Below are positions 1 through 64,000 of a stretch of DNA of 64,000 bases, one piece after another (position 1 is the stretch's first letter; the number at the start of each line of letters is the position of its first letter). Position numbers and translations under genes: made by a program. The stretch is taken from the NCBI RefSeq assembly GCF_900129725.1, contig NZ_FQWQ01000002.1, positions 186,001 through 250,000 of the forward strand, in the 5' to 3' direction. The stretch is from Chryseolinea serpens. Lineage in GTDB: Bacteria > Bacteroidota > Bacteroidia > Cytophagales > Cyclobacteriaceae. Under the pieces are notes generated by a model. It was not told where the DNA came from. It saw only the letters and a program-made list of their open reading frames with translations, and did not search any database.

Positions 1-1206
1 GATCCCTTCCAGTATACGCGGCGTGGTTATGCGGCGAAGATCGGGGTTGGGAAGGGAAACAACTTTATCGACTTCAGCATGATGAAAGCGAAAGACGACA
101 GCACCAGTGTTCATTATTCTGAAAAGGTGACCTCGCGGGTGTCGCCGGCCGAAAATGTGGTGTTTGGTGTGAGCGGTGCCTTTTCGTACAAAGGCGTATT
201 TGTAGAAGGCGATGCAGGTTTCAGTTACTACACCATCAACTTGGGTTCGCATATCAAGATCGATTCCATTCCGGATATTCTGAAAAATACATTGGGGAAT
301 TTCATCCACATCAATGGCTCCACGGAATTTTACAGCGCCTACAATTTCGCCGTTGGGTATCGCCGGAATGATCTCACCATCAAAGTTCAATACAAGCGCG
401 TCGATCCCGATTTCAAATCCATGGGGTCTTATTTCTTTAACAACGACCTGGAGAACATCACCATCGCGCCCAGTTTCTCGGTGCTCAAGCGGAAGCTTCA
501 TTTCGCGGGCAGCCTGGGGTTGCAACGCGACAATCTTCAAAACCAGAAAGAATCGACCAGCAAGCGGGTGATCGGCTCGGCCAACCTTTCGGCCAACATT
601 ACCGACAACCTCGGCGTGGACTTTACCTACACCAACTTCTCGACAAAACAACAACCCGGAAGAGTGTTCGTGGCCGACACGTTGCTCATCACACAAACCA
701 CGGGGACCATCGGCATCACGCCGCGGTACATTATCCCGAAGGAGAACGTGACGCACACCTTCCTGCTTTCATGGAACCGCATGACCCTGCAGGACTTGAA
801 TGCGTCTCCGCGAATGAACAACGACCTGAGTTCGGTGAACATGTTTTTCAACTACCAGATCATGCTCGTCCCCAAAAACCTGACGCTCTATATCAACCTC
901 AATTCGGCTCACCTCACCATGGCGAGAAATGAAACGGGGAACAAGGGCATCACGCTCGGGGGCAGCAAGAACCTGAAGGACAACAAACTTTCGGTGGGAT
1001 TGTCGGTGGCCATTCTTCAATCTTTTTCCGGGGGACAAAAGAATTTGTTGCTGAACGACGGTCTTCAATGTTCCTACCGGCCCGGCAAACGACACACGTT
1101 TAGCACTAACATCAACTACATCGGCAACTTTCCCCACGAGCGCAGTAAAGAGAGCACACGTTTTAGCGAGTTCCGGGGTGAGGTTTCATACGCTGTAAAT
1201 TTTTAA
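1..1206 (+). CDS. Outer-membrane beta-barrel-like protein, 5' end outside window
   Basis: The frame is open from base 1 without a stop, so the gene begins before the window; 401 codons are visible, and the ATG pair at 79 is internal to continuous coding sequence. The protein alternates short amphipathic strands rich in Tyr, Phe, Asn and Thr with turns, and it ends in Val-Asn-Phe with a terminal Phe, as outer-membrane barrels do. No plug or peptidoglycan-binding domain is visible in this part. The stop lies 4 bp before the next gene, so it is probably co-transcribed with the three exported proteins downstream. The outer-membrane location is inferred from composition; the family is not recognised and the function is unknown. 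Confidence 0.7.
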   Translation, partial: DPFQYTRRGYAAKIGVGKGNNFIDFSMMKAKDDSTSVHYSEKVTSRVSPAENVVFGVSGAFSYKGVFVEGDAGFSYYTINLGSHIKIDSIPDILKNTLGNFIHINGSTEFYSAYNFAVGYRRNDLTIKVQYKRVDPDFKSMGSYFFNNDLENITIAPSFSVLKRKLHFAGSLGLQRDNLQNQKESTSKRVIGSANLSANITDNLGVDFTYTNFSTKQQPGRVFVADTLLITQTTGTIGITPRYIIPKENVTHTFLLSWNRMTLQDLNASPRMNNDLSSVNMFFNYQIMLVPKNLTLYINLNSAHLTMARNETGNKGITLGGSKNLKDNKLSVGLSVAILQSFSGGQKNLLLNDGLQCSYRPGKRHTFSTNINYIGNFPHERSKESTRFSEFRGEVSYAVNF

Positions 1207-1210
1207 GAAA

Positions 1211-4200
1211 ATGAATTCAAAATCTAAACAACCTTTTCATATGTCTATTCCTGTGAAGGTTCGTGCCCGCGCGGTCGTTTTGATCGTCGCCGTGCTCTGG
1301 CTGGTGGCTTTGGCCACGTATTGCCAGGCGCAAAATGATGTTACCGTTACCGTGATGGTAGCCCCGCCCTATTCAACCAAGATCGATGATTATGAAAAAC
1401 ATCCCGAGCGCATCATCATCACGTTGCAGTCACATCGTCAGTCGGCCGTGTCGCTGCAACTGCGCGGGTCGATCATCGGTGAAAATGGGATCGAGATCCA
1501 TGCCGCGCGCCAGTACCGTTCGCCGCGGCCGATCGATCTTCCCGCGGGGATGACCTTGCAGCTGGATGCGATGGCGGTCCGCAGTTTGTTCGACATCGAC
1601 AAGGTCGAGGTTCGCGGCACGTCGGTGGCGGCCTTGCGCGAAGGCAATGGTTTGCCCGAGGGCACCTATCGCATTTGCGCGCGAGCGTATGATTACAATC
1701 AACCGGAGGTCCCATTGTCGGTGGACGAGCCGATGGGTTGCAGCAATGCCTTCCGTATCACCAACCTGGAACCGCCCTACCTCATCAGGCCCTATGCCGA
1801 TGAGGTGGTGCGTTCCGTTGCGCCGCAGAACGTGTTGTTCACCTGGAGCTTTCCGGCCGGTGCACCGCCGTCTACTCAGTTCAAGCTGAAGATCGTGGAG
1901 ATTCTCACGCAAGGACGCAACATCAACGACGCCATGCAGTCGGCCACGACGCCGCCGTTTTTTGAACAGACGGTGACCGGCAATGCGTTTCTTTTCGGTC
2001 CCGCGCAACCTACGTTGATCGCCGGAAGAAAATATGCTTTCATGGTCACGGCGATCGATCCCTTCCGGAGCACGGTGTTCAGAAACGAGGGTCGAAGCGA
2101 AGTGAGTTCGTTCACTTTTGGTGAAGCGCCTGCCAACAAATTTCCGAACCTCGCAGCCTTCAAGGTGATGGACGCCATGGGCCCGTTGGTGTGTAGTTGC
2201 CAGGAAGCCGTGCCCGGCGGTGGTGTGGACAATTCCAAAGCGATTGTCGGCAGCAAAGTGACCGTCGGAAAATTCGAGATGACGGTGCTGGAAGCCACCG
2301 AACAAGCCGGCATGCTGAAGGGACGCGGCAAGATCAACTTCCCGATGATCAACAGCAAGCTCATCCCGATCCTGGTGGAGTTCGCCGACCTGCAGGTGAA
2401 TGCTTCCAACCAGGCCATCAGCGGCACGGTGAAAGCAAAAGTGAAAAGCGATGTCGACTTTATCCCGGCCGTCCCTGCGCCAAACATCCAGTCGATCCCA
2501 TTCACCTCCAGCGATGCGCAGAAGCTTGACGAATATTTCAAGGCCAACGTGAAGCAACTGGTTTCGAACATCAATGCCGCCATCGACAACGCGGGCTTTG
2601 AAATGCCTTTGGGGCTTGACAAGACCATCGGCGGCATCGGCACGGTGATCGCCATCACCGGTGCGACGTTTACACCGATGCAAGCTACCTTCGAGGCCGC
2701 TACGGTGGTGAACATTCCCGACGGCGCCACAAAAATTGCGTTGGGTGCAAAATCGGTTTGCATGGACAATGCCGGATTATGCGGCCAAGGCACACTCTAT
2801 CTTTCGAGCGACTTCAACATTGCTCCTATCAATATGAAGCTCAAGGGCGTCGCTCCGATGCCCGTCAATCCCTTGGATTCCGGAACCTATGTGGTGTTCG
2901 ATAAGGACGGATTCAAAAAACTTCGCATTCAAGCCGAGTATGCTTTCCCGGCCGGCATGCTGGTGAAAAAATCGGATATGGTGAGCCCGGTAAAAGCGAC
3001 GCTCACGGCGAGTGCCATTACCTGGAGCAACTGGATGGCGAAAGTGGACATCGATCCATTCTACCTGGCCGGCAGCACCGATTTTGGTTTCAGCCTGGTG
3101 GGCAGTGGCACTTATGATCACTCATCCTCATCCAACCCGGTGGGTATGCCGGTCATCGCCGCCAAGCCGAACATTTCCACCCCCGACTGGAACGGGTTCT
3201 ATCTTCCCAACCTGACGGTTGAACTCCCGGCGATCATTAAAAAAGCGTCGGGCGGGCCACCGATAACCACCGCCGTAAAAGACCTGATCATCGATACCCA
3301 AGGCCTGAGCGGCGCGGTGAACGCCACCAACGTGTTGGCTATTGGCGATGGTGACTTAGGCGGATGGTACTATTCGGTAGACAACATCGGTGTAAACTTT
3401 CTAAACAACTCCTTTGTATCGGGCGGCATGAACGGCAAGCTGGTGCTTCCCATCTCCGGCTCCAACGCTGGCAATCCAAAGGGTCAACTGGATTATACCT
3501 CCACCTTGAGCAAGCCCGCGGGTTCGCTGGAATTTCAGTTTGTGATCAAGCCGAAGAACGATCTCGAAGTGCCCATGTGGTATTCGCAGTTCACGCTGGC
3601 CAACACGTCGAACATTCTGGTGACCGCGGGTGGAGGAAAAGATTTTTATGCGGCCGCCACGCTCAACGGAAGTATGGACATCATTACCAACCTGTCGCCG
3701 CTACCCAATATCAATTTCAAGGCCATGGAATTTCAGGGGCTGAAGCTTCAGACGGTGGCGCCTTACCTCAGCATCGAAACGTTCAATGCCGGGTTGGCCA
3801 GTCCGAACAAGTCGCTTGGCGGTTTTGACATAGGCTTAGAGCAAATCAAGCCGGTCCTTTCCGGAACGAAAGCGGGTATCGGTTTCACGATGAACGTGGA
3901 GCTTTGCAACATCGCGTTGATGCCCAAGGCGTCGTTCAGCTTCGATTTACTGGGTAAGCTCGACTTCAACGGCAAGCGACCCGACTGGAAGTACGACAAA
4001 GTGGACCCCAAGGCGATCAGCCTCGAAGGAACGGTCGGTCCTGTCAACGTGAAAGGCGACGTTGCTTTCTTTGATGGCGACAAGGAGTTCGGCAGCGGCA
4101 TTCGCGGCGGCTTGAAAGCCGTTATGTTCTCCGGTTTTGAAGCGGATGCGCAAGTGTTGTTTGGCAGCAAATCGTTCCACTATTGGTATGTCGATGCCCG

Positions 4201-6730
4201 GTTCAAGTTGCCGCCACCCGGTATAGCGGTGGGTGGACCAATTCCCATCAGCATCTTCGGTTTTGGAGGTGGGGTGTTTTACAACCTCAGTCAAAAGCCC
4301 GTGCTCAATCCAAAAGATTTTTACAGCGCAGGTCCGCCGCCACTTGCCAATACGTATGTACCCACGGCCGACCGCGCGGGTTTCAAAGCCACCATCATCA
4401 TGGGCGTGAGTGATGGCTCTTCTTTCCAGGCGTCGGGCACGTTCGAGGCCATTGTGAACACCAGCACCATGGCCCCTGTGTCGATGAGCATCGACATCGA
4501 TGCCGCCATGATCTGTCCTTTGATGCAAACGGATAAGGCGTTTGTAAAAGGCAGAGGCTTGATCCGCTACGATTTTGCCAATGATATATTCGACGCGATG
4601 GTGGGTGTGAACGTGAACCTGGTCGATGTCATCGACGGTCATGGATTTGTCCACCTCAACATCGACGCCCGCAAAAGTCAATGGTTCTTCAAAGTGGGCG
4701 AGCCTTCGGACCGGATACGACTCAGCCTGGTGAAGTTCCTGAACTACGACGGCTATCTGATGATGGGCAACCACGACATCCCTGGCGTGCCACCTCCACC
4801 CCAACAAGTGCTTGATCAAATCAAAGGCTATAGCGGAAACCGCACGGGCGATATGGGTATGGGCGAAGGCCTTGCCTTTGGTGCCAGCATGAGTTACGGA
4901 CCGGCAGACTTGCGCTTCCTGATCTTCTATATGCGGCTTGGCGCGGGCATCGGTTTCGATATCGCGTTGAGAAAGTTGAGTGAAGGTTGTGATGCGGCAA
5001 AAGAGCCGGGCATCAATGGCTGGTATGCCAACGGTCAACTGTACATGTGGGCCGAGTTCGCGTTCGGCCTCTTTGTGGACGAATGGTTCTTTACCGGCAA
5101 TGTTGCCGTCGCCGAAGTGAAGGCTGCGGCGCTCATGACGATGGGTATCCCGAACCCTACGTGGTTCGACGGATGGCTTCATGGCGAATACAACGTGTTG
5201 GGTGGACTGATATCGGGTCATATGAACTTCCACGTAGAGGTGGGTAGTCGTTGTGTGCCGGAGTACAGTCCGTTTGGTGGCATACCGATCATCAGCCAGA
5301 TAAGTCCCGTCGGAAACAAAATCTCGGTGCTGGCCGATCCGCAGACCGCCTTCAATTATCCCGTAGAAACCGAGTTCGTCATTCCCATGCTCAACGACAA
5401 AGGTGTGCAAGTGAACCGAACGTTCCGGATAGATCTGCAGCAATTTGATGTGATCAAGAAGAGCACGGGTGAAGTTTTTTGCAGCAAGGATATCAACCGC
5501 ACGTTCCGGCTTTCGGATGGCGCCAGACTGGCTACGATCTATACGCAGGCAGCGTTCGACGAGCTCACCTCCTACACCATCAAAGTAAAGCTGCAAGCCT
5601 TTGAGATCATCGGCTCCACCAAAAAACCTTGCACGTTCAAAGGCAACCTGGTGATTGAAGAGCGAACCATCGACTTCACCACCGATAAATGTCCGGAAGA
5701 TCTCAACGGGGCCGTGTTGGCCAGCTATCCGATCAACCGGCAGCGCTATCTCTTGCAAAAGGAATCCACCTCCGGATATATTGAGCTCACCAAACCCGTG
5801 GGTTGCCTGATGAGCAATCCAAACTACGTCTTGTTGGCATCTTTCACGTCGTACAAAGGCGGTGTCCAGACCGGAACGTTGGAAGTGCCGGTGGCGTCTT
5901 TGGGTTCCTATGGTTTGTCATTTTCCATTCCCACCTTACCCAACGATCAGTTGATCGAGTTCAAGTTGATAAAACGGGTCAAGGCTCCCTCCGTGTTGGC
6001 AGCCGCGGGCGCGGGCGGTGCCGGTATTCAAAAGCTTGATGGCATGAAGGGCACGACGCTGATGAGTGGCAACTTCACCCACGAAACGCAAAACAAGTAC
6101 CTGGGCAGTTACAATTTTATGGACGTCCACAGCAGTGCGCTAACGGGTGTGCAGCTTTCCATGAAGAAGGTACCGGATGTGACGATCTATAAATATTATT
6201 TTAAAACCAGCAAGTACAACACGCTGGCCGAAAAGCTGTCGCACTCTGAAGTGTCGTCGACAGCGCGCAAGGATGCCTTTGGGATCCTGGAATTGTATGC
6301 CGCCGAATATGGCATGAGCGAAGGTTTCGATGTGTTCGACATGCGTGGCTTCACCTACATTTTTGCCGGCACTGAAACCGACAACTATTACAAGATCGGT
6401 CCGCTCGTGGTGGTGTCGGAAGCCAAGCCGCGCAACCGGTGGTCGGAAGAACACACGCGTCACGCCTTCTATGAACCCTGGGCCAAAGTTTACTACGGTG
6501 GCTACACGGAAGAATTGGGTCCGCGCTATATCCGCTCTTTCGGCACGCCGTTCGAGGAGATCGCCTTCTTTGAACCTGCGTCGCGCCCGATCGACTTCTC
6601 CGTCGGGTCTGTCGATCCCGCGCTGACCAATGCGGAGATCCATGAGCAAGTCGTCTCGCAATACATTAAGACCTATGCCAACGAGGCGGCCAGCACGTCG
6701 GTGGTTACTAAAATGATCATGTTAAAATAA
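1211..6730 (+). CDS. Very large (1839 aa) secreted beta-rich protein of unknown function
   Basis: The N-terminus is a long basic region and a hydrophobic core ending near Cys-Gln-Ala-Gln (about residue 41), a Sec-type signal. ATG 1211 lies 4 bp after the previous stop; an internal ATG at 1241 would give a more usual signal length. Residues about 190-305 look like a fibronectin/Ig-like module (Pro-Pro-Tyr-Leu start, Trp-Ser-Phe core). The centre, about 350-1300, is Gly/Asp/Asn-rich and beta-prone with few Cys, and 1360-1500 again looks Ig-like. No catalytic motif, lipobox or type IX C-terminal sorting domain was recognised. It may be related to large uncharacterised Bacteroidota surface proteins, but I cannot name a family. 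A role as a surface or adhesive component, with the barrel upstream as partner, is inference from context. Confidence 0.85.
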   Translation: MNSKSKQPFHMSIPVKVRARAVVLIVAVLWLVALATYCQAQNDVTVTVMVAPPYSTKIDDYEKHPERIIITLQSHRQSAVSLQLRGSIIGENGIEIHAARQYRSPRPIDLPAGMTLQLDAMAVRSLFDIDKVEVRGTSVAALREGNGLPEGTYRICARAYDYNQPEVPLSVDEPMGCSNAFRITNLEPPYLIRPYADEVVRSVAPQNVLFTWSFPAGAPPSTQFKLKIVEILTQGRNINDAMQSATTPPFFEQTVTGNAFLFGPAQPTLIAGRKYAFMVTAIDPFRSTVFRNEGRSEVSSFTFGEAPANKFPNLAAFKVMDAMGPLVCSCQEAVPGGGVDNSKAIVGSKVTVGKFEMTVLEATEQAGMLKGRGKINFPMINSKLIPILVEFADLQVNASNQAISGTVKAKVKSDVDFIPAVPAPNIQSIPFTSSDAQKLDEYFKANVKQLVSNINAAIDNAGFEMPLGLDKTIGGIGTVIAITGATFTPMQATFEAATVVNIPDGATKIALGAKSVCMDNAGLCGQGTLYLSSDFNIAPINMKLKGVAPMPVNPLDSGTYVVFDKDGFKKLRIQAEYAFPAGMLVKKSDMVSPVKATLTASAITWSNWMAKVDIDPFYLAGSTDFGFSLVGSGTYDHSSSSNPVGMPVIAAKPNISTPDWNGFYLPNLTVELPAIIKKASGGPPITTAVKDLIIDTQGLSGAVNATNVLAIGDGDLGGWYYSVDNIGVNFLNNSFVSGGMNGKLVLPISGSNAGNPKGQLDYTSTLSKPAGSLEFQFVIKPKNDLEVPMWYSQFTLANTSNILVTAGGGKDFYAAATLNGSMDIITNLSPLPNINFKAMEFQGLKLQTVAPYLSIETFNAGLASPNKSLGGFDIGLEQIKPVLSGTKAGIGFTMNVELCNIALMPKASFSFDLLGKLDFNGKRPDWKYDKVDPKAISLEGTVGPVNVKGDVAFFDGDKEFGSGIRGGLKAVMFSGFEADAQVLFGSKSFHYWYVDARFKLPPPGIAVGGPIPISIFGFGGGVFYNLSQKPVLNPKDFYSAGPPPLANTYVPTADRAGFKATIIMGVSDGSSFQASGTFEAIVNTSTMAPVSMSIDIDAAMICPLMQTDKAFVKGRGLIRYDFANDIFDAMVGVNVNLVDVIDGHGFVHLNIDARKSQWFFKVGEPSDRIRLSLVKFLNYDGYLMMGNHDIPGVPPPPQQVLDQIKGYSGNRTGDMGMGEGLAFGASMSYGPADLRFLIFYMRLGAGIGFDIALRKLSEGCDAAKEPGINGWYANGQLYMWAEFAFGLFVDEWFFTGNVAVAEVKAAALMTMGIPNPTWFDGWLHGEYNVLGGLISGHMNFHVEVGSRCVPEYSPFGGIPIISQISPVGNKISVLADPQTAFNYPVETEFVIPMLNDKGVQVNRTFRIDLQQFDVIKKSTGEVFCSKDINRTFRLSDGARLATIYTQAAFDELTSYTIKVKLQAFEIIGSTKKPCTFKGNLVIEERTIDFTTDKCPEDLNGAVLASYPINRQRYLLQKESTSGYIELTKPVGCLMSNPNYVLLASFTSYKGGVQTGTLEVPVASLGSYGLSFSIPTLPNDQLIEFKLIKRVKAPSVLAAAGAGGAGIQKLDGMKGTTLMSGNFTHETQNKYLGSYNFMDVHSSALTGVQLSMKKVPDVTIYKYYFKTSKYNTLAEKLSHSEVSSTARKDAFGILELYAAEYGMSEGFDVFDMRGFTYIFAGTETDNYYKIGPLVVVSEAKPRNRWSEEHTRHAFYEPWAKVYYGGYTEELGPRYIRSFGTPFEEIAFFEPASRPIDFSVGSVDPALTNAEIHEQVVSQYIKTYANEAASTSVVTKMIMLK

Positions 6731-6738
6731 CAAACGCT

Positions 6739-7266
6739 ATGAAAACCTTTCAAATCATTCTCTCTGTCGCCATGGCCCTGGTTGCCCTACCTGCCCTGGC
6801 TCAACTGAAACTCAGCGCAGGCGTTGGTACAAAACCGATGGTGATGCAATCCGCGGCAGCGCTCGTGAACAAAAGCTATGAAGGTGAGTCGTCGGTGATC
6901 TATGAAAAAAGCTCATCGTCACTGGGCAGGCCCATTGTCGACTTGATGCGGCGATACGACAAGACGATCACCATCAGCTACCAGATCGCCTCGGTGAACG
7001 CGCTCGAATGGATCAACGTTCGCAGCCGTGCCGCCGACATTATCGACAATCATTTCTGGGACGTGCTTTTGGCCGGGCTCTATCCGTCGCTATCGTCATT
7101 GGCGAACGACGAATTTGTTCCGCTCTCCACGTATGCGCCCCTCACGCTGAAATTGAATTTCAACTACATCGGCAAGACGCGTCCGTATTATCACGACCCG
7201 GAAGATTTCGCACAGCCCAACACGGGCGCCCCCATTCACACGAAAACCATGTTGATAAAAAAATAA
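6739..7266 (+). CDS. Small secreted protein of unknown function
   Basis: This 175-residue product starts with a clean Sec signal (basic MK, hydrophobic core, Ala-Leu-Ala-Gln cleavage near residue 21). The rest is mixed alpha/beta without cysteines. Two segments, around Tyr-Asp-Lys-Thr-Ile-Thr-Ile-Ser-Tyr and Leu-Thr-Leu-Lys-Leu-Asn-Phe-Asn-Tyr, look like long beta strands. It lies 8 bp after the 1839-residue protein and 4 bp before the fibronectin-III protein, so it is almost certainly in the same operon. I do not recognise the family. Its position between two large exported proteins suggests an accessory subunit or periplasmic chaperone of the same system (inference). Confidence 0.8.
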   Translation: MKTFQIILSVAMALVALPALAQLKLSAGVGTKPMVMQSAAALVNKSYEGESSVIYEKSSSSLGRPIVDLMRRYDKTITISYQIASVNALEWINVRSRAADIIDNHFWDVLLAGLYPSLSSLANDEFVPLSTYAPLTLKLNFNYIGKTRPYYHDPEDFAQPNTGAPIHTKTMLIKK

Positions 7267-7270
7267 GATC

Positions 7271-9406
7271 ATGAGAACGATTGCCATCCTCCTCATCCTG
7301 CTGGCTGCCCAGCACCTTGCAAACGCTCAAAAGCCGGCGACGCCTCAAAAGCAGAAGGCCATCGATTCGGTACGCTATGAACGATCGGTTCACATGATGG
7401 GCAAATATTACGGCGACTCCGTCGTGTTGCGTTGGGCTCCCTCCGATCCCTTGCTGTGGAGAGCGTATAACGACGCCGGGTACGTGATCGAACGCATGGA
7501 GATCACCCCAAAAATGACGACCCGGCCCGTGCGTGAAAAATTGAATGCTGCACCGATCAAACCGTGGACGCTCGCCGAATGGAAAGCGCGGGCGCGTCAC
7601 TCCGACACCACGGCCGCCGTGGCCGCGACGTTGCTCTACGGCAAGTCGAACATTCCCACCTTTAAGCCGGACAAACGCGGCAAGACAAACGACGTGGATC
7701 TCGGTGCGGCGTTCAATCAAAAATATGACCAGGAGAACCGGTTTTCCATGGCGCTGCTGATCGCCGACAACAACGCTTTTGTGGCGCAGGGACTGGGTCT
7801 TCGTTTTGTGGATAAGACCGCGCAGAGGGGGAAGACTTACCTGTATTCCGTGCACGCCCTCACGAACCCCAGCGTGGTGAAGTCCGATTCGGCCGCGGTG
7901 CTGATCAACACAAACCAGTCGCAGACGATGGCGCCGATGCCGGAGATCCGCTACAAAGAGGAAGACCGCAAGGTGACTTTTCATTGGAGCCGGACGTTTT
8001 CCAATGCTTACTTCTCTGCGTATTATATCGAGCGCTCCGACGATGGTGGCAGGACCTATAAACGGAGAAACAACAAACCGTTCGTGCAACCCATGTCGGG
8101 CCGGGGCCAGGCGAACGACCAGATCGTCTTTACGGATTCTCTTCAACAGAACTATAAAAAATACTTCTATCGCATCACCGGCATCACGCCCTTTGGCGAC
8201 CTGGGGCAGCCCTCGCCTGCGATGCCCGTGATGGGTGTCGACAAAACCGCGCCGGCGCCTCCGCTGCAAGTAGTGGCCCAACACCTGGGCAAACGAAAAG
8301 TGAAGCTCACCTGGCAAAAGTCCACGCGTGAACCCGACTTCACCGGGTATATGATCGGCCGCGGCGAATCCATGAACGGACCGTTTGCGCCGCTCACGAT
8401 GAAGCCGCTGGGTAAAGAGAGCGTTACCTACACCGACACCACGGCCGTGCCCTGGGGCACAAACTACTACGTGGTGTCGGCCATCGATACGGCCCGCAAC
8501 GCCGGCATTTCTATTCCCGCCTATGTGACCATGATCGACACCATCGCGCCACTAAAACCGGCCGGCCTTTTGGGAAGGATCGACACCACCGGCATTGTTC
8601 ACGTGAAGTGGACCCTCGGCAAAGAACGCGACCTGATGGGTTATCTCGTCTACAAAGCCAACGCGAAGGATCACACGTTTATTCCGATCACACGAAACTT
8701 CATCGCCGACTCCACGTTCACCGACAGCCTGGCGTTGAATACGCTGACGGAAAAAATATATTATCGCATCGTGGCCTTCGACAAGAACCGGAACCCCAGC
8801 CCCTACTCCGACATCCTGGAGTTGAAGAAACCCGATAAGGTGCGGCCCGTGGCGCCGGTGTTCCTCAACTTTGTGGTTTCCGATACGACCGTGAGACTCA
8901 CGTGGGCACCCAGCAACAGCGCCGACGCCAAAGGGCAGACACTCTACAAACGCGAACTCGGTGGTGTATGGACCGAAGTGGCCCGCCTCGCCAAGGACTC
9001 CACGCGGTTCACCGACACCAAAGTAAAAAAACAGACCTGGTATGAATACAGCCTCATCGCCAGTGACGACGATGGAAACTTCTCCGAACGTTCATTCCCG
9101 TTGAAAGTGCGCGTATACGATTCGGGCGTGCGGCAAAAGATCGAAGGCTTTGTGGCAAAGGTGGGCACTGACAAAAAATCGGTGGGCCTGAGCTGGCGGT
9201 ATCCGGCGAAGGGCGACTATTACTTCCTGGTCTACCGGTCGTTCAACGGCGGCGGGCTGGAAATGTATCAGCAGGTGGCCGGCGACAAGTATGCATTTGC
9301 CGATACACAGGTGCTGAAAGGAACGTATGAGTATGCCGTCAAAGCGATCTATAAAGACGGCGGCCAGTCGCTGATCACAAAAAACATGAAAGTGGAAATA
9401 AAATGA
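7271..9406 (+). CDS. Secreted fibronectin type III repeat protein
   Basis: The product has 711 residues and a Sec signal (cleavage near Ala-Asn-Ala-Gln, residue 20). From about residue 215 onward there are four to five tandem modules of roughly 95 residues. Each begins with a Pro-rich linker, then a Leu-Thr-Trp or Val-Lys-Trp strand, a Gly-Tyr strand and a Tyr-Tyr-x-Val/Ile-x-Ala strand, the pattern of fibronectin type III domains. The N-terminal 200 residues are unlike the repeats. No catalytic domain, lipobox or sorting domain is seen. As last gene of the four-gene set it may be a scaffold or surface-exposed binding part. Such domains are common in extracellular Bacteroidota proteins and do not by themselves give a function. 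Confidence 0.85.
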   Translation: MRTIAILLILLAAQHLANAQKPATPQKQKAIDSVRYERSVHMMGKYYGDSVVLRWAPSDPLLWRAYNDAGYVIERMEITPKMTTRPVREKLNAAPIKPWTLAEWKARARHSDTTAAVAATLLYGKSNIPTFKPDKRGKTNDVDLGAAFNQKYDQENRFSMALLIADNNAFVAQGLGLRFVDKTAQRGKTYLYSVHALTNPSVVKSDSAAVLINTNQSQTMAPMPEIRYKEEDRKVTFHWSRTFSNAYFSAYYIERSDDGGRTYKRRNNKPFVQPMSGRGQANDQIVFTDSLQQNYKKYFYRITGITPFGDLGQPSPAMPVMGVDKTAPAPPLQVVAQHLGKRKVKLTWQKSTREPDFTGYMIGRGESMNGPFAPLTMKPLGKESVTYTDTTAVPWGTNYYVVSAIDTARNAGISIPAYVTMIDTIAPLKPAGLLGRIDTTGIVHVKWTLGKERDLMGYLVYKANAKDHTFIPITRNFIADSTFTDSLALNTLTEKIYYRIVAFDKNRNPSPYSDILELKKPDKVRPVAPVFLNFVVSDTTVRLTWAPSNSADAKGQTLYKRELGGVWTEVARLAKDSTRFTDTKVKKQTWYEYSLIASDDDGNFSERSFPLKVRVYDSGVRQKIEGFVAKVGTDKKSVGLSWRYPAKGDYYFLVYRSFNGGGLEMYQQVAGDKYAFADTQVLKGTYEYAVKAIYKDGGQSLITKNMKVEIK

Positions 9407-9482
9407 CGGGCTGGGTTCTCTCGCGTCAACCTAAATTGCTCCCAGCCGGGGAGTATTTCTAGGACCAGAGGGGGAGGAGTTC

Positions 9483-9490
9483 TATCTTTG
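9483..9490 (+). promoter_or_regulatory. Putative -7 promoter element for the kinase/regulator pair
   Basis: TATCTTTG matches the Bacteroidota -7 consensus TAnnTTTG exactly and lies 27 bp before the ATG at 9518. A TTT-containing -33 candidate lies about 23 bp further upstream, slightly farther than usual. The 111-bp gap separates the sensor gene from the upstream four-gene set, which fits a separate promoter. Not tested. Confidence 0.4.
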
Positions 9491-9517
9491 ATAGAGTCCT
9501 CCAAACCCCTCTGATGA

Positions 9518-12500
9518 ATGACACGGACTGCTTTGTCATGCTTGTTCGTATGGATCGCTGCGCTAGGGGTATTTCCCTGCCGGGCGCAGCTGCCCGCCTT
9601 CCGGTTTGAAACCCTCAACTCGCGCGACGGATTGCCGAGCAACACCGTGTTGTCGGCGACGCGCGACCGCTCCGGGTTCATGTGGTTTGGCACCCGCTTG
9701 TGTCCCGTGCGCTATGACGGCACGACGTTCAAAAGCTTTTTAACACCCGAAACAAAATTTGTTTCCAACATCGCCAGCGACGACGCCAACACCCTGTGGC
9801 TGGCATCGGACCTCAACGGCGTTTGCCGGATCGACTCGCTGCGAAAAACGATGAAGCCGGTGCCCCACATGCCCGACAAACAGACGGGCGACTTTTTTAT
9901 TGATTCGAAAGGTTTAGGATGGTTCAGCGACCGCCGGGGCGTGAACCGCATCGACCTGAAGACCGGGAAGGTGAAACACTATGATTTTAAACAAACCACC
10001 TTTGTGTGGATCAAAGCGTCGTTCGTGGAAGATGCCGACCATACCCTCTGGGCTATTGGCCGCGACAACGGGCTGTTTCGCTACGACGCGCAAAAAGACA
10101 GCATGGTCTGCGTGTGGGGCGTGGATTGCAAAGACCCCTCGAACCGCGAACAACTGCTGCTGAACACCGCCTATGCCGACCGCGACGGCTTCTTGTGGAT
10201 CGGATCCTATGACCACGGCCTGATCCAATACAACACCCGCACCGGGACCCGCCAGATGTTTGCTACCGGGCAACGCAAGAACGAAGTGCGTTGCGTCGAA
10301 GAAGGAACCGATGAATTCGGGAACCGTGTCCTTTGGATCGGCAACGAACAAACTGTGGGCATCTTCCGGCCCGGGCAAAAGAAATTCTACTTCTTTTCCG
10401 GCATCATGGACGAGCCCTTTGAAGTGAACGACATCTATCGCGACACCCAAAACGACATTGTATGGATCTGCACCTCGCGGGGCATCGTGAAGTATCACCC
10501 GCGCAGCAATCTTTTCCAGGGCCACACGCTCCCCAAAGACCTCGTGCATTGGCCGGTGGATGTGAACGTGATCCTGGCCGACCAGCGCAAAGGATATGAA
10601 AATGTTTTTTATCTCGGCTTGTCGCACACGGGGGTGTTGCGCTGGGACATGGCCTCGGGTACTTATGCGCTGATCGCCTTCCCCCGCGAAGCCACGGCCG
10701 AAACGCGGTGGATGGCGCAACGCGCAGACGGCACGCTCTGGATTGGGACGGACCGCCTCGACTACACACGACCCGGCATCCTGGTATACCATCTCGAAAA
10801 AGAAAAATTTGTTACGCCGCCGCTCAGCGTGCTGGCCAACACCTATTTCTCCGTGCCGTTCTTTATGTACGGCTTCTTCGATCCGCACGACCATCTCTGG
10901 CTGGGCAACTCCGACGAGGGCCTTCACATCCTGGATGAAAAGACTCAAAAAGATGTGACACCGTGGAGCGACGCCACCCAGCGCGACCTTTTGAAAAACA
11001 ACAACCTGCTCATGAGCATCGTCAGCAACCCGCAGGGAAAAATATGGCTGGGCACGTATGGAGGTTTGTTTCAAACCACCGAAAATTCAAATCAGTTTGC
11101 CGCGCTGGACGCGAATGTATTGCCGGATTCTATTCCCGATCACGCCGTGAATTCCATCCTGGAAGACCGTGCGGGTAACCTGTGGGTGGCGCGCTGGGGC
11201 AGCCTCACGCAACTGGATGCCGCGGGCAAGATCGCCGCGATCTACACCACCGCCAACGGCTTTTACGATCGCGAAAACCGGGGCCTGGCCGAAGACCGGT
11301 CCGGGCACATCTGGATGGGCAACTACGAAGGACTGTACTGCATCTTCCCCGCGTTGAAACGCACCTTGCGGTTCACGGTGAACGATGGCCTGTTCAGCAA
11401 CAACAGCGCCGGGCGGCTGTTTACCAGCGCGGACAAAAATCTGCTCTTTGTCGGCCAGACCAATGGATTCAACTTCCTCGACGTGCGCCAGCTGCTGGAG
11501 CCCATCCACCCGCCGCCGCTGGCGATCAGCAGTTTCAAGATCCATGAAAAAGAGCAGTACATTAATTTTAGCGCGCCCATCACGCTGGCCCGCGAGGACA
11601 ATTCTTTTACTGTCGACTTTGTGGCGCTCAACTTTCGCAAGCAACACGACAACCAATACGCTTATTCCCTCGAGGGATTTGAAAAGGAATGGAACTACAC
11701 CAATGCCAACCACCAGGCGTATTACACCAACCTGAACCCGGGAAGCTACACCCTTCACCTCAAGGCAGGCGACGCGTTTGGCAACTGGAGTCCGCACGAG
11801 GTGAAGCTTCAGCTCACGGTGTTGCCGGCATTTTATGAAACGTGGTGGTTCCGGACGCTGGTGGTGCTGACCATTGCCGCCATCTTGTATGCCTTGTATC
11901 GCTATCGCATCAACCAGTTGCTGCGCCTGCAATACATCCGCAACCGGATCTCGGCCGACCTGCACGACGAGCTCGGTTCGTCGCTGAGCAGCATCAGCAT
12001 CATGGGCGCGCTGGCCCAGAACAAACTGGGTGGCGAGCATCCTTCCAAACCCTTCCTGGAGCGCATGGTGGACGAGGTGCAACACATCAGCGGTTCGCTG
12101 GACGACATTGTGTGGAACATCAGCCCCAAGAACGATGCGCTGGCCAGCCTCATCGCCCGCATGACGCGCTACTCGTCCGAACTCTTTGAGGCCAAGCAGA
12201 TCAACTACCAATTCACCATCCCTGAATATATTGAACAGCTCAGCCTGACCATGGAGCAGCGGCGCAACGTTTATCTCGTGTTCAAGGAGTCGGTGAACAA
12301 CCTGGTGAAATATTCGCAGTGCACCCATGCCACGGTTTCGATCTCGATCGAACACAAAACCCTGTTGCTCGCCATCGAGGACAACGGCCAGGGTTTCGAC
12401 CCCAAGGCGCGCCCCGACCGGAACGGCATCTACAACCTCCAGGAACGGGCCGCCGAGTTGCGGGGAACCATCGAGATCCATTCGGAACCCGGGAAAGGCA

Positions 12501-12571
12501 CGCGCATCGTATTGCGCTTCCCCCTGAAACAGCATGACCCAAAAGGGGTATTGAAAATGAACGGCCAGTAG
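9518..12571 (+). CDS. Membrane sensor histidine kinase with Reg_prop propeller and HisKA_3 core
   Basis: The 1017-residue protein has a Sec signal (1-24), then about 600 residues of beta-propeller repeats of the two-component regulator type (recurring Leu-Trp-Ile/Leu-Gly motifs), a Y_Y_Y domain (about 690-760), one membrane helix (about 775-793) and a cytoplasmic kinase. The phosphoacceptor is His816 in DLHDELGSSL, the HisKA_3 (NarX-like) H-box. A HATPase follows, with the Gly-Ile-Tyr-Asn-Leu-Gln-Glu-Arg motif and a C-terminal Gly-Lys-Gly-Thr box. It should sense a periplasmic ligand and phosphorylate the LuxR-type regulator encoded 13 bp downstream. Start ATG 9518 is chosen because the signal peptide follows at once. 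The ligand is unknown; the neighbouring exported genes are possible targets. Confidence 0.92.
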   Translation: MTRTALSCLFVWIAALGVFPCRAQLPAFRFETLNSRDGLPSNTVLSATRDRSGFMWFGTRLCPVRYDGTTFKSFLTPETKFVSNIASDDANTLWLASDLNGVCRIDSLRKTMKPVPHMPDKQTGDFFIDSKGLGWFSDRRGVNRIDLKTGKVKHYDFKQTTFVWIKASFVEDADHTLWAIGRDNGLFRYDAQKDSMVCVWGVDCKDPSNREQLLLNTAYADRDGFLWIGSYDHGLIQYNTRTGTRQMFATGQRKNEVRCVEEGTDEFGNRVLWIGNEQTVGIFRPGQKKFYFFSGIMDEPFEVNDIYRDTQNDIVWICTSRGIVKYHPRSNLFQGHTLPKDLVHWPVDVNVILADQRKGYENVFYLGLSHTGVLRWDMASGTYALIAFPREATAETRWMAQRADGTLWIGTDRLDYTRPGILVYHLEKEKFVTPPLSVLANTYFSVPFFMYGFFDPHDHLWLGNSDEGLHILDEKTQKDVTPWSDATQRDLLKNNNLLMSIVSNPQGKIWLGTYGGLFQTTENSNQFAALDANVLPDSIPDHAVNSILEDRAGNLWVARWGSLTQLDAAGKIAAIYTTANGFYDRENRGLAEDRSGHIWMGNYEGLYCIFPALKRTLRFTVNDGLFSNNSAGRLFTSADKNLLFVGQTNGFNFLDVRQLLEPIHPPPLAISSFKIHEKEQYINFSAPITLAREDNSFTVDFVALNFRKQHDNQYAYSLEGFEKEWNYTNANHQAYYTNLNPGSYTLHLKAGDAFGNWSPHEVKLQLTVLPAFYETWWFRTLVVLTIAAILYALYRYRINQLLRLQYIRNRISADLHDELGSSLSSISIMGALAQNKLGGEHPSKPFLERMVDEVQHISGSLDDIVWNISPKNDALASLIARMTRYSSELFEAKQINYQFTIPEYIEQLSLTMEQRRNVYLVFKESVNNLVKYSQCTHATVSISIEHKTLLLAIEDNGQGFDPKARPDRNGIYNLQERAAELRGTIEIHSEPGKGTRIVLRFPLKQHDPKGVLKMNGQ

Positions 12572-12584
12572 CTTCCTTTGTATT

Positions 12585-13214
12585 ATGATAGCGGTATCGA
12601 TCTATGAGGACAACGAAAAACTCAGGGACGTCCTGGAGATGCTCATCAGCACCACCGACGGTTTCAAGGTGTTGGGGACCTATGGCGATTGTCAAAATGT
12701 TCGCGCCGAAATAAAGGCCGAGCGCCCCGATGTGGTCATCATGGATATCGACATGCCCGGGTGCAGCGGCATCGAAGGTGTGAAGCTGATCAAAGAGATC
12801 GATGTCACCGTGAAGGTGATCATGCACACCGTCTTTGACGACGACGACAAACTCTTCGCCTGCCTCAGCAACGGCGCCGATGGCTACCTGTTGAAGCGCG
12901 ACACCTATGTTCAACTCATGTTCGCCATCCGCGATGTCATGGAAGGTGGCGCACCCATGTCGCCGGGCATTGCACGAAAGGTGCTGACGGTGTTTCATAA
13001 ACCAAAAGAAACCGGCGAACAATATCACATCACACCCCGCGAGCAACAAGTGCTTCAACTTTTGTCGCGTGGGTTTTCGTATCGCATGATCGGGCTGGAG
13101 TTTTCCATTTCGCCCGAGACGGTGAAACGCCATTTAAAAAATATCTATCAGAAGTTGCATGTTCAGTGCGGGCCGGAGGCAGTGGCGAAAGCGATACGGG
13201 AGAAGATCATCTAG
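12585..13214 (+). CDS. NarL/LuxR-family response regulator
   Basis: The 209-residue protein has an N-terminal receiver domain with acidic pair Glu8-Asp9, phosphoacceptor Asp54 in VIMDIDMPG, a conserved Thr in IMHTVF and the Lys of YLLKRD. A C-terminal LuxR-type helix-turn-helix follows (about 145-205), with TPREQQVLQLLSRG and the recognition helix SPETVKRHLKNIYQKL. It is the cognate regulator of the HisKA_3 kinase 13 bp upstream, the usual partnership for that kinase class. Targets are not visible here; adjacent exported genes are plausible. The next feature downstream is a palindromic repeat region, not a gene. Confidence 0.95.
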   Translation: MIAVSIYEDNEKLRDVLEMLISTTDGFKVLGTYGDCQNVRAEIKAERPDVVIMDIDMPGCSGIEGVKLIKEIDVTVKVIMHTVFDDDDKLFACLSNGADGYLLKRDTYVQLMFAIRDVMEGGAPMSPGIARKVLTVFHKPKETGEQYHITPREQQVLQLLSRGFSYRMIGLEFSISPETVKRHLKNIYQKLHVQCGPEAVAKAIREKII

Positions 13215-13311
13215 TGTTTTTGAGCTGCGCTGATCGTGTGCTATCGCGGCGGGTTGATGGGTCGTGCGAGAGAGGTCAGGGCTAAAGCCCGTCTGAATGA
13301 GGGGTCTTTAT

Positions 13312-13454
13312 CCCTGGCCTAAAGGCCAGGGTTATTCAGTTCCGAACCGTTCTTCTAATACTTAACGTGTACATAGGTGTACTTGGGAAACGATTGAACC
13401 CTTCAGCTTAAATGCTAACTCACAAAAAGAATAACCCTGGCCTTTAGGCCAGGG
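13312..13454. repeat. Pair of inverted palindromic REP-like elements
   Basis: A 26-bp sequence at 13312-13337 recurs as a perfect reverse complement at 13429-13454. Each copy contains a near-palindromic 20-bp core, CCCTGGCCTAAAGGCCAGGG on the + strand at 13312-13331. A third small palindrome, GGGCTAAAGCCC, lies at 13279-13290. The arrangement (two hairpin-forming units in opposite orientation about 100 bp apart, between convergent genes) is that of REP doublets mobilised by RAYT transposases. It may also act as a bidirectional transcription end. The rest of the 395-bp gap, 13215-13609, holds no credible ORF; its last part is the terminator described separately. Confidence 0.75.
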
Positions 13455-13547
13455 TTAAAGGTAACTCCTCGCCGTGGGATTTAGCGCTGACCACACACAA
13501 GGCTATGTCGCGTCAAAGGCCGGCTAGGTGAGACTAGGTCGCGCCAC

Positions 13548-13580
13548 AAAAAACAGAGACTGCCCTTCCGGGACAGCCTC
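13548..13580 (-). terminator. Probable intrinsic terminator of the polysaccharide utilization operon
   Basis: Read on the minus strand, a hairpin (GAG-x-CTG-x-CCC with tetraloop GGAA and the matching arm, 13556-13580) is followed by a T-rich run (A6 on the + strand at 13548-13553). It starts 30 bp after the stop codon of the GH5 gene, the last gene of the operon. The stem has one mismatch and one bulge. Confidence 0.55.
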
Positions 13581-13609
13581 GTTATCTTGAATCAAGTTTT
13601 CCAGCGTCG

Positions 13610-15319
13610 TCAATTCGCTCCCGACACAATCGCATCCACCGCATCGCTGTGCGCGATCTGTCCGGTAGATCGATCGAACAAGCCCGTACTATTATCGCCT
13701 GTACCGCCGGCGTCCCAGTAGAAGGGCACCATGCCGTTGGCCTTGGCGGTCTTCGTCACATAGTTGAGATAGTGGTTGCGGGCTTTGATGTGGTCGGCCA
13801 ATCCGTTGGGAAGACCCGAGCGTAAAATGGCAGCATACTCGCCGAGGATGACGGGGATGCCGTTGTTGACAAATTTGGTTTTCACAATACCAAAGGCCTC
13901 GTCTACCCAGGCTTCTTGTCCCCAGGTCGACGTGTTGGCGTTGCCGGCATAGTCGGCGCCCCACAGATATTTTGAACTGCTGGCATCGAGTGCAAAATCA
14001 TAGGGATCGTAGAAATGCACTTCGGCCATCAAGCGGTTGCTTGTGCCCGCAGCATCCGTGGGCATCGTCATGTAGTCTCTGGCAAACGTGATGTTTGTGT
14101 TATAGGCCTGCACGACCAGGTTGCGCCACGCATTTTTTCCGCCTGTCGAACGCACGGCATCGACGAACGTCTGATTGAAAGATTGTTGTACGGTGATGTT
14201 CTCCGTCGTGGGTGTGCTATAGTTGGCATGCACCTCGTTGGTTCCCGCGAAAAGCAAATGTTCGTCGTAGTCACGGAAGTACACCGAGATCTGTTCCCAC
14301 AATGCTTTTTGCTTTTTGTTCACTTCCGTTTGATTGGCGTACAGCGGATGTTCTTCCAGCCAGCCGCCATCCCAGTGGATGTTGATGATCACGTACATGT
14401 CGTTGTCGACACAATAGTCGATCACCTCTTTCACGCGGGCCAGCCAGGCATCTTTGATGCGATAGGTGGTGACATCCTCGATGTAGCCACTCCAGGCGCA
14501 GGGAAGGCGCACGGCATTGAACCCCGCCGCTTTCACACCGTCGATCAGCGTCTTCGTGGTTTTGGGATTTCCCCACATCGTTTCGCTTGCCGTGTATACG
14601 CCATTGGTCACGCCGGTGCATTCCAGGGTATTGCCAAGGTTCCACCCCACTTTCATTTTTTGTGCGAGTGTCATGGCGTCACTGGCCATGCCGGCGTTGT
14701 CGGCGTCGATCGTCAAGGGCTGTCCGGCTTGTGTGACGGTGACCACTTGTGTCAGGCTATTGAGAGAAAACGTGACCGTAGCCACGCGACTGAGCAGCGC
14801 TGCGTTGGCCGCCACGTCAAACTTTGGATTTTCCAGTGTGCTGCCCGCCGCCGTGGTGATCCAATCTTCATCGATGGCGATCGCATACGTGCCCGAGCTC
14901 TGAACGGGAATGGTAATTTGCTGACCACCGACCGCCACGGACACTTCCTGCTGGGTCACGGTGAGCAAGCCCGCTGCATTCTGTGTGATGGTGATCTGTT
15001 TCGACAGTCCACCTGCCGTTACCGTGATGGCAGCGCTTCGCTCCGACGCGGTTTCATTTTTTGCGGCGGTGGCATCAATTTTAATCGTACCGGCCTGCCC
15101 GCTGGTGGGCGTGACTGTGCACCATGCCGCAGCGCTGGAGAGCGTCCAGTCGGTGTTGGCCTTGATGTGAAACGATTTCGTTTCGCCGTCTTTGGAAAGC
15201 TCCAACTGGTCGGTGGAGATCACCAGTTCGGCAGCAGGGTCAGGATCGCTGGATGCACAAGACAACACCAGTGCCAGCAGGCACACCATAAACATCCAGG
15301 CAGCGTGAATCTTTTTCAT
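13610..15319 (-). CDS. Secreted BACON-GH5 endo-beta-glucanase lipoprotein
   Basis: The 569-residue protein begins with a lipoprotein signal (lipobox Leu-Val-Leu-Ser-Cys, about residue 21). Two BACON-like domains follow (about 32-118 and 119-200; TDW and ITITQNA motifs), then a GH5 catalytic domain (about 215-565). MKVGWNLGNTLE and ETMWGNPKT are typical of subfamily GH5_4. NIHWDGGW, the acid/base Glu362 in AGTNEVH and the nucleophile Glu494 in VILGEYAA complete the active site. GH5_4 enzymes cut beta-1,4-glucan backbones, often xyloglucan. It is probably surface-anchored and makes the first cut for the SusCD importer. BACON-GH5_4 is the architecture of the Bacteroides ovatus xyloglucanase BoGH5A (known), which supports a xyloglucan role (inferred). 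Confidence 0.92.
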   Translation of the reverse strand: MKKIHAAWMFMVCLLALVLSCASSDPDPAAELVISTDQLELSKDGETKSFHIKANTDWTLSSAAAWCTVTPTSGQAGTIKIDATAAKNETASERSAAITVTAGGLSKQITITQNAAGLLTVTQQEVSVAVGGQQITIPVQSSGTYAIAIDEDWITTAAGSTLENPKFDVAANAALLSRVATVTFSLNSLTQVVTVTQAGQPLTIDADNAGMASDAMTLAQKMKVGWNLGNTLECTGVTNGVYTASETMWGNPKTTKTLIDGVKAAGFNAVRLPCAWSGYIEDVTTYRIKDAWLARVKEVIDYCVDNDMYVIINIHWDGGWLEEHPLYANQTEVNKKQKALWEQISVYFRDYDEHLLFAGTNEVHANYSTPTTENITVQQSFNQTFVDAVRSTGGKNAWRNLVVQAYNTNITFARDYMTMPTDAAGTSNRLMAEVHFYDPYDFALDASSSKYLWGADYAGNANTSTWGQEAWVDEAFGIVKTKFVNNGIPVILGEYAAILRSGLPNGLADHIKARNHYLNYVTKTAKANGMVPFYWDAGGTGDNSTGLFDRSTGQIAHSDAVDAIVSGAN

Positions 15320-15380
15320 AGTCAGTAAATAAAAGCAGGGAGCAGTTTTACACTCCTCCCTGCGAATGAAATTTAAATTT

Positions 15381-17432
15381 TTAAGGCACTACCACGTAGT
15401 GAAATCCCAGCACTTCATCTTTCGCATCACCCGCCGCGGTAGAGTTGGAGATCACCCCCAGCCAAAGTCCGTTCGTATCGATGGTGGCCAGCGAAGAGCC
15501 GCCGTGCGAAACAAAATACCAGTCGTTTGCATTCCCGGTCAATGCCTTGGGATCGGTGGTGTTCAACCAACTGGCTGCGGTGCCCGCATAATCGACGAGC
15601 GGGATGCTGATATTGAGGATCTTATTGGTCGGGTCGATCGTTACGTCGCCCGTGGCCGTGTAGGCCGATCCATTTTTGGTTTGGGCCAGGTCTACTTTCA
15701 GATTGCTGCCCTCCAGCCGGAATTTCAAGGTAGCGCTTTCGGCTACAGCCCTCACGTTGGCGTCCCACACCCAGGTGTTGGACGTGTAGTCATTTCCAAA
15801 CGTGCTGGCCGAGGTCCAACCGCCGGTGAAATCGGGCGGGAAGTTCATCCAGTCTACGAACCAGTTCACGTCCGGCTTGAAGGTTTTGCCGGCCAGCGCA
15901 TTTTTCCAGGCTGCTGCCGGATCGGCCGCCGCAGCGCCTCCCGGTTCGAAGCAATACACCATGTACTCATCCTTGTCGGCCGAGCGTTGACCGAGCCACA
16001 AGGCGGTGATGGTGCCGAAAGCATCCTGTTCGGCTTTGATGATGCGCAGTTGGTTGCTGGCCGTGGTGGCCAGCGATACCCATCCCGATACGGCAAACGA
16101 TATGGCTTTGTCGAACGTGATGTTATTCTTGTCGTCAACCGAATATGTACCGGAGATCGGCTTGCCTGCTCCGTCGGTGAATGTGTATGATCCGGTGGTG
16201 GCGCCGGTCTTGTCCAGCGTCATCGAAATGTTCGAGATGAGCGAGGCGTCGTACGGCGCCCAACCGGTGGCCGTGTAGTCGGCCGGCTTGGTCCAGCTGT
16301 TCAAAAAGTTTCCGCCCAACCCAGTCCAATTGTAAGGCGTGTTCAGCGACATGGTCCATTTTTTCTTCGTGGAGGTCGATGTCGTGAGGTCGGTATTGGC
16401 TTCGCCATCGTAGGGAGGCTCGGGCTCTACCACTTCACCCGGCACCCAATTGTCGCGGTAATCTTTCGAGATGTAGTTGTATACCACCATGGCCGCATCG
16501 TCGGCGTTGGGAACAACACCCAACTGCATGAAATTATCACTCAGATATAAAATCCTGACGTTGGCCCAATCCACGTTGTCGCCGTCGCGGTTGGAATCGT
16601 GCAAGGGACGGGCATCGGTAAACTTGATCATTTTGTTCTCGGTGTCGAGCAGGTAAGAACCGTTGTGCAGGCCAAGACCATACGCTGCCTGATCGACATC
16701 TACGCCGGCACCATCTTTCAAATTGAATGTCATCGTACCGAAATCGGCCGCGGCCGTCATCCACTGGTTGCCTTTCCAATCGGCGGTCCAGTACCAAGCC
16801 TGTACGCCGGGCTTGGGTGCGCCCGATGCCTTGTCGCCTTCGCGATCCACTGTGGGCAATATCGCTTTGGTCCAATCCCACGTAGCGGCATCGAGATAGT
16901 TGTCGCCACCGGCGGTGTGCAAGCCATCCCAGGTGTACCAGCTTCGGAAGAAATACATGGGTCCTAAAAATTTACGGGAGAGGCCATCCTTGTCCAGGTC
17001 GAGGTACCAGGTCTTTTCCTTTCCGGCACCACCCGAGATCATGGTCCACATGGGGTCGCTGATAAAAGGCGCATACATACTGTTTACGGTGAACGTCGCG
17101 GGGTCGCCGTAGATGGCTCCTCCACGGGTTTGCACGCCAAACTTCACGGTATACGTTCCGGCAAACGGGATCTTCAACGTTACTTTGTTGGCCTGGCTTC
17201 TGCCTTGCGGGTGATCCCACAACGGCGTGTAGCGGCTGTCCATCAAACTGGTCAGGTATACAATGTTGGGGTTCGCGGCATCGTGCTCGATCTTGAAGGC
17301 AATGCCTTCCACCAGGTCGGTCGATGCCACATCCACGTTCCCCATCTTGTATTCATCCGGGGAGCAGGCATAGGCCAGCAACCCGAGAAAGCATAGGGTA
17401 AATATTTTGATAAGCTTGTTCATAAATTTCAT
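15381..17432 (-). CDS. Surface glycan-binding lipoprotein (SusE-like position)
   Basis: The 683-residue product has a lipobox (Leu-Ala-Tyr-Ala-Cys) near residue 23 and a first Ig/PKD-like domain (about 40-115; TYTVKFGVQTRGG) as in many SusE-like proteins. The following segments are rich in Trp and Tyr (SWYTWDGLH, WYWTADWKGNQW, WVWDANVRAV), suited to binding glycan chains. No catalytic residues are recognised. It lies directly downstream of susD (9 bp) and 61 bp upstream of the GH5 gene, the usual place of the second surface glycan-binding protein of a PUL. ATG 17432 gives MKFMNK; ATG 17423 is equally good for the signal. Substrate specificity cannot be read from sequence. Confidence 0.85.
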   Translation of the reverse strand: MKFMNKLIKIFTLCFLGLLAYACSPDEYKMGNVDVASTDLVEGIAFKIEHDAANPNIVYLTSLMDSRYTPLWDHPQGRSQANKVTLKIPFAGTYTVKFGVQTRGGAIYGDPATFTVNSMYAPFISDPMWTMISGGAGKEKTWYLDLDKDGLSRKFLGPMYFFRSWYTWDGLHTAGGDNYLDAATWDWTKAILPTVDREGDKASGAPKPGVQAWYWTADWKGNQWMTAAADFGTMTFNLKDGAGVDVDQAAYGLGLHNGSYLLDTENKMIKFTDARPLHDSNRDGDNVDWANVRILYLSDNFMQLGVVPNADDAAMVVYNYISKDYRDNWVPGEVVEPEPPYDGEANTDLTTSTSTKKKWTMSLNTPYNWTGLGGNFLNSWTKPADYTATGWAPYDASLISNISMTLDKTGATTGSYTFTDGAGKPISGTYSVDDKNNITFDKAISFAVSGWVSLATTASNQLRIIKAEQDAFGTITALWLGQRSADKDEYMVYCFEPGGAAAADPAAAWKNALAGKTFKPDVNWFVDWMNFPPDFTGGWTSASTFGNDYTSNTWVWDANVRAVAESATLKFRLEGSNLKVDLAQTKNGSAYTATGDVTIDPTNKILNISIPLVDYAGTAASWLNTTDPKALTGNANDWYFVSHGGSSLATIDTNGLWLGVISNSTAAGDAKDEVLGFHYVVVP

Positions 17433-17441
17433 CGTTAATCG

Positions 17442-19049
17442 TTAATTCCAACCGTTGTTTTGAACTAACACGCCATTCGACAAGGTGATCTGCGTTGTGG
17501 GGATCTGCATGAAGCCACGCGTCTTCGTGATGTCGGCTTCCTTGATCACAACCTGGTCGGCCACACCGGCGCTCAGCACGTCTTGTGTTTCGGCGAGGGT
17601 AGACGCTGCGGTGCTCAGTCCCTGGCGCAGCAGGTCCCAATAGCGGAGGCCTTCGAAGGCAAACTCCAGTCTTCTTTCTTCCAGGATGTTGGCTTGAGTG
17701 ACGGCACGGCTCGACAAACCTGCGCGGGTGCGCACGGCGTCATAATACGTTTGCGCATTGGGTGAACCCATTTCGGCGGCCATCAACAACACGTCGGCAT
17801 AGCGGATCACGACAAAATCCTGGTCTTGCGAGATCTGGAAGTCGTTGGAACCGCCCGTATTGGAGCTGCCATCGGGCAAAGCGGTCGGTGTATATTTCTT
17901 GTTGGAATAGCCGGTGTACTCGCGCTGTCCTTTCACGTCAAAGCCGGTGATGCTTTCGCCGGCGATGTCGATGATGGAGGCCGACTTCCGTTTGTCGTCG
18001 CTGTCGAATGCCGCCACCAGTTTCGGTTCGACCGTGCAGGCGCCCCAACCTTTGCCATAGGGCGACCAGTTGGTATTGCGCATACCCATCATCACCAACC
18101 AACGGTTGCCATCCACGTTGCCATTGTAGTCTTGCGTGTTGTTGAACTTCTGCGCAAAGACGGTTTCCTTGTTGCCTTCACCGGCATAACCGGAGCGATC
18201 CAATGTATTGTTCGCCGCAGGCACATAGCTCGATGCCGGCCACAGGGCCTTGTACTCGGTGAGCAATCCAAATTCGTTGCTGGCGACCACATCTTCAAGA
18301 CCGGCCAATACTTCGGCCTTGGTCACTCCGAGATCATCAACACCATAGTAGCCCGTGTAGAACAGGTATACCCGCGCGAGCAATGCCTTGGCGGCATACG
18401 AAGTTACGCGGCCGTCGTTCTGTGCGGCGTTTGCCTTGGGATAGGCATCGGCCGGTATGTTGGCGGCGGCAAACTTCAGGTCTTCGGCGATCTGTTTGTA
18501 GATCTCGGCAGGCGATGCCTGGGGCACGTTGTCGGTGGTGGGCGCGGTGAGCAACGGCACTTTCTCAAAAAGACGCACGAGGTCGAAGTACATCAGTGCG
18601 CGGAGAAAACGCGTCTCGCCTTCGATGCGGACACGGGCTTCCGGTTTGGATTCGAAATTCACACCGTCCAGTTTGGACAGCAACTTGTTGCAACGAAAGA
18701 TGCCGGCATAGTAGTCGCTCCATGTGCCGTTGAACAAATTGTTGTCGGCCGGTGACTGTGAAGGATCGAAACGATCCAACGCCTGGTAGCCCCGCCCGTC
18801 GGTGCTGCCCGTGCCACCATAGGTGTTGTCGGAAAGCACTTCGGAGGTGACATAGAAGGCCAGGTTACCGTTCGATGACGTGCGCTGATAGCCGTCGTAG
18901 CAACCGACCAATGCCATTTCGGCGTCGGCCACCGTGCGGTAGAAGTTGCTTTCCAGCACGTCGGTCATCGGGTCCACGTTCAGGTAATCTTCAGAGCAAG
19001 AGAAGAGCAGCAGGCCCAATCCCAATGCCATGGTATATATCTTTTTCAT
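17442..19049 (-). CDS. SusD/RagB-family nutrient-binding outer membrane lipoprotein
   Basis: The 535-residue protein has a lipobox ending in Leu-Phe-Ser-Cys (Cys18) followed by SEDYLNVDP, the standard SusD start. Further family marks are FYRTVADAEMALVGCYDGYQ, the tetratricopeptide-like RALMYFDLVRLFEKVPL segment, and the C-terminal ERRLEFAFEGLRYWDLLRQG motif. SusD sits on the outside of the outer membrane as the lid of the SusC channel and captures oligosaccharides. The gene lies 21 bp downstream of susC and 9 bp upstream of the next lipoprotein gene, in a clear operon. Length is normal for the family. Confidence 0.96.
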   Translation of the reverse strand: MKKIYTMALGLGLLLFSCSEDYLNVDPMTDVLESNFYRTVADAEMALVGCYDGYQRTSSNGNLAFYVTSEVLSDNTYGGTGSTDGRGYQALDRFDPSQSPADNNLFNGTWSDYYAGIFRCNKLLSKLDGVNFESKPEARVRIEGETRFLRALMYFDLVRLFEKVPLLTAPTTDNVPQASPAEIYKQIAEDLKFAAANIPADAYPKANAAQNDGRVTSYAAKALLARVYLFYTGYYGVDDLGVTKAEVLAGLEDVVASNEFGLLTEYKALWPASSYVPAANNTLDRSGYAGEGNKETVFAQKFNNTQDYNGNVDGNRWLVMMGMRNTNWSPYGKGWGACTVEPKLVAAFDSDDKRKSASIIDIAGESITGFDVKGQREYTGYSNKKYTPTALPDGSSNTGGSNDFQISQDQDFVVIRYADVLLMAAEMGSPNAQTYYDAVRTRAGLSSRAVTQANILEERRLEFAFEGLRYWDLLRQGLSTAASTLAETQDVLSAGVADQVVIKEADITKTRGFMQIPTTQITLSNGVLVQNNGWN

Positions 19050-19070
19050 GAGTTTGTCTTCTGTTAAAGG

Positions 19071-22000
19071 CTAGAATTTAAAATTGACACCCATCATCAC
19101 GATCTTGGGTCGTGGGTAATAGCCGAGATCGACGCCTGCAACCCATTTGTCGGTACCGTATCCGATCTCCGGATCCATGCCGTTGTATTTGGTGAAGGTG
19201 AACAGATTTTGTCCCTGCACATACACGCGCATTTTGCTCAGATAACTCGACTTGATGAGGCGCGACAGGTCATAGCCCAGCGCGATGTTGCTGATGCGCA
19301 GGTAGTCGCCGTTGTGAACATAGAGGTCGGAGAACTGCCAGTTCACGTTGGTTTCCGTTACGCGCGGGATCCGGTTGGACGTTCCCTCGCCGGTCCAGCG
19401 GTCCAGGATCTCTGTCGTATAGTTCGCATACTTGTTGGCATGGTTGCGATACGATTGCACGATCTTGTTGCCGGCAGCGCCATAGGCCGTGATGGAAAGG
19501 TCGAAACCTTTATACTGCGCCCCGATGTTGAAACCGAAGGTGACATTGGGCATGCCGTGACCCAGGTCCGTTTTATCGTTGCTGTCGATCTTGCCGTCGT
19601 GGTTGGTGTCTACGTATTTCACATCGCCCGGCCGCACGTCATTTTGCAACACGCCATTGCCGGCTTCTTTCCACGCCACGATATCGTCCTGACTCTGGAA
19701 GAGGCCCGCGGTTTTAAAACCCCAGAAGTAGCCGATGGCATAGCCGTTCTGTGCACGATAGAATTCTTCGGAGTTATCGTACAACATGTTGGTGAGACCG
19801 TGAATGATGCCGTCGTCGGTGGGGATCGCGCCTACGGTATTCTTGTTGTAGGCACCGTTCACACCCAACTGGTATTTCAATTCACCCACGTTGGCGCTCC
19901 AGTTCAATCCCAACTCCACGCCTCGGTTCTTCACACTGCCCCCGTTGATCACCGGGGCTGCTGCGCCAGCGGTTGCCAAAATGGGCGGGGTAACTAACCA
20001 GTCTTTCGTGGTTTTGATATAGTAGTCAAACGCGATGTCTAAGCGGTTGCCCAGGGTCTTCGCGTCAAAGCCGATGTCGGTCTGTTCGGAAGTTTCCCAC
20101 TTCAGCGACGGATTCGAGAAACGGCTGGGGTATGCGCCCGGCACGTTCACGTTGTTGTTGCCAAAGGTGTAGTTCGCTGCCAGGTTGGTGCTGCTCACGT
20201 TGGTCGATGTGTTGATCGGCGCGGCATATTGGAAGTCCAGGATGTCCTGGTTGCCGACTTGTCCCCAACTGGCGCGCAGCTTGAAGAAGTTCATCCAGTC
20301 GGACAGACCCGCTGCAAAATTTTCATTGGACAGCACCCAACCGGCCGAGAATGACGGGAAGACACCCCAACGGTTGCCCTGGGCAAATCTCGACGAACCA
20401 TCGCGCCGGATCGTGCCGTTGAACAAATACTTCTCTTTGTAGTTGTAGCTCAACCGGGCAAAGTAAGACACCCGGCGATACAGGTTCTCAGGTCCACCGC
20501 CAACGACGCGTGTTTCAATCACATTGCCGTCAGAATCCAGGTGTGCCTGTCCCACCGTGTTGCTCAGGTAGGCATGCGAAAAATCATTGAATTGCGACAG
20601 CAGGTTCCAATTCGAGCCCGACAATTTCGAGCCCTGAAAACGCTGCGTTTCCATACCGATCATGGCGCTGAAGTAGTGATCGTTGAGATCCAGGTCGTAG
20701 GTGGCCGTGTTGCTCCACGTGATCGTATTTCCGTTGCTGGTGTTTTGACTGGTTGTGGTGTGGTCCGAATTATAAGAATAGACCGAGAACTGGTACAGGG
20801 GTTTAAAGCTGCGGTAGTCGGTGGAGTAATAATTGAGACTGAGTATGGATTTGAATTTCAGATTCTTGATGGGCGCCAGTTCCGCGAACACGTCGGCCAG
20901 CATTTTCTGCGCATTGTTCCGGTTGTTCACGGTGGTCATCATAAAACCATACGGGTTGCCGTCGCCATTGTACCAGGGCGAGTTTCGCGTATCGTTATAG
21001 GGGCTGTCGTAGAGATTGTTATCGCTGTAGACCGGCGACAACGGCGATGTATTGAAGGCGCCTCTCACCGTGTTGCTGTACTGGTTGCCAACGTCGACGC
21101 CATTGTTCTTGATGTAGTTGAAGTTCAGGTGTTGTCCGACTTTCAGGATACCGTCATACAACTTATGCTCGGAGTTTGTCCGGAAGCTGTAACGCTCATA
21201 GTTGGAAACGGCTTTTCCTCCAACGATGCCTTCCTGGTTGAGGTAGCCGAGCGAGATCGCATAGGTTGATTTGTCTGAACCCCCGGTGATCCCCAAGGTA
21301 TAGTTGCTGGTCTTTGCATTTTTCTTGAACATGTAGTCCATCCATTTCGTATCGGCCAGGCCGTTCATGCTGGAAAAATCGATCGGCGCCGAACCCGAGT
21401 TCAAGGCCGCCTCGTTCATGATCGTTTTGTACTGGTCGGCGTTCAGCATGTCGGCTTTCCGGTTCACGTTCTGCAGACCGGTGTAGGCGTCGAAGGTCAC
21501 CTGACTTTTTCCGGCACTTCCCGTTTTTGTGGTCACCAACACCACACCGTTAGCCGCCTGTGCTCCATAGATGGCTGCCGATGCGGCGTCTTTCAAGACG
21601 TCGATCGACTTGATGTCGTTGGGGTTCAGGATGGAGATGTCGCCATTCGGAACGCCGTCGATCACATAGAGGGGACCCGAGTTGCCAATGGTTCCCAAGC
21701 CGCGCACTACCACTTTCATATCTGCCCCCGGCTGGCCGGAAGTAGACATGATCGAAACACCGGGTGCCTGGCCTTGCAAAGCCTGCAACGGGTTTACCTG
21801 GTTTTGTTTTTGCAGCGTCTCACCCGCTACTTGAACATTGGCACCGGTAACCAGTTTTTTCTTTTGTTCGCCGTATCCAACCACCACCACTTCGGTGAGG
21901 GTGGAGACGTCTTCCTGCAACACAACGTTGATCTGGGTTTGCGTTCCCACTTCGACCTCTTGGGTTTGATAACCGATAAAAGAGATCACCAGTACATCGC

Positions 22001-22214
22001 TCGTCGAAGCCTGCAGCGAAAATTCGCCGTTGGCATCCGACGTTGTCCCTACTGAGGTGCCTTTCAGAATGATGTTGACACCCGGCACAGGACTTCCGGT
22101 CACCTCCGCTATTTTTCCTTTAATGAGTTGCGTCTGCGCATGCGCAGGGACGAACCCCAGCAGGAAAAAACATACGGAAGCAAACCATACGCTTCTGTAA
22201 ATTTTCTTCGTCAT
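19071..22214 (-). CDS. SusC/RagA-family TonB-dependent outer membrane transporter
   Basis: The 1047-residue protein has a Sec signal (cleavage near Ala-His-Ala-Gln, residue 27), a carboxypeptidase-D-regulatory-like domain (about 30-110; GSPVPGVNIILKGTSVGT), the SusC signature EVVVVGYG, a plug (about 125-235; YVIDGVPNGDISILNPNDIK, AAIYGAQAANGV) and a 22-strand barrel ending in Phe-Lys-Phe. There is no STN domain, so it is unlikely to act through an anti-sigma factor. It forms the active importer with the SusD encoded 21 bp downstream, driven by TonB. The upstream GH31 gene ends 73 bp away on the same strand, so GH31 may lead the operon. Confidence 0.97.
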   Translation of the reverse strand: MTKKIYRSVWFASVCFFLLGFVPAHAQTQLIKGKIAEVTGSPVPGVNIILKGTSVGTTSDANGEFSLQASTSDVLVISFIGYQTQEVEVGTQTQINVVLQEDVSTLTEVVVVGYGEQKKKLVTGANVQVAGETLQKQNQVNPLQALQGQAPGVSIMSTSGQPGADMKVVVRGLGTIGNSGPLYVIDGVPNGDISILNPNDIKSIDVLKDAASAAIYGAQAANGVVLVTTKTGSAGKSQVTFDAYTGLQNVNRKADMLNADQYKTIMNEAALNSGSAPIDFSSMNGLADTKWMDYMFKKNAKTSNYTLGITGGSDKSTYAISLGYLNQEGIVGGKAVSNYERYSFRTNSEHKLYDGILKVGQHLNFNYIKNNGVDVGNQYSNTVRGAFNTSPLSPVYSDNNLYDSPYNDTRNSPWYNGDGNPYGFMMTTVNNRNNAQKMLADVFAELAPIKNLKFKSILSLNYYSTDYRSFKPLYQFSVYSYNSDHTTTSQNTSNGNTITWSNTATYDLDLNDHYFSAMIGMETQRFQGSKLSGSNWNLLSQFNDFSHAYLSNTVGQAHLDSDGNVIETRVVGGGPENLYRRVSYFARLSYNYKEKYLFNGTIRRDGSSRFAQGNRWGVFPSFSAGWVLSNENFAAGLSDWMNFFKLRASWGQVGNQDILDFQYAAPINTSTNVSSTNLAANYTFGNNNVNVPGAYPSRFSNPSLKWETSEQTDIGFDAKTLGNRLDIAFDYYIKTTKDWLVTPPILATAGAAAPVINGGSVKNRGVELGLNWSANVGELKYQLGVNGAYNKNTVGAIPTDDGIIHGLTNMLYDNSEEFYRAQNGYAIGYFWGFKTAGLFQSQDDIVAWKEAGNGVLQNDVRPGDVKYVDTNHDGKIDSNDKTDLGHGMPNVTFGFNIGAQYKGFDLSITAYGAAGNKIVQSYRNHANKYANYTTEILDRWTGEGTSNRIPRVTETNVNWQFSDLYVHNGDYLRISNIALGYDLSRLIKSSYLSKMRVYVQGQNLFTFTKYNGMDPEIGYGTDKWVAGVDLGYYPRPKIVMMGVNFKF

Positions 22215-22287
22215 AGTTTAGCTTTTGTTTAGGGTAATTATTTTAGTTAGTTCAGTTTATCTTCAGCTTCCTTCCGGAAATGAATTC

Positions 22288-25137
22288 TCAGTTTTTCTTG
22301 ATCGTTACAGCCTCACCGCTATAGTCGACCACCTGCGCAGGATGAGCATCCCTACTCATCCCTGCAGGGTGATCTCTACTAACCCAAAAAATCTGTATCG
22401 CTTTTTTCTCCAACATGCCGTCGAAAGTTCCTTGCCGCTTGCCCAGAGTCAATGTCTGGCTGGATTCGGTGTAGGTCAATGGAATGGTAGCGTATTGGCC
22501 TTTTATATAATCATTGTTTAACCCATTGTCCTCGTACAAGGAAAATGAACCGTTGGCACCGGTGTAGACATAGATGGAAAGCGGATCGGCAACTTTCTCT
22601 GCGGTGTATTGCAACTCCGGCCCTACGGGTATGATCGAACCCGCCTTCACAAACACGGGGATTCTTTCGAGGGGCGCGTCGGCTTGAATGGTTTGTCCGC
22701 CGTCGAAGTGTTTGCCGGTGTACAAGTCGTACCATCCGGTATTCGCCGGTAAGTATACGGGCCACGTCCGCGCTTTGTGATCTGTGACGGGCGCCACCAG
22801 GAACGAGGGGCCGAACAGGAATTGATTGCCCATATTCAGCACTTGCTTATCGCTCGGAAAATCCATCACGAGCGCCCGCATGATCGTGTAGTCTTCCCAA
22901 TACGTTTTGGCCGCCAGTGAATAGATGTAGGGCATCAGGCTGTAGCGGAGTTTATCATAGTACAACATGGATTTGTAGGCCGGATGATTGTCGGGCGCCA
23001 CGTTGAACATCTCGCGGTAAGGATACTGACCGTGCACTCTGAACAGCGGGTTGAACATGCCAAACTGGAACCATCGCGTCATGCGCTCGCGCCATTCCTC
23101 CAGGTCTTCACCTTGTGCTTTTTCGAATTTTTTCTCCACCGAAAATCCGCCAATGTCGGTTGTCCAATACGGGATGCCTGACAAGGAGAAATTCAGGCCT
23201 GCGGGAATTTGCGTTTTGAAATCCTGCCAGTTTGCCGCGACATCGCCACTCCAGGTGGCGGCCGCATAACGTTGTGAGCCTGCAAACGCCGAGCGCGTGA
23301 AAATGAAAGCGCGTTTGTTGGGATCGGTCCGGCGCAGGCCTTCATAGATCGCCTTCTCGTTCATGAGGGCATAGGCGTTGAAATATTTTGTAGACGAACC
23401 CAGCGCGGTGGGGTTCATGAGCTTTTTGCGATCGGCGATGGAGGCGTTGGATAAAATGTCGGGCTCTGTCGAGTCCAGCCACCAGCCGTCTACACCCTTG
23501 CTGTTGAGTTTGGTGTTCACCAGGTTCCAAAAGGCTTCGCGTGCCTTGGGGTTGTAGGCGTCATAGAAGGTGGACACGTAGCCCTTGCCAATCCAGTCGC
23601 GCTGACGGTTTTGGATGTTCACTTTATAGAGGAATCCCTGTTTATCAAAGTCGTTGTAGGCGTCGATGCCTTCATAGAATTTTGGCCACACCGAGATCAT
23701 GAAATGCGTTTTGTACTTTTCATGAAGTTGTTTGATCATGCCTTCCGCATCGGGGAAGCGGGCGAGGTCAAAATCCTGGCTGCCCCATTTGTCCTCGTCC
23801 CAATAGGACCAGTCGAGCACGATGTTGTCGAGGGGGATCTTGCGTTTTCTGAACTCGGCTACGACGTCGAGGATCTCTTGCTGGGTTTTGTAGCGCTCGC
23901 GGCTTTGCCAGAAGCCCATCGCCCACTTCGGAAAGATCTCCGCTTTGCCCGTAAGCGTTCGGTAGCCACGAATGACATCGTCCAGGTTTCTTCCGGCCAT
24001 GAAGTAGTAGTCGATCTGGTCTCCCGCTTCCGAGAAAAGAGAGAGGCGATCCTGATCCTCCGCCGGTGCCGACTGCCACTTGAGCGACAAGTATGACTCG
24101 CCGCCATCCGGCAACCATTCAATCTTAACAGGATATTGTTTTCCTTTTTCTGCATGCCATTCAAATTTTACGGTTCCGGGATTCCAGGCCTGCCGCCAAT
24201 GGTCGGCTTTCAACTCGTTGTTGATCCATACCTTGACATAGCCCGCGTAGTACAAAAAGAATTTATGAAGCCCGCCTTCGTCCGAAGCGATGCTTCCCTC
24301 CCACACCACCTTGCCATCGCGCATGGGAAACTCTTTCGGGAATCGCTTCTGATCGCCCAGGAACTCATAATCGATCACGGAGTCCTGCCGCGACAAGTAT
24401 ATTTTGGAGGCGTCGGTCTTTGAACCATAGGTTGCGGAAAGACCGCCTGCTTTGCCTTCCCTGGAATACAACTTGAGTTGTGACAGCGAGCGATAGTCGC
24501 GCGGATCGCCAAATCGCGTCAGCGAATAGTTGTCCCACAGGATGCCATAGTTTTTATTCGACACCAGGAAGGGAACCGCCACCTTGGTGTTGTATTGAAA
24601 AAGAGAAACATCTTTTCCTTTATAGTTCATCAGTCCCTCCTGGTGTTGCCCCAGGCCATAGAAGGCCTCGTCGGCAGGCGACTCAAACTCTTGTCTCAGG
24701 CTGTAGGTGCGTTCATTGTCAACGATCAGCGGCGTGAACGTTTTGCCACCGCCTTGCTTTTCCTGGAGCATCACCTGTCCGGTCGAATCCGAGAAGGATA
24801 CCTCGCCCGTGGAAAGTGAAATGTTCGCGCGAAGCGCTTTGGTTATTAGTGTGAGTTCCTGATCCGCTTCTTCCAGTTTCCAATCCGGTGAGCCCGTTAC
24901 CTCGGGGAGGATGATGAGGCTCTTGGCGGTGGAGAACGTGTCGGCCGCACTGGCGGTGACCTGTATAATAGAGGGAGCGATCACGCGAAGGCGGACCGCC
25001 TTGGTGGTGCCGCCTTTTGCGGGATGGACGATAACGCCATCCGTTAATTTTTCCACGGCGGGCTTTTGGGAACAGGCCGTTAAGGCCACGACCATTAAAA
25101 TGATGTTTGCTAATACTACGTTTTTCATCAGGTTCAT
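22288..25137 (-). CDS. GH31 alpha-glycosidase with PA14-like insert (probable alpha-xylosidase)
   Basis: The 949-residue lipoprotein-type product (Val-Ala-Leu-Thr-Ala-Cys lipobox) has the GH31 N-terminal beta domain, a PA14-like insert (about 260-350; YYAGYVKVWINNELKADHW) and a TIM barrel. The nucleophile is Asp555 in GWWLDSTEPD; GFWQSRERY and GGFSVE are further family motifs. A C-terminal beta domain follows. ATG 25137 or 25128 are both possible; in-frame sequence further upstream has only a TTG and no signal. GH31 with a PA14 insert is known from the Cellvibrio xyloglucan alpha-xylosidase CjXyl31A, so removal of xylosyl side chains is likely, but alpha-glucosidase activity is not excluded. 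It precedes susC and probably acts on oligosaccharides in the periplasm or at the surface. Confidence 0.9.
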   Translation of the reverse strand: MNLMKNVVLANIILMVVALTACSQKPAVEKLTDGVIVHPAKGGTTKAVRLRVIAPSIIQVTASAADTFSTAKSLIILPEVTGSPDWKLEEADQELTLITKALRANISLSTGEVSFSDSTGQVMLQEKQGGGKTFTPLIVDNERTYSLRQEFESPADEAFYGLGQHQEGLMNYKGKDVSLFQYNTKVAVPFLVSNKNYGILWDNYSLTRFGDPRDYRSLSQLKLYSREGKAGGLSATYGSKTDASKIYLSRQDSVIDYEFLGDQKRFPKEFPMRDGKVVWEGSIASDEGGLHKFFLYYAGYVKVWINNELKADHWRQAWNPGTVKFEWHAEKGKQYPVKIEWLPDGGESYLSLKWQSAPAEDQDRLSLFSEAGDQIDYYFMAGRNLDDVIRGYRTLTGKAEIFPKWAMGFWQSRERYKTQQEILDVVAEFRKRKIPLDNIVLDWSYWDEDKWGSQDFDLARFPDAEGMIKQLHEKYKTHFMISVWPKFYEGIDAYNDFDKQGFLYKVNIQNRQRDWIGKGYVSTFYDAYNPKAREAFWNLVNTKLNSKGVDGWWLDSTEPDILSNASIADRKKLMNPTALGSSTKYFNAYALMNEKAIYEGLRRTDPNKRAFIFTRSAFAGSQRYAAATWSGDVAANWQDFKTQIPAGLNFSLSGIPYWTTDIGGFSVEKKFEKAQGEDLEEWRERMTRWFQFGMFNPLFRVHGQYPYREMFNVAPDNHPAYKSMLYYDKLRYSLMPYIYSLAAKTYWEDYTIMRALVMDFPSDKQVLNMGNQFLFGPSFLVAPVTDHKARTWPVYLPANTGWYDLYTGKHFDGGQTIQADAPLERIPVFVKAGSIIPVGPELQYTAEKVADPLSIYVYTGANGSFSLYEDNGLNNDYIKGQYATIPLTYTESSQTLTLGKRQGTFDGMLEKKAIQIFWVSRDHPAGMSRDAHPAQVVDYSGEAVTIKKN

Positions 25138-25336
25138 TCTTTCATACCATCGGTTTGCAGGAGATAATTCCCGCAATCGGTTGCGATAAAGGTAGGGGCC
25201 GATGCTGCTTTCGAAGGGTATGGAATTGTCTGATCGTGGAGGTTCAAACGGTTTCGGGGGGTATCAGAATGTTGCAAAAGAGGGGCGCAAATCGCTTTTC
25301 AGCGATTTTGGGGGGCGGAAAAGTCAGGTTAAACCG

Positions 25337-25367
25337 CCTCACCTTCGCTAAAGCTTCGGCGAGCAAG
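25337..25367 (+). repeat. Dispersed short repeat, copy 1 (CTTCGCTAAAGCTTCGGCG family)
   Basis: This 31-bp sequence differs by one base from 59250-59280, some 34 kb away, where two further related units follow in tandem. Both sites are intergenic. The core is CTTCGCTAAAGCTTCGGCG. It abuts the hairpin array at 25368. The rest of the 602-bp gap 25138-25739 holds that array, one short ORF and its promoter candidate. Confidence 0.7.
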
Positions 25368-25449
25368 AAAGACGCAAAGGACGCAAAGAAGACGCAAAGC
25401 GCTTCGCGGTTTGGCTTTGCGTTAACTTTGCGCGCTTTGCGTCTTTGCG
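25368..25449. repeat. CGCAAAG hairpin array
   Basis: Three copies of CGCAAAG (25373, 25382, 25393) are followed by four copies of its complement CTTTGCG (25415, 25426, 25435, 25443). The outer arms AAAGACGCAAAG (25368-25379) and CTTTGCGTCTTT (25435-25446) are perfectly complementary, so the region can fold into a long imperfect hairpin. It lies between the GH31 gene and a small ORF, and codes for nothing evident. Confidence 0.75.
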
Positions 25450-25536
25450 GTTCTGCATTTTTCTTTCAGCATGGCTCACCCCAAACCAGGCCTCCACACC
25501 GGGAATAATCAACGCACGGTCAAATAAACAGATCGC

Positions 25537-25644
25537 TTAGAAAAAGAAGAGACAAGACAGCGATGCAAGGATCGCTGCATAGATGAGGATTTCGATGGCC
25601 AACAATCTTCTGGCCGAACGTTTTAATCTTTGCTCAGGTGACAT
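25537..25644 (-). CDS. Possible 35-residue membrane peptide
   Basis: An ATG-to-TAA frame of 36 codons encodes a peptide with a basic N-terminal third (Lys-Arg-Ser-Ala-Arg-Arg) and a hydrophobic second half ending in Leu-Phe-Phe-Phe, the layout of a single-pass inner-membrane peptide with the N-terminus in the cytoplasm. A TAGTTTTG element matching the Bacteroidota -7 consensus lies 18 bp upstream of the ATG. It sits between the hybrid regulator gene and the GH31 gene, in the same orientation as both. I know no family. The frame is short enough to arise by chance; the promoter and the membrane-peptide composition are the arguments for it. Confidence 0.4.
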   Translation of the reverse strand: MSPEQRLKRSARRLLAIEILIYAAILASLSCLFFF

Positions 25645-25662
25645 TTAACTTTTTTGGAAAGA

Positions 25663-25670
25663 CAAAACTA
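25663..25670 (-). promoter_or_regulatory. Putative -7 element for the 35-residue ORF
   Basis: On the minus strand TAGTTTTG fits TAnnTTTG exactly. It would give a leader of roughly a dozen bases before the ATG at 25644. A CTTG lies about 17 bp upstream as a poor -33 candidate. The transcript could also continue through the hairpin array toward GH31. Confidence 0.35.
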
Positions 25671-25739
25671 CGCACGAACCCCGCGGGCAAGGGTTATAAA
25701 ATCGCTGAACATTAGGATCGAAATGTTTCATCTGCCCCT

Positions 25740-28700
25740 TTACGCCATGCCGTTTCGTTTTCCGGCCGCATAGGCAGAAGGTAGCACGTGATAGGCCTCC
25801 TTGAAATAGCGCGCAAAATATTTCGGGTTATTGAATCCAACCTGGTAAGCCACCTCCGCCACGGTGAGCTGACTCTTCTCCAGCAACTGCGCGGCCTGTT
25901 GCAAACGAATGGTCCGGATGAATTCCAGCGGCGACTTCCCGGTGAGGGCCACGATCTTTTTATAGAAATGCGCGCGGCTGATGCCGAGCTCACGGCTCAA
26001 GTCCTCCACCGAAAATTCCGGCTTCGACACATTGTCCTCCACACACTTGATCGCGTTCTGGATAAACTTCTCGTCCAGCGGCGTGATGTGCAACTCGCTG
26101 GCCTTCACATCCACTTGCCGTGAAAATGCGCGGTGGAATTTTTCGCGTTGCTGGATCAGGTTCTGGATGCGCGACGCCAGGATCTCGAAGTTGAACGGCT
26201 TGGTGATGTAGTCGTCGGCGCCGGTCTGGAAGCCCTCCAGTTTTTGTTCTTCTGCGGCGCGGGCGGTGAGCAGGATCACCGGGATGTGCGAGACGCGCTG
26301 ATCGGTTTTTACCCGGCGGCACAATTCAATGCCGTTCATTTCGGGCATCATCACGTCGCTCACAATAAGGTCGGGCAACTCCTCCTGCACTTTCTTCCAG
26401 GCCTCTTTGCCATCGCGCGCTTCCAGCAGCTGGTACTCCTGTTTCAAATTGTCTTTCAGGTAAAAACGGAAGTCTTCGTTGTCCTCCACCAGCAGCAACA
26501 CCGGCTTGTGTGACAGCACCTTTGCGGGTTCGGCGCGGGTTCCTTTGTATTGCACGGCTTGCACATTCTCCGGCTCCGCCACGGGCACTTGATCCGTTTC
26601 CACCGGGTGAGTCACCTCTTGCAACGGCAGCAGCACGCTGAAACAACTGCCCTTCCCTACTTCACTTTCCACGGCGATGGTGCCGCCATGGATCTTTACA
26701 AATTCGCGGGTAATGGACAGCCCGATGCCACTGCCCTGGTTCACCATGCTGCGAGGCAACTCGGTTTGAAAGAAGCGCTCAAAAATGCTTTCCAATTTAT
26801 CGGCAGCAATGCCAATGCCCGTGTCGCGCACGCGGATGCGCAGCCATTTTTCCGGGTCGTTGTTCTGCAGCTCCACTTCAACGCTCACGGAGCCGTGCTC
26901 GGGTGTGAACTTGAAGGCGTTCGACAATAAATTGAAAAGGATCTTCTCCAGCTTGTCCTGGTCAAAGATCGTTTCCATGGTGTTGATGGTGCTGGTGAAG
27001 TCCAGACGGATGTCTTTCTTTTCGGATAAGTCCGAAAACGAATAGACCGTTTCCCGGATGAAGGCAATGATATCGCCCTCCGAGGGGTTGAACTTTATCT
27101 CCTGCACTTCCAGTTTCCTGAAATCGAGCAACTGATTCACCAGGTTGAGTAGCCGCTTGGCGTTGCGCTGGATCAGTTGAAACTGACTTTGCTGATCGGG
27201 TTCTTTCGCCTGCTTGAGCATGCGCTCGAGTGGGGTGAGGATCAGCGTCAACGGTGTCCGGAACTCGTGGCTGACGTTGGTGAAGAATTTTATCTTCATC
27301 ATATCCAGCTCGTGCATGCGCATGGCCTCCTGGCGTTCTTGCTGGATGGCGAACTTGGTTTGCTCGCGTTGCTGAATGATCTTTCGCGTCAGCAGCAGCG
27401 CTCCGATCACCAGCAGCATGTAGAGCACCAATGCGGTGCGTGTCTTCCAGAACGGCGGCAGCACGGTGATGCCCAGGCTGGCCCCAGCTTCATTCCAGGC
27501 TCCGTCGTTGTTTGCCGCCTTCACCCGAAACGTGTAGGTGCCCGGGTCAAGGTTGGTGAACGTCACCCTGCGCGACTTGCTGTCGGCCGTGAGCCAGTCT
27601 TCGTCAAATCCCTCGAGCCTGTATTTGTAGGCATTGTTCTCGGGGTGAAAAAAGTTAAGGGCCGCAAATTCAATGGAGAACACATTCTTTCCCGGCGGCA
27701 ACACCAGCGACGAGATCTCGGTGATGGCCTGCGGAAGCAATACTTTTCCATCGACCAGGTCCTCCGCCTTCAAGCTTTTATTAAAGAGCTGAAAATCCGT
27801 AAACACCACCGGCGGAATATTTTTGTTCAACCCCAATTGTTCTGGTCTGAAAATGTTGAAACCATTGGCCCCACCAAAAATCAATTCTCCCCGGCTGGTC
27901 TTAAAGGCGGCGTTCTCGTTGAACTGTTTTCCCTGCAAGCCCTCGGGCTCGCCATAGTTCTTGAATTGAAATGACAATTCGCCCCGAGCGTCTTCGGTGA
28001 TCTTTACTTGCGACAGTCCGTTGGGCGTGCTCACCCAGAGATCACCCTGGCTGCTTTCCAGGATGGTGAGCACGGTATTGTGCGGCAATCCATCTTCTTT
28101 GGTGAGGGCGTGGAAAGTGCCGGTCTTTTTGTTAAAGAGATTCAGTCCTCCAAACGTTCCGATCCAGATCCTTCCTTTGGCGTCTTCGCGAATGTCGAGC
28201 ACGCCGTCGTTGCTGAGGCTGCTGGGGTTGTTGTTCTCGCTGCCATAGTGCATGAACCGCCCGCGGTCGCGACGCAACACATCGATGCCCGCGCTGGTGC
28301 CGAGCCAGAGGTTGCCCTGCTTGTCTTCCATGATCGCCGCGATGTAGTCGGACCGTATGGAGTTCATGTCGCCGCTTTTGTAGTGGGAAAAGGTTTTTGT
28401 ACGTGGGTCAAAAAGATCGAGTCCCCCACTCAACGTCCCGATCCACAGGCGATGGCGCGAGTCTTCAAAGACCTCCCACACGCTCATCGTCGCCAGGCTC
28501 GACGGGTCCGCGGGGTCGTGGTTATAGCGAACAAACTTCTTGCCGTCGAAACAGTTCAGTCCGCCATAGTAGGTGCCAACCCATAATTTCTTTTCGTGGT
28601 CTATACAAAGGCTCACCACCACGTCGCTGCTCAGGCTGTTCTTGTCGCCGGGAATATTGCGATAGCGGGTAAATGTGCCGTTGGTCCGGTTAAAATAGAT

Positions 28701-29888
28701 CAGCCCACCGCCGTTGGTGCCGATCCAGAGATTTCCTTTATCATCTTCTACGAACCGGTTCACATCGCCGTAGGGCAACCCTTTGGTATCCGCCGGTATG
28801 TGTTTGTACAACGGGAAGCGGATGATGTTCTCGTGATAGTAGCTCACGCCTTTCTTATAGGTTCCCACCCACAGAATGCCTTCGCTGTCCTTGTAAAGCA
28901 CGTTGACGGTGTTCTGCCCCACGCTGCGTTCGTCTTCGTCGCGATGCTCGACGTATTGGATGGAGAAGTTCTTTTTGTCAATCATGTTGATCCCGCCATG
29001 GTCGGTGGCCACCCAGATCAATCCATCGTTGCCCACTTCAAGATCGCGAACCAGGTTGGTGGTGAGTCTCGCCCCCTTTCCATCGGACGTGAAATTTTGT
29101 AGGGTCTGCGTCCGCGTGTCCATAAAATAAACGCCTTGCGCGTCGTTCTCGGCGCAGATCCAGAGGTCGTCGTCCTTGTCCAGGATCATGCGATAGCTGT
29201 AGTGTTCGCCGTGATTTCGATTGTACAGCGTCGGTATTCTTTCGGTGATCTTCCAGGTATCTTTTGCGGGCGATAACTTCTCCAGCAAACCGCTGGTATG
29301 CAAGAGCCATACATTTCCTTTTGCGTCTTGCGCCATAGAGCGCACGGTGTCTGAAGCAATCGTGGTGTCGTCTCCCCGCTTGTGGCGAAACCAGGTCGTC
29401 TTCTTTGATGACGCGTTGTAATATCCCACGCCGTTTTGCAGGTGGAGAAACCAGAAGTCTCCGGCGGCATCTTTGACAACATCCCACAATCGTCCCGCAG
29501 GAATGTTATAGGTCTTATAAAAATTCGCGGTGTTGCGTTGAAATCTTTCCAACGCCGGATCATAGATGTTGAACGTGTCGGCGGTGAGAACGCCCATGCG
29601 GCCATCGGGTGTCTCGAAGATCCGTTGGATGGAATTGCTGCCGAGGGAGGTGGTGTCGCGTGAGTTTTGCAGGAATACTTTCAGCGTGTAGCCATCAAAG
29701 CGATTGAGACCGCTGGCAGTGCCGATCCAGAGAAAACCCTTCCGGTCCTTGTAGAAGCTCAGCACTTCGTTGTGCGACAGGCCGGCGTTTACATCCAGGT
29801 GCATGAATTTATACGTGCCGGGCTGGGCAACCGCCATGCCGGCGGCTGCTATCCAAATTGCCAGACTTAGTATGATCCTGCTCTTCAT
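25740..29888 (-). CDS. Hybrid two-component system protein (sensor kinase, receiver, AraC regulator)
   Basis: The 1382-residue one-protein signalling system has a Sec signal (cleavage after Met-Ala-Val-Ala-Gln, about 22), a beta-propeller sensor of about 700 residues, a Y_Y_Y domain (about 730-790), one membrane helix, HisKA with His874 in NVSHEFRTPL, HATPase, a receiver with Asp1178 in IVSDVMMPEMNG, and a C-terminal AraC helix-turn-helix (about 1280-1378). ATG 29888 is chosen because the signal starts there; upstream in-frame codons lead only to a TTG. Hybrid two-component systems of this type bind oligosaccharides in the periplasm and activate the adjacent PUL (known). It lies directly upstream of the GH31-susCD operon on the same strand, so it is the likely regulator. 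Confidence 0.95.
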   Translation of the reverse strand: MKSRIILSLAIWIAAAGMAVAQPGTYKFMHLDVNAGLSHNEVLSFYKDRKGFLWIGTASGLNRFDGYTLKVFLQNSRDTTSLGSNSIQRIFETPDGRMGVLTADTFNIYDPALERFQRNTANFYKTYNIPAGRLWDVVKDAAGDFWFLHLQNGVGYYNASSKKTTWFRHKRGDDTTIASDTVRSMAQDAKGNVWLLHTSGLLEKLSPAKDTWKITERIPTLYNRNHGEHYSYRMILDKDDDLWICAENDAQGVYFMDTRTQTLQNFTSDGKGARLTTNLVRDLEVGNDGLIWVATDHGGINMIDKKNFSIQYVEHRDEDERSVGQNTVNVLYKDSEGILWVGTYKKGVSYYHENIIRFPLYKHIPADTKGLPYGDVNRFVEDDKGNLWIGTNGGGLIYFNRTNGTFTRYRNIPGDKNSLSSDVVVSLCIDHEKKLWVGTYYGGLNCFDGKKFVRYNHDPADPSSLATMSVWEVFEDSRHRLWIGTLSGGLDLFDPRTKTFSHYKSGDMNSIRSDYIAAIMEDKQGNLWLGTSAGIDVLRRDRGRFMHYGSENNNPSSLSNDGVLDIREDAKGRIWIGTFGGLNLFNKKTGTFHALTKEDGLPHNTVLTILESSQGDLWVSTPNGLSQVKITEDARGELSFQFKNYGEPEGLQGKQFNENAAFKTSRGELIFGGANGFNIFRPEQLGLNKNIPPVVFTDFQLFNKSLKAEDLVDGKVLLPQAITEISSLVLPPGKNVFSIEFAALNFFHPENNAYKYRLEGFDEDWLTADSKSRRVTFTNLDPGTYTFRVKAANNDGAWNEAGASLGITVLPPFWKTRTALVLYMLLVIGALLLTRKIIQQREQTKFAIQQERQEAMRMHELDMMKIKFFTNVSHEFRTPLTLILTPLERMLKQAKEPDQQSQFQLIQRNAKRLLNLVNQLLDFRKLEVQEIKFNPSEGDIIAFIRETVYSFSDLSEKKDIRLDFTSTINTMETIFDQDKLEKILFNLLSNAFKFTPEHGSVSVEVELQNNDPEKWLRIRVRDTGIGIAADKLESIFERFFQTELPRSMVNQGSGIGLSITREFVKIHGGTIAVESEVGKGSCFSVLLPLQEVTHPVETDQVPVAEPENVQAVQYKGTRAEPAKVLSHKPVLLLVEDNEDFRFYLKDNLKQEYQLLEARDGKEAWKKVQEELPDLIVSDVMMPEMNGIELCRRVKTDQRVSHIPVILLTARAAEEQKLEGFQTGADDYITKPFNFEILASRIQNLIQQREKFHRAFSRQVDVKASELHITPLDEKFIQNAIKCVEDNVSKPEFSVEDLSRELGISRAHFYKKIVALTGKSPLEFIRTIRLQQAAQLLEKSQLTVAEVAYQVGFNNPKYFARYFKEAYHVLPSAYAAGKRNGMA

Positions 29889-30033
29889 GGTCGTCGAATC
29901 TACCTCAAGATGCAATTTACGGAGGATCAAATGCAAAAACTAAGGACGGGGCGGCTTTCCATGTGGGGTTGGGTGGGAATAGTTTCTCTTTTTGTGGGGG
30001 TCTTTTTTTTGGGGGATGGGCACACCGAGTGGA

Positions 30034-30056
30034 GTTGTTGGTGGGACACCAACAAC
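30034..30056. repeat. Hairpin repeat with GTTGTTGGTG arms
   Basis: GTTGTTGGTG (30034-30043) is perfectly complementary to CACCAACAAC (30047-30056) with a 3-base loop. A T8 run lies just upstream at 30003-30010. Related hairpins occur at 30119-30144 (degenerate) and 30224-30248. The three lie in the 365-bp gap 29889-30253, which has no credible ORF. Confidence 0.65.
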
Positions 30057-30118
30057 CGTTGTGGGGTATGGTTTGATGTGGGTGGATGATTGTTGAGGTA
30101 GATATCAAATCCGATTTT

Positions 30119-30144
30119 GTTCGGTGGTGAAGAATGCCAACGAA
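30119..30144. repeat. Degenerate copy of the TTGGTG hairpin repeat
   Basis: The core GTGGTGAAGAATGCCAAC differs in only three positions from TTGGTGAAGAACACCAAC of the hairpin at 30224-30248, keeps the same loop GAAGAA and is flanked by partly complementary TTCG and CGAA arms. It appears to be a decayed member of the same repeat family. Confidence 0.45.
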
Positions 30145-30223
30145 GGTGGGGCGGGCTTGGGGTGGGGATAGTGTCGAAGGGGTGGCGAAAGCTGGTTGGT
30201 GATTTTATGTGGCTCCCCTAAAA

Positions 30224-30248
30224 CTTGTTGGTGAAGAACACCAACAAG
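30224..30248 (-). terminator. Hairpin with perfect 10-bp stem, probable terminator of the kinase gene
   Basis: CTTGTTGGTG (30224-30233) pairs perfectly with CACCAACAAG (30239-30248) around a 5-base loop. On the minus strand it begins 5 bp after the stop codon of the sensor kinase gene ending at 30254 and is followed by a short T run (TTTT). It is also the best copy of the local hairpin repeat, so it may be a mobile repeat used as a terminator. Confidence 0.5.
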
Positions 30249-30253
30249 GGCGG

Positions 30254-33200
30254 TTAGACGCCGGATGGGAAGATCAGTTCGAAGCGGGTCCATTTGCCTT
30301 TTTCGGAGTCGACAAAGATCTCGCCGCTGAGGCGGTCGACGGTTTCTTTCACGATGTAGAGGCCGAGGCCGGAGCCCTGGGAGCGTTCGGTGGCGCGGTA
30401 GAACATTTCGAATACGCGGCTAAGATATTTTTTGTCGATGCCGATACCGTTGTCGGATACGTAGAGTTTCCAGCTGGTGTTCCCGTTTTCGAACTGGAGC
30501 TTCACCTCCTTTTGTGTCTTGGTGGGGTCGGCATATTTTATGGCATTGCTCACCAGGTTGGTGATGATGATCTTCAAGCGTTGCGCGTCGGTCATCACCG
30601 TCGCTGCGGGATCGATGACGATGACAAAGTCGATCGTGTCGAATTCCTTCATGTAGCGCAGGTCGTTGACGATCTCTTCCACCACCTCGCGGAGGTTGAG
30701 GGGTTCGGTGATCAGCTCCGCTTTGGAATTGCGGGAGAACTGGATCATGCTCTTGATCACATCGTCCAGCTTCTTGATGCTGGCTTCCATGTAGTCGAGG
30801 TAGCGCGTGTGTTCTTCGTTGCCGGGGTTTACCTGGCGGGAGAGGTTGATCAGCCCCATCACCGATTTGAGCGGGGCGATCAAGTCGTGGGAGGCACTGT
30901 ACACAAAAGCGTCGAGTTCGTAGATGGTCTTGTTCAGTTGGCGGATGGTGTTGTCCAGCGATTGCGTGCGTTCCTGTACGAGCCGCTCGAGTCCCCGGTT
31001 CAGTTCGGCCATTTGGCGCTGGGTTTCCGTCAGGATCTCGTTTTGTGCGGTAATCTCTTCGCGTTGGGAAGCCATCTCTTCGTGGCGCTGGGTCAGCTCT
31101 TCATTCTGGGCGGCGAGCTCGTCGTTCTGATCTTTGATTTCCCTGCTTTGCTCCTTCACCAGCGACTCCAGTCTCCCCTTCTGACGGATCAGGGCATTGG
31201 TCCTCAGCCGGAAAAAAATCACGGTCACCAAGGCGAGGAACAACGCCAGCGTGACCCTTGCCGTCGTGGTCTTGTACCACGGGGGCAGGATCACGATCTC
31301 GATAACTTTCTCCGGCCCCCAGGTCTGTTCATTAAAGGATGCGCGCAGCACAAACCGGAACGTGCCGGGCTGCAGGCTGGTGAAGGAAACCGTGTGATCC
31401 TTGCCGGCCTTTTGCCAGGTGGCCAGCAAATTCTCCAACTTGTATTCATATTTGATCTGCGATGGCGAAACAAAATGAAGGGCCGAAAAGCGGAAGCTGA
31501 TCGACCGGGAGTCATTATACGGAAGGGTGATCTTGTCCAGCGCAGTAATGCTCTTGGGCAGCAGGGGATCGCCGGGTTTGATGGACTTGTTGAAGACCCG
31601 GAAATCGGTCAACGCGATGTTGAGATCATAGAAGTCCGGGGTCAACGTAATGGGAGTGAAAATATTGAAACCCTTTGTTCCGCCAAACATCAGGTCACCG
31701 TTCCGAAGACGGTAGGAAGCATTTCGCTTGAACGTATTTCCCTGCACACCATAGTTCTCATCGAACTTGAGAAAGATCCCCTTCCGGGTGTCGTAGTGGC
31801 TCAGGCCGGCGTTGGTGGACATCCACATGTCGTCCCCTGCACCGGGCTGGATGGCCAGAACGAAATTGTTGGGCAGGTTCTCGTGTTCGCTGATGATGGA
31901 AAATTTTTGTGTGGTGCCATCGAACATGCAAAGCCCATCGCCGTAGGTGCCGATCCAAAGGCGGTGATGTTGATCCTCACAGAGCGAGATGACACGGACA
32001 TCTTTTATTTCCTGGTCGCCATCGGTGATGACCGGGAACCGCGCCACCTGGTCGGTTTTGTAATTATACCGCATCAGTTCACCAAAGATGCCGACCCAGA
32101 TCGTTCCATCGGCCATCACTTGAATCGCGCGAACCGTCCGGTTGATCTCAAACAACGGCGCCATATTGTCCCCGGTCTTTTGGTGGTAGTTCAAAAATTT
32201 TCGTGTTGCCGGATCAAACCGGTTCAGGCCGTTGTCGGTGCCCACCCACACATAGCCCAAGGAGTCCTCCGCGATGGTCCAGGCCGAATTCTCGGACAAG
32301 CTTTCCGTATCCTCAGGATCGTTGCGATAGCGTGTGATACGTCTGTTCTTATCGATATAGATCAACCCCTGTCGATAAAGCCCAACCCAAACCCCGCCAT
32401 AACGGTCGGGACAAAGTGCGAGAATGACTTCGGTATATCCCGTAGAAAACAAGCGGCCAAACGGATGGACCTGGCCATGCTCCAGGTAGCTCAGTCCATC
32501 GGCTGTGCCGATCCATATCCTTCCCGTTTTTTCTTCCGCGAAGGCCGTGATGGAGGGGTGCTTTGGCAGCGTACCATTTCCGGTGGTCTGTTCGAATAAC
32601 CTGAAACGGAGGGGCAGCGCGGCGTAATAATTCACGCCGCCGTCGTAGGTGCCGATCCAGGCACCGCCCACCGGCGGAATGTACACGGCGCGCAGTGTGT
32701 TGTCGTTAAGGCTGTGGCTGTCGGTTTCGGAGCGTGTAAAATTTCTGAACGCCCCCGTGCGCGGCGAGTACACCACCAGTCCGGCGCCGTCGGTGCCCAC
32801 CCACACCTGGCCATCCTTGTCCACGGCCAGCGCCCAAATGCCCCGGTTTCGCGTACCCAGGTTGAATGTGGTGGACTGTACGGAAGTTTCGTCATAGCCA
32901 AAGCGTTGCAAGCCTTCGTCTCTCGTACCCAACCACAGGCAGTCCTTGTCCGCGTAGAGTGTTCTGATCTCTTGGTCAACCGCAGGTGTCGTAGTGGCGT
33001 CGTAGGTGGTCACGGCATCGTGCGCAATGTCATAGATTTTGAGTCCATGACCCAGCGTTCCTACATACGCTTTGTCGCCGTGCACTTTGATCGACCATGC
33101 CATAATTTCTTTTAAGCCCGGGTGGTTCACCGTGTGCAAGGTGCTGGTGTTGATATCGTAGTAACTGATCCCACCAAAACCGTAAGCGATCCAGATCCGG

Positions 33201-33667
33201 TTCCGGGCATAGTCGACGTCGAGACTGGCATAGGTGCCCGGATCGATGTTTAAGGGGACAAGACCAAATTGCTCCGTGGCGTGATTGTAGTAGTTCAAAC
33301 CACCCGATGTGCCGATCCATAAATTGCCGGTCACTGTGTCTTCGACCAGGGTGTAAACAACGCTATGGCTGATCGATGTGCTGTCCAGGGGATCGTGGCG
33401 GAAGATCCTGAATTCGTTGCCGTCATAACGATTGAGCCCGTCTTCGGTAGCAATCCACACAAAACCCAGTTTATCGCTCACAATGGCGTTCACCGTTGTC
33501 TGCGACAATCCTTCCTCCACCGAAAGGTGTTTAAAGAGGAGTTGATCGGGCAATGAGAGGGTGGCCGTGTCGTTCTGGGCGTACACCGCGGTGTTGGAAC
33601 CATACAGGAGACAACCCAACGCGATCAGGCCACTCCACACTATAGACTTGTACGGGAAGACACCCAT
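30254..33667 (-). CDS. Membrane sensor histidine kinase with Reg_prop propeller and long coiled coil
   Basis: The 1137-residue protein has an N-terminal signal (cleavage near Val-Tyr-Ala-Gln), a beta-propeller ectodomain (about 40-690), a Y_Y_Y domain (about 715-785), a membrane helix (about 795-815), a Gln/Glu-rich coiled coil of some 90 residues, HisKA with His927 in SASHDLIAPL, and a HATPase with GSGLGLYIVKE. Unlike the neighbouring hybrid regulator it has no receiver or DNA-binding domain, and no response regulator gene is adjacent, so its partner is encoded elsewhere. The coiled coil between membrane and kinase is typical of signal transmission helices but unusually long. Ligand unknown; it could cooperate with the PUL regulator next door (inference). 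Confidence 0.92.
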   Translation of the reverse strand: MGVFPYKSIVWSGLIALGCLLYGSNTAVYAQNDTATLSLPDQLLFKHLSVEEGLSQTTVNAIVSDKLGFVWIATEDGLNRYDGNEFRIFRHDPLDSTSISHSVVYTLVEDTVTGNLWIGTSGGLNYYNHATEQFGLVPLNIDPGTYASLDVDYARNRIWIAYGFGGISYYDINTSTLHTVNHPGLKEIMAWSIKVHGDKAYVGTLGHGLKIYDIAHDAVTTYDATTTPAVDQEIRTLYADKDCLWLGTRDEGLQRFGYDETSVQSTTFNLGTRNRGIWALAVDKDGQVWVGTDGAGLVVYSPRTGAFRNFTRSETDSHSLNDNTLRAVYIPPVGGAWIGTYDGGVNYYAALPLRFRLFEQTTGNGTLPKHPSITAFAEEKTGRIWIGTADGLSYLEHGQVHPFGRLFSTGYTEVILALCPDRYGGVWVGLYRQGLIYIDKNRRITRYRNDPEDTESLSENSAWTIAEDSLGYVWVGTDNGLNRFDPATRKFLNYHQKTGDNMAPLFEINRTVRAIQVMADGTIWVGIFGELMRYNYKTDQVARFPVITDGDQEIKDVRVISLCEDQHHRLWIGTYGDGLCMFDGTTQKFSIISEHENLPNNFVLAIQPGAGDDMWMSTNAGLSHYDTRKGIFLKFDENYGVQGNTFKRNASYRLRNGDLMFGGTKGFNIFTPITLTPDFYDLNIALTDFRVFNKSIKPGDPLLPKSITALDKITLPYNDSRSISFRFSALHFVSPSQIKYEYKLENLLATWQKAGKDHTVSFTSLQPGTFRFVLRASFNEQTWGPEKVIEIVILPPWYKTTTARVTLALFLALVTVIFFRLRTNALIRQKGRLESLVKEQSREIKDQNDELAAQNEELTQRHEEMASQREEITAQNEILTETQRQMAELNRGLERLVQERTQSLDNTIRQLNKTIYELDAFVYSASHDLIAPLKSVMGLINLSRQVNPGNEEHTRYLDYMEASIKKLDDVIKSMIQFSRNSKAELITEPLNLREVVEEIVNDLRYMKEFDTIDFVIVIDPAATVMTDAQRLKIIITNLVSNAIKYADPTKTQKEVKLQFENGNTSWKLYVSDNGIGIDKKYLSRVFEMFYRATERSQGSGLGLYIVKETVDRLSGEIFVDSEKGKWTRFELIFPSGV

Positions 33668-33913
33668 GCAGAAAGGTTAGGCCGTAAAAATGTTTCCCTG
33701 CGACCCGACTATTCTAAGATAACAAGAAAAAAGAAAATAAGATATATTGAACTTCCGACGGACAGCCCACGATCCCTGCCGCCACTCGTCACGGCGATGA
33801 CTTCCCCGCTGAAATGCGGGCGCATCCGGCCATCCGTCTGTAAAAACGACCAGCCTAAACCGGCTAGGAATCGTATCTTTAAATATCCCGTCGAACCTTA
33901 ACTCCATACCCTC

Positions 33914-35401
33914 ATGAAAAACATCACCTTGCCCCTTCTCCTCTTTCTCGTATTTGCCGGATGTACCACGCCTGAACACAAAACGGAAGAGGCGACGCCG
34001 GAGTCGCTCGGAATTTCGTCACAGGCCATTTTGAATTTCATTGAAGCCGCCGAAAAAGAACGAAAAGATGAGTTGCATAGCTTCGTGCTTCTGCGCCACG
34101 GACAAATCGCCGCACAAGGCTGGTGGAATCCCTTCAACCCCGACAGTCCGCACATGCTTTTCTCGCTGAGCAAGAGCTTCACCTCTACCGCCATCGGCAT
34201 GGCCCAGGCCGAAGGTTTGCTGAATATCAATGACAAGGTAACTTCATTTTTCCCCGACGAAACACCCAAGGATCCCTCGAAGAATCTGCAGGCCATGCGC
34301 ATCCGCGACCTGTTGACGATGAACACCGGACACAACGATGATGCTACCGGCCGGATGCAGCAAGACAGTGCCAACTGGGTAAGGGGATTTCTATCGCTGC
34401 CCGTCGAACACAAGCCCGGCACCCACTTTGTTTACAACAGCGCGGCAACGTATATGCTTTCCGCCATCATCCAAAAGACCAGCAACAAAACACTCCTCGA
34501 ATACCTCACCCCCAGACTCTTCGAACCCCTGGGCATCGAGCACGCGACGTGGGACAGCTCTCCCTCGGGAATCAATATCGGGGGTTGGGGCTTAAAGGTC
34601 CGCACAAAAGACATCGCTCAATTGGGACAACTCTATCTCCAAAAAGGAATGTGGAATGGAAAGCAACTGATCCCCGCGGAATGGGTAGAGGAAGCCACAA
34701 AAAAACAAACATCCAACGGCAGCAATCCCGATAGCGACTGGGAACAAGGCTATGGCTACCAGTTCTGGCGGTGTCGTCACGATCTCTTTCGCGGCGATGG
34801 CGCTTTCGGACAGTATTGCATCGTGTTTCCCAAGCAGGATGCCGTGTTGGCCATCACTTCCGGCACAGCCGACATGGGTGCCATCATGAACCTGGTGTGG
34901 GACCACCTGTTGCCCGCACTGAGTGACAAGCCCGTAGCGGAAAACAAGGACGCTTATGCCGCCCTGCAAACAAAACTAAAGAGCCTGAATCTATCCACCA
35001 TCAAAGGAGAGTCTACTTCTCCAAAGATGGAGACCGTTTCCAACGAGCCCTACACGCTTCAACCCAATCAAGATGGCATTGCCAGCATGGCGTTCCAACT
35101 GAAGACCGGTGACCCTACGCTGACGTTTACGACAAAAGGAAAAACCTTCAACATCCCCTTTGGAAATGGTGCGCTGAAAAATGGTCTGTACTATGCCCCT
35201 CCCGGTGGAGACACCCCCGCGGCATCCAGCGGCGCCTGGATCTCTCCCGATACACTGCGGGTGCGTACCTATTTTTATGAAACACCCTTCTACTTTACGA
35301 ATGATATTGTGTTTGATAAAAAAGACGTCACGGTCATCCGCACCAGCAACGTAAACCTCGGTCCGTCTACCAAAGTAGAATTGAAGGGAACACAGAAATA
35401 G
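33914..35401 (+). CDS. Beta-lactamase/serine hydrolase family lipoprotein
   Basis: The 495-residue protein has a lipoprotein signal (Leu-Val-Phe-Ala-Gly-Cys, about residue 17) and a class C beta-lactamase-like domain (about 30-345). The SxxK motif is in MLFSLSKSFTS, the second motif is the Tyr of FVYNSAATYML, and GGWGLKVRTKDIAQLGQLYL is a family-typical core segment. The C-terminal 130 residues form a separate beta-rich domain. Such proteins are usually esterases, D-amino-acid peptidases or of unknown activity rather than antibiotic-resistance enzymes. The gene stands alone: it diverges from the kinase gene at 33667 over 246 bp and converges with the next gene. Physiological substrate unknown. 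Confidence 0.88.
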   Translation: MKNITLPLLLFLVFAGCTTPEHKTEEATPESLGISSQAILNFIEAAEKERKDELHSFVLLRHGQIAAQGWWNPFNPDSPHMLFSLSKSFTSTAIGMAQAEGLLNINDKVTSFFPDETPKDPSKNLQAMRIRDLLTMNTGHNDDATGRMQQDSANWVRGFLSLPVEHKPGTHFVYNSAATYMLSAIIQKTSNKTLLEYLTPRLFEPLGIEHATWDSSPSGINIGGWGLKVRTKDIAQLGQLYLQKGMWNGKQLIPAEWVEEATKKQTSNGSNPDSDWEQGYGYQFWRCRHDLFRGDGAFGQYCIVFPKQDAVLAITSGTADMGAIMNLVWDHLLPALSDKPVAENKDAYAALQTKLKSLNLSTIKGESTSPKMETVSNEPYTLQPNQDGIASMAFQLKTGDPTLTFTTKGKTFNIPFGNGALKNGLYYAPPGGDTPAASSGAWISPDTLRVRTYFYETPFYFTNDIVFDKKDVTVIRTSNVNLGPSTKVELKGTQK

Positions 35402-35452
35402 TACATACCGGACAAGGGGTGTGATGCGCTCTGAATGCGGGTTGCGAAAGCA

Positions 35453-36850
35453 TTATTTCACGACCAGGCTATCGGCGGCTTCGGGCACTTTGAGATAGGT
35501 CCTTGATTTTCTTTTTTCCATGCCGGCCCGTTGGGCGTCGCCGAATGTTGTGGCGTCGCCCGTGAACACGATGCGCCAGATCTTGCCTTTTTTTGAATCC
35601 GACACATACAAAGAACCGTCGGGCCCCTCGGCCAGGCCTACGGGACGGTAGCGGGCGTCGATCATATTTTTAACCGTATCCACCCCGGCAAAGCCATCGG
35701 CGAACACTTCCCATTTATCGGTTGGCTTTCCATTTTCAAAGGGAACAAATCCCACCGCATAGCCCGCCTGGGGATAAGGCGCGCGATTGATCGATCCATG
35801 GAAGGCGATGAAGGCACCTTTTTTATAGCGGGCGGGGAACTGATCGCCTTTGTAGAACAGCAAGTCGTTTGGAGCAAAATGGGCGGGCAGCCCCATGATC
35901 GGATCGGCATAGCCGGTGGCTTCCTTCACACCGTCGCCTCCATATTCCGGTGCTTTCATCCGCTTGTGTTTGAAGTGATCGTAGTAGCTGTAGGGCCACC
36001 CGTAGTTTTCACCTTCCTGGATTTTCATGAACTCTTCCGCGGGCAAGACAGCATTCTGCCAGGCGCTGAAGTATTGGGGGGCATGCCCGTGCAAATAATC
36101 CCGACCGTGTTGCACGGCATACAAGCTGTTATCCTCCTCGTTCCAGGAGATCGCCACCACACTTCTCAACCCCGTGGCAAATCGCAGACCCGAAGCTTGA
36201 TCCTGTTCCAACTTATCTTCATCAAATTTCCAGATGCCTCCCATGTCGATGAGTTGTCGGCATGGGTATTGGCCTTTCACGTTGGCCACGGCTGGGCTCA
36301 CCACGGTGTTCCAGTCTTCACAATTGTTTGTCGGGGCGCTGAGCGTGATGTACATGCCGCCTTTGTTGTCGAACGCCAGCGATTTAGCGTTGTGCCATTT
36401 GATGGGATAGTGGTCGATGAAGAGCACTTCGGGTTTGCCTTCGGGGAGCAGTTGGTTGGGAATCAGTTTTTGGCGATACACCATGCGCTCCGAACTATAA
36501 TACAGATAGCCTTTGTGGATGCGCATTTCGGTTGCAAAACTTCCATCGTTGGGGTAGTCGCCAAAGCGTTGAAAAATGTCTGCGCGACCGTCGGCGTTCG
36601 TATCCTGTAGGGCGATGTTGCCAAGCTCGCCTGTGCTGATGCTCAGCTTTACATAAATATCGCCGTTGTCCCGAATGGCCAGATGCCTGGAAGGTCCCAC
36701 GCTGTCGGCTACTACCAATGCTCCGAATCCTTCGGGCAAAAACAGACCACCATTGTCGGCGTCTGTTTTGGGAATGACAAATGTCTTTTTATTCTGACAG
36801 CCTGTTGAGCATGCTAACACGGCAAGGATGAGGACGTATCGGATCCGCAT
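35453..36850 (-). CDS. Sorbosone/glucose dehydrogenase-like beta-propeller lipoprotein
   Basis: The 465-residue protein starts with a lipobox (Ala-Cys-Ser-Thr-Gly-Cys, about 18) followed by a six-bladed propeller of the PQQ-dependent sugar dehydrogenase (GSDH/sorbosone dehydrogenase) type. Family marks are LPEGFGALVVAD, SLAFDNKGGMYITLSAP, GLRSVVAISWNEEDNSLYAVQHGRD, FMKIQEGENYGWPYSYYD and the C-terminal RPVGLAEGPDGSLYVSDSKKGKIWRI. It probably faces the periplasm or cell surface. Whether it binds PQQ cannot be decided from sequence, and no PQQ synthesis gene is in the window. It diverges from the iron-sulfur repair gene across a 278-bp region. Confidence 0.85.
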   Translation of the reverse strand: MRIRYVLILAVLACSTGCQNKKTFVIPKTDADNGGLFLPEGFGALVVADSVGPSRHLAIRDNGDIYVKLSISTGELGNIALQDTNADGRADIFQRFGDYPNDGSFATEMRIHKGYLYYSSERMVYRQKLIPNQLLPEGKPEVLFIDHYPIKWHNAKSLAFDNKGGMYITLSAPTNNCEDWNTVVSPAVANVKGQYPCRQLIDMGGIWKFDEDKLEQDQASGLRFATGLRSVVAISWNEEDNSLYAVQHGRDYLHGHAPQYFSAWQNAVLPAEEFMKIQEGENYGWPYSYYDHFKHKRMKAPEYGGDGVKEATGYADPIMGLPAHFAPNDLLFYKGDQFPARYKKGAFIAFHGSINRAPYPQAGYAVGFVPFENGKPTDKWEVFADGFAGVDTVKNMIDARYRPVGLAEGPDGSLYVSDSKKGKIWRIVFTGDATTFGDAQRAGMEKRKSRTYLKVPEAADSLVVK

Positions 36851-37063
36851 GAGTTTCTATTTTTTGAATCTAGGCATCTTTCATTCGCAATACAACGAAC
36901 AGCAAGATAGGTTGAAATTCGAATCGCCTCGGATCCTTGAAGAAAAAACTTCAAAGCAGGGGAACGGGGCAAGTCGTATGGATAAGCCTGTACTACGGTC
37001 GACCGAAACCTGCGTTTAGGCCTAGCCCTTACGAGTCCGTTCCTGTCCGAATATGTGATCCTA

Positions 37064-37075
37064 TGACCCAGGTCA
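37064..37075. promoter_or_regulatory. Fnr-type box upstream of the RIC gene
   Basis: TGAC-CCAG-GTCA is the centre of a longer perfect inverted repeat, TATGACC-CA-GGTCATA at 37062-37077. It lies 53 bp before the ATG of the iron-sulfur repair gene. A -7-like GAAATTTG at 37100-37107 would put the box centre near -42, the class II activator position. It matches the TGAY-N4-RTCA pattern seen upstream of other genes of this island. Confidence 0.6.
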
Positions 37076-37128
37076 TAAACACCGTCGTCAGGTATCCCTG
37101 AAATTTGAATAAACAAAATAAAAAGCAT

Positions 37129-37869
37129 ATGACACAAGTAGAAGAACAATTCGACATGCATACAGCCTCCGTCGCCGACATCGCGCTGACCTTTCCAAAT
37201 TCGCTTGAAATTTTGAACCGCTATAACCTCGACTACTGTTGTGGCGGAAAAAAATCTTTTGTCCAGGTCTGCGCACGAGCCGGGCTGAACGCGGAATCGA
37301 TCTGGCAGGAAATACAATTATGTGTGGCCAACCAGGGCCCGGACAGTCGGATGCGTTTCGACACCTGGGAGGCGCCGCTCCTGATCGATTTCATTGTGCA
37401 GCACCACCACCATTACGTCCGCGATTCCATTCCCCAGATCCAGGCCCTGCTGGATAAAGTTTGTCATGCGCACGGCGATGATAGCCCGTTTTTACTGACG
37501 GTCAGTGATGAATTCAATACGCTGGCCGCGGAACTGCTCCATCATATGCCCAAGGAAGAAGAGGTCTTGTTCCCCGCCATCCGCATGCTCTTTGCCAACA
37601 GCACTTCAGCATTCGAAACCAACATCAAAAACAGACAGCTTATGGCTCCCATTACGATCATGGAAGACGAGCATGAAATTGCGGGCCGTCTCATCAAATC
37701 CATTCGCTCGCTGACCAATCACTATACGCCACCGGCCTATGCCTGCCCTTCGTTTAAAATGACCTACATCATGCTGCAGCAATTCGACAACGATCTGATG
37801 CAACACATTCACCTGGAGAACAACATCCTGTTTCCCAAGGTCACCGGGGCGAACGCGTGCGCACGCTAA
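37129..37869 (+). CDS. ric: Iron-sulfur cluster repair di-iron protein (RIC, ScdA/YtfE family)
   Basis: The 246-residue protein has an N-terminal ScdA_N (DUF542) domain with Cys37-Cys38 in LDYCCGG and a C-terminal hemerythrin-like domain with the di-iron ligand set: HHHHYVRDSIPQ, LLHHMPKEEEVLFPAI, DEHEIAGRL and HIHLENNILFPKV. RIC proteins restore Fe-S clusters damaged by nitric oxide or oxidants (known). ATG 37129 is preferred; an in-frame TTG at 37105 would only add MNKQNKKH. Upstream is an Fnr-type palindrome, and downstream lie the B12-dependent ribonucleotide reductase (30 bp) and a Crp/Fnr regulator, which fits a response to low oxygen and nitrogen oxides. Confidence 0.95.
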   Translation: MTQVEEQFDMHTASVADIALTFPNSLEILNRYNLDYCCGGKKSFVQVCARAGLNAESIWQEIQLCVANQGPDSRMRFDTWEAPLLIDFIVQHHHHYVRDSIPQIQALLDKVCHAHGDDSPFLLTVSDEFNTLAAELLHHMPKEEEVLFPAIRMLFANSTSAFETNIKNRQLMAPITIMEDEHEIAGRLIKSIRSLTNHYTPPAYACPSFKMTYIMLQQFDNDLMQHIHLENNILFPKVTGANACAR

Positions 37870-37899
37870 TGGATTGTTAACTTCTAAACCTTTCACCCT

Positions 37900-39750
37900 T
37901 TGGAACTGAATCAACAAATCCTGAGCAACCTGATCGTTTATATGAAATATGCCCGCTATCTGCCCGAGCTTCACCGGCGCGAATCGTGGGAAGAGATCTG
38001 CCAGCGCTACGAGAACATGATGGTGGAAAAGTATCCGCACTTGCGTGCCGAGATCGTTCACTGGATGGCCTATGTGTACGAACGAAAGGTGTTGCCCTCC
38101 ATGCGCGCCATGCAATTTGCCGGGGCGGCGATTGCGCGAAATCACAGTCGCATTTATAACTGCGCCTACCTCCCGGTGGATGATATTCGGGCATTCCCGG
38201 AAACTTTGTTTTTGCTCCTGGGTGGGACGGGTGTTGGATATTCTGTGCAATATCATCATGTTGAAAAGCTGCCCGCGATCCAAAAAGCTGATAAGACCAA
38301 AAAATTTCTGATTGGCGACAGTCTCGAAGGGTGGGCGGATGCGGTGAAAGTATTGCTCAAAGGATATTTTGGACTCAGTTCGTTCTTGCCGGAGTTTGAC
38401 TATTCAGACATTCGCCCCAAGGGCGCGAGATTGGTAACCGCCGGCGGAAAGGCGCCCGGGGCCGAACCGTTGAAACTTTGCATCGCCCATGTTCAGGCGA
38501 TCCTGGATCGAAAAGCGGACGGCGAAAAACTCAGTCCCTTGGAATGTCACGACATCCTGTGTCACCTGGCCAACGCGGTGTTGGCAGGGGGCATCAGGCG
38601 GTCGGCGATGATCGCCCTCTTTTCCGCCGACGATGAGGAGATGCTCACCTGCAAATATGGTGCGTGGTGGGAATTGAATGAGCAGCGGGGCCGCGCCAAT
38701 AATTCCGCGGTCCTGTCGCGTGAAACGACCACCCGAACCCAATTCTTCGACCTCTGGAAAAAGATCGAGTTGTCGGGATCCGGCGAGCCCGGTTTTTATT
38801 TCACCAACGACCTGGACTGGGGCACCAATCCCTGTTGCGAGATCGCGTTGCGTCCGTTTCAATTTTGTAATCTCTGCGAGGTCAATGTCTCCGATGTGAG
38901 CAGCCAGGAGGACTTGAATGATCGCGCCCGGGCGGCCGCATTCCTGGGGACGTTGCAAGCCGGGTTCACCGACTTTCACTATCTGCGCGAGCAATGGAAG
39001 ACCACGACGATGCAAGATGCCCTCATCGGTGTCGGCATGACCGGCATCGCGAGCCAGCGGATCGACCAATTTGATTTGTCGGAGATGGCCGACGTTTCCA
39101 AGCATATGAACATGATTACCTCGGCAAAGATCAACATCGAGTTTGCCGCCCGTTGCACCACCATCAAACCTTCCGGGACCACGTCGCTCGTACTCGGGAC
39201 ATCGTCCGGGATCCACGCCTGGCATAGCGACTATTACCTTCGCAGGGTGCGCATCGGAAAAAATGAGGCGCTGTATTCCTTTCTCCACCACCACCACCCT
39301 GAATTATTGGAAGACGACTTGCTCAACAGTCAACAGGCCATCCTTTGCATCCCGCAGAGGGCACCCGAAGGAAGCATCCTCCGGAATGAAGACGTCATGG
39401 ACATTCTGGGACGGATCAAAAAATTCCACACCGAATGGATCCGCAGCGGTTTTCGAAGGGGCAATAACGGCAACAACGTGTCGGCAACCGTTTCCATTTC
39501 TGCGGGAGACTGGCAGCGCGTGGGCGCTTGGATGTGGGAGAACAAAGCTTCGTACAATGGGCTGAGCGTACTTCCCTTTGACAACGGGAACTATAAGCAA
39601 GCGCCTTTCGAAGATATCGGCGAGGAACAATTCATGCTCCGGGAGAAAAGCCTTCGGGTCATCGACCTTTCCCAGGTGACGGAGTTCGATGATGAAACGG
39701 ATCACAAAGCCGAGGCGGCGTGTGCCGGAGGGGCTTGTGCCCTAGTATAA
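37900..39750 (+). CDS. nrdJ: Adenosylcobalamin-dependent (class II) ribonucleotide reductase
   Basis: The 616-residue enzyme makes deoxyribonucleotides without oxygen. The visible cysteine set matches the monomeric class II enzyme of Lactobacillus leichmannii: Cys88 in YNCAYLP, thiyl-radical Cys312 in NPCCEI, Cys323 eleven residues on in FCNLCEV, and a C-terminal shuttle pair CAGGAC with the same five-residue spacing. GGTGVGYSVQ and KPSGTTS are further family motifs. NPCCEI has a second Cys where Gly is usual. The start is TTG 37900: an in-frame stop at 37885 excludes anything longer, and the next ATG (37942) would cut the conserved first helix. It lies 30 bp after the RIC gene, probably in one operon, and needs vitamin B12. 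Confidence 0.92.
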   Translation: MELNQQILSNLIVYMKYARYLPELHRRESWEEICQRYENMMVEKYPHLRAEIVHWMAYVYERKVLPSMRAMQFAGAAIARNHSRIYNCAYLPVDDIRAFPETLFLLLGGTGVGYSVQYHHVEKLPAIQKADKTKKFLIGDSLEGWADAVKVLLKGYFGLSSFLPEFDYSDIRPKGARLVTAGGKAPGAEPLKLCIAHVQAILDRKADGEKLSPLECHDILCHLANAVLAGGIRRSAMIALFSADDEEMLTCKYGAWWELNEQRGRANNSAVLSRETTTRTQFFDLWKKIELSGSGEPGFYFTNDLDWGTNPCCEIALRPFQFCNLCEVNVSDVSSQEDLNDRARAAAFLGTLQAGFTDFHYLREQWKTTTMQDALIGVGMTGIASQRIDQFDLSEMADVSKHMNMITSAKINIEFAARCTTIKPSGTTSLVLGTSSGIHAWHSDYYLRRVRIGKNEALYSFLHHHHPELLEDDLLNSQQAILCIPQRAPEGSILRNEDVMDILGRIKKFHTEWIRSGFRRGNNGNNVSATVSISAGDWQRVGAWMWENKASYNGLSVLPFDNGNYKQAPFEDIGEEQFMLREKSLRVIDLSQVTEFDDETDHKAEAACAGGACALV

Positions 39751-39812
39751 TTTCAGGTTTACAGGGTTAGGCTGGCGGGTGACTGCCGGCCTATTTTTTA
39801 TTTACTTTAAAC

Positions 39813-39824
39813 TGATTTTCGTCA
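39813..39824. promoter_or_regulatory. Possible Fnr-type box at the start of the Crp/Fnr gene
   Basis: TGAT-TTTC-GTCA fits TGAY-N4-RTCA and touches the ATG at 39824. Binding there would repress rather than activate, which would make it an autoregulatory site. A single match to this relaxed pattern can easily be chance. Confidence 0.25.
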
Positions 39825-40471
39825 TGACCTATCCCATCGATTTGTCCCATCTTTTAGAAAAAAAGAAAAGAAAGGTGATCCCCGTTCAACTCTTCGAGAA
39901 GTACAAAGCGCGCCTGGTGAATGTCAAAAAAAACCAGGTCCTCTTTGAGGAAGGTGACCCCGCCCGGGATTTTTTCCAGGTCGAACAAGGTCAGGTAAAG
40001 ATGTACATCATCAACCCGGAGGGCCAGGAGTTCACGCAGGGCATCTTCCACGCCGGTGAAAGTTTTGGAGAGCCGGCGCTGTTGGGTGACTTCCCTTATC
40101 CCAGCAACGCCATGGCTATGGAGCCCGGAAAGGTCTGGAGATTGCCAAAGCCCGAATTTCTTCAACTCTTAAAAGAGAACTTCGACGTTCACCTCCGGCT
40201 GGACCAGGTGCTCTGCAAACGCCTTCAATATAAAACGATGATCCTGACCGAGGTTTCCTCCTACGACCCGGAACACCGTTTGATGACGTTGCTGAAGTAT
40301 TTCAAATCCAAGCTCGTCAAAAAGACGGCCACCGATAAAGTCATCATTCCCTTCACGCGGCAGCAACTTGCCGACATGACGGGGCTGCGGGTCGAAACGG
40401 TTATTCGTTCCATCAAGAAAATGGAACGCGATGCCAGGCTGCAGTTGGACGGCCATAAGATCAGATTCTAG
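39824..40471 (+). CDS. Crp/Fnr-family transcription regulator
   Basis: The 215-residue protein has an N-terminal cyclic-nucleotide-binding fold (about 30-120; FEEGDPARDFFQVEQGQVKMY, GESFGEPALL) and a C-terminal Crp-type winged helix (about 150-215) with FTRQQLADMTGLRVETVIRSIKKM. The recognition helix has Glu-Thr-Val-Ile-Arg, close to the Glu-x-x-Ser-Arg of Fnr-type readers of TGA half sites. There is no N-terminal cysteine cluster, so it is not an Fe-S Fnr; it may sense NO through haem or act otherwise. ATG 39824 is preferred over an upstream GTG at 39779. Its position in the middle of the nitrogen-oxide island, and Fnr-type boxes upstream of several neighbours, make it the likely regulator of them (inference). 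Confidence 0.93.
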   Translation: MTYPIDLSHLLEKKKRKVIPVQLFEKYKARLVNVKKNQVLFEEGDPARDFFQVEQGQVKMYIINPEGQEFTQGIFHAGESFGEPALLGDFPYPSNAMAMEPGKVWRLPKPEFLQLLKENFDVHLRLDQVLCKRLQYKTMILTEVSSYDPEHRLMTLLKYFKSKLVKKTATDKVIIPFTRQQLADMTGLRVETVIRSIKKMERDARLQLDGHKIRF

Positions 40472-40581
40472 CGGGATCCATACGCAAGTTCCCGAATCCC
40501 GCCCTGCGTATTCGCGATCGCTGCACAGGCAGGCTTTTTTACTTTTCTACTGGAAGATGGCAACATCAGGAGCCAGGTCAC

Positions 40582-42375
40582 TCACTCCTTGTATTGCCCG
40601 GTGATCGCAACGGAAATATCCTTGATCTCCTTCTCTATCTCGTCCAGGCGATCATTAAATTCCTCTCCTTTTTTGATGTCGCCGGCAAGGGCGTGATAAT
40701 ATTCTATACCCAGCAACAACTGCCTGGAGAAATCAAGAATATCCTTCGCCGACCTGGGCTCATCTTTTTTCAATGCGCTCAATTGCTCCTTCATGTAGGC
40801 GACGTTCAATGTCAATTCTTTGATAAACATGTGGGGCCTCTCCTGGCCATCCAGAATGTTTGTTCTGCCATAGATGTGGTCGGTCATTTCCTGCAGGGTT
40901 ACGATTTTATCGAAGTAGGCAATGTTTGGGCCTGGACATGTGGTTACCGCCGTGAGCCCTTTAACGGGTGGCAATTGATATTCCCGTATCGCCGAGTTAC
41001 TGAGGCCAATGCAAAGACATTCCTTGCTGACCACCTCGCGATACTGCTTTTCGTATTCCTCCACCGAAAGCTCCAGTGATTTTAACTGTTCGATTTTCAG
41101 TTTTTGATACTTATGGGACGCCGTACAGATGGGCTCTTTGGTGAACTCGGTATTGGACACCAGGAATTTTTCGGTGCAGGGGCTTCCCGGTTTCCCGTTG
41201 GCGATCCGGGACATTTTTTCTTTTTCTGAGCTCGTCCCTTTCAGGTAGTTAAAGCGCACACCCAGGGGGGAATTCTTGCTCAGGATCACGTCGTCTGCTT
41301 TGGCTTTGGCAAGCTGTTGCAGCGTGTCGGCATCGACCGTTGTGGCTTCCGGGCACAACAGAAAGGGCGTTCCCCAACCAACACTTTCAATGTCGTAGGT
41401 CTCCCGTAAAAACTCGGCCTCTTCATGCGTCCCCACTCCGCCCTGGACCGTGATCTTTAATGGATGGGGTTGTGTGAAGGTGAGCCCGGTCCTTTTTTCG
41501 GCCACGGGTTTATACAAATGGAACAAGGCCTGCGCAAGTTCCTCCCGTTTTGTTTTGAATTCTTCGAGTATGGGGCCCATCAAACTACCGTCCGTAGCGA
41601 ACGCATGGCCTCCGCAGTTGAGACCCGATTCGATGCGGAACTCGCTTACCCAGACGCCTTTCTTGGCCAGGAATTTTCCCTGGATCAGCGCAGAACGATA
41701 GTCGCTTACTTTGATGACAACTTTCTTGTTGAACACCCCAAACCCCTTGGCATCGAACTCCGGCAATCGTTCCAGGTAACTGAAAAGCCGGGGGTTCATA
41801 CCGGCCGAAAATACGATGGACGAATTTGTCAACACACTATTCGCATACCCCCGCAGCGCCGTGACGGCATCGGAAGAATCCTGCACCACCTTACCACCGC
41901 TCCCCGGATTATCGCGGTCAACTTTTGTCATGATGTTCACGTCGATGGCACCCGCGACGATCTGTGTTCTCAGATAATTTTGCATCGCCTTCCTGGCTGG
42001 TCCATCGGCCACGAGCATCTGTTCATAGGCCTTCCGCAATGCACTTTTGGAAGGAAGCATTTCCATATACTTGGAGATCTCCGACCCTTTCTCAAAAGCC
42101 GAAGCCTTGAGCTTCTCCATTTGCTCCTGCACAATTCTATGGACCAGGTTCAGATAGTCTGTGATCCGCCTGGCCCGGTAGTCTTCTTGCTTGGTGGTGA
42201 TGGGCTCATAGACCTCCCTGCGCTCCTTGTAGTAGTGGGCTCGCATAAGCTCCACCAATTTATCCTCGATGATGGATATGGTGGAAGCAATCCCATAGCG
42301 CGCCACTTTAATGGGAGAATCGATCGTGAAGGCCAGGCCCATGACGGGAATATGAAATTGATGTACGGGAGTCAT
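40582..42375 (-). CDS. Cysteine-rich orphan protein with nitronate-monooxygenase-like motif
   Basis: The 597-residue protein has no signal or membrane helix, so it is cytoplasmic. Residues about 320-345 (QGGVGTHEEAEFL, then SVGWGTPFLLCPEAT) resemble the phosphate-binding strand-loop of FMN-dependent TIM barrels such as nitronate monooxygenase. The N-terminus (IPVMGLAFTIDSPIKVARYG) also suits an FMN barrel. Seven cysteines, 254, 341, 400, 417, 453, 455 and 480, lie in conserved-looking motifs (NCGGH, SPCTEK, PICTASH, ECLCIG, TTCPGP), suggesting a metal or Fe-S site. The last 100 residues are helical. ATG 42375 is preferred over a TTG three codons earlier. An Fnr-type box lies 47 bp upstream. 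It lies downstream of the truncated haemoglobin gene on the same strand. Function unknown; an electron-transfer or nitrogen-oxide related reductase is inferred from context. Confidence 0.85.
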   Translation of the reverse strand: MTPVHQFHIPVMGLAFTIDSPIKVARYGIASTISIIEDKLVELMRAHYYKERREVYEPITTKQEDYRARRITDYLNLVHRIVQEQMEKLKASAFEKGSEISKYMEMLPSKSALRKAYEQMLVADGPARKAMQNYLRTQIVAGAIDVNIMTKVDRDNPGSGGKVVQDSSDAVTALRGYANSVLTNSSIVFSAGMNPRLFSYLERLPEFDAKGFGVFNKKVVIKVSDYRSALIQGKFLAKKGVWVSEFRIESGLNCGGHAFATDGSLMGPILEEFKTKREELAQALFHLYKPVAEKRTGLTFTQPHPLKITVQGGVGTHEEAEFLRETYDIESVGWGTPFLLCPEATTVDADTLQQLAKAKADDVILSKNSPLGVRFNYLKGTSSEKEKMSRIANGKPGSPCTEKFLVSNTEFTKEPICTASHKYQKLKIEQLKSLELSVEEYEKQYREVVSKECLCIGLSNSAIREYQLPPVKGLTAVTTCPGPNIAYFDKIVTLQEMTDHIYGRTNILDGQERPHMFIKELTLNVAYMKEQLSALKKDEPRSAKDILDFSRQLLLGIEYYHALAGDIKKGEEFNDRLDEIEKEIKDISVAITGQYKE

Positions 42376-42421
42376 GATTTTCAATTTTAGGCAAGCAACA
42401 AATAACCCGCCGGTGATCGGG

Positions 42422-42433
42422 TGACAAAGATCA
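42422..42433. promoter_or_regulatory. Fnr-type box upstream of the orphan protein
   Basis: TGAC-AAAG-ATCA fits TGAY-N4-RTCA and is centred 53 bp upstream of the ATG at 42375, nearly the same distance as in the RIC and FAS1 promoters. It overlaps the sequence just before the stop codon of the truncated haemoglobin gene, within the 60-bp gap. Confidence 0.5.
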
Positions 42434-42435
42434 TT

Positions 42436-42828
42436 TCAGGACGTTTCTTTCATCAGGTTCATTCTGTGTTGAAACACTCCGGCTATCTGCTGCGCGCGTT
42501 TTTTTATCTCTTCGGCCTTTTCTCCCCTGAAATTTCCGTCGACGATGTCCATAAAAATTTTTATCCAGGTGTTGAAGTGCTGCCTTTCGAGGGGAAGACC
42601 GACATGCTTCTGGAAGGGATTGCCCCTGTAACTCTGTTCCCCCAGCATCATGGAAGACCAAAAGTTATACATGGTCGGCAAATGCCTGGCCCACTCCACA
42701 TGCGCAAACTGTGGTGCGAGCAACGGATCTTCCCGCACCGTTTCGTAGAACCGGTCGACCAGCATTTCAATGTCCTTCCTGTCAACAATATCGTTGCGTT
42801 GTGTCATGATATGGTTTTGGTTTTTCAT
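42436..42828 (-). CDS. Group III truncated haemoglobin
   Basis: The 130-residue globin has the group III pattern: FYETVREDPLL in the B helix with Tyr28 at the B10 position, FWSSMMLGEQSYRGNP, and the proximal His candidate His75 in QKHVGLPLERQHFNTW. Proteins of this group are linked to NO or oxygen handling in microaerobic bacteria (known for Campylobacter Ctb). The start ATG 42828 overlaps the stop of the upstream FAS1 gene as ATGA, so the two are translationally coupled. It sits between the nitrous oxide reductase operon and the cysteine-rich orphan gene, which fits NO detoxification. Confidence 0.93.
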   Translation of the reverse strand: MKNQNHIMTQRNDIVDRKDIEMLVDRFYETVREDPLLAPQFAHVEWARHLPTMYNFWSSMMLGEQSYRGNPFQKHVGLPLERQHFNTWIKIFMDIVDGNFRGEKAEEIKKRAQQIAGVFQHRMNLMKETS

Positions 42829-43379
42829 TTTGCCGGAGGGAGCAACACCTCGTCGATGACATAAATAACGCCGTTCGTGGTGGGGACAACCCCCAGAACA
42901 TGCGCGCCGTTGACGGTCACATTGTCGCCCGTCTTGCCCAGTTTCACATCACTTCCGTTGACCTGGTTCAGCTTCATGCCATCGTGGATCATGTTCTCGC
43001 GGATCACGCCGACATAGACATGATACTCGAGGATGTCGCGGAGCTTTTCTTTGTTCTCGGGTTTGACGAGGTCTTCAACGGTCCCCGCCGGAAGTTTTGC
43101 GAATGCCGCATCGGTTGGTGCAAAGACGGTGAAGGGTCCTGCATTGGAGAGCGCATCAACATACGCTGCCGCTTTCAAGGCGGCCACCAGGGTTTTATGC
43201 TCTGCAGAAGCCGTCGCTACCTGGACAATGTTTCTTTGAGACTCATCGTCCCGCACGGACGATTGGCCGTTGTCGGTCGCGGGTTCTGCGATTGAAGCGG
43301 TCTTGGTTTCTGTTTGCTTACCCGGCGTACAGGCCGCGCACGCTACCAGGATGGACATGGCGAAATAAACAGTTTTCAT
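42825..43379 (-). CDS. FAS1 (fasciclin) domain lipoprotein
   Basis: The 184-residue protein has a lipoprotein signal (Val-Ala-Cys-Ala-Ala-Cys, about 17), a short Thr/Ser/Asp-rich linker and one fasciclin domain (about 45-182), with the family motifs GPFTVFAPTDAAFAKLP, LRDILEYHVYVG and NGVIYVIDEVLLPP. FAS1 domains mediate adhesion or ligand binding outside the cytoplasm. Its stop overlaps the start of the truncated haemoglobin by four bases, so the pair is one operon, and a perfect Fnr-type palindrome lies 52 bp upstream of its ATG. FAS1 proteins recur beside nitrogen-oxide genes in Bacteroidota in my recollection; a specific role is not known to me. Confidence 0.92.
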   Translation of the reverse strand: MKTVYFAMSILVACAACTPGKQTETKTASIAEPATDNGQSSVRDDESQRNIVQVATASAEHKTLVAALKAAAYVDALSNAGPFTVFAPTDAAFAKLPAGTVEDLVKPENKEKLRDILEYHVYVGVIRENMIHDGMKLNQVNGSDVKLGKTGDNVTVNGAHVLGVVPTTNGVIYVIDEVLLPPAK

Positions 43380-43427
43380 AGATTCAATTTTTTATACGGC
43401 AAGATCATACCAGCACCGGGATCCGGC

Positions 43428-43445
43428 ATATGATTGCAATCATAT
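43428..43445. promoter_or_regulatory. Perfect 18-bp palindrome with Fnr-type core
   Basis: ATATGATTGCAATCATAT is its own reverse complement. Its centre, TGAT-TGCA-ATCA (43431-43442), matches the Fnr core TGAT-N4-ATCA exactly. It lies 52 bp upstream of the ATG of the FAS1 gene and between it and the end of nosY, so it most likely controls FAS1 and the truncated haemoglobin. Confidence 0.7.
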
Positions 43446-43472
43446 CGAAACATGATTGTTGCCGTCTACGCG

Positions 43473-44240
43473 CTACAGATCTTTCCGGGAAAAGATCCGC
43501 ATGGCCAGCCAAAGGGGAAGCGCGATCCAAACCAGGAGAATGGACGACGAAAAGAGCAGCCCCATGTGGCTCCCAAAAAACGATTTGTAAAAAGCGCCCG
43601 TGTATCCCATCAAGGCCGAGATGTCCAATTGCAACAACATGATGATGCGCGCCAGGTCCACGGGATTGAACGCAATGAGTGTTAAGGTGATCTTTTCCAG
43701 CGGGTAATCGCAGAAGGTGTATACCACCCAAAGCAACAATCCATCATAGATCAGCGAAAAATAAAACCAAAAAAGCAGGGCAATACCGATCGCTTTGGCT
43801 TTGTCGCGGGTCAACACCGAGGAGAGAAAGGCGAGCGCCACAAAAACGAGGGTGAGCATCACGCCGGTAAACAGCAGTGTGAACACACTGGAATCGGCGC
43901 CGAAAAGTAACGATGGAATACCAATCCCGGCAACATAGGCCCCGCAAAGCGAGGTGGCCACCGAAATGTATTCACTGAAGAAAATGACGCGGCGGTTAAC
44001 CGGCTGGGCCAGCATCAATTCAATAAATTCATAGGAATTAAAAAAATGTATCGTCGTAAACACAACGCTGATCAGCGGAACCACCATCAGGACAACATTC
44101 AGTAAACTCAACACGACCTTACCGGGGTCGCTGTCGATCTGAAACATGGCAAACGTGCTGACCAGCAAGAACAACGTATACAACAAGATAAAGCGCGTGC
44201 GAAGCAGGTCGTAGAAAATGTATTTGATAACGCGTGTCAT
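43473..44240 (-). CDS. nosY: Nitrous oxide reductase maturation ABC permease
   Basis: The 255-residue protein has six hydrophobic helices and no other domain, the normal form of NosY-type ABC-2 permeases. SYEFIELMLAQPVNRRVIFFSEY is the coupling segment of this group. NosY with NosF forms the ABC transporter that works with NosD to build the CuZ copper-sulfur cluster of nitrous oxide reductase (known). The gene starts one base after the stop of nosF, so the two are coupled. It is the last gene of the nos operon. Called from position and topology more than from strong sequence motifs. Confidence 0.88.
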   Translation of the reverse strand: MTRVIKYIFYDLLRTRFILLYTLFLLVSTFAMFQIDSDPGKVVLSLLNVVLMVVPLISVVFTTIHFFNSYEFIELMLAQPVNRRVIFFSEYISVATSLCGAYVAGIGIPSLLFGADSSVFTLLFTGVMLTLVFVALAFLSSVLTRDKAKAIGIALLFWFYFSLIYDGLLLWVVYTFCDYPLEKITLTLIAFNPVDLARIIMLLQLDISALMGYTGAFYKSFFGSHMGLLFSSSILLVWIALPLWLAMRIFSRKDL

Positions 44241-44241
44241 A

Positions 44242-44970
44242 CTATTCGGTGATAGAGTCCAATAATTCCTTTTGCTGAATGAGCGTGGCGATGGCCTTGC
44301 CCAGGCGTTTCTCGTTGGTTTCCCGTTTCAGGGCTTCGATTGAATTATGGTATTGAATTCTCCCTTCGAAGATGTACACCACGTCGGTGGTGAGCTCGTC
44401 CAGGTCGTTGAGGACATGCGATGTGATGAGCATCAGCTTTCCTTTCAATTTCTCAGCGGTTATTTTCTCCTTGAAGATCTCTACCGACACCGGGTCCAGG
44501 CCGGCCGTAGGTTCGTCCAGGATCAGCACGGGTGGGTTAAAAAGAAAAGCAAGCGCCGCGCTGACTTTTTGCCGGGTTCCGCCGGAGAGCGAGTGCATTT
44601 TTTTGTCATAGATCTTATACAACTTAAATGCGTCGATCAATTCCTCATCGATCTTATCCTGTGAAGGGCGGATATTCCGCATCATGTCGACGAGCTGCCC
44701 GATGGTGATGTTTTCGGGATACCTTCCTATCTGCGGCATGTAGCCGATCTTTTCACGGTATTGCCAATCGGTCAGGATGCTCTTTTCTTCAAAGACAATG
44801 TCCCCCGACGTGGGCACCACCAGGCCCAGGAGACTTTTGATCATTGTCGTTTTTCCCGACCCGTTGGGGCCGATGAGGGCATAACTTTTTGAGGGGTACA
44901 CGTCCAGGGTTACGCTGTCGAGTACCTGCAGCTTTCCGAACTTTTTACTGACGTTGCGAAATGATATCAT
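44242..44970 (-). CDS. nosF: Nitrous oxide reductase maturation ABC ATPase
   Basis: The 242-residue protein is a complete ABC ATPase: Walker A GPNGSGKTT (about 34-42), Q-loop in YMPQIGRYPENITIG, signature LSGGTRQK, Walker B VLILDEPTAGLD and switch His in ITSHVLND. It lies between nosD and nosY and overlaps the end of nosD by 26 bases, so translation is probably coupled. It energises the NosDFY complex that helps mature the CuZ site of NosZ (known of the family). Confidence 0.94.
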   Translation of the reverse strand: MISFRNVSKKFGKLQVLDSVTLDVYPSKSYALIGPNGSGKTTMIKSLLGLVVPTSGDIVFEEKSILTDWQYREKIGYMPQIGRYPENITIGQLVDMMRNIRPSQDKIDEELIDAFKLYKIYDKKMHSLSGGTRQKVSAALAFLFNPPVLILDEPTAGLDPVSVEIFKEKITAEKLKGKLMLITSHVLNDLDELTTDVVYIFEGRIQYHNSIEALKRETNEKRLGKAIATLIQQKELLDSITE

Positions 44971-46198
44971 ACGGTCTCATTGAAGGTAATTCGTCTTTTA
45001 AATTTTCGGGTGTGATCGCCGGTATCGCTTTTTCCGTTCTGTCCATGAGGTAGACCAGGAAACTTCGCCAAAGCAACACGGCGGTGGGCATTTGTTCCAC
45101 CATCATGCCGTACAGGCTTACCGGCCGATACGGAATGTCGCCCGTGGAGTCTTTATTCAGATCATATCCCTCGTACTTATCCCAGTAGTTGCTGTTGATC
45201 TTATTCAGGACGAGTGTCCCGTTCGTCACCACGTCGAAAGTGTTGGCGAGAAAGTTGTTTCGTTCAAACACGTTATCGTCGCAACTGGCCTGGAGACGCA
45301 CCGCATAGCCGTTGTTCATAAAGGTGTTCTCCTGAAATTGGATCCGGCTGCTGCCTTCCATGAAAATGCCGACGGAGTTTTTCCGGAACGTATTGCTGCT
45401 GACAAAACTGTCGCGGATGTCTTTTAGCAGCAGGCCATAGGCCGCCGAGCCCCAATTGTATTCAAAAACGTTTTCAATCATTTTCACGCCTTTCGAATAC
45501 ATGACCGCAACGCCCGCGCCGTTGTTGACAAAAGTGTTGTTGCGATATTCGTCGTTGTGCGAAAACATAAAATGGAGTCCATAGCGCAGGTTTCCTTCGC
45601 TGTGATTCCGGGTGATCAGTGAATTGGTCACAAACTCGAAATAGATCCCATCGCGATGTCCTTTGATCGTGTTGCCGTTCACGGTGATGTGCGAACACTT
45701 CCACATGTGGATGCCGTTGCCGATCTGGTGTTCCGCTTCGGCATCGGCCTGCAATTGATTACCCTCGATCCACGATTGCGAGGTATTGGCGAAGTAGATA
45801 CCAAAAAAAGTATTTTCGAATCGGTTGTCGGTTATCCGAAGATTCGCGCATCCGATCGCCTTCACGGCGGCCAGGTCGTTCATGCTGGCAACGCCCGTGT
45901 TGATGAATTTTAGACCTTTGATCACCACACCGTTTGCTTTTATCGTGAGGATCTCGAATTTATTTTCACCATCCAGGACCGGGAACCCCTTTCCCAACAG
46001 GACCAGCGATTTGTCCAGCACCATATTTCCCTCCCGGTAAGTCCCTGCCTCGATCCAAAGCGTGTCGCCGGCCGCAGCCGTGGCAATGCCCGCACGAATG
46101 GATCGGATGGGTTGATGCGGGCCGATCGTAATCGACGCGGCCATCGTGTTCAGCGAAGCGAAGAGCAAAATACCGGAGATAATGAGGATGCTTTTCAT
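44945..46198 (-). CDS. nosD: Periplasmic copper-handling protein of nitrous oxide reductase maturation
   Basis: The 417-residue protein has a Sec signal (cleavage near Met-Ala-Ala-Ser, about 21) and a right-handed parallel beta-helix, shown by repeats such as ITDNRFENTFFGIYF, ITVNGNTIKGHRDGIYFEF, SLITRNHSEGNLRYGLHFMFSH and FVSSNTFRKNSVGIFME. GLHFMFSHND and DGIYFEFV are typical of NosD. Its Met and His residues are candidates for copper handling. It works with the NosF/NosY transporter. Its gene ends inside nosF by 26 bases and follows nosL at 30 bp. Confidence 0.93.
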   Translation of the reverse strand: MKSILIISGILLFASLNTMAASITIGPHQPIRSIRAGIATAAAGDTLWIEAGTYREGNMVLDKSLVLLGKGFPVLDGENKFEILTIKANGVVIKGLKFINTGVASMNDLAAVKAIGCANLRITDNRFENTFFGIYFANTSQSWIEGNQLQADAEAEHQIGNGIHMWKCSHITVNGNTIKGHRDGIYFEFVTNSLITRNHSEGNLRYGLHFMFSHNDEYRNNTFVNNGAGVAVMYSKGVKMIENVFEYNWGSAAYGLLLKDIRDSFVSSNTFRKNSVGIFMEGSSRIQFQENTFMNNGYAVRLQASCDDNVFERNNFLANTFDVVTNGTLVLNKINSNYWDKYEGYDLNKDSTGDIPYRPVSLYGMMVEQMPTAVLLWRSFLVYLMDRTEKAIPAITPENLKDELPSMRPYDIISQRQ

Positions 46199-46228
46199 GG
46201 TGTGTTGTCAGGGTCTATCGAACAAGGG

Positions 46229-46666
46229 TCATTTTCCTGAATGGTTTAGCAATTCATCCCACGACAGCATGGTGCCGTGCCATTCTGCATTGAATTTTTC
46301 GAATTCATCCTTGCGCTCAAAGGCCGCTACATGCCCCGCCATCGGGCTCCGGATGAGGTCCGACTGACTATAGAAAGATTTTGTTGCATCCAGCAACTTC
46401 GGGGTACCCACATAATTTGCCACCAGGTAGCTTGCCACATTTTCTTTTGGCTCATAGCCCGAGTGGATGAAGTTGACCATGCAGTTCAGATCGTCGAACT
46501 TATAGATCTTGCCCTTCCGGGTGAGGATCTCCGCTCCAAACTTCTCATCCACCAGCGTCATCTTACAGGTGTAGCAAGCATCCTTGCCCATGACCAACGG
46601 CTCCGGCTTTACACTGCATGAGAAAAGAGAAACCAGAGCGATAAAGGATACGGCTAAGTATTTCAT
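46229..46666 (-). CDS. nosL: NosL-family copper-binding lipoprotein
   Basis: The 145-residue lipoprotein has a lipobox (Ser-Leu-Phe-Ser-Cys17) and the NosL motif ACYTCKMTL with Cys-x-x-Cys-x-Met, followed by FGAEILTRKGKIYKFDDLNCMVNF and VPMAGH-like RSPMAGHVAAF. NosL binds Cu(I) and delivers copper to the nitrous oxide reductase in the periplasm (known). ATG 46666 is preferred because the signal starts there; ATG 46675, three codons upstream and 4 bp after the preceding stop, is possible. It follows the small membrane protein gene in the nos operon. Confidence 0.93.
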   Translation of the reverse strand: MKYLAVSFIALVSLFSCSVKPEPLVMGKDACYTCKMTLVDEKFGAEILTRKGKIYKFDDLNCMVNFIHSGYEPKENVASYLVANYVGTPKLLDATKSFYSQSDLIRSPMAGHVAAFERKDEFEKFNAEWHGTMLSWDELLNHSGK

Positions 46667-46679
46667 AGTAGGCATCTTG

Positions 46680-47282
46680 TTAGTGTAGCGTGGCCGACAC
46701 CGCGATCTTTTTTCTGGATAAGAAAAATTCAACTGCCAACGTCCCTACCGCGAGCACGCCCGCTACCATAAATATCCAGCCCCCGACATCGGGTCCGGAA
46801 AACGCAGTGAAGTTCAGCAATTGTTTTGTCCCGATGAGCGGCGGTTGATAGGACATTCCCGGAACGACAATGGGCGCCGTCGGGTCGAGGTTATGGCCGT
46901 AGTCATATCCCCACAAATAAAAATCAACCAGCGCACCTACTCCTGCACCCAGGATGAGGAAGACATAGATCCAGAGCAGTATCTTTTTGTTTGCCAGGGC
47001 CGTCAGCAAACCGACTCCGATGATCAATCCAACGATGTAGATCATGTAGCTGAACTCGGGGAACATGCTCACTTCGATATGTTTCATACCGATATAGTGG
47101 TTCAATGCGCTGATGATTTTAACATTACCGGTCAGCGTATTGATCCAGATCTTCATCTCCAGGCCCTCCGGATACTGGGGAGCCCACATCAGAATTTGCC
47201 AGAGCGGAACGAAATAGGCAGAAACCATCAACAATGCCGACAAGGCAATGGCCCACCGGGAGGATGGCTTTAGTGTTTTCAT
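46680..47282 (-). CDS. Four-helix membrane protein of the nos operon (NosB-like position)
   Basis: The 200-residue protein has four membrane helices (about 13-31, 78-97, 103-127 and 168-189) and a periplasmic loop with LNHYIGMKHIEV after the first helix, plus a loop with YDYGHNLDPTAPIVVPGMSYQPP. His and Met residues in these loops could handle copper. It lies between nosZ (76 bp) and nosL. Clade II nos clusters carry an integral membrane protein gene, nosB, next to nosZ (known from Wolinella); this may be its counterpart, but I cannot show homology. ATG 47282 is chosen because the longer frame reaches into nosZ and adds only a hydrophilic stretch. Confidence 0.85.
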   Translation of the reverse strand: MKTLKPSSRWAIALSALLMVSAYFVPLWQILMWAPQYPEGLEMKIWINTLTGNVKIISALNHYIGMKHIEVSMFPEFSYMIYIVGLIIGVGLLTALANKKILLWIYVFLILGAGVGALVDFYLWGYDYGHNLDPTAPIVVPGMSYQPPLIGTKQLLNFTAFSGPDVGGWIFMVAGVLAVGTLAVEFFLSRKKIAVSATLH

Positions 47283-47358
47283 AGGAGACTGTTTTGGATA
47301 TGAACCCCGACCCGTATGCCGGGCCGGGGTATTCAACCTGTAAACTAACGCGATACTA

Positions 47359-49347
47359 CTACTTACCGGCACCACTGGTCGCGTCATCCGGAACGCCGGT
47401 TGAGAATTTCAAAGGTGTCTTCACACCTGCTGCCGACACTCTCAGGTAGCCTGACATTTCCTGGTGCAAGGCCGAACAAAAGTCCGTGCAATAGAAAGGA
47501 ACAACACCTACTTCGGTCGGTTTGTATTTGAGGGTCTGTGTTTCACCCGGCATGATCAGAATTTCCGCATTGGTGGCACCCTTGATGGCAAATCCGTGCG
47601 GAACATCCCAATCCTGCTCGAGGTTCGTCACGTGAAAGTAGATCTCGTCGCCAACGTTGACCCCCTCGATGTTATCGGGAGTGAGGTGAGAGCGAATGGC
47701 GGTCATGTACACGTGCACCTGGTTCCCCTTTCGCTCCACGCGGGCCTGTGCTTCGCCTTTTGCAGCAAACGGGTTTTCGTTTTCTTCGATCTTATAAATT
47801 TTTGTTGAGTTCGCCGTGATCATGCTCGCCGGTATGGCCTCTGCATAGTGCGGCTCCCCGGTCGTAGGAAAATCGAGCAGTAACTTCATTTTCTCTCCGG
47901 AAATATCATAAAGTTGAGCCGACTGGGTGAGTTCCGGACCCGTGGGCAGGTAGCGATCCTTTGTGATCTTGTTGTAGGCGATCACATATTTACCATGCGG
48001 TTTCGACGTGGGGCCACCGGGCACACTCAAGTGTCCTATGGAATAATAGGTAGGGACCCGGTCCAGGATCTCCAGGGTCTTCACATTCCATTTCACGATC
48101 TCAGAAGATACGAAGAAGGATGTATAGGCATTTCCTTTCTCATCAAATTCGGTATGCAACGGACCAAGGCCCGGCTTTTTAACCTCACCGTGCAGCGCCG
48201 ATTCATATTTGATGACGGGAACACCGTTGAAATCACCTTCAAATTCTTTTTTCGCAATAGCGTTCTGGATCTTTGAAAAAGAGAACACCGGCATCATCGC
48301 CGCCAATTTTCCGCTGCCCACAATGTATTCACCCGTGGGATCAACGTCACATCCGTGTGGTGACTTCGGGCAGGGTATGAAATAGACCATGTCCGGCAAC
48401 TGCTCAATGTCCAGCACCGTAACCTCAGTTTCCATTGTAGATGTAGCCGAGTGTGTCTTTTCGCTATAAATGTTATGGGCATACTTAACTTTCTCAATTC
48501 TTCCCTTTCCTTGCGCCAGGTATTCTTCCGCTTTTTTCCAGTTCACGGCCATGATAAAGTCCTTGTCCTTCTGCGAAGCATTTACCTCGAGCAGCGTATA
48601 CGCTTGTTCGGTGTTGTAGCACGAAAAGAAAAACCATCCATGCGAAGGACCTTTCCCGGCACGGCTCAAGTCAAAATTGAATCCCGGTGTTCTTAATTGA
48701 AAGGCGATGCTCATGTGTCCCGTCTGTGGGTCCACCTTGACAAAACTGATAGAGCCTTTGAAATTTTCCTTGTACGAATTGATGGGAACATCCTTGTTGC
48801 CCATAGGTACGCTAAAGCGCGTGCCCGCCACGAGGTATTCGGTGTTCTCGGTAATGAACGGAGAAGAGTGATTTCCGCCACTGTTGGGGATCTCCAAAAT
48901 TTCTTCGGTGCGAAAAGACTTGAAACTTACCCGTGCGACGCGGGGTGTGTTGTTTCCGTTGGCAAAGATCCACCGTCCATCATGTTCTCCTTTTGTAGTC
49001 GACAGCGCAATGTGATGCAAATCGTCCCAGGGAACTTCACCCTTCGAGGTATTGAGCATGGGTTTGGTTTCCTCGCTGAATCCATAGCCACTTTCGGGCG
49101 AGAGCGAGAATACGGGGATGATCCTGAACAGTCTTCCGGAAGGGATTCCATAAACACCGATCTGGCCGTTGAACCCTCCCGACACAATGTTATAAAACTC
49201 GTCGTACTTCCCCGGCGCCACATATACTTGCGCCGCTGCGTCGCCGATGGTCACTTCGGCCGGGCCCTTTGGTTTACATTGATAAAAAGCGACTGCCATC
49301 AGGGTAGCCAGTAACGCGATGGTGATCCTATCTATTGTTGTTTTCAT
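47359..49347 (-). CDS. nosZ: Nitrous oxide reductase, clade II (Sec-exported)
   Basis: The 662-residue enzyme reduces N2O to N2 in the periplasm. It has a Sec or lipoprotein-like signal (Cys24) and no twin-arginine motif, the mark of clade II. A seven-bladed propeller carries the CuZ histidines (DDLHHIALS, GGNHSSPF, PHGCDVDPTGEY, LGPLHTEFD, KPHGKY). A C-terminal cupredoxin carries the CuA site: Cys620, Cys624, His628 and Met631 in CTDFCSALHQEM. All ligand motifs are present, so it looks functional. It follows a cytochrome c gene by 25 bp and heads the maturation genes. There is no nosR, as usual in clade II. Confidence 0.97.
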   Translation of the reverse strand: MKTTIDRITIALLATLMAVAFYQCKPKGPAEVTIGDAAAQVYVAPGKYDEFYNIVSGGFNGQIGVYGIPSGRLFRIIPVFSLSPESGYGFSEETKPMLNTSKGEVPWDDLHHIALSTTKGEHDGRWIFANGNNTPRVARVSFKSFRTEEILEIPNSGGNHSSPFITENTEYLVAGTRFSVPMGNKDVPINSYKENFKGSISFVKVDPQTGHMSIAFQLRTPGFNFDLSRAGKGPSHGWFFFSCYNTEQAYTLLEVNASQKDKDFIMAVNWKKAEEYLAQGKGRIEKVKYAHNIYSEKTHSATSTMETEVTVLDIEQLPDMVYFIPCPKSPHGCDVDPTGEYIVGSGKLAAMMPVFSFSKIQNAIAKKEFEGDFNGVPVIKYESALHGEVKKPGLGPLHTEFDEKGNAYTSFFVSSEIVKWNVKTLEILDRVPTYYSIGHLSVPGGPTSKPHGKYVIAYNKITKDRYLPTGPELTQSAQLYDISGEKMKLLLDFPTTGEPHYAEAIPASMITANSTKIYKIEENENPFAAKGEAQARVERKGNQVHVYMTAIRSHLTPDNIEGVNVGDEIYFHVTNLEQDWDVPHGFAIKGATNAEILIMPGETQTLKYKPTEVGVVPFYCTDFCSALHQEMSGYLRVSAAGVKTPLKFSTGVPDDATSGAGK

Positions 49348-49372
49348 TTTTTTATGGTTTGAAATTGAAAAA

Positions 49373-49846
49373 TCATTTCTCTCCGTCGTTCTGCCGCATG
49401 AACTCGAGGATGTCGCGTGCGTCGCCGATGGAGACGTTCTGGTTTGGCATTCGCGTCAGGCAAAGCTCGAGCAGCTTTTGTGCCTCAGGATCTTTATCGA
49501 GCATCATGTCGGTGTTGGTCACCATGTTCATGATCCACTCCGGCGTCCGGCGCTTGGTGACGCCAGACCAACCCGGTCCTACCACGCGTTGATCGTTTAG
49601 TTTATGACAGGCCTGGCACTTCATTTCGTACACAGCCTTTCCCCTTCCGATGCGCTCACCTTCCAGCGGAGTGTTCAGCGTTACATGGGTGACCTGCCCC
49701 AGGCCTTTGCCCGTCATGGCATTTTCTGCCACGGCGTTTGGTTTTGATGTTTCTTCCTGAGCGTACTCCTCAGTGTCTTGTTTCGGTTTATCGGGCGCGC
49801 ATGCTGCCAACATGCCCAGGACGAGAAATGGAATTATTTTCTTCAT
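49373..49846 (-). CDS. Monohaem cytochrome c lipoprotein of the nos operon
   Basis: The 157-residue protein has a lipobox (Met-Leu-Ala-Ala-Cys16), an acidic linker of about 30 residues and one class I cytochrome c domain with CQACHKL for covalent haem and a Met ligand candidate in CLTRMPNQNVS. It is the first gene of the nos operon, with two Fnr-type boxes upstream, so it is the probable electron donor to NosZ at the outer face of the membrane. The early position matches the small cytochromes of clade II nos clusters. Confidence 0.93.
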   Translation of the reverse strand: MKKIIPFLVLGMLAACAPDKPKQDTEEYAQEETSKPNAVAENAMTGKGLGQVTHVTLNTPLEGERIGRGKAVYEMKCQACHKLNDQRVVGPGWSGVTKRRTPEWIMNMVTNTDMMLDKDPEAQKLLELCLTRMPNQNVSIGDARDILEFMRQNDGEK

Positions 49847-49886
49847 AGCTATAATTTGGTTTGTAGTTTAGCTGCTCTTTCGGGTA

Positions 49887-49894
49887 CCAAAGTA
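49887..49894 (-). promoter_or_regulatory. Putative -7 element of the nos operon
   Basis: On the minus strand TACTTTGG is one base off TAnnTTTG. Transcription would start near 49880, some 34 bases before the ATG of the cytochrome gene. The nearer Fnr-type box would then be centred near -44, close to the -41.5 expected of a class II activator. Confidence 0.4.
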
Positions 49895-49918
49895 GGCCTA
49901 TTGTGAGCGATGGCCTTA

Positions 49919-49930
49919 TGATTTAAATCA
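49919..49930. promoter_or_regulatory. Fnr-type box 1 of the nos operon
   Basis: TGAT-TTAA-ATCA is a perfect palindrome with the exact Fnr core. It lies 73-84 bp upstream of the cytochrome c start codon. A second exact core lies 23 bp further upstream, about two helical turns away and thus on nearly the same face. Confidence 0.7.
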
Positions 49931-49941
49931 CATGAGAATCA

Positions 49942-49953
49942 TGATCTAAATCA
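49942..49953. promoter_or_regulatory. Fnr-type box 2 of the nos operon
   Basis: TGAT-CTAA-ATCA has both Fnr half sites exact. It lies 23 bp centre-to-centre upstream of the first box, in the gap before the membrane protein gene that ends at 50017. Two tandem exact cores are rare by chance. Confidence 0.65.
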
Positions 49954-50016
49954 GGATTCCGCGTAGCGATAAGTTCTTATCGCCATCTCGGCTACTTTCG
50001 AAAGACAGGAGTTTGC

Positions 50017-51219
50017 TTACTGACCGGCCAGGGCCGTCGGTTTCCCGGAAGAGCGGCCGGCAAATGATCGAAGTGCCAACATCCCGAAGGATATCGGGAG
50101 TGGGATCGAAAAAAAGAAAAGCAAGAGCGGTAGGTTCATCCGATTATAAAAGAAAGAGATCCCTTGGGCAATCATCAGCAGCTCGGAACCAACAAACCCT
50201 GTAACAAGCGAGAGGAGCCCGACTGCAGGCAGTGGGGCTATGATGTTATGCTCCATGCACCACCCCACCAGGAAAAGTGTTACGGTCCCGATCAAGACCA
50301 GATGAAGGTATGCGATAACAAAGGGTCTTGTTTCCAGGGCCAACTGCGCGATGAAGGGATGAGATGAGACCAGTTGCAGAAGGCATTTCAGCGCAAAGCA
50401 GGTCAAAGCAAAAAACCACAACACCCTCACTTGTGGTTTAAGCACAACCTCCACGCTCTTCACGATCCTGCAAAAGTGAACCAGCGCCCAGAGTTGCAGC
50501 ACTGCACCCAAAGCTCCGAGTAGATTATAAGCCATACCCGGTTTGGCCCAAAGCACGGAAAGAACATAAGAAGGAAAAAGGGACACCAGCAATAGGATGC
50601 CACACCGGTAGGAAAGCCGCCGGTCAAAAGGAATGTTTCTTTTTTCAAGCGTATGAAACCATAAACTCAGCAATGCAAAAATAAAAACACCATTGTATTG
50701 AAAGTGCAGGTAATAATAAACCAGAAAATAATACCACTTCGAATGGCCAAGTCCATTGGCCATTAAAGGTCCCAGGGCAAATGGCCCGAGGGACGCCATT
50801 GCAAACAGCAGCAGGGATATTTTTGCGCACCAACCCGCAAGGGTATGCCATTCGCTCCGAACGTCTTTAAAAAACCAAAAAGAAAAAATCCAGGCAGCAA
50901 CGGTGTGAAGTGCGGAAAGCACAATCGAGATCGGCCCATATCCCTGGAAGGGAAACGAAAAAAACATGCCCACCAGGAGGCATTGATCAAAAATAAATAA
51001 GATGCGATAGCGGGGCATGGCCCACAATGCGTGGTTCTGCAGGTACGCCAGCATGACCAGGTTGAATACCCAGCCCAGAAACATGGTGTGTGAATGCCCG
51101 TGCAACCCGTTCGGATAGTGCAGCCAGGGGATCGGGGAAATGAAATACCAACGGAGTAATAATCCGACGCACCCGGCAGCAAAAAGAAAGATGAATGGAA
51201 TTCTAAACAGCTTTTGCAT
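50017..51219 (-). CDS. Polytopic membrane protein, possible haem/NO-related (unknown)
   Basis: The 400-residue protein has about ten to twelve membrane helices and no soluble domain. Histidine motifs near membrane ends, PNGLHGHSHTMFLGW (His40, 42, 44) and YYLHFQYNGVFIFALL, resemble haem or copper ligand helices of haem-copper oxidase relatives and NnrS-like proteins. I do not recognise a named family. It overlaps the upstream membrane protein gene by 17 bases, and both lie directly upstream of the nos promoter on the same strand, so a role in nitrogen-oxide metabolism is likely but not shown. Confidence 0.8.
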   Translation of the reverse strand: MQKLFRIPFIFLFAAGCVGLLLRWYFISPIPWLHYPNGLHGHSHTMFLGWVFNLVMLAYLQNHALWAMPRYRILFIFDQCLLVGMFFSFPFQGYGPISIVLSALHTVAAWIFSFWFFKDVRSEWHTLAGWCAKISLLLFAMASLGPFALGPLMANGLGHSKWYYFLVYYYLHFQYNGVFIFALLSLWFHTLEKRNIPFDRRLSYRCGILLLVSLFPSYVLSVLWAKPGMAYNLLGALGAVLQLWALVHFCRIVKSVEVVLKPQVRVLWFFALTCFALKCLLQLVSSHPFIAQLALETRPFVIAYLHLVLIGTVTLFLVGWCMEHNIIAPLPAVGLLSLVTGFVGSELLMIAQGISFFYNRMNLPLLLFFFSIPLPISFGMLALRSFAGRSSGKPTALAGQ

Positions 51220-52261
51220 GTCGAACTTTTGTCATCATGATGCCCGCCAGGATGATGAAATACCCAAGGATGCTACAGGCCGAAAGCCAACCACTCCAAA
51301 GCCGTAGCCCTGGTGAAAACAATATCACATCCGATAATATCCGCAGCAACAACGAAATCAGTAGCGTGGCCAACGGAATGTAGAGTATCGCATGATAAGG
51401 AGTTACCCGAAGGCCCAACACCCCAGGCAGGATCATCGGGCCGTGCGCAAAGATCATGGAGAAAGCGAAGCCTAAAAAGAAGGTATGCACAATGGCGTCG
51501 GCATATACCAAGTCTGGCAGGGCCACCAGGAAGACACCCACCAGCACCAGCGCGATACATCCGGTCATCAATGCACGCGCCGAGAATCGGGTGAGACCCT
51601 CTTTTTTCAAGCCTATCGAAATGATGTCATAACGGAGCAACCAAAGTCCAACACCGGCAAGGGCTACACCGGAAACGTATTTACCGACACTGTGAAAGGG
51701 GAGCATCAGCCCGATCACAAAAAAAGTCAGTACGCCCAACAGCACCTGCTTGTTTTGTTTTGTGACGGGCAGAAATTTGCTGAGCTCCACGCGTTCCCCA
51801 ACAATAACCAAAAGGATAAAGCCCATCCACCAGGGGAATGCCATGGGATAGAATTGTTTTGAGATCAACATGATATGCCCTACCACCTGGCAGCAGGCAC
51901 CGGCCGTCATCAGCATAAGCGACAGGTCGTTGGGTTGCTTCTTAAAATAGAGCACGAAAACCATGAACAAACCAAGGGCACCGGCCAATAAGAGCCCCAG
52001 TCCTACGCTGTAAAGTCCAGGGACGACCATTACGATGCCCAGCGCATTGATGGCTGGCAGGGCTAAAAGAATTTTGTTTTTCTGTGCAATAACTTTTTCG
52101 AGCAGGATGAGCGTCCCCAGGAAACTCCCCACCATGATCGCACCGTGGTGGACGGCGATCGGGCCTACGTCGAAATTCCATCCCAGACGCATCAACCCTG
52201 CGGTCATCCCCACCACCAGGTTCAGAAAAACAAAAAAAATAAAAGGTAAGCGCGCAGGCAT
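51203..52261 (-). CDS. Polytopic membrane protein, NnrS-like (unknown)
   Basis: The 352-residue protein has about ten to twelve membrane helices. HHGAIMVGSFLG near the N-terminus and IVHTFFLGFAFSMIFAHGP in the second half place His residues in helices much as NnrS proteins do. NnrS is a haem-copper membrane protein linked to NO tolerance (known), but the match is only by motif. ATG 52261 is preferred; an in-frame TTG at 52318 would add a hydrophilic 19-residue tail. Two weak Fnr-like sites lie at 52299-52324. The gene overlaps the downstream membrane protein gene by 17 bases. Confidence 0.78.
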   Translation of the reverse strand: MPARLPFIFFVFLNLVVGMTAGLMRLGWNFDVGPIAVHHGAIMVGSFLGTLILLEKVIAQKNKILLALPAINALGIVMVVPGLYSVGLGLLLAGALGLFMVFVLYFKKQPNDLSLMLMTAGACCQVVGHIMLISKQFYPMAFPWWMGFILLVIVGERVELSKFLPVTKQNKQVLLGVLTFFVIGLMLPFHSVGKYVSGVALAGVGLWLLRYDIISIGLKKEGLTRFSARALMTGCIALVLVGVFLVALPDLVYADAIVHTFFLGFAFSMIFAHGPMILPGVLGLRVTPYHAILYIPLATLLISLLLRILSDVILFSPGLRLWSGWLSACSILGYFIILAGIMMTKVRHAKAV

Positions 52262-52298
52262 CGTCCCGATGTTGTTGCGCTCAAAGTACAGGTGTTCT

Positions 52299-52324
52299 TG
52301 ATTTATAACACCTGACAAAAATCA
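52299..52324. promoter_or_regulatory. Two degenerate Fnr-like sites upstream of the membrane protein pair
   Basis: TGAT-TTAT-AACA (52299-52310) and TGAC-AAAA-ATCA (52313-52324) lie 38-63 bp upstream of the ATG at 52261. The first deviates from TGAY-N4-RTCA in one base; the second fits it. The first is also inside an AGGTGTT ... AACACCT inverted repeat. Weaker than the boxes upstream of nos and FAS1. Confidence 0.35.
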
Positions 52325-52496
52325 GCCCTCCACAAAATAAAAATGAGAACCCATGCGAAAACCGAAAAAGTCCGCATGATGTTTTTACGCGGTCTTCCCC
52401 AAAAATAAAAAAACGGGTTCCCCTAAACCTTTCAAGGCGCGACGCCAAATTGTTTCTGGAGGGCAAATGAAAATGGGACAGGTCTTGATTGAGGGG

Positions 52497-54038
52497 CTAT
52501 ATATTCCTCCGAACCACAAGCGCACCGTCTTCTTCTGTCTTCTGCTGACACGCCCACTTCACGCCATAACGCATTCCCTTCACCTCTATCGCTGCATACA
52601 TTTTCAAACCTTCCAGGTTCGTCCCCTTGGGAAAAAGGAACAGCGCTTGTCGCACTTTTCCGGGAAGGGGATATCCCGGGTCCAGGCTTCCTTCGGCGAG
52701 CTTTTGCCCGGTGCTGCTCACGATCGAAATACGCAACGCACCCGGCACTCCCGCCACACCATCGTTCACCAACCCCAGCACCAGGCCGGGATGTCCGTCT
52801 CTTTCAAAAGACCAGATCCACGAGGGCCTGATGCGATATCCGATGGACAAGGATAAATCGTCGATCGCGTCGGGATACTGTTCATAGTAATGTTGCAAAC
52901 GTTCGGCTTGTATGTGATGCCAGTTCCACAAAGAAAAATAATTCGGGCCTACATCTTTTGCATGTGCAATGATGTTGTCGGTGCGGGTGACGCCTTCTGA
53001 AATTTTCAGGCTCTCGGGAGTCCCATCCGAAATTCCGTTTTCTACAAAGGCGCCCGTCCAGGCCGGCCGGTTGCTCAGGCTTTCGATCTGCATGTTCTCG
53101 ATGAAGATCGTATCCGTGCGAAGCCAGTTGTGTGATCGTATGGTTCGGTCGACGATCTCGGAATTGCCCACGTTGCTGTAGTCGGGTTGCGTATTGGTGA
53201 GCAGCGGTGTATTCTTCCAATGGGCACACTGCATTTCAAAGATGTCGACAAAGGTGCGCTCGGCTGTAGCGTAATCCGGGAAAGGATTTTTATCGGGGAA
53301 CGGCCACGTGTGGCCTTCTCCCCAAAATCCATACATATACGTATCGATAAATTCCACCTGGGGATGGCCATTGTACGTCGCCGCCAACAAACCATCCATC
53401 TCCTTCAGGGCATTCATAAAAACCGGGTGATCGAATTGCGGGGCAAACTGAACTTTACCCGGAAGCCCGATCTCGTTTGTCGTTCCAAATTTATATAAGG
53501 GAACTTTGTTCAAAAGAAAATCCGGCATCGACTGGGGTTCAATTTCAGGACTCATGAGTTGGACACGCAAGCCGATGCGCTTGTTGTATTGCTTGGCCAA
53601 ATCAAACGCGATCCTCCAGTGATCACAGAAATCGAGCCGGCCCGGTTTGCTTTGAATGTCGCGCCAATCGACCCGCAGGTAGAGGACATCGCCCAGCGAA
53701 AGGCGAACCAGCTTCTCCAGCGATTTTTCCAGCGGTTCATTTTCTCTGCGACCCGGTCCCAGTTCGTCGCACAGGTAGGTGGTCATGCCCATGCCGTAGT
53801 TTGACACCCGCTTTTTAGAAGGCGTTGTGGCCATGATCACTTCGGCGCCGGGAACGACTTCTTCGGGTTTGTAGGAAGGGAAAGGTCCCTGGTTCAGCCG
53901 GTCGGTGATGGCCGGCCCACGACCAAAGTCATAGCCGTCCCAGTTGTGGGCGGGGACAAATGTGTTTGCTTGATTTGGTAAGGCGCCCGTGGCCAATGTC
54001 GCCAGGGCACTCCGTTGTAAGAAATTCCTTCGATTCAT
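52497..54038 (-). CDS. Exported glycosidase-like TIM-barrel protein (family not assigned)
   Basis: The 513-residue protein begins with MNRRNFLQRSALATLATGA, a twin-arginine-like signal (Arg-Arg-x-Phe-Leu). The main domain (about 75-400) looks like a glycoside-hydrolase barrel: LYLRVDWRDIQ, RIGLRVQLMSP, the segment IDTYMYGFWGEGH with a candidate catalytic Glu, and FSLWNWHHIQ. The C-terminal part (about 400-505) is a beta domain (SWIWSFERDGHPGLVLGLVNDG). It is a normal size for secreted glycosidases, but I cannot assign a family, and the catalytic residues are guesses. The gene stands alone in a region with other carbohydrate genes. Confidence 0.75.
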   Translation of the reverse strand: MNRRNFLQRSALATLATGALPNQANTFVPAHNWDGYDFGRGPAITDRLNQGPFPSYKPEEVVPGAEVIMATTPSKKRVSNYGMGMTTYLCDELGPGRRENEPLEKSLEKLVRLSLGDVLYLRVDWRDIQSKPGRLDFCDHWRIAFDLAKQYNKRIGLRVQLMSPEIEPQSMPDFLLNKVPLYKFGTTNEIGLPGKVQFAPQFDHPVFMNALKEMDGLLAATYNGHPQVEFIDTYMYGFWGEGHTWPFPDKNPFPDYATAERTFVDIFEMQCAHWKNTPLLTNTQPDYSNVGNSEIVDRTIRSHNWLRTDTIFIENMQIESLSNRPAWTGAFVENGISDGTPESLKISEGVTRTDNIIAHAKDVGPNYFSLWNWHHIQAERLQHYYEQYPDAIDDLSLSIGYRIRPSWIWSFERDGHPGLVLGLVNDGVAGVPGALRISIVSSTGQKLAEGSLDPGYPLPGKVRQALFLFPKGTNLEGLKMYAAIEVKGMRYGVKWACQQKTEEDGALVVRRNI

Positions 54039-54189
54039 AATTCCGTATTATCCCGTTTGGCAAAATGTTTTTTCATGCCACCGGGTCGGATTTAAAAATC
54101 GAAAGGCGCGATTCAAATGATAGAGCGGTGGCTTCTTTTATAGATTTTTCGAATGACTCTCCCCCACCCCCAACAAATCGTGTGTCGCT

Positions 54190-54591
54190 TCAGTCCGGCA
54201 ACGAACTGTATCGCGGTTTCACTTTCGCATATACCTTGCTCGCAAACCCCGGACAGATGATGACCAGCTCGCCGTCCTTGTCGATGAAGATCTCACCCGT
54301 TTCATAATTCGTGTTGCACGACCCCATGGTCACCACCAGGAAGTTGCACGTCCAGAGATTGGTTTTCGTCTGGCGGATATCCTTGTAGATGAACAGGTCG
54401 GATACCTCGCATGGAAATTTTTCGTTCCCTTCTTCGATGATGGAAGCGCGATCGTTGGTGATCTGGATTTTTAAATTGTCGCCCTTGCGCACCCAGGTGC
54501 CTTCAATAGATTTAGGTTGGTCGGTGGTGAACCCCGTGCACAACGCCGACAGGCCTATGAGCAGGGCGCCGTACAATTGATTGATCTTCAT
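54190..54591 (-). CDS. Small secreted protein of unknown function
   Basis: The 133-residue product has an N-terminal hydrophobic signal with Ala-Leu-Cys-Thr-Gly near the cleavage region (about residue 17-20). A lipocalin-like beta-rich domain follows (IEGTWVRKGDNLKIQITND, then several strands) with four cysteines after the signal. ATG 54591 is preferred; longer frames begin at GTG and add charged residues. No family recognised. It lies alone between the glycosidase-like gene and a strong terminator hairpin. Confidence 0.65.
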   Translation of the reverse strand: MKINQLYGALLIGLSALCTGFTTDQPKSIEGTWVRKGDNLKIQITNDRASIIEEGNEKFPCEVSDLFIYKDIRQTKTNLWTCNFLVVTMGSCNTNYETGEIFIDKDGELVIICPGFASKVYAKVKPRYSSLPD

Positions 54592-54782
54592 ATAACGATG
54601 ACGGTTTAGATACTCCTTTCGCAATTTATGCGATCGCCCGCTCATGTTCACTGGAACGCTTAGTGAATATTATCAATTTATTTTGCTTAAGAGCGGTTAC
54701 CAACAGGTTCCAGGCCACAAAAAAATCCACCTTATTATGCCTTCACATTTGCCGGTTCTCGTGGACGATAGTTTCCAAAACA

Positions 54783-54815
54783 AAAGGCCGTCAAGTCAGC
54801 AACTTGACGGCCTTT
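54783..54815 (-). terminator. Strong intrinsic terminator (14-bp stem)
   Basis: The arms AAAGGCCGTCAAGT (54783-54796) and its complement (54802-54815) enclose a 5-base loop without mismatch. On the minus strand it is followed by a T-rich stretch (TTTTGTTTTGG). It lies 38 bp after the stop codon of the sugar transporter gene. The rest of the gap 54592-54852 shows no gene. Confidence 0.85.
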
Positions 54816-54852
54816 CTATGAAGCGCTTACACTAAATGTGCCTATCGATTGA

Positions 54853-56148
54853 TCAACTTGCCGTAGCCGGTACAGGTTTGGAGGATGCTGGTGCACCTAC
54901 CCTGTGGCCCTTCACGGCAAAAAATAAAATGTAAAGGTAGCATGGTATGGTGATCCAGAAGGCGATCTGACGATTGGAGTGATCGGCCAATGCACCGTAG
55001 ATCAGCGGAAAAATTGCTCCACCAACAATCCCCATGATCAGCAGGGCCGATCCGATCTTTGTAAAGCGTCCGAGGCTATGCAAAGTCAAGGGCCAGATGG
55101 TCGGCCACATGAAAGAATGTGCGAAACTCAACAGAACAACAAACGCAATGGAAACCCATCCGCTCGTGACCAAGGCTGCGACAATAAAAACCAAACACGC
55201 GGCGGCGCTTAATGCCAAGGCTGCTTTTTGGCTTATTACTTTGGGAATCAAAATTACGCCGAGAAAATAACCGATGGTGAGTCCGATCAGGCTGTAGATA
55301 CCAAACTTGCTGGCCACGCTTAAGTCAAATCCCTGGTATTGTCCATACAATCCGAGTGCATCGATGGCGATCACTTCCACACCCACGTAAACGAAAATAC
55401 AGATCACGCCCAACACCAGGTGTGGATATTGAAATACAGAACTCTTTTCTTTTGTTTCTTCAACACTACCGTCATGCGCTTCGGCATCCTTTGGATCGAT
55501 CTCGGGGAGATGCGCTTTCAAAATGACCAGTGCCAGTATCCCCAGCACAACACCCATGATCACATACGGTGTCAACACGCGCGATGCCAGCAAATCAAGT
55601 TCTGTTTCCAGCTCTACGCCGCTCAGGGTCTTGATCTTTGCCGAAATGGCTTTTGCGTCGTTGAAAAGTATTTGACCGAGTATAAGAATACCAATCATGC
55701 CGGCAACTTTATTGCAGACGCCCATGATGCTGATCCGCTTTGCCGCGCTTTCAATGGGACCCAGAATGGTTACATAAGGATTCGATGCGGTCTGCAGCAA
55801 TGTCATCCCGGCAGCCTGGGCGAACAGACCGAATAGAAATAAAGGATACGACCGGGTGAGCGCTGCGGGAATAAAAATAAACGCTCCGACGGCCATCGCC
55901 GCCAAGCCAATGGACATCCCCTTGGCAAAACCTGTCTTGTTCAGAATGGCCGCGGAAGGGATCGCCATGAAGAAGTAAGAGATATAGAAGGCGAAGGTGA
56001 CTAAATACGCCTGGAAATCCGTGAGCTGACATGCCTGCCGAAGAAAGGGAATGAGGATACTATTCAACCAGGTTACGAATCCGAAAATAAAAAAAAGACT
56101 TCCGATAATGATCATCGGTAACAGGTACTGTTTCTTCGAATCAGTCAT
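54853..56148 (-). CDS. FucP-type sugar transporter (MFS)
   Basis: The 431-residue protein has twelve membrane helices. Family marks of the fucose/glucose-galactose:H+ symporters are SLFFIFGFVTWLNSILIPFL in helix 1, AYLVTFAFYISYFFMAIPSA, TGFAKGMSIGL and LLQTASNPYVTILGP in helix 5, and MWPTIWPLTLHSLGRFTKIGSALLIMGIVGG in the second half. It moves a hexose or deoxyhexose across the inner membrane with protons; the exact sugar cannot be read. A central hydrophilic loop holds DPKDAEAHDGSVEETKEKSS. It diverges from the secreted glycosidase gene at 56689 and ends at a strong terminator. Confidence 0.93.
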   Translation of the reverse strand: MTDSKKQYLLPMIIIGSLFFIFGFVTWLNSILIPFLRQACQLTDFQAYLVTFAFYISYFFMAIPSAAILNKTGFAKGMSIGLAAMAVGAFIFIPAALTRSYPLFLFGLFAQAAGMTLLQTASNPYVTILGPIESAAKRISIMGVCNKVAGMIGILILGQILFNDAKAISAKIKTLSGVELETELDLLASRVLTPYVIMGVVLGILALVILKAHLPEIDPKDAEAHDGSVEETKEKSSVFQYPHLVLGVICIFVYVGVEVIAIDALGLYGQYQGFDLSVASKFGIYSLIGLTIGYFLGVILIPKVISQKAALALSAAACLVFIVAALVTSGWVSIAFVVLLSFAHSFMWPTIWPLTLHSLGRFTKIGSALLIMGIVGGAIFPLIYGALADHSNRQIAFWITIPCYLYILFFAVKGHRVGAPASSKPVPATAS

Positions 56149-56688
56149 GCGTGCATGGATTTAGGTGATGGTAAAATGCGTGTTGCCGGTCCCCGGTATA
56201 GTTAACGCTTTGGCTTCAAGAAACCGAAAAAAACTATAATGTTGGCGCAAACACGAACCGAAATTACCGAAAAAACAACGAGCGGACCAAATAAATACCA
56301 AAGAAAACTCCCATTATTTAGGGACTATTCGCGCGGGCAAAGATGGCCAAATCCGCAACCGCAATTGCGCCCATCGAATGAATTCGATGCTGGCCGAAGG
56401 CACAAATTGCGTATTCTTCCTTATTTGATGCCTCTGAAGCCGGTTTATAAAAATCATGTCGGCATCGAAATCCACGCGCCGATTTGCGGAGCTTGGATCG
56501 TGCGAATGTATCCGAACCGATTTCCTGCAGCCATTTAATTTACTTTGGGGAGACTGCACCTCCATCCTATACCCTTACCAAGTTCTGGCAAACTCCCTGA
56601 CGCGTCGGCCTAGCCCAGGATTCATATTTCGTTCATTTTAACTATGTTAGTCGCAAACACGGATCGTTCACCCCAATCACACCAATTC
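56149..56688. promoter_or_regulatory. Divergent intergenic region with palindromic operator candidates
   Basis: This 540-bp gap between the sugar transporter and the glycosidase gene holds a perfect palindrome CATCGAAT-GA-ATTCGATG at 56372-56389 and, 2 bp before it, the palindrome CGCAATTGCG at 56360-56369. They may be binding sites of a regulator shared by both genes. No exact TAnnTTTG element was found close to either start, and no convincing ORF lies inside. The first 15 codons from an ATG at 56644 are in frame with the glycosidase gene but have no signal character. Confidence 0.5.
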
Positions 56689-59217
56689 ATGACCACTACA
56701 CGCTTCCTCTTTTATCTTCTTTGTGTCGCTTGCTCTATCTGCTCCTGGAACATATGTTCTGCACAAACAACAAACATCAAAAACAACACTCAACAAAAGA
56801 CGGTAGCCTTTGGCAATGATAAGATCAGGATCATTTTAGACTACAACAAAAAGGCGAACATCTCCTCACTCCATATAAACGGTCAGCAGGTCATACAAAG
56901 TGATGCGGGCGTCTATTCAAAAATCAGAACGAAAGAGACGTCTTATTCAACCCTGCACCTGTCGTCGGATCCGACGGTGAAAGTTTCCAACAACATTATC
57001 AGCGTCGCGGGCATCCACTATGGCGACCATGCTCTTTCCATAGACGAAACCTGGACATTCACCATAAATAACAGCGACATCAAATTCGATATCGACAGAA
57101 CCCTGTCAAAAGCGATTGTGGCAGAACAAGTAGGCTTCCCTGTTTTTATGTTCAAGAGTATGGATGTCTGGGAAGGAGCTTACCCGGACTACGGAGGTTT
57201 GGCGTGGTTCTATCTTTTTAATAAAAAATTGGATACCTATGGTGTCCACAGCAGCACGTCTGATTTTTGGAACAGCAAAACCGGCAATGGGCTGACGGTC
57301 GCCGTGACAGCACCCGGCAAACAAATCGCGATGGACTATAGCCGTACGGCCGATGATCGATTGGCCTATACCCTGGCGATCTCTCCTTCGGAAATGCAGC
57401 CGCGTTTCGATGCAGGCACAAACCGGCGCCGCTATGTTCGCGACACGACGGATGTGTGGGCGCCCTTTCAGATCAGTGCAGGGAAAAGCAACCAACGGAT
57501 CACGCTCTCCTATTTCGACTTCGAAGCGAAATTCGGTCGTGGGAATTTGGTCGGTATAAATGGAGAGCAGGTGAGCGCGGTACTGAACACCATCGCCAGG
57601 ATTGGGGTGATCGACAAGGAGCATTTTGGGGGTAACAGCTGGCATACACCCTATGGGCCCATCTGCCTGCATGAACAATATATCGCGCAACTGGGACTCG
57701 CCATCAATGACAACAATTATCTGAAAGGCTACCAGCAATGTCTCGATTTCTATCGCGACAATGCCATTAAACCCGACGGCCGCGTGTGGCCACGATGGGC
57801 CTACAGCAATGAAGACGCCATGCCACAGGGATTTACCGACAAAGGTTTTTATGAAGCACAGTGGGGATACCTGTTAGATTCCAACCCCGACTTTGTTACA
57901 AACGTTGCTGAACTGTACAACCAGACCGGTGACCTGCCGTGGGTAAAGACCCACCAGGCCTCCTGCGAAAAAGCATTGGACTGGATCATCAACCGCGACA
58001 CCAACGACAACGGGCTGGTGGAAATGATGACCGATAGCCATAAACAAAAAAGAGGAAGCGACTGGATAGACATTATCTGGGCGGCGCATGAGAATGCCTT
58101 TGTCAACGCCAAACTCTATTATGCCCTCGTCTTATGGGCCGACATCGAAAAACAACTTGGCAACACTACAAAGGAAAAATACTATACGGCGTTTGCAGGA
58201 AAACTAAAGGACAATTTTAATAAGCCCGTTTCCGCGGGAGGCTTTTGGGACGCCGACAAAAAATGCTACATACACTGGCGGGATAAAGACGGATCGGTCC
58301 ACGGGAACAACATGGTCACGCCCGTAAATTTTATGGCCATTGCCTACGGCATTTGTGACGACGACAACAGAACAAAAACCATTCTTGACGACATCGAGCT
58401 ACAGATGCAAAAGGAGAGCCTCTTCTTTTGGCCCATCTGTTTGTACAGTTATGCTCCCGGCGAAGGAAATGACTGGCAGTTTCCGTTTCCCAACTATGAG
58501 AATGGCGACCTGTTTCTGTCGTGGGGTGCCGTGGCGGTAAGGGCCTATGCTTCCTACAAGCCCGAACTTGCTTTGAAATATGTAAAAAATGTGCTGGCCC
58601 AATATGCCAAAGATGGGCTCGCCTTCCAACGCTACGGGCGGGCGAAACAAGATGGACTGGGCGACGATATCTTGTCGGGGAACAGCCTTTCTGCTGTTGG
58701 TCTGTACCAGGCGATCTATGGTATCAATCCGTTGTACAACCGGTTCTATCTCGATCCTCATATCACGGAGGCGCTGGCGGGAACACAAGTCAAATACAAC
58801 TATCGTCATCAGCGATTGACGATCGATCTGGCGATGGGGCGGTATGCTGTATCGAATGGACGGTTTAAGATCACAGCGAAAACGAATTTTGGTTTTTTTA
58901 GTGACGATAAAGATCTTTTTTATTTTCACGGGGGTGTAAGCAGCGCGTCTTTGAAAGTATCAACGACGCCAAAGGGGGCGCTGGCATTGGATGTGAAGAA
59001 GTGGGGAAGGGATGAGATAGCCTTTGCGCAATCTTCTGCGGATGTGGTTTCAAATAAGTTGATGTATAAGGTCAATGATCTTCGTGCTGATCATTATTAT
59101 TCAGTTTTGATCAATGGCAAATTGTTGAAGCGAATCAAAAGTGATGGGGAGGGTGGTTTGGTGTTTGAATATAAAAGTGGTAAGGGGGTGGATGAGATTG
59201 TTGTTTTGAAGGAGTGA
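56689..59217 (+). CDS. Secreted (alpha/alpha)6-barrel glycoside hydrolase (family not assigned)
   Basis: The 842-residue protein starts with a Sec signal (cleavage near Cys-Ser-Ala-Gln, about 26). An N-terminal beta-sandwich (about 30-285) precedes a helical toroid of six-hairpin type (about 290-690), with WPRWAYSNEDAMPQGFTDKGFYEAQWGY, RDTNDNGLVEMM and RGSDWIDIIWAAHENAF. Asp or Glu residues in these are catalytic candidates. A C-terminal beta domain follows. The fold is shared by alpha-L-rhamnosidases, GH63 and related families, and I cannot choose among them. ATG 56689 is preferred to 56644, which would put 15 polar residues before the signal. It is divergent from the FucP-type transporter, which may import the sugar it releases. 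Confidence 0.82.
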   Translation: MTTTRFLFYLLCVACSICSWNICSAQTTNIKNNTQQKTVAFGNDKIRIILDYNKKANISSLHINGQQVIQSDAGVYSKIRTKETSYSTLHLSSDPTVKVSNNIISVAGIHYGDHALSIDETWTFTINNSDIKFDIDRTLSKAIVAEQVGFPVFMFKSMDVWEGAYPDYGGLAWFYLFNKKLDTYGVHSSTSDFWNSKTGNGLTVAVTAPGKQIAMDYSRTADDRLAYTLAISPSEMQPRFDAGTNRRRYVRDTTDVWAPFQISAGKSNQRITLSYFDFEAKFGRGNLVGINGEQVSAVLNTIARIGVIDKEHFGGNSWHTPYGPICLHEQYIAQLGLAINDNNYLKGYQQCLDFYRDNAIKPDGRVWPRWAYSNEDAMPQGFTDKGFYEAQWGYLLDSNPDFVTNVAELYNQTGDLPWVKTHQASCEKALDWIINRDTNDNGLVEMMTDSHKQKRGSDWIDIIWAAHENAFVNAKLYYALVLWADIEKQLGNTTKEKYYTAFAGKLKDNFNKPVSAGGFWDADKKCYIHWRDKDGSVHGNNMVTPVNFMAIAYGICDDDNRTKTILDDIELQMQKESLFFWPICLYSYAPGEGNDWQFPFPNYENGDLFLSWGAVAVRAYASYKPELALKYVKNVLAQYAKDGLAFQRYGRAKQDGLGDDILSGNSLSAVGLYQAIYGINPLYNRFYLDPHITEALAGTQVKYNYRHQRLTIDLAMGRYAVSNGRFKITAKTNFGFFSDDKDLFYFHGGVSSASLKVSTTPKGALALDVKKWGRDEIAFAQSSADVVSNKLMYKVNDLRADHYYSVLINGKLLKRIKSDGEGGLVFEYKSGKGVDEIVVLKE

Positions 59218-59249
59218 GGTGCGAGGGTTGCGCGCATTAGGAGAAATCA

Positions 59250-59336
59250 CCTCACCTTCGCTAGAGCTTCGGCGAGCAAGCCCTCCTTCGCCAAAGGTTC
59301 GGCGGGCCCTCCTTCGCTAAAGCTTCGGCGGGCAAG
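59250..59336 (+). repeat. Three tandem units of the CTTCGCTAAAGCTTCGGCG repeat
   Basis: Units of about 28 bp begin at 59250, 59281 and 59308. The first matches 25337-25367 with one difference in 31 bp. The third has the core CCTTCGCTAAAGCTTCGGCG exactly and the middle one is slightly diverged. They fill the gap between convergent genes (glycosidase, + and kinase, -). Confidence 0.75.
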
Positions 59337-59350
59337 GCAAAGAAGAGGTT

Positions 59351-60553
59351 TTAGCCATTCTTTGTGGGAAGCGAGAAATAGAATGTTGCTCCTTTGTCGA
59401 CGGCGGCTTCGGCCCAGACGCGGCCGCCGTGTTTGGTGACGATGCGCTTGACGATGGAGAGGCCAATGCCGACGCCTTCAAATTCGTCGGATTTGTGGAG
59501 ACGTTGGAAGACGCCAAACAATTGATCGGCATATTTCATGTCGAAGCCGGAGCCGTTGTCGGATACATAATACACGACTTCATTGCCGTCGTGGCGTGAT
59601 CCGATCTCGATTTGTGCGTTTTCCTTTTTTGAAGAATATTTAAGGGCGTTGGAGAGCAAGTTGATCCAGACTTGCGTGATCAGCTCGCGGTCGGCATACA
59701 TGGGCGGCAGGGGCTGCGAAACAATTTCCGCTTTGCGTTTGTCGGCCTGGCGCAGGTCATGGAGAACGTTCCACACCAGCGTTTCGGCATCGACCTCCGA
59801 TTTCTTTAGTTCCTTCCGGCCCAGCTTGGAGAATTCGAGGAGGTTGTCGATGAGGCTGTTCATCTTTCGGACTTGTCCCTGCAGACTCCCCAACATCCGT
59901 TTTGCGTCGGCGTCGAATTTTTCGCCATAGTCTTCCAGCAGGATCGAAGAGTAGCCATTCGCGATCCGGAGGGGTGCACGCAGGTCGTGCGAGACGGAAT
60001 AAGAGAAAGACTCCAGCTCCCGGTTCACCGTTTCGAGTTGTGCCAGGTTTCGTTGCAATTCCGAATTCAGCTGGTTGATCCGCGCCTCGGCCTTCTCGAG
60101 GGAAATATTCTTTTTAATGAGTTCCTTCTTCTGCCATTGAATTTTCAGTTGCACAGAGACCTTGGCCCGTGTCACCTCCGGGTCGAGGGGCTTGGAGAGA
60201 TAATCTACGGCGCCTTCTTCAAACCCCTTGATGACGGAGTGATGTTCCTTTCTTTCGGCCGAAGCAAAGATGATGGGAATGTCTTTGGTTCGTTTGTTCG
60301 ATTTCAGGATCCGCGCCACTTCAAACCCATCCATCTCGGGCATTTGCACATCCAGGATGATCAGGTCGGGTTCGTGCAACAGCGCCAGCTTCAAGCCGTC
60401 GTTTCCATTTTCTGAACTCAAAAACCGCCGGTCGGGTCGCTCCAACAATTTCTCCAACACAAAAATGTTGGCCTGTTTGTCATCGATGATCAGGATCGTG
60501 GCCTGTTCACCGTTTACCGGTTGATCTTCGAATGCGTTTTTTAATTCATCCAT
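59351..60553 (-). CDS. Receiver-histidine kinase protein (paralogue A)
   Basis: The 400-residue cytoplasmic protein has an N-terminal receiver (acidic pair Asp24-Asp25, phosphoacceptor Asp68 in LIILDVQMPEMDG, Lys121 in YLSKPLDP), a coiled coil (about 130-180), HisKA with His189 in SVSHDLRAPL, and a HATPase with GVGIGLSIVKRIV. No membrane segment. Input therefore comes from another kinase through the receiver. Receiver and coiled coil closely match the gene upstream (60568-61770), but the HisKA is of a different subtype (SHDLRAPL versus SHELRTPL). It is the last gene of the operon, 14 bp after its paralogue. Confidence 0.94.
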   Translation of the reverse strand: MDELKNAFEDQPVNGEQATILIIDDKQANIFVLEKLLERPDRRFLSSENGNDGLKLALLHEPDLIILDVQMPEMDGFEVARILKSNKRTKDIPIIFASAERKEHHSVIKGFEEGAVDYLSKPLDPEVTRAKVSVQLKIQWQKKELIKKNISLEKAEARINQLNSELQRNLAQLETVNRELESFSYSVSHDLRAPLRIANGYSSILLEDYGEKFDADAKRMLGSLQGQVRKMNSLIDNLLEFSKLGRKELKKSEVDAETLVWNVLHDLRQADKRKAEIVSQPLPPMYADRELITQVWINLLSNALKYSSKKENAQIEIGSRHDGNEVVYYVSDNGSGFDMKYADQLFGVFQRLHKSDEFEGVGIGLSIVKRIVTKHGGRVWAEAAVDKGATFYFSLPTKNG

Positions 60554-60567
60554 ACCTCTGTCTCTGT

Positions 60568-61770
60568 CTAATGCGATTGGGGAAGTAAGACCGTAAATAG
60601 CGTTCCTTTGCCGACTTCACTGTCAACGGAAATGCTGCCGCCGTGAAGTTCTATGAATTTCCGGGTAAGCACCAATCCCAGGCCGGTTCCTTGTTGTTTC
60701 TCCACAGGGCCGGCGTCGAGCTGGAGAAACGGTGAAAAAAGTTTCCGGATTCCTTCCGGGCTGATGCCGATACCCGTGTCCTGGATCTTCAGGGTGATGC
60801 CACGCTCCATTCCAGGCTCAACAACGATGTCGACCTTGCCGTTCCGGTTTGTGAACTTGATGGCGTTCGACAACAAGTTATACAAGATCTGTTTGAGCTT
60901 GATCCGGTCTGCTGCAATCTCCCTCACCTCAGGTGCTATCGAAACCGTCAGGATGATGCCCTTGGCATCGGCAAGACTTTTTACGACCGAGCAGACCTCC
61001 TCCATAACTTCTTTAACACCGCAAGGCTCCAAAAGTATTTCCATTTTACCCGCCTCTATTTTCGACAGGTCGAGGATGTCGTTTATTAGTCGCAACAAGT
61101 GGTTGCCGCTTTTCAAAATATCGTCGAGGTACTGTTCTTGTTTGGGGTTGATCTGACCGACCTTTTTATCCACCAACAATTCCGAGAACCCGATGATGGC
61201 GTTTAGCGGCGTCCGCAATTCGTGCGACATCGTGGAAATGAATTCGCTTTTTAACCGGCTGGCATGTTCCACCTGTTGCTTGCTGATCTCCAACTCCGTC
61301 AGGTTCTTTTGCAGCTCCACGTTCAGTTGGTGGATGTGCGCCTCTGCCTTTTCAAGCGAAGTGTTTTTTTCGACCAGTTCTTTTTTCTGTTGCTGGATCT
61401 TTAGCTGCGCCGACACCTTGGCCCGTGTCACATCCGGGTCGAGGGGTTTCGAGAGATAGTCCACGGCGCCTTCCTCAAAGCCTTTCATGATCGAATGGCG
61501 TTCCTTTTTTTCGGCCGAGGTGAAGATAATGGGGATCTCCTTGGTTCGCTTGTTGGACTTGAGCACCTGGGCCACTTCAAATCCATCCATCTCCGGCATG
61601 TGAACATCGAGGATGATCAGGTCAAAACTATTTTTCAATGCGAGGGTGAGTCCGTCTTTCCCGCTTTTTGCCGTGAGAAACGACCGGCCGGGTTTCTCTA
61701 ACAGCTTTTCGAGCGCAAAGATGTTCTCTGCTTTGTCGTCGACGATCAAGATGGTTACCTGCCCGTCCAT
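60568..61770 (-). CDS. Receiver-histidine kinase protein (paralogue B)
   Basis: The 400-residue cytoplasmic protein has a receiver (Asp11-Asp12, phosphoacceptor Asp55 in LIILDVHMPEMDG, Lys108 in YLSKPLDP), a coiled coil, HisKA with His183 in TMSHELRTPLN and a HATPase with GTGLGLVLTRKF. Its first 160 residues are very similar to paralogue A, so a duplication with exchange or divergence of the kinase half is likely. ATG 61770 follows the TAG of the CheR-type gene after two bases, so translation is coupled. It should relay signals within the hybrid kinase system upstream. Confidence 0.94.
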   Translation of the reverse strand: MDGQVTILIVDDKAENIFALEKLLEKPGRSFLTAKSGKDGLTLALKNSFDLIILDVHMPEMDGFEVAQVLKSNKRTKEIPIIFTSAEKKERHSIMKGFEEGAVDYLSKPLDPDVTRAKVSAQLKIQQQKKELVEKNTSLEKAEAHIHQLNVELQKNLTELEISKQQVEHASRLKSEFISTMSHELRTPLNAIIGFSELLVDKKVGQINPKQEQYLDDILKSGNHLLRLINDILDLSKIEAGKMEILLEPCGVKEVMEEVCSVVKSLADAKGIILTVSIAPEVREIAADRIKLKQILYNLLSNAIKFTNRNGKVDIVVEPGMERGITLKIQDTGIGISPEGIRKLFSPFLQLDAGPVEKQQGTGLGLVLTRKFIELHGGSISVDSEVGKGTLFTVLLPQSH

Positions 61771-61772
61771 CA

Positions 61773-62594
61773 CTACTTTGTTTTTATGTATATTTTTTGC
61801 TTCCGGTCGGTCTCTTCAAATTGATCTTTCTTGTTTGAAAAAAGGAGAGACTCTTTATCGCCCAATCCCAGGAATCCGAACGGACAGAGGCTGTCATAAA
61901 AAAGTTCGAGCACCCGGTCTTGGAGGCGTTGATTAAAATACATCAGCACGTTCCGGCAGAGGATAAGGTGAAATTCATTGAAAGATTTGTCCATCGCCAG
62001 GTTATGCGACGAGAACACCACATTCTGTTTGAGCGATGCATCAAAAAGGGCCGAATCGTATTTCGCCCGGTAGTATTCCGAAAACTCGCGCTTCCCTCCC
62101 GCAAGCTGGTAGTTGCTGGTGTAGATCTTCATCGCACTGAGTGCATACACGCCCTGCTTCGCCGACTCGAGCGATGCCGGGTTGATGTCGGTTGCATAGA
62201 TGATCGATCGTTCCAGGAGCCCTTCTTCTTTCAACAGGATGGCGATGGAATAGACTTCCTCGCCCGTGGCACAACCCGCAATCCAGACTCTTATAAAAGG
62301 ATACGTGGCTAGTCGCTTGATCACTTTCTCGCGTATGCTTTTGTAAAACAACGGGTCGCGGAACATCTCAGTGACCGTCACGGAGAGCTCCTTCACAAAT
62401 TCCTCGAAGACCGCTTCCTCCCGCAACAGGATCTTCCCCAAGGTATTGATGTCCTCGATCTTCCGGCCCGTCATAAAATGAAAGATCCTTCGCTTCACGG
62501 TAGACTCCGCATAGTCCGTGAAGTCATACCCGTACACAAACCGTATGGCCTCCAAAAACTCGTTGTATTCTTTCGCGTCGATCACGTTTTCCAT
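61773..62594 (-). CDS. CheR-type protein methyltransferase
   Basis: The 273-residue protein has the CheR N-terminal helical domain (about 5-70; RRIFHFM) and the SAM-binding domain (about 80-270) with WIAGCATGEEVYSIAILL, YATDINPASLESAKQGVY and LILCRNVLMYFN. CheR methylates glutamates on chemoreceptors using S-adenosylmethionine (known), but no receptor, CheB or CheW gene is nearby. In Bacteroidota, CheR-type enzymes also occur beside hybrid kinases, so the target may be the hybrid kinase upstream (inference). ATG 62594 is 11 bp after the preceding stop; longer frames would start inside that gene. Confidence 0.93.
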   Translation of the reverse strand: MENVIDAKEYNEFLEAIRFVYGYDFTDYAESTVKRRIFHFMTGRKIEDINTLGKILLREEAVFEEFVKELSVTVTEMFRDPLFYKSIREKVIKRLATYPFIRVWIAGCATGEEVYSIAILLKEEGLLERSIIYATDINPASLESAKQGVYALSAMKIYTSNYQLAGGKREFSEYYRAKYDSALFDASLKQNVVFSSHNLAMDKSFNEFHLILCRNVLMYFNQRLQDRVLELFYDSLCPFGFLGLGDKESLLFSNKKDQFEETDRKQKIYIKTK

Positions 62595-62605
62595 TTTCCG
62601 GAGAT

Positions 62606-64000
62606 TTAACGGTACAGCCAAACGCGCATCAGGGAGAGGAGTTGCCCGATGTTCACCGGCTTCGAAATGTAGTCCGACATGCCGACGGCCAGGCACTTTT
62701 CTTTATCTCCCTTCATGGCCTTAGCGGTCAACGCGATGATGGGGAGTTTGTCGAATTTGGGGATCTTCCGGATCGCTGCCGTGGCCTCGTAGCCGTCCAT
62801 TTCGGGCATCATGATGTCCATGAGCACCAGGTCAAAAGAACCATTGCTGGAGAGCATCTCCACGGCAACCCTCCCGTTTTCCGCCGTCGTGCAAAGCAAG
62901 CCTTCTTCCTCCAGGGCGTTGGTCAGCGAGTAGATGTTCCGGATGTCGTCGTCTACCAGGAGGATCCTTTTATTTTTTAAGACCTCGTCCGACTTGTGCA
63001 GTTTCCGGATGATCGTTTGTTTTTCCTTGGGCAACCTGGACTCTACCCGGTGCAGGAACAGGATGGTCTCGTCCAGCAACCGTTCCTTCGAGTCGGCGGT
63101 TTTGAGCACGACCGTATTGGCCAGCCGGTCAAGCCGGGCACTTTCTTCTTTTTTCAAATCCCGCCCGGTGTAGACCACCACGGGGATCTTGTTCAGGTTG
63201 TCGTTTCCCTTGATCTTTTCCAGCAATTCAAAACCCGACATGTCGGGCAGCCCCAGGTCGACGATGACGCAGTCGAACGCTTCCTCCTCCATCATTTTGT
63301 AAGCCTTTGCACCTTCGTAGGCCGAGAAGCAGGTCACATCGCCATTCCCGATCAGCTCGCGGATCGCATTGTTGTGTTGCTCGTTATCTTCGATGATCAA
63401 CAGTTTCTTCGTCTTTTTCCCGGCAAAGTTCTCGATCCGGTCAAACGCCTTCCGAAGTTCCTGGGGGGTCACCGGTTTTTTGATGTAGTCGAACGCACCA
63501 AGCTCCAGTCCTTCTTTTTTCTTGTCGTGTGCCGAGATGATCTGTATGGGGATGTGGCGGAGATCGGGGTCGTTCTTGATGAGTTTCAGCACCTCGTCGC
63601 CATCCATGACCGGCAGCTTCATGTCGAGCAGGATGGCATCGGGTTTGAAATGTCGCGCATAGCTGATGCCCGTGTTCCCTTGCCGGGCGATGATGCCTTT
63701 GTATTTCCGTTCGCGGACAAAATCAAGCAGCACGTTTGCAAACGGCGCTTCATCTTCGATGATGAGAATAACCTTGTCGTTTTCGCGGATGTGATTGCGG
63801 TCATCCGTGGCCTGCGTGTCGTCCAGTGGCATTTCCTCCGGCTTCACCGCTTTCTCGATCCTGGGCGATCGTTTCTCCTTTATCTCGATCTGTTTGTTGT
63901 CCGACACGATCAGCGCCGGATCGAACTGCAAAGGCAAATACATGGTGAAGGTGCTCCCCCTACCCTCTTCGCTCTCCAGCTGGATCTTTCCACCCAGCAC
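62606..64000 (-). CDS. Multi-receiver hybrid histidine kinase, 5' end outside window
   Basis: The visible 464 residues are the C-terminal part; the frame is open to base 64000. It begins in a HATPase end (LGGKIQLESEEGRGSTFTMYLPL), then three receivers: one with Asp in AILLDMKLPVMDG, a second with VIVDLGLPDMSG, a third with LVLMDIMMPEMDG and SDYISKPVN. In the second receiver the usual Lys-Pro is replaced (VLKTAD), so its switching may differ. No Hpt domain is visible. The multi-receiver kinase with a CheR-type enzyme and two receiver-kinases downstream forms a phosphorelay-like operon. The input domain lies beyond the window. Confidence 0.92.
   Translation of the reverse strand: MLGGKIQLESEEGRGSTFTMYLPLQFDPALIVSDNKQIEIKEKRSPRIEKAVKPEEMPLDDTQATDDRNHIRENDKVILIIEDEAPFANVLLDFVRERKYKGIIARQGNTGISYARHFKPDAILLDMKLPVMDGDEVLKLIKNDPDLRHIPIQIISAHDKKKEGLELGAFDYIKKPVTPQELRKAFDRIENFAGKKTKKLLIIEDNEQHNNAIRELIGNGDVTCFSAYEGAKAYKMMEEEAFDCVIVDLGLPDMSGFELLEKIKGNDNLNKIPVVVYTGRDLKKEESARLDRLANTVVLKTADSKERLLDETILFLHRVESRLPKEKQTIIRKLHKSDEVLKNKRILLVDDDIRNIYSLTNALEEEGLLCTTAENGRVAVEMLSSNGSFDLVLMDIMMPEMDGYEATAAIRKIPKFDKLPIIALTAKAMKGDKEKCLAVGMSDYISKPVNIGQLLSLMRVWLYR

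Follow-up and report, generated by a model that had tools for sequence, protein, structure and literature searches.

A widespread family with six invariant cysteines at the end of a nitrous oxide reduction gene run, and its predicted likeness to FabX

What is encoded by the last gene of a nitrous oxide reduction run, when its product of about 600 residues, with six invariant cysteines, belongs to a widespread family that matches no Pfam or NCBIfam model significantly? The gene lies in a stretch of 64,000 nucleotides from Chryseolinea serpens (the window; the whole stretch analysed), as an uninterrupted Open Reading Frame (ORF) at 40582-42375 on the minus strand, stop codon included, which starts with ATG at 42375 and encodes 597 residues. 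The genome contains a single copy. An earlier note had claimed this length, cysteines at 254, 341, 400, 417, 453, 455 and 480, the motifs QGGVGTHEEAEFL and GWGTPFLL, and a place between a Crp/Fnr-type gene and a truncated haemoglobin gene. When the codons were checked, length and cysteines were exactly as claimed; both motifs are present and both neighbours are found.

Using the protein as query, nothing over cut-off was found in Pfam (PF03060 is not listed up to E 10), no significant match in NCBIfam, and no match in a PDB sequence search. DUF5446 (E 0.008, under its cut-off) and an arabinosidase model (weak; E 0.14) were rejected, and so were the apolipoprotein A-I helices weakly matched by the family profile (E 0.011). 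The features within the ORF are as follows.

40582-42375, minus strand: ORF of the 597-aa family (ORF list, genome and family searches)
41605-41616, minus strand: codons 254-257, C-G-G-H; H257 corresponds to the GGH histidine of FabX-type families, C254 is invariant here and Ala there
41437-41445, minus strand: codons 311-313, QGG, predicted FMN phosphate-binding loop; AGG in FabX-type families
41176-41178, minus strand: codon of C400, predicted [4Fe-4S] ligand (alignments)
41125-41127, minus strand: codon of C417, predicted [4Fe-4S] ligand (alignments)
41011-41019, minus strand: codons of C453-L-C455, predicted [4Fe-4S] ligands (alignments)
40936-40938, minus strand: codon of C480 within CPGPN, invariant (alignments)

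Matches at E <= 0.001 exist in 142 of 395 genomes of the phylum and in 22 of 59 near relatives (both figures include the own genome), and since nearly all of the 142 match over most of the length, the ORF is more than a chance reading frame. The matches are mostly near full length, with a few fragments (e.g. in G345 and G013), and identity is 44–61% in the phylum sample, own copy aside, and up to 75% within the genus. A scan of named genome contigs confirmed at least 577 stretches, of which 80 loci were kept, and the matches listed are mostly from Bacteroidota. Three loci labelled Omnitrophota (L112, L114, L126) and one labelled Ignavibacteriae (L104) match the family at 53–54%, and a Paludibacter metagenome-assembled genome (MAG) also has the gene (L100). 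No match was found in a plasmid collection. A literature search by title and abstract opening, with most subscription papers outside its range, found no description of the family.

In order to find the conserved residues, we aligned 47 of 51 family loci (alignment A1; the fragments L007, L022 and L023 and L046, a near copy of L039, were excluded), in which 93 columns are invariant. Adding 79 of the 80 named loci (L097 was lost at clustering) gave 126 sequences, which are partly non-independent; for example, L003 and L052 apparently come from the same genome. C254, C400, C417, C453, C455, C480, H257, Q311, G312 and G313 are present in all 126. Position 341 is valine in 43 of 47 members of A1, and valine, cysteine and alanine in 109, 16 and 1 of the 126, respectively. 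Thus, six of the seven cysteines listed in the earlier note are invariant, but C341 is not.

An AlphaFold2 model built from the 47-sequence alignment has a mean pLDDT of 90.8 and a pTM of 0.91, and by this predicted fold the protein would be an FMN-binding TIM barrel, as had been suspected from its motifs. In a Foldseek search against PDB there are 12 matches at E <= 0.001, of which ranks 1–3 are Helicobacter pylori FabX (best E 4.4e-9), a member of the nitronate-monooxygenase superfamily and the nearest solved fold. The TM score of the best FabX match is 0.62 by FabX length and 0.40 by query length, and the first match has an rmsd of 8.7 Å across 511 columns, the query being about 230 residues longer than FabX. 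Ranks 4–11 are PfaD and trans-acting or trans-AT enoyl reductases (PfaD/DfnA/MlnA type), and rank 12 is a fungal fatty acid synthase.

Ranks 4–11 lend some weight to an enoyl-thioester reductase working in the reverse direction (like PfaD, the trans-AT reductases and FabK), with ferredoxin as electron donor through the cluster, and a Fer4-type ferredoxin gene does lie two genes upstream in 4 of 79 listed loci. We consider this reading improbable. PfaD and trans-AT enoyl reductases are not known to carry a cluster. In a census of 261 neighbouring proteins (at most two ORFs of at least 100 aa per side, those up to 600 aa kept), no polyunsaturated fatty acid (PUFA) or polyketide synthase domain is among the 25 commonest families of either half, and the context known for such reductases is not among the commonest neighbour families.

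To place the family among its relatives by sequence, hhalign profiles were compared with four kinds of set from genomes of the phylum, including ordinary nitronate monooxygenase (NMO)/FabK proteins (A3), FabX orthologues (A5), a 419-aa FabX-like family (A2 and A4), and a pool of 5 FabX orthologues and 6 members of the 419-aa family (A6). Profiles A3, A4 and A6 were controlled by 30 column shuffles each, A4 and A6 also by reversal. L202, of A5, matches H. pylori FabX at E 4e-74, and the best PDB match of L160, of the 419-aa family, is FabX (E 3.5e-27). Against the pooled A6, the 597-aa family reaches probability 93.6, E 2.1e-7 and score 64, while the shuffles reach at most 25 and the reversed profile 25. 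Against the 419-aa family the result depends on the alignment, with probability 64 and E 6.4e-5 for A2, and probability 23 and E 8.8e-4 for A4 (score 37; shuffles at most 29, reversal 16). For the FabX orthologues of A5 the values are probability 5, E 0.0071 and score 30. It is therefore the pooled profile, together with the 419-aa family and the fold, that carries the kinship with FabX-type families; the FabX orthologues by themselves do not, because a score of 30 lies within the range of the shuffles of other profiles. The match to ordinary NMO/FabK is not significant (probability 0.2, E 0.35), and its score of 17 is below the shuffle mean of 18 (shuffle maximum 32), so an ordinary NMO/FabK identity was rejected.

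The same alignments locate a candidate cofactor site. With A2 and A4, hhalign pairs C400 with C319, C417 with C332, C453 with C358 and C455 with C360 exactly, and these four cysteines of the 419-aa family are invariant in 8 of 8 members; H257 is paired with the GGH histidine H204, QGG with AGG, and C254 with an alanine. The A6 alignment spans the barrel (GGH and AGG) and ends ahead of the cysteines, and in the non-significant A5 alignment C400 and C417 stand opposite two of the four cluster cysteines of the FabX orthologues. When 40 sequences were aligned jointly with MAFFT, GGH, the GG loop, C417, C453 and C455 fell into the same columns as their counterparts in the 419-aa family. C400 was shifted by two columns, and the cysteines of FabX did not come to lie with those of the 597-aa family. 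Taken together, the alignments predict FMN, a [4Fe-4S] cluster and a proton-abstracting histidine in the 597-aa protein.

This combination has a precedent, because FabX, an acyl-ACP dehydrogenase/isomerase of Helicobacter fatty acid metabolism, is a characterised relative in fold. In its published description, FabX is a flavoprotein of the nitronate-monooxygenase family with His182 beside FMN and a [4Fe-4S] cluster held by C300, C304, C308 and C320; FMN and [4Fe-4S] are both required, and oxygen is needed as acceptor in vitro (PMC8626469). FabX (H. pylori HP0773; PDB 9lt5 and 7e1q), the best solved match, shares with the 597-aa family the NMO-type FMN barrel (predicted here), the GGH histidine and, by prediction, cysteines in a C-terminal subdomain. 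However, FabX has 363 aa against 597 in the new family, which has extra helices; its spacing C-x3-C-x3-C-x11-C is not that of C400, C417, C453 and C455; and C254 and C480 are extra in the 597-aa family. The 419-aa family (L160–L166, L197, L198, L204–L206) aligns in the four cluster-type cysteines, the CLC motif, GGH and AGG/QGG, but it matches PF03060, is shorter, has Ala at the C254 position and extra C368 and C371, and is found in none of the 142 genomes with the 597-aa family. Nitronate monooxygenase/FabK proteins (PF03060, TIGR03151) have the barrel, GGH and phosphate-loop motifs in common with the family and are without the four cysteines; proteins of this kind are encoded separately in the own genome (L132, L133, L134). 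Because its cysteine spacing departs from FabX, the 597-aa family looks like a distinct subfamily, and by prediction it works like FabX. The earlier suggestion of a new flavin and metal-cluster enzyme is thus supported by prediction for the barrel and the cysteine site, but the combination is not without precedent.

The 419-aa family itself, of 418–426 aa and with CLC and CWTC cysteine motifs, occurs in 83 of 395 genomes (one as a fragment), mostly from two genera of one family, and looks like another FMN/cluster subfamily.

The cysteines might instead hold zinc, or make up a redox site with a structural or regulatory role, with the barrel doing other FMN chemistry. The prediction shows no metal, and C254 and C480 are invariant with no aligned cysteine in FabX, which agree with such a site. 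On the other side, four of the cysteines have aligned counterparts in the 419-aa family, for which the best PDB match, FabX, binds [4Fe-4S], and radical-SAM and U32 genes are among the commonest neighbour families. Radical-SAM and U32 enzymes are often oxygen-sensitive iron-sulfur enzymes. We regard a zinc or redox site as quite improbable.

If the predicted site is right, the protein would be a cytoplasmic FMN enzyme of the nitronate-monooxygenase/FabK/FabX superfamily. H257 beside the flavin would serve as catalytic base, and C400, C417, C453 and C455 in the C-terminal subdomain would hold a [4Fe-4S] cluster that accepts the flavin electrons, as in FabX, and replaces the NAD(P)H site. The substrate to be dehydrogenated would be an acyl thioester, most likely acyl-ACP, and the electrons would pass to some acceptor that is not oxygen. 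Most probably the enzyme would serve to supply unsaturated acyl chains, or to carry out an equivalent dehydrogenation, where desaturases that depend on oxygen fail, in growth on N2O, NO or trace oxygen. We tentatively favour this reading, an oxygen-independent FMN/[4Fe-4S] acyl dehydrogenase, perhaps for unsaturated fatty acid synthesis, with somewhat less than even confidence; cofactors, substrate and reaction are what we infer from the comparisons above.

The genome content bears on this reading in several ways. In the own genome, there are 7 FA_desaturase matches over cut-off, the FabA model has one match, which at 35 bits is far below its cut-off of 238, and a FabX query finds as best matches only genes of the FabK/NMO type. 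In a gonococcal study, the gene NGO1024 appears with values of 9.6 and 7.9 among the genes induced anaerobically, as does nitrite reductase, and the induction of NGO1024 was found puzzling (PMC3032703). Among the 395 genomes, none has both the 597-aa family (142) and a FabX-type gene (88, at a cut-off of E <= 1e-20, by which remoter members may be missed). At genus level the figures are 0 of 9 against 75 of 171, with a p of 0.005 that presupposes an independence of genera which does not hold; 81 of the 88 FabX-type genomes come from one family, and phylogeny confounds the non-co-occurrence. Anaerobes like Paludibacter have mostly saturated branched chains, which counts against unsaturated chains as the product. 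The oxygen need of FabX in vitro would likewise count against a dehydrogenase working at low oxygen.

The location of the gene points to its setting. It is the last gene of a same-strand run that leads from nosZ through the other nos genes, a fasciclin-domain gene and a truncated haemoglobin gene, with a convergent regulator gene beyond.

39779-40471, plus strand: Crp/Fnr-type regulator gene, convergent (cNMP_binding and HTH_Crp_2)
42436-42828, minus strand: truncated haemoglobin gene (Bac_globin), ends 60 bases upstream of the 597-aa ORF
42825-43379, minus strand: fasciclin-domain gene, overlaps the haemoglobin gene by 4 bases
43473-44240, minus strand: ABC-2 membrane protein gene, nosY by place (domain search)
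44242-44970, minus strand: ABC ATPase gene, nosF by place (domain search)
44945-46198, minus strand: nosD (NosD domain)
46229-46732, minus strand: nosL (NosL domain; searched as 46229-46663)
46680-47387, minus strand: ORF of membrane-protein type, between nosL and nosZ (Pfam search of 46683-47285 without match)
47359-49347, minus strand: nosZ, nitrous oxide reductase (family search)

The fasciclin gene (42825-43379) separates the nos genes from the haemoglobin gene, and a similar gene is present in 4 of the listed named loci. On the plus strand at 37900-39750, beside a ScdA/hemerythrin gene (37105-37869), there is a 616-aa ORF with a weak match to a ribonucleotide reductase barrel domain (E 1e-8), possibly a divergent reductase.

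An Fnr-type box of its own, which the earlier note had attached to this locus, was not found near the gene. The window has two perfect TTGA-N6-TCAA sites (5951 and 59125) against 1.79 expected, none of them within 16 kb of the 597-aa gene, and the nearest one-mismatch sites (40292, 40769, 42958) fall inside genes. There is no enrichment upstream of family members either: in 108 upstream regions drawn from 131 family loci, the perfect site occurs in 1 (1.0 expected from shuffles; 10 of 719 in controls), and the looser TTG-N8-CAA in 14 (9.5 ± 2.4 in shuffles; 81 of 719 control genes).

The survey of nosZ, family and FabX-type genes recorded one place per genome for each gene. NosZ is over cut-off in 127 of 395 genomes, and 68 have both nosZ and the family. 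Of these 68, 20 have the two genes no more than 20 kb apart, where about 0.7 would be expected (our own estimate for 4-Mb genomes); in 10 they are farther apart on one contig, and in 38 on separate contigs. The 20 close-linked genomes belong to 5 families, 14 of them to one (hand count). Co-occurrence has an odds ratio of 3.0 (p 1e-6) in all genomes, which is significant, and is weak (1.65; p 0.04) among the genomes that have no FabX-type gene, statistics that ignore relatedness. On the other hand, 74 of 142 family carriers are without nosZ over cut-off, and 59 of 127 nosZ genomes are without the family.

In 79 listed named loci with flanks up to 8 kb, neighbour clusters were named by family searches of one or few members and counted raw, with no background loci. 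6-pyruvoyl tetrahydropterin synthase (PTPS) is found at 15 loci, COX1-type clusters at 14 (one of these clusters is NorB), PAS kinases and Rrf2 at 13 each, nosD/nosY/nosZ clusters and YhbP at 11 each, a response-regulator/Crp cluster at 10, hemerythrin/DUF2249 clusters at 9 and truncated haemoglobin at 2. At 33 of the 79 there is at least one of nos, COX1-type, Rrf2, response-regulator/Crp, truncated haemoglobin or hemerythrin/DUF2249. The link of the 597-aa gene to nitrogen-oxide and low-oxygen genes is plain in its own genome and partly general; this much of the proposed nitrogen-oxide or anaerobic role stands, without the Fnr box.

This context suits the main rival, a nitrogen-oxide-linked role on another substrate: the same fold and cofactors would act on something other than a fatty acyl chain, as a protective or salvage enzyme of the NO/N2O response, e.g. 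on nitro-compounds formed by reactive nitrogen. The place after the nos, fasciclin and haemoglobin genes, the close nosZ pairs, the COX1-type, Rrf2 and hemerythrin/DUF2249 neighbours, and a superfamily that includes nitronate monooxygenases all speak for it. Nitronate monooxygenases, however, use oxygen and are not known to have a cluster, the ordinary NMO/FabK profile scores below the mean of its shuffles, and 74 carriers have no nosZ, and we judge this role unlikely. A factor that serves nitrous oxide reductase alone, in electron transfer or in maturation, would also explain the place after the nos genes and the linkage to nosZ; the many genomes that have either gene without the other, and the invariant catalytic-type histidine, make such a factor very improbable indeed.

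Context alone cannot name the substrate, because among the listed named loci no fixed operon partner was found, and the most frequent neighbour clusters, an ABC ATPase cluster and PTPS, reach 15 loci. Fatty-acid-synthesis genes are not prominent in the neighbour census: the 25 commonest families of each half include only short-chain dehydrogenases (adh_short, 6 of 261). A FabG-like cluster was rejected as a fatty-acid link, its 10 proteins from 9 loci being mixed short-chain dehydrogenases, one of them a flexirubin FlxB. Ten proteins, nine of them around the three Omnitrophota loci and one Ignavibacteriae locus, show no common theme.

Returning to the acyl dehydrogenase that we favour, its fullest form would be a new enzyme class, found in more than a third of the phylum genomes sampled and in MAGs labelled Omnitrophota and Ignavibacteriae. 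With flavin and [4Fe-4S] it would dehydrogenate saturated acyl-ACP and thereby form unsaturated chains with no need of oxygen, handing the electrons to an anaerobic acceptor; the invariant C254 would be an addition next to the catalytic histidine, and the enzyme would be produced along with the N2O-respiration genes. So complete a picture is doubtful. If the FabX-like reading is right, it would help to explain how membranes are adjusted on N2O or NO in bacteria whose known desaturases need oxygen, and the flavin/[4Fe-4S] design of FabX would be more varied and widespread than the known cases.

Two smaller arrangements recur around the family gene. In L061, L075, L076 and L088, genes for a U32 peptidase-family protein, a Fer4 ferredoxin and YhbP form a tight run directly before it, which we take to resemble the genes of oxygen-independent quinone hydroxylation, four loci being too rare to use. 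The PTPS gene lies near the family gene in L058, L068, L079, L087 and 11 other loci, in some of them beside COX1-type and Rrf2 genes.
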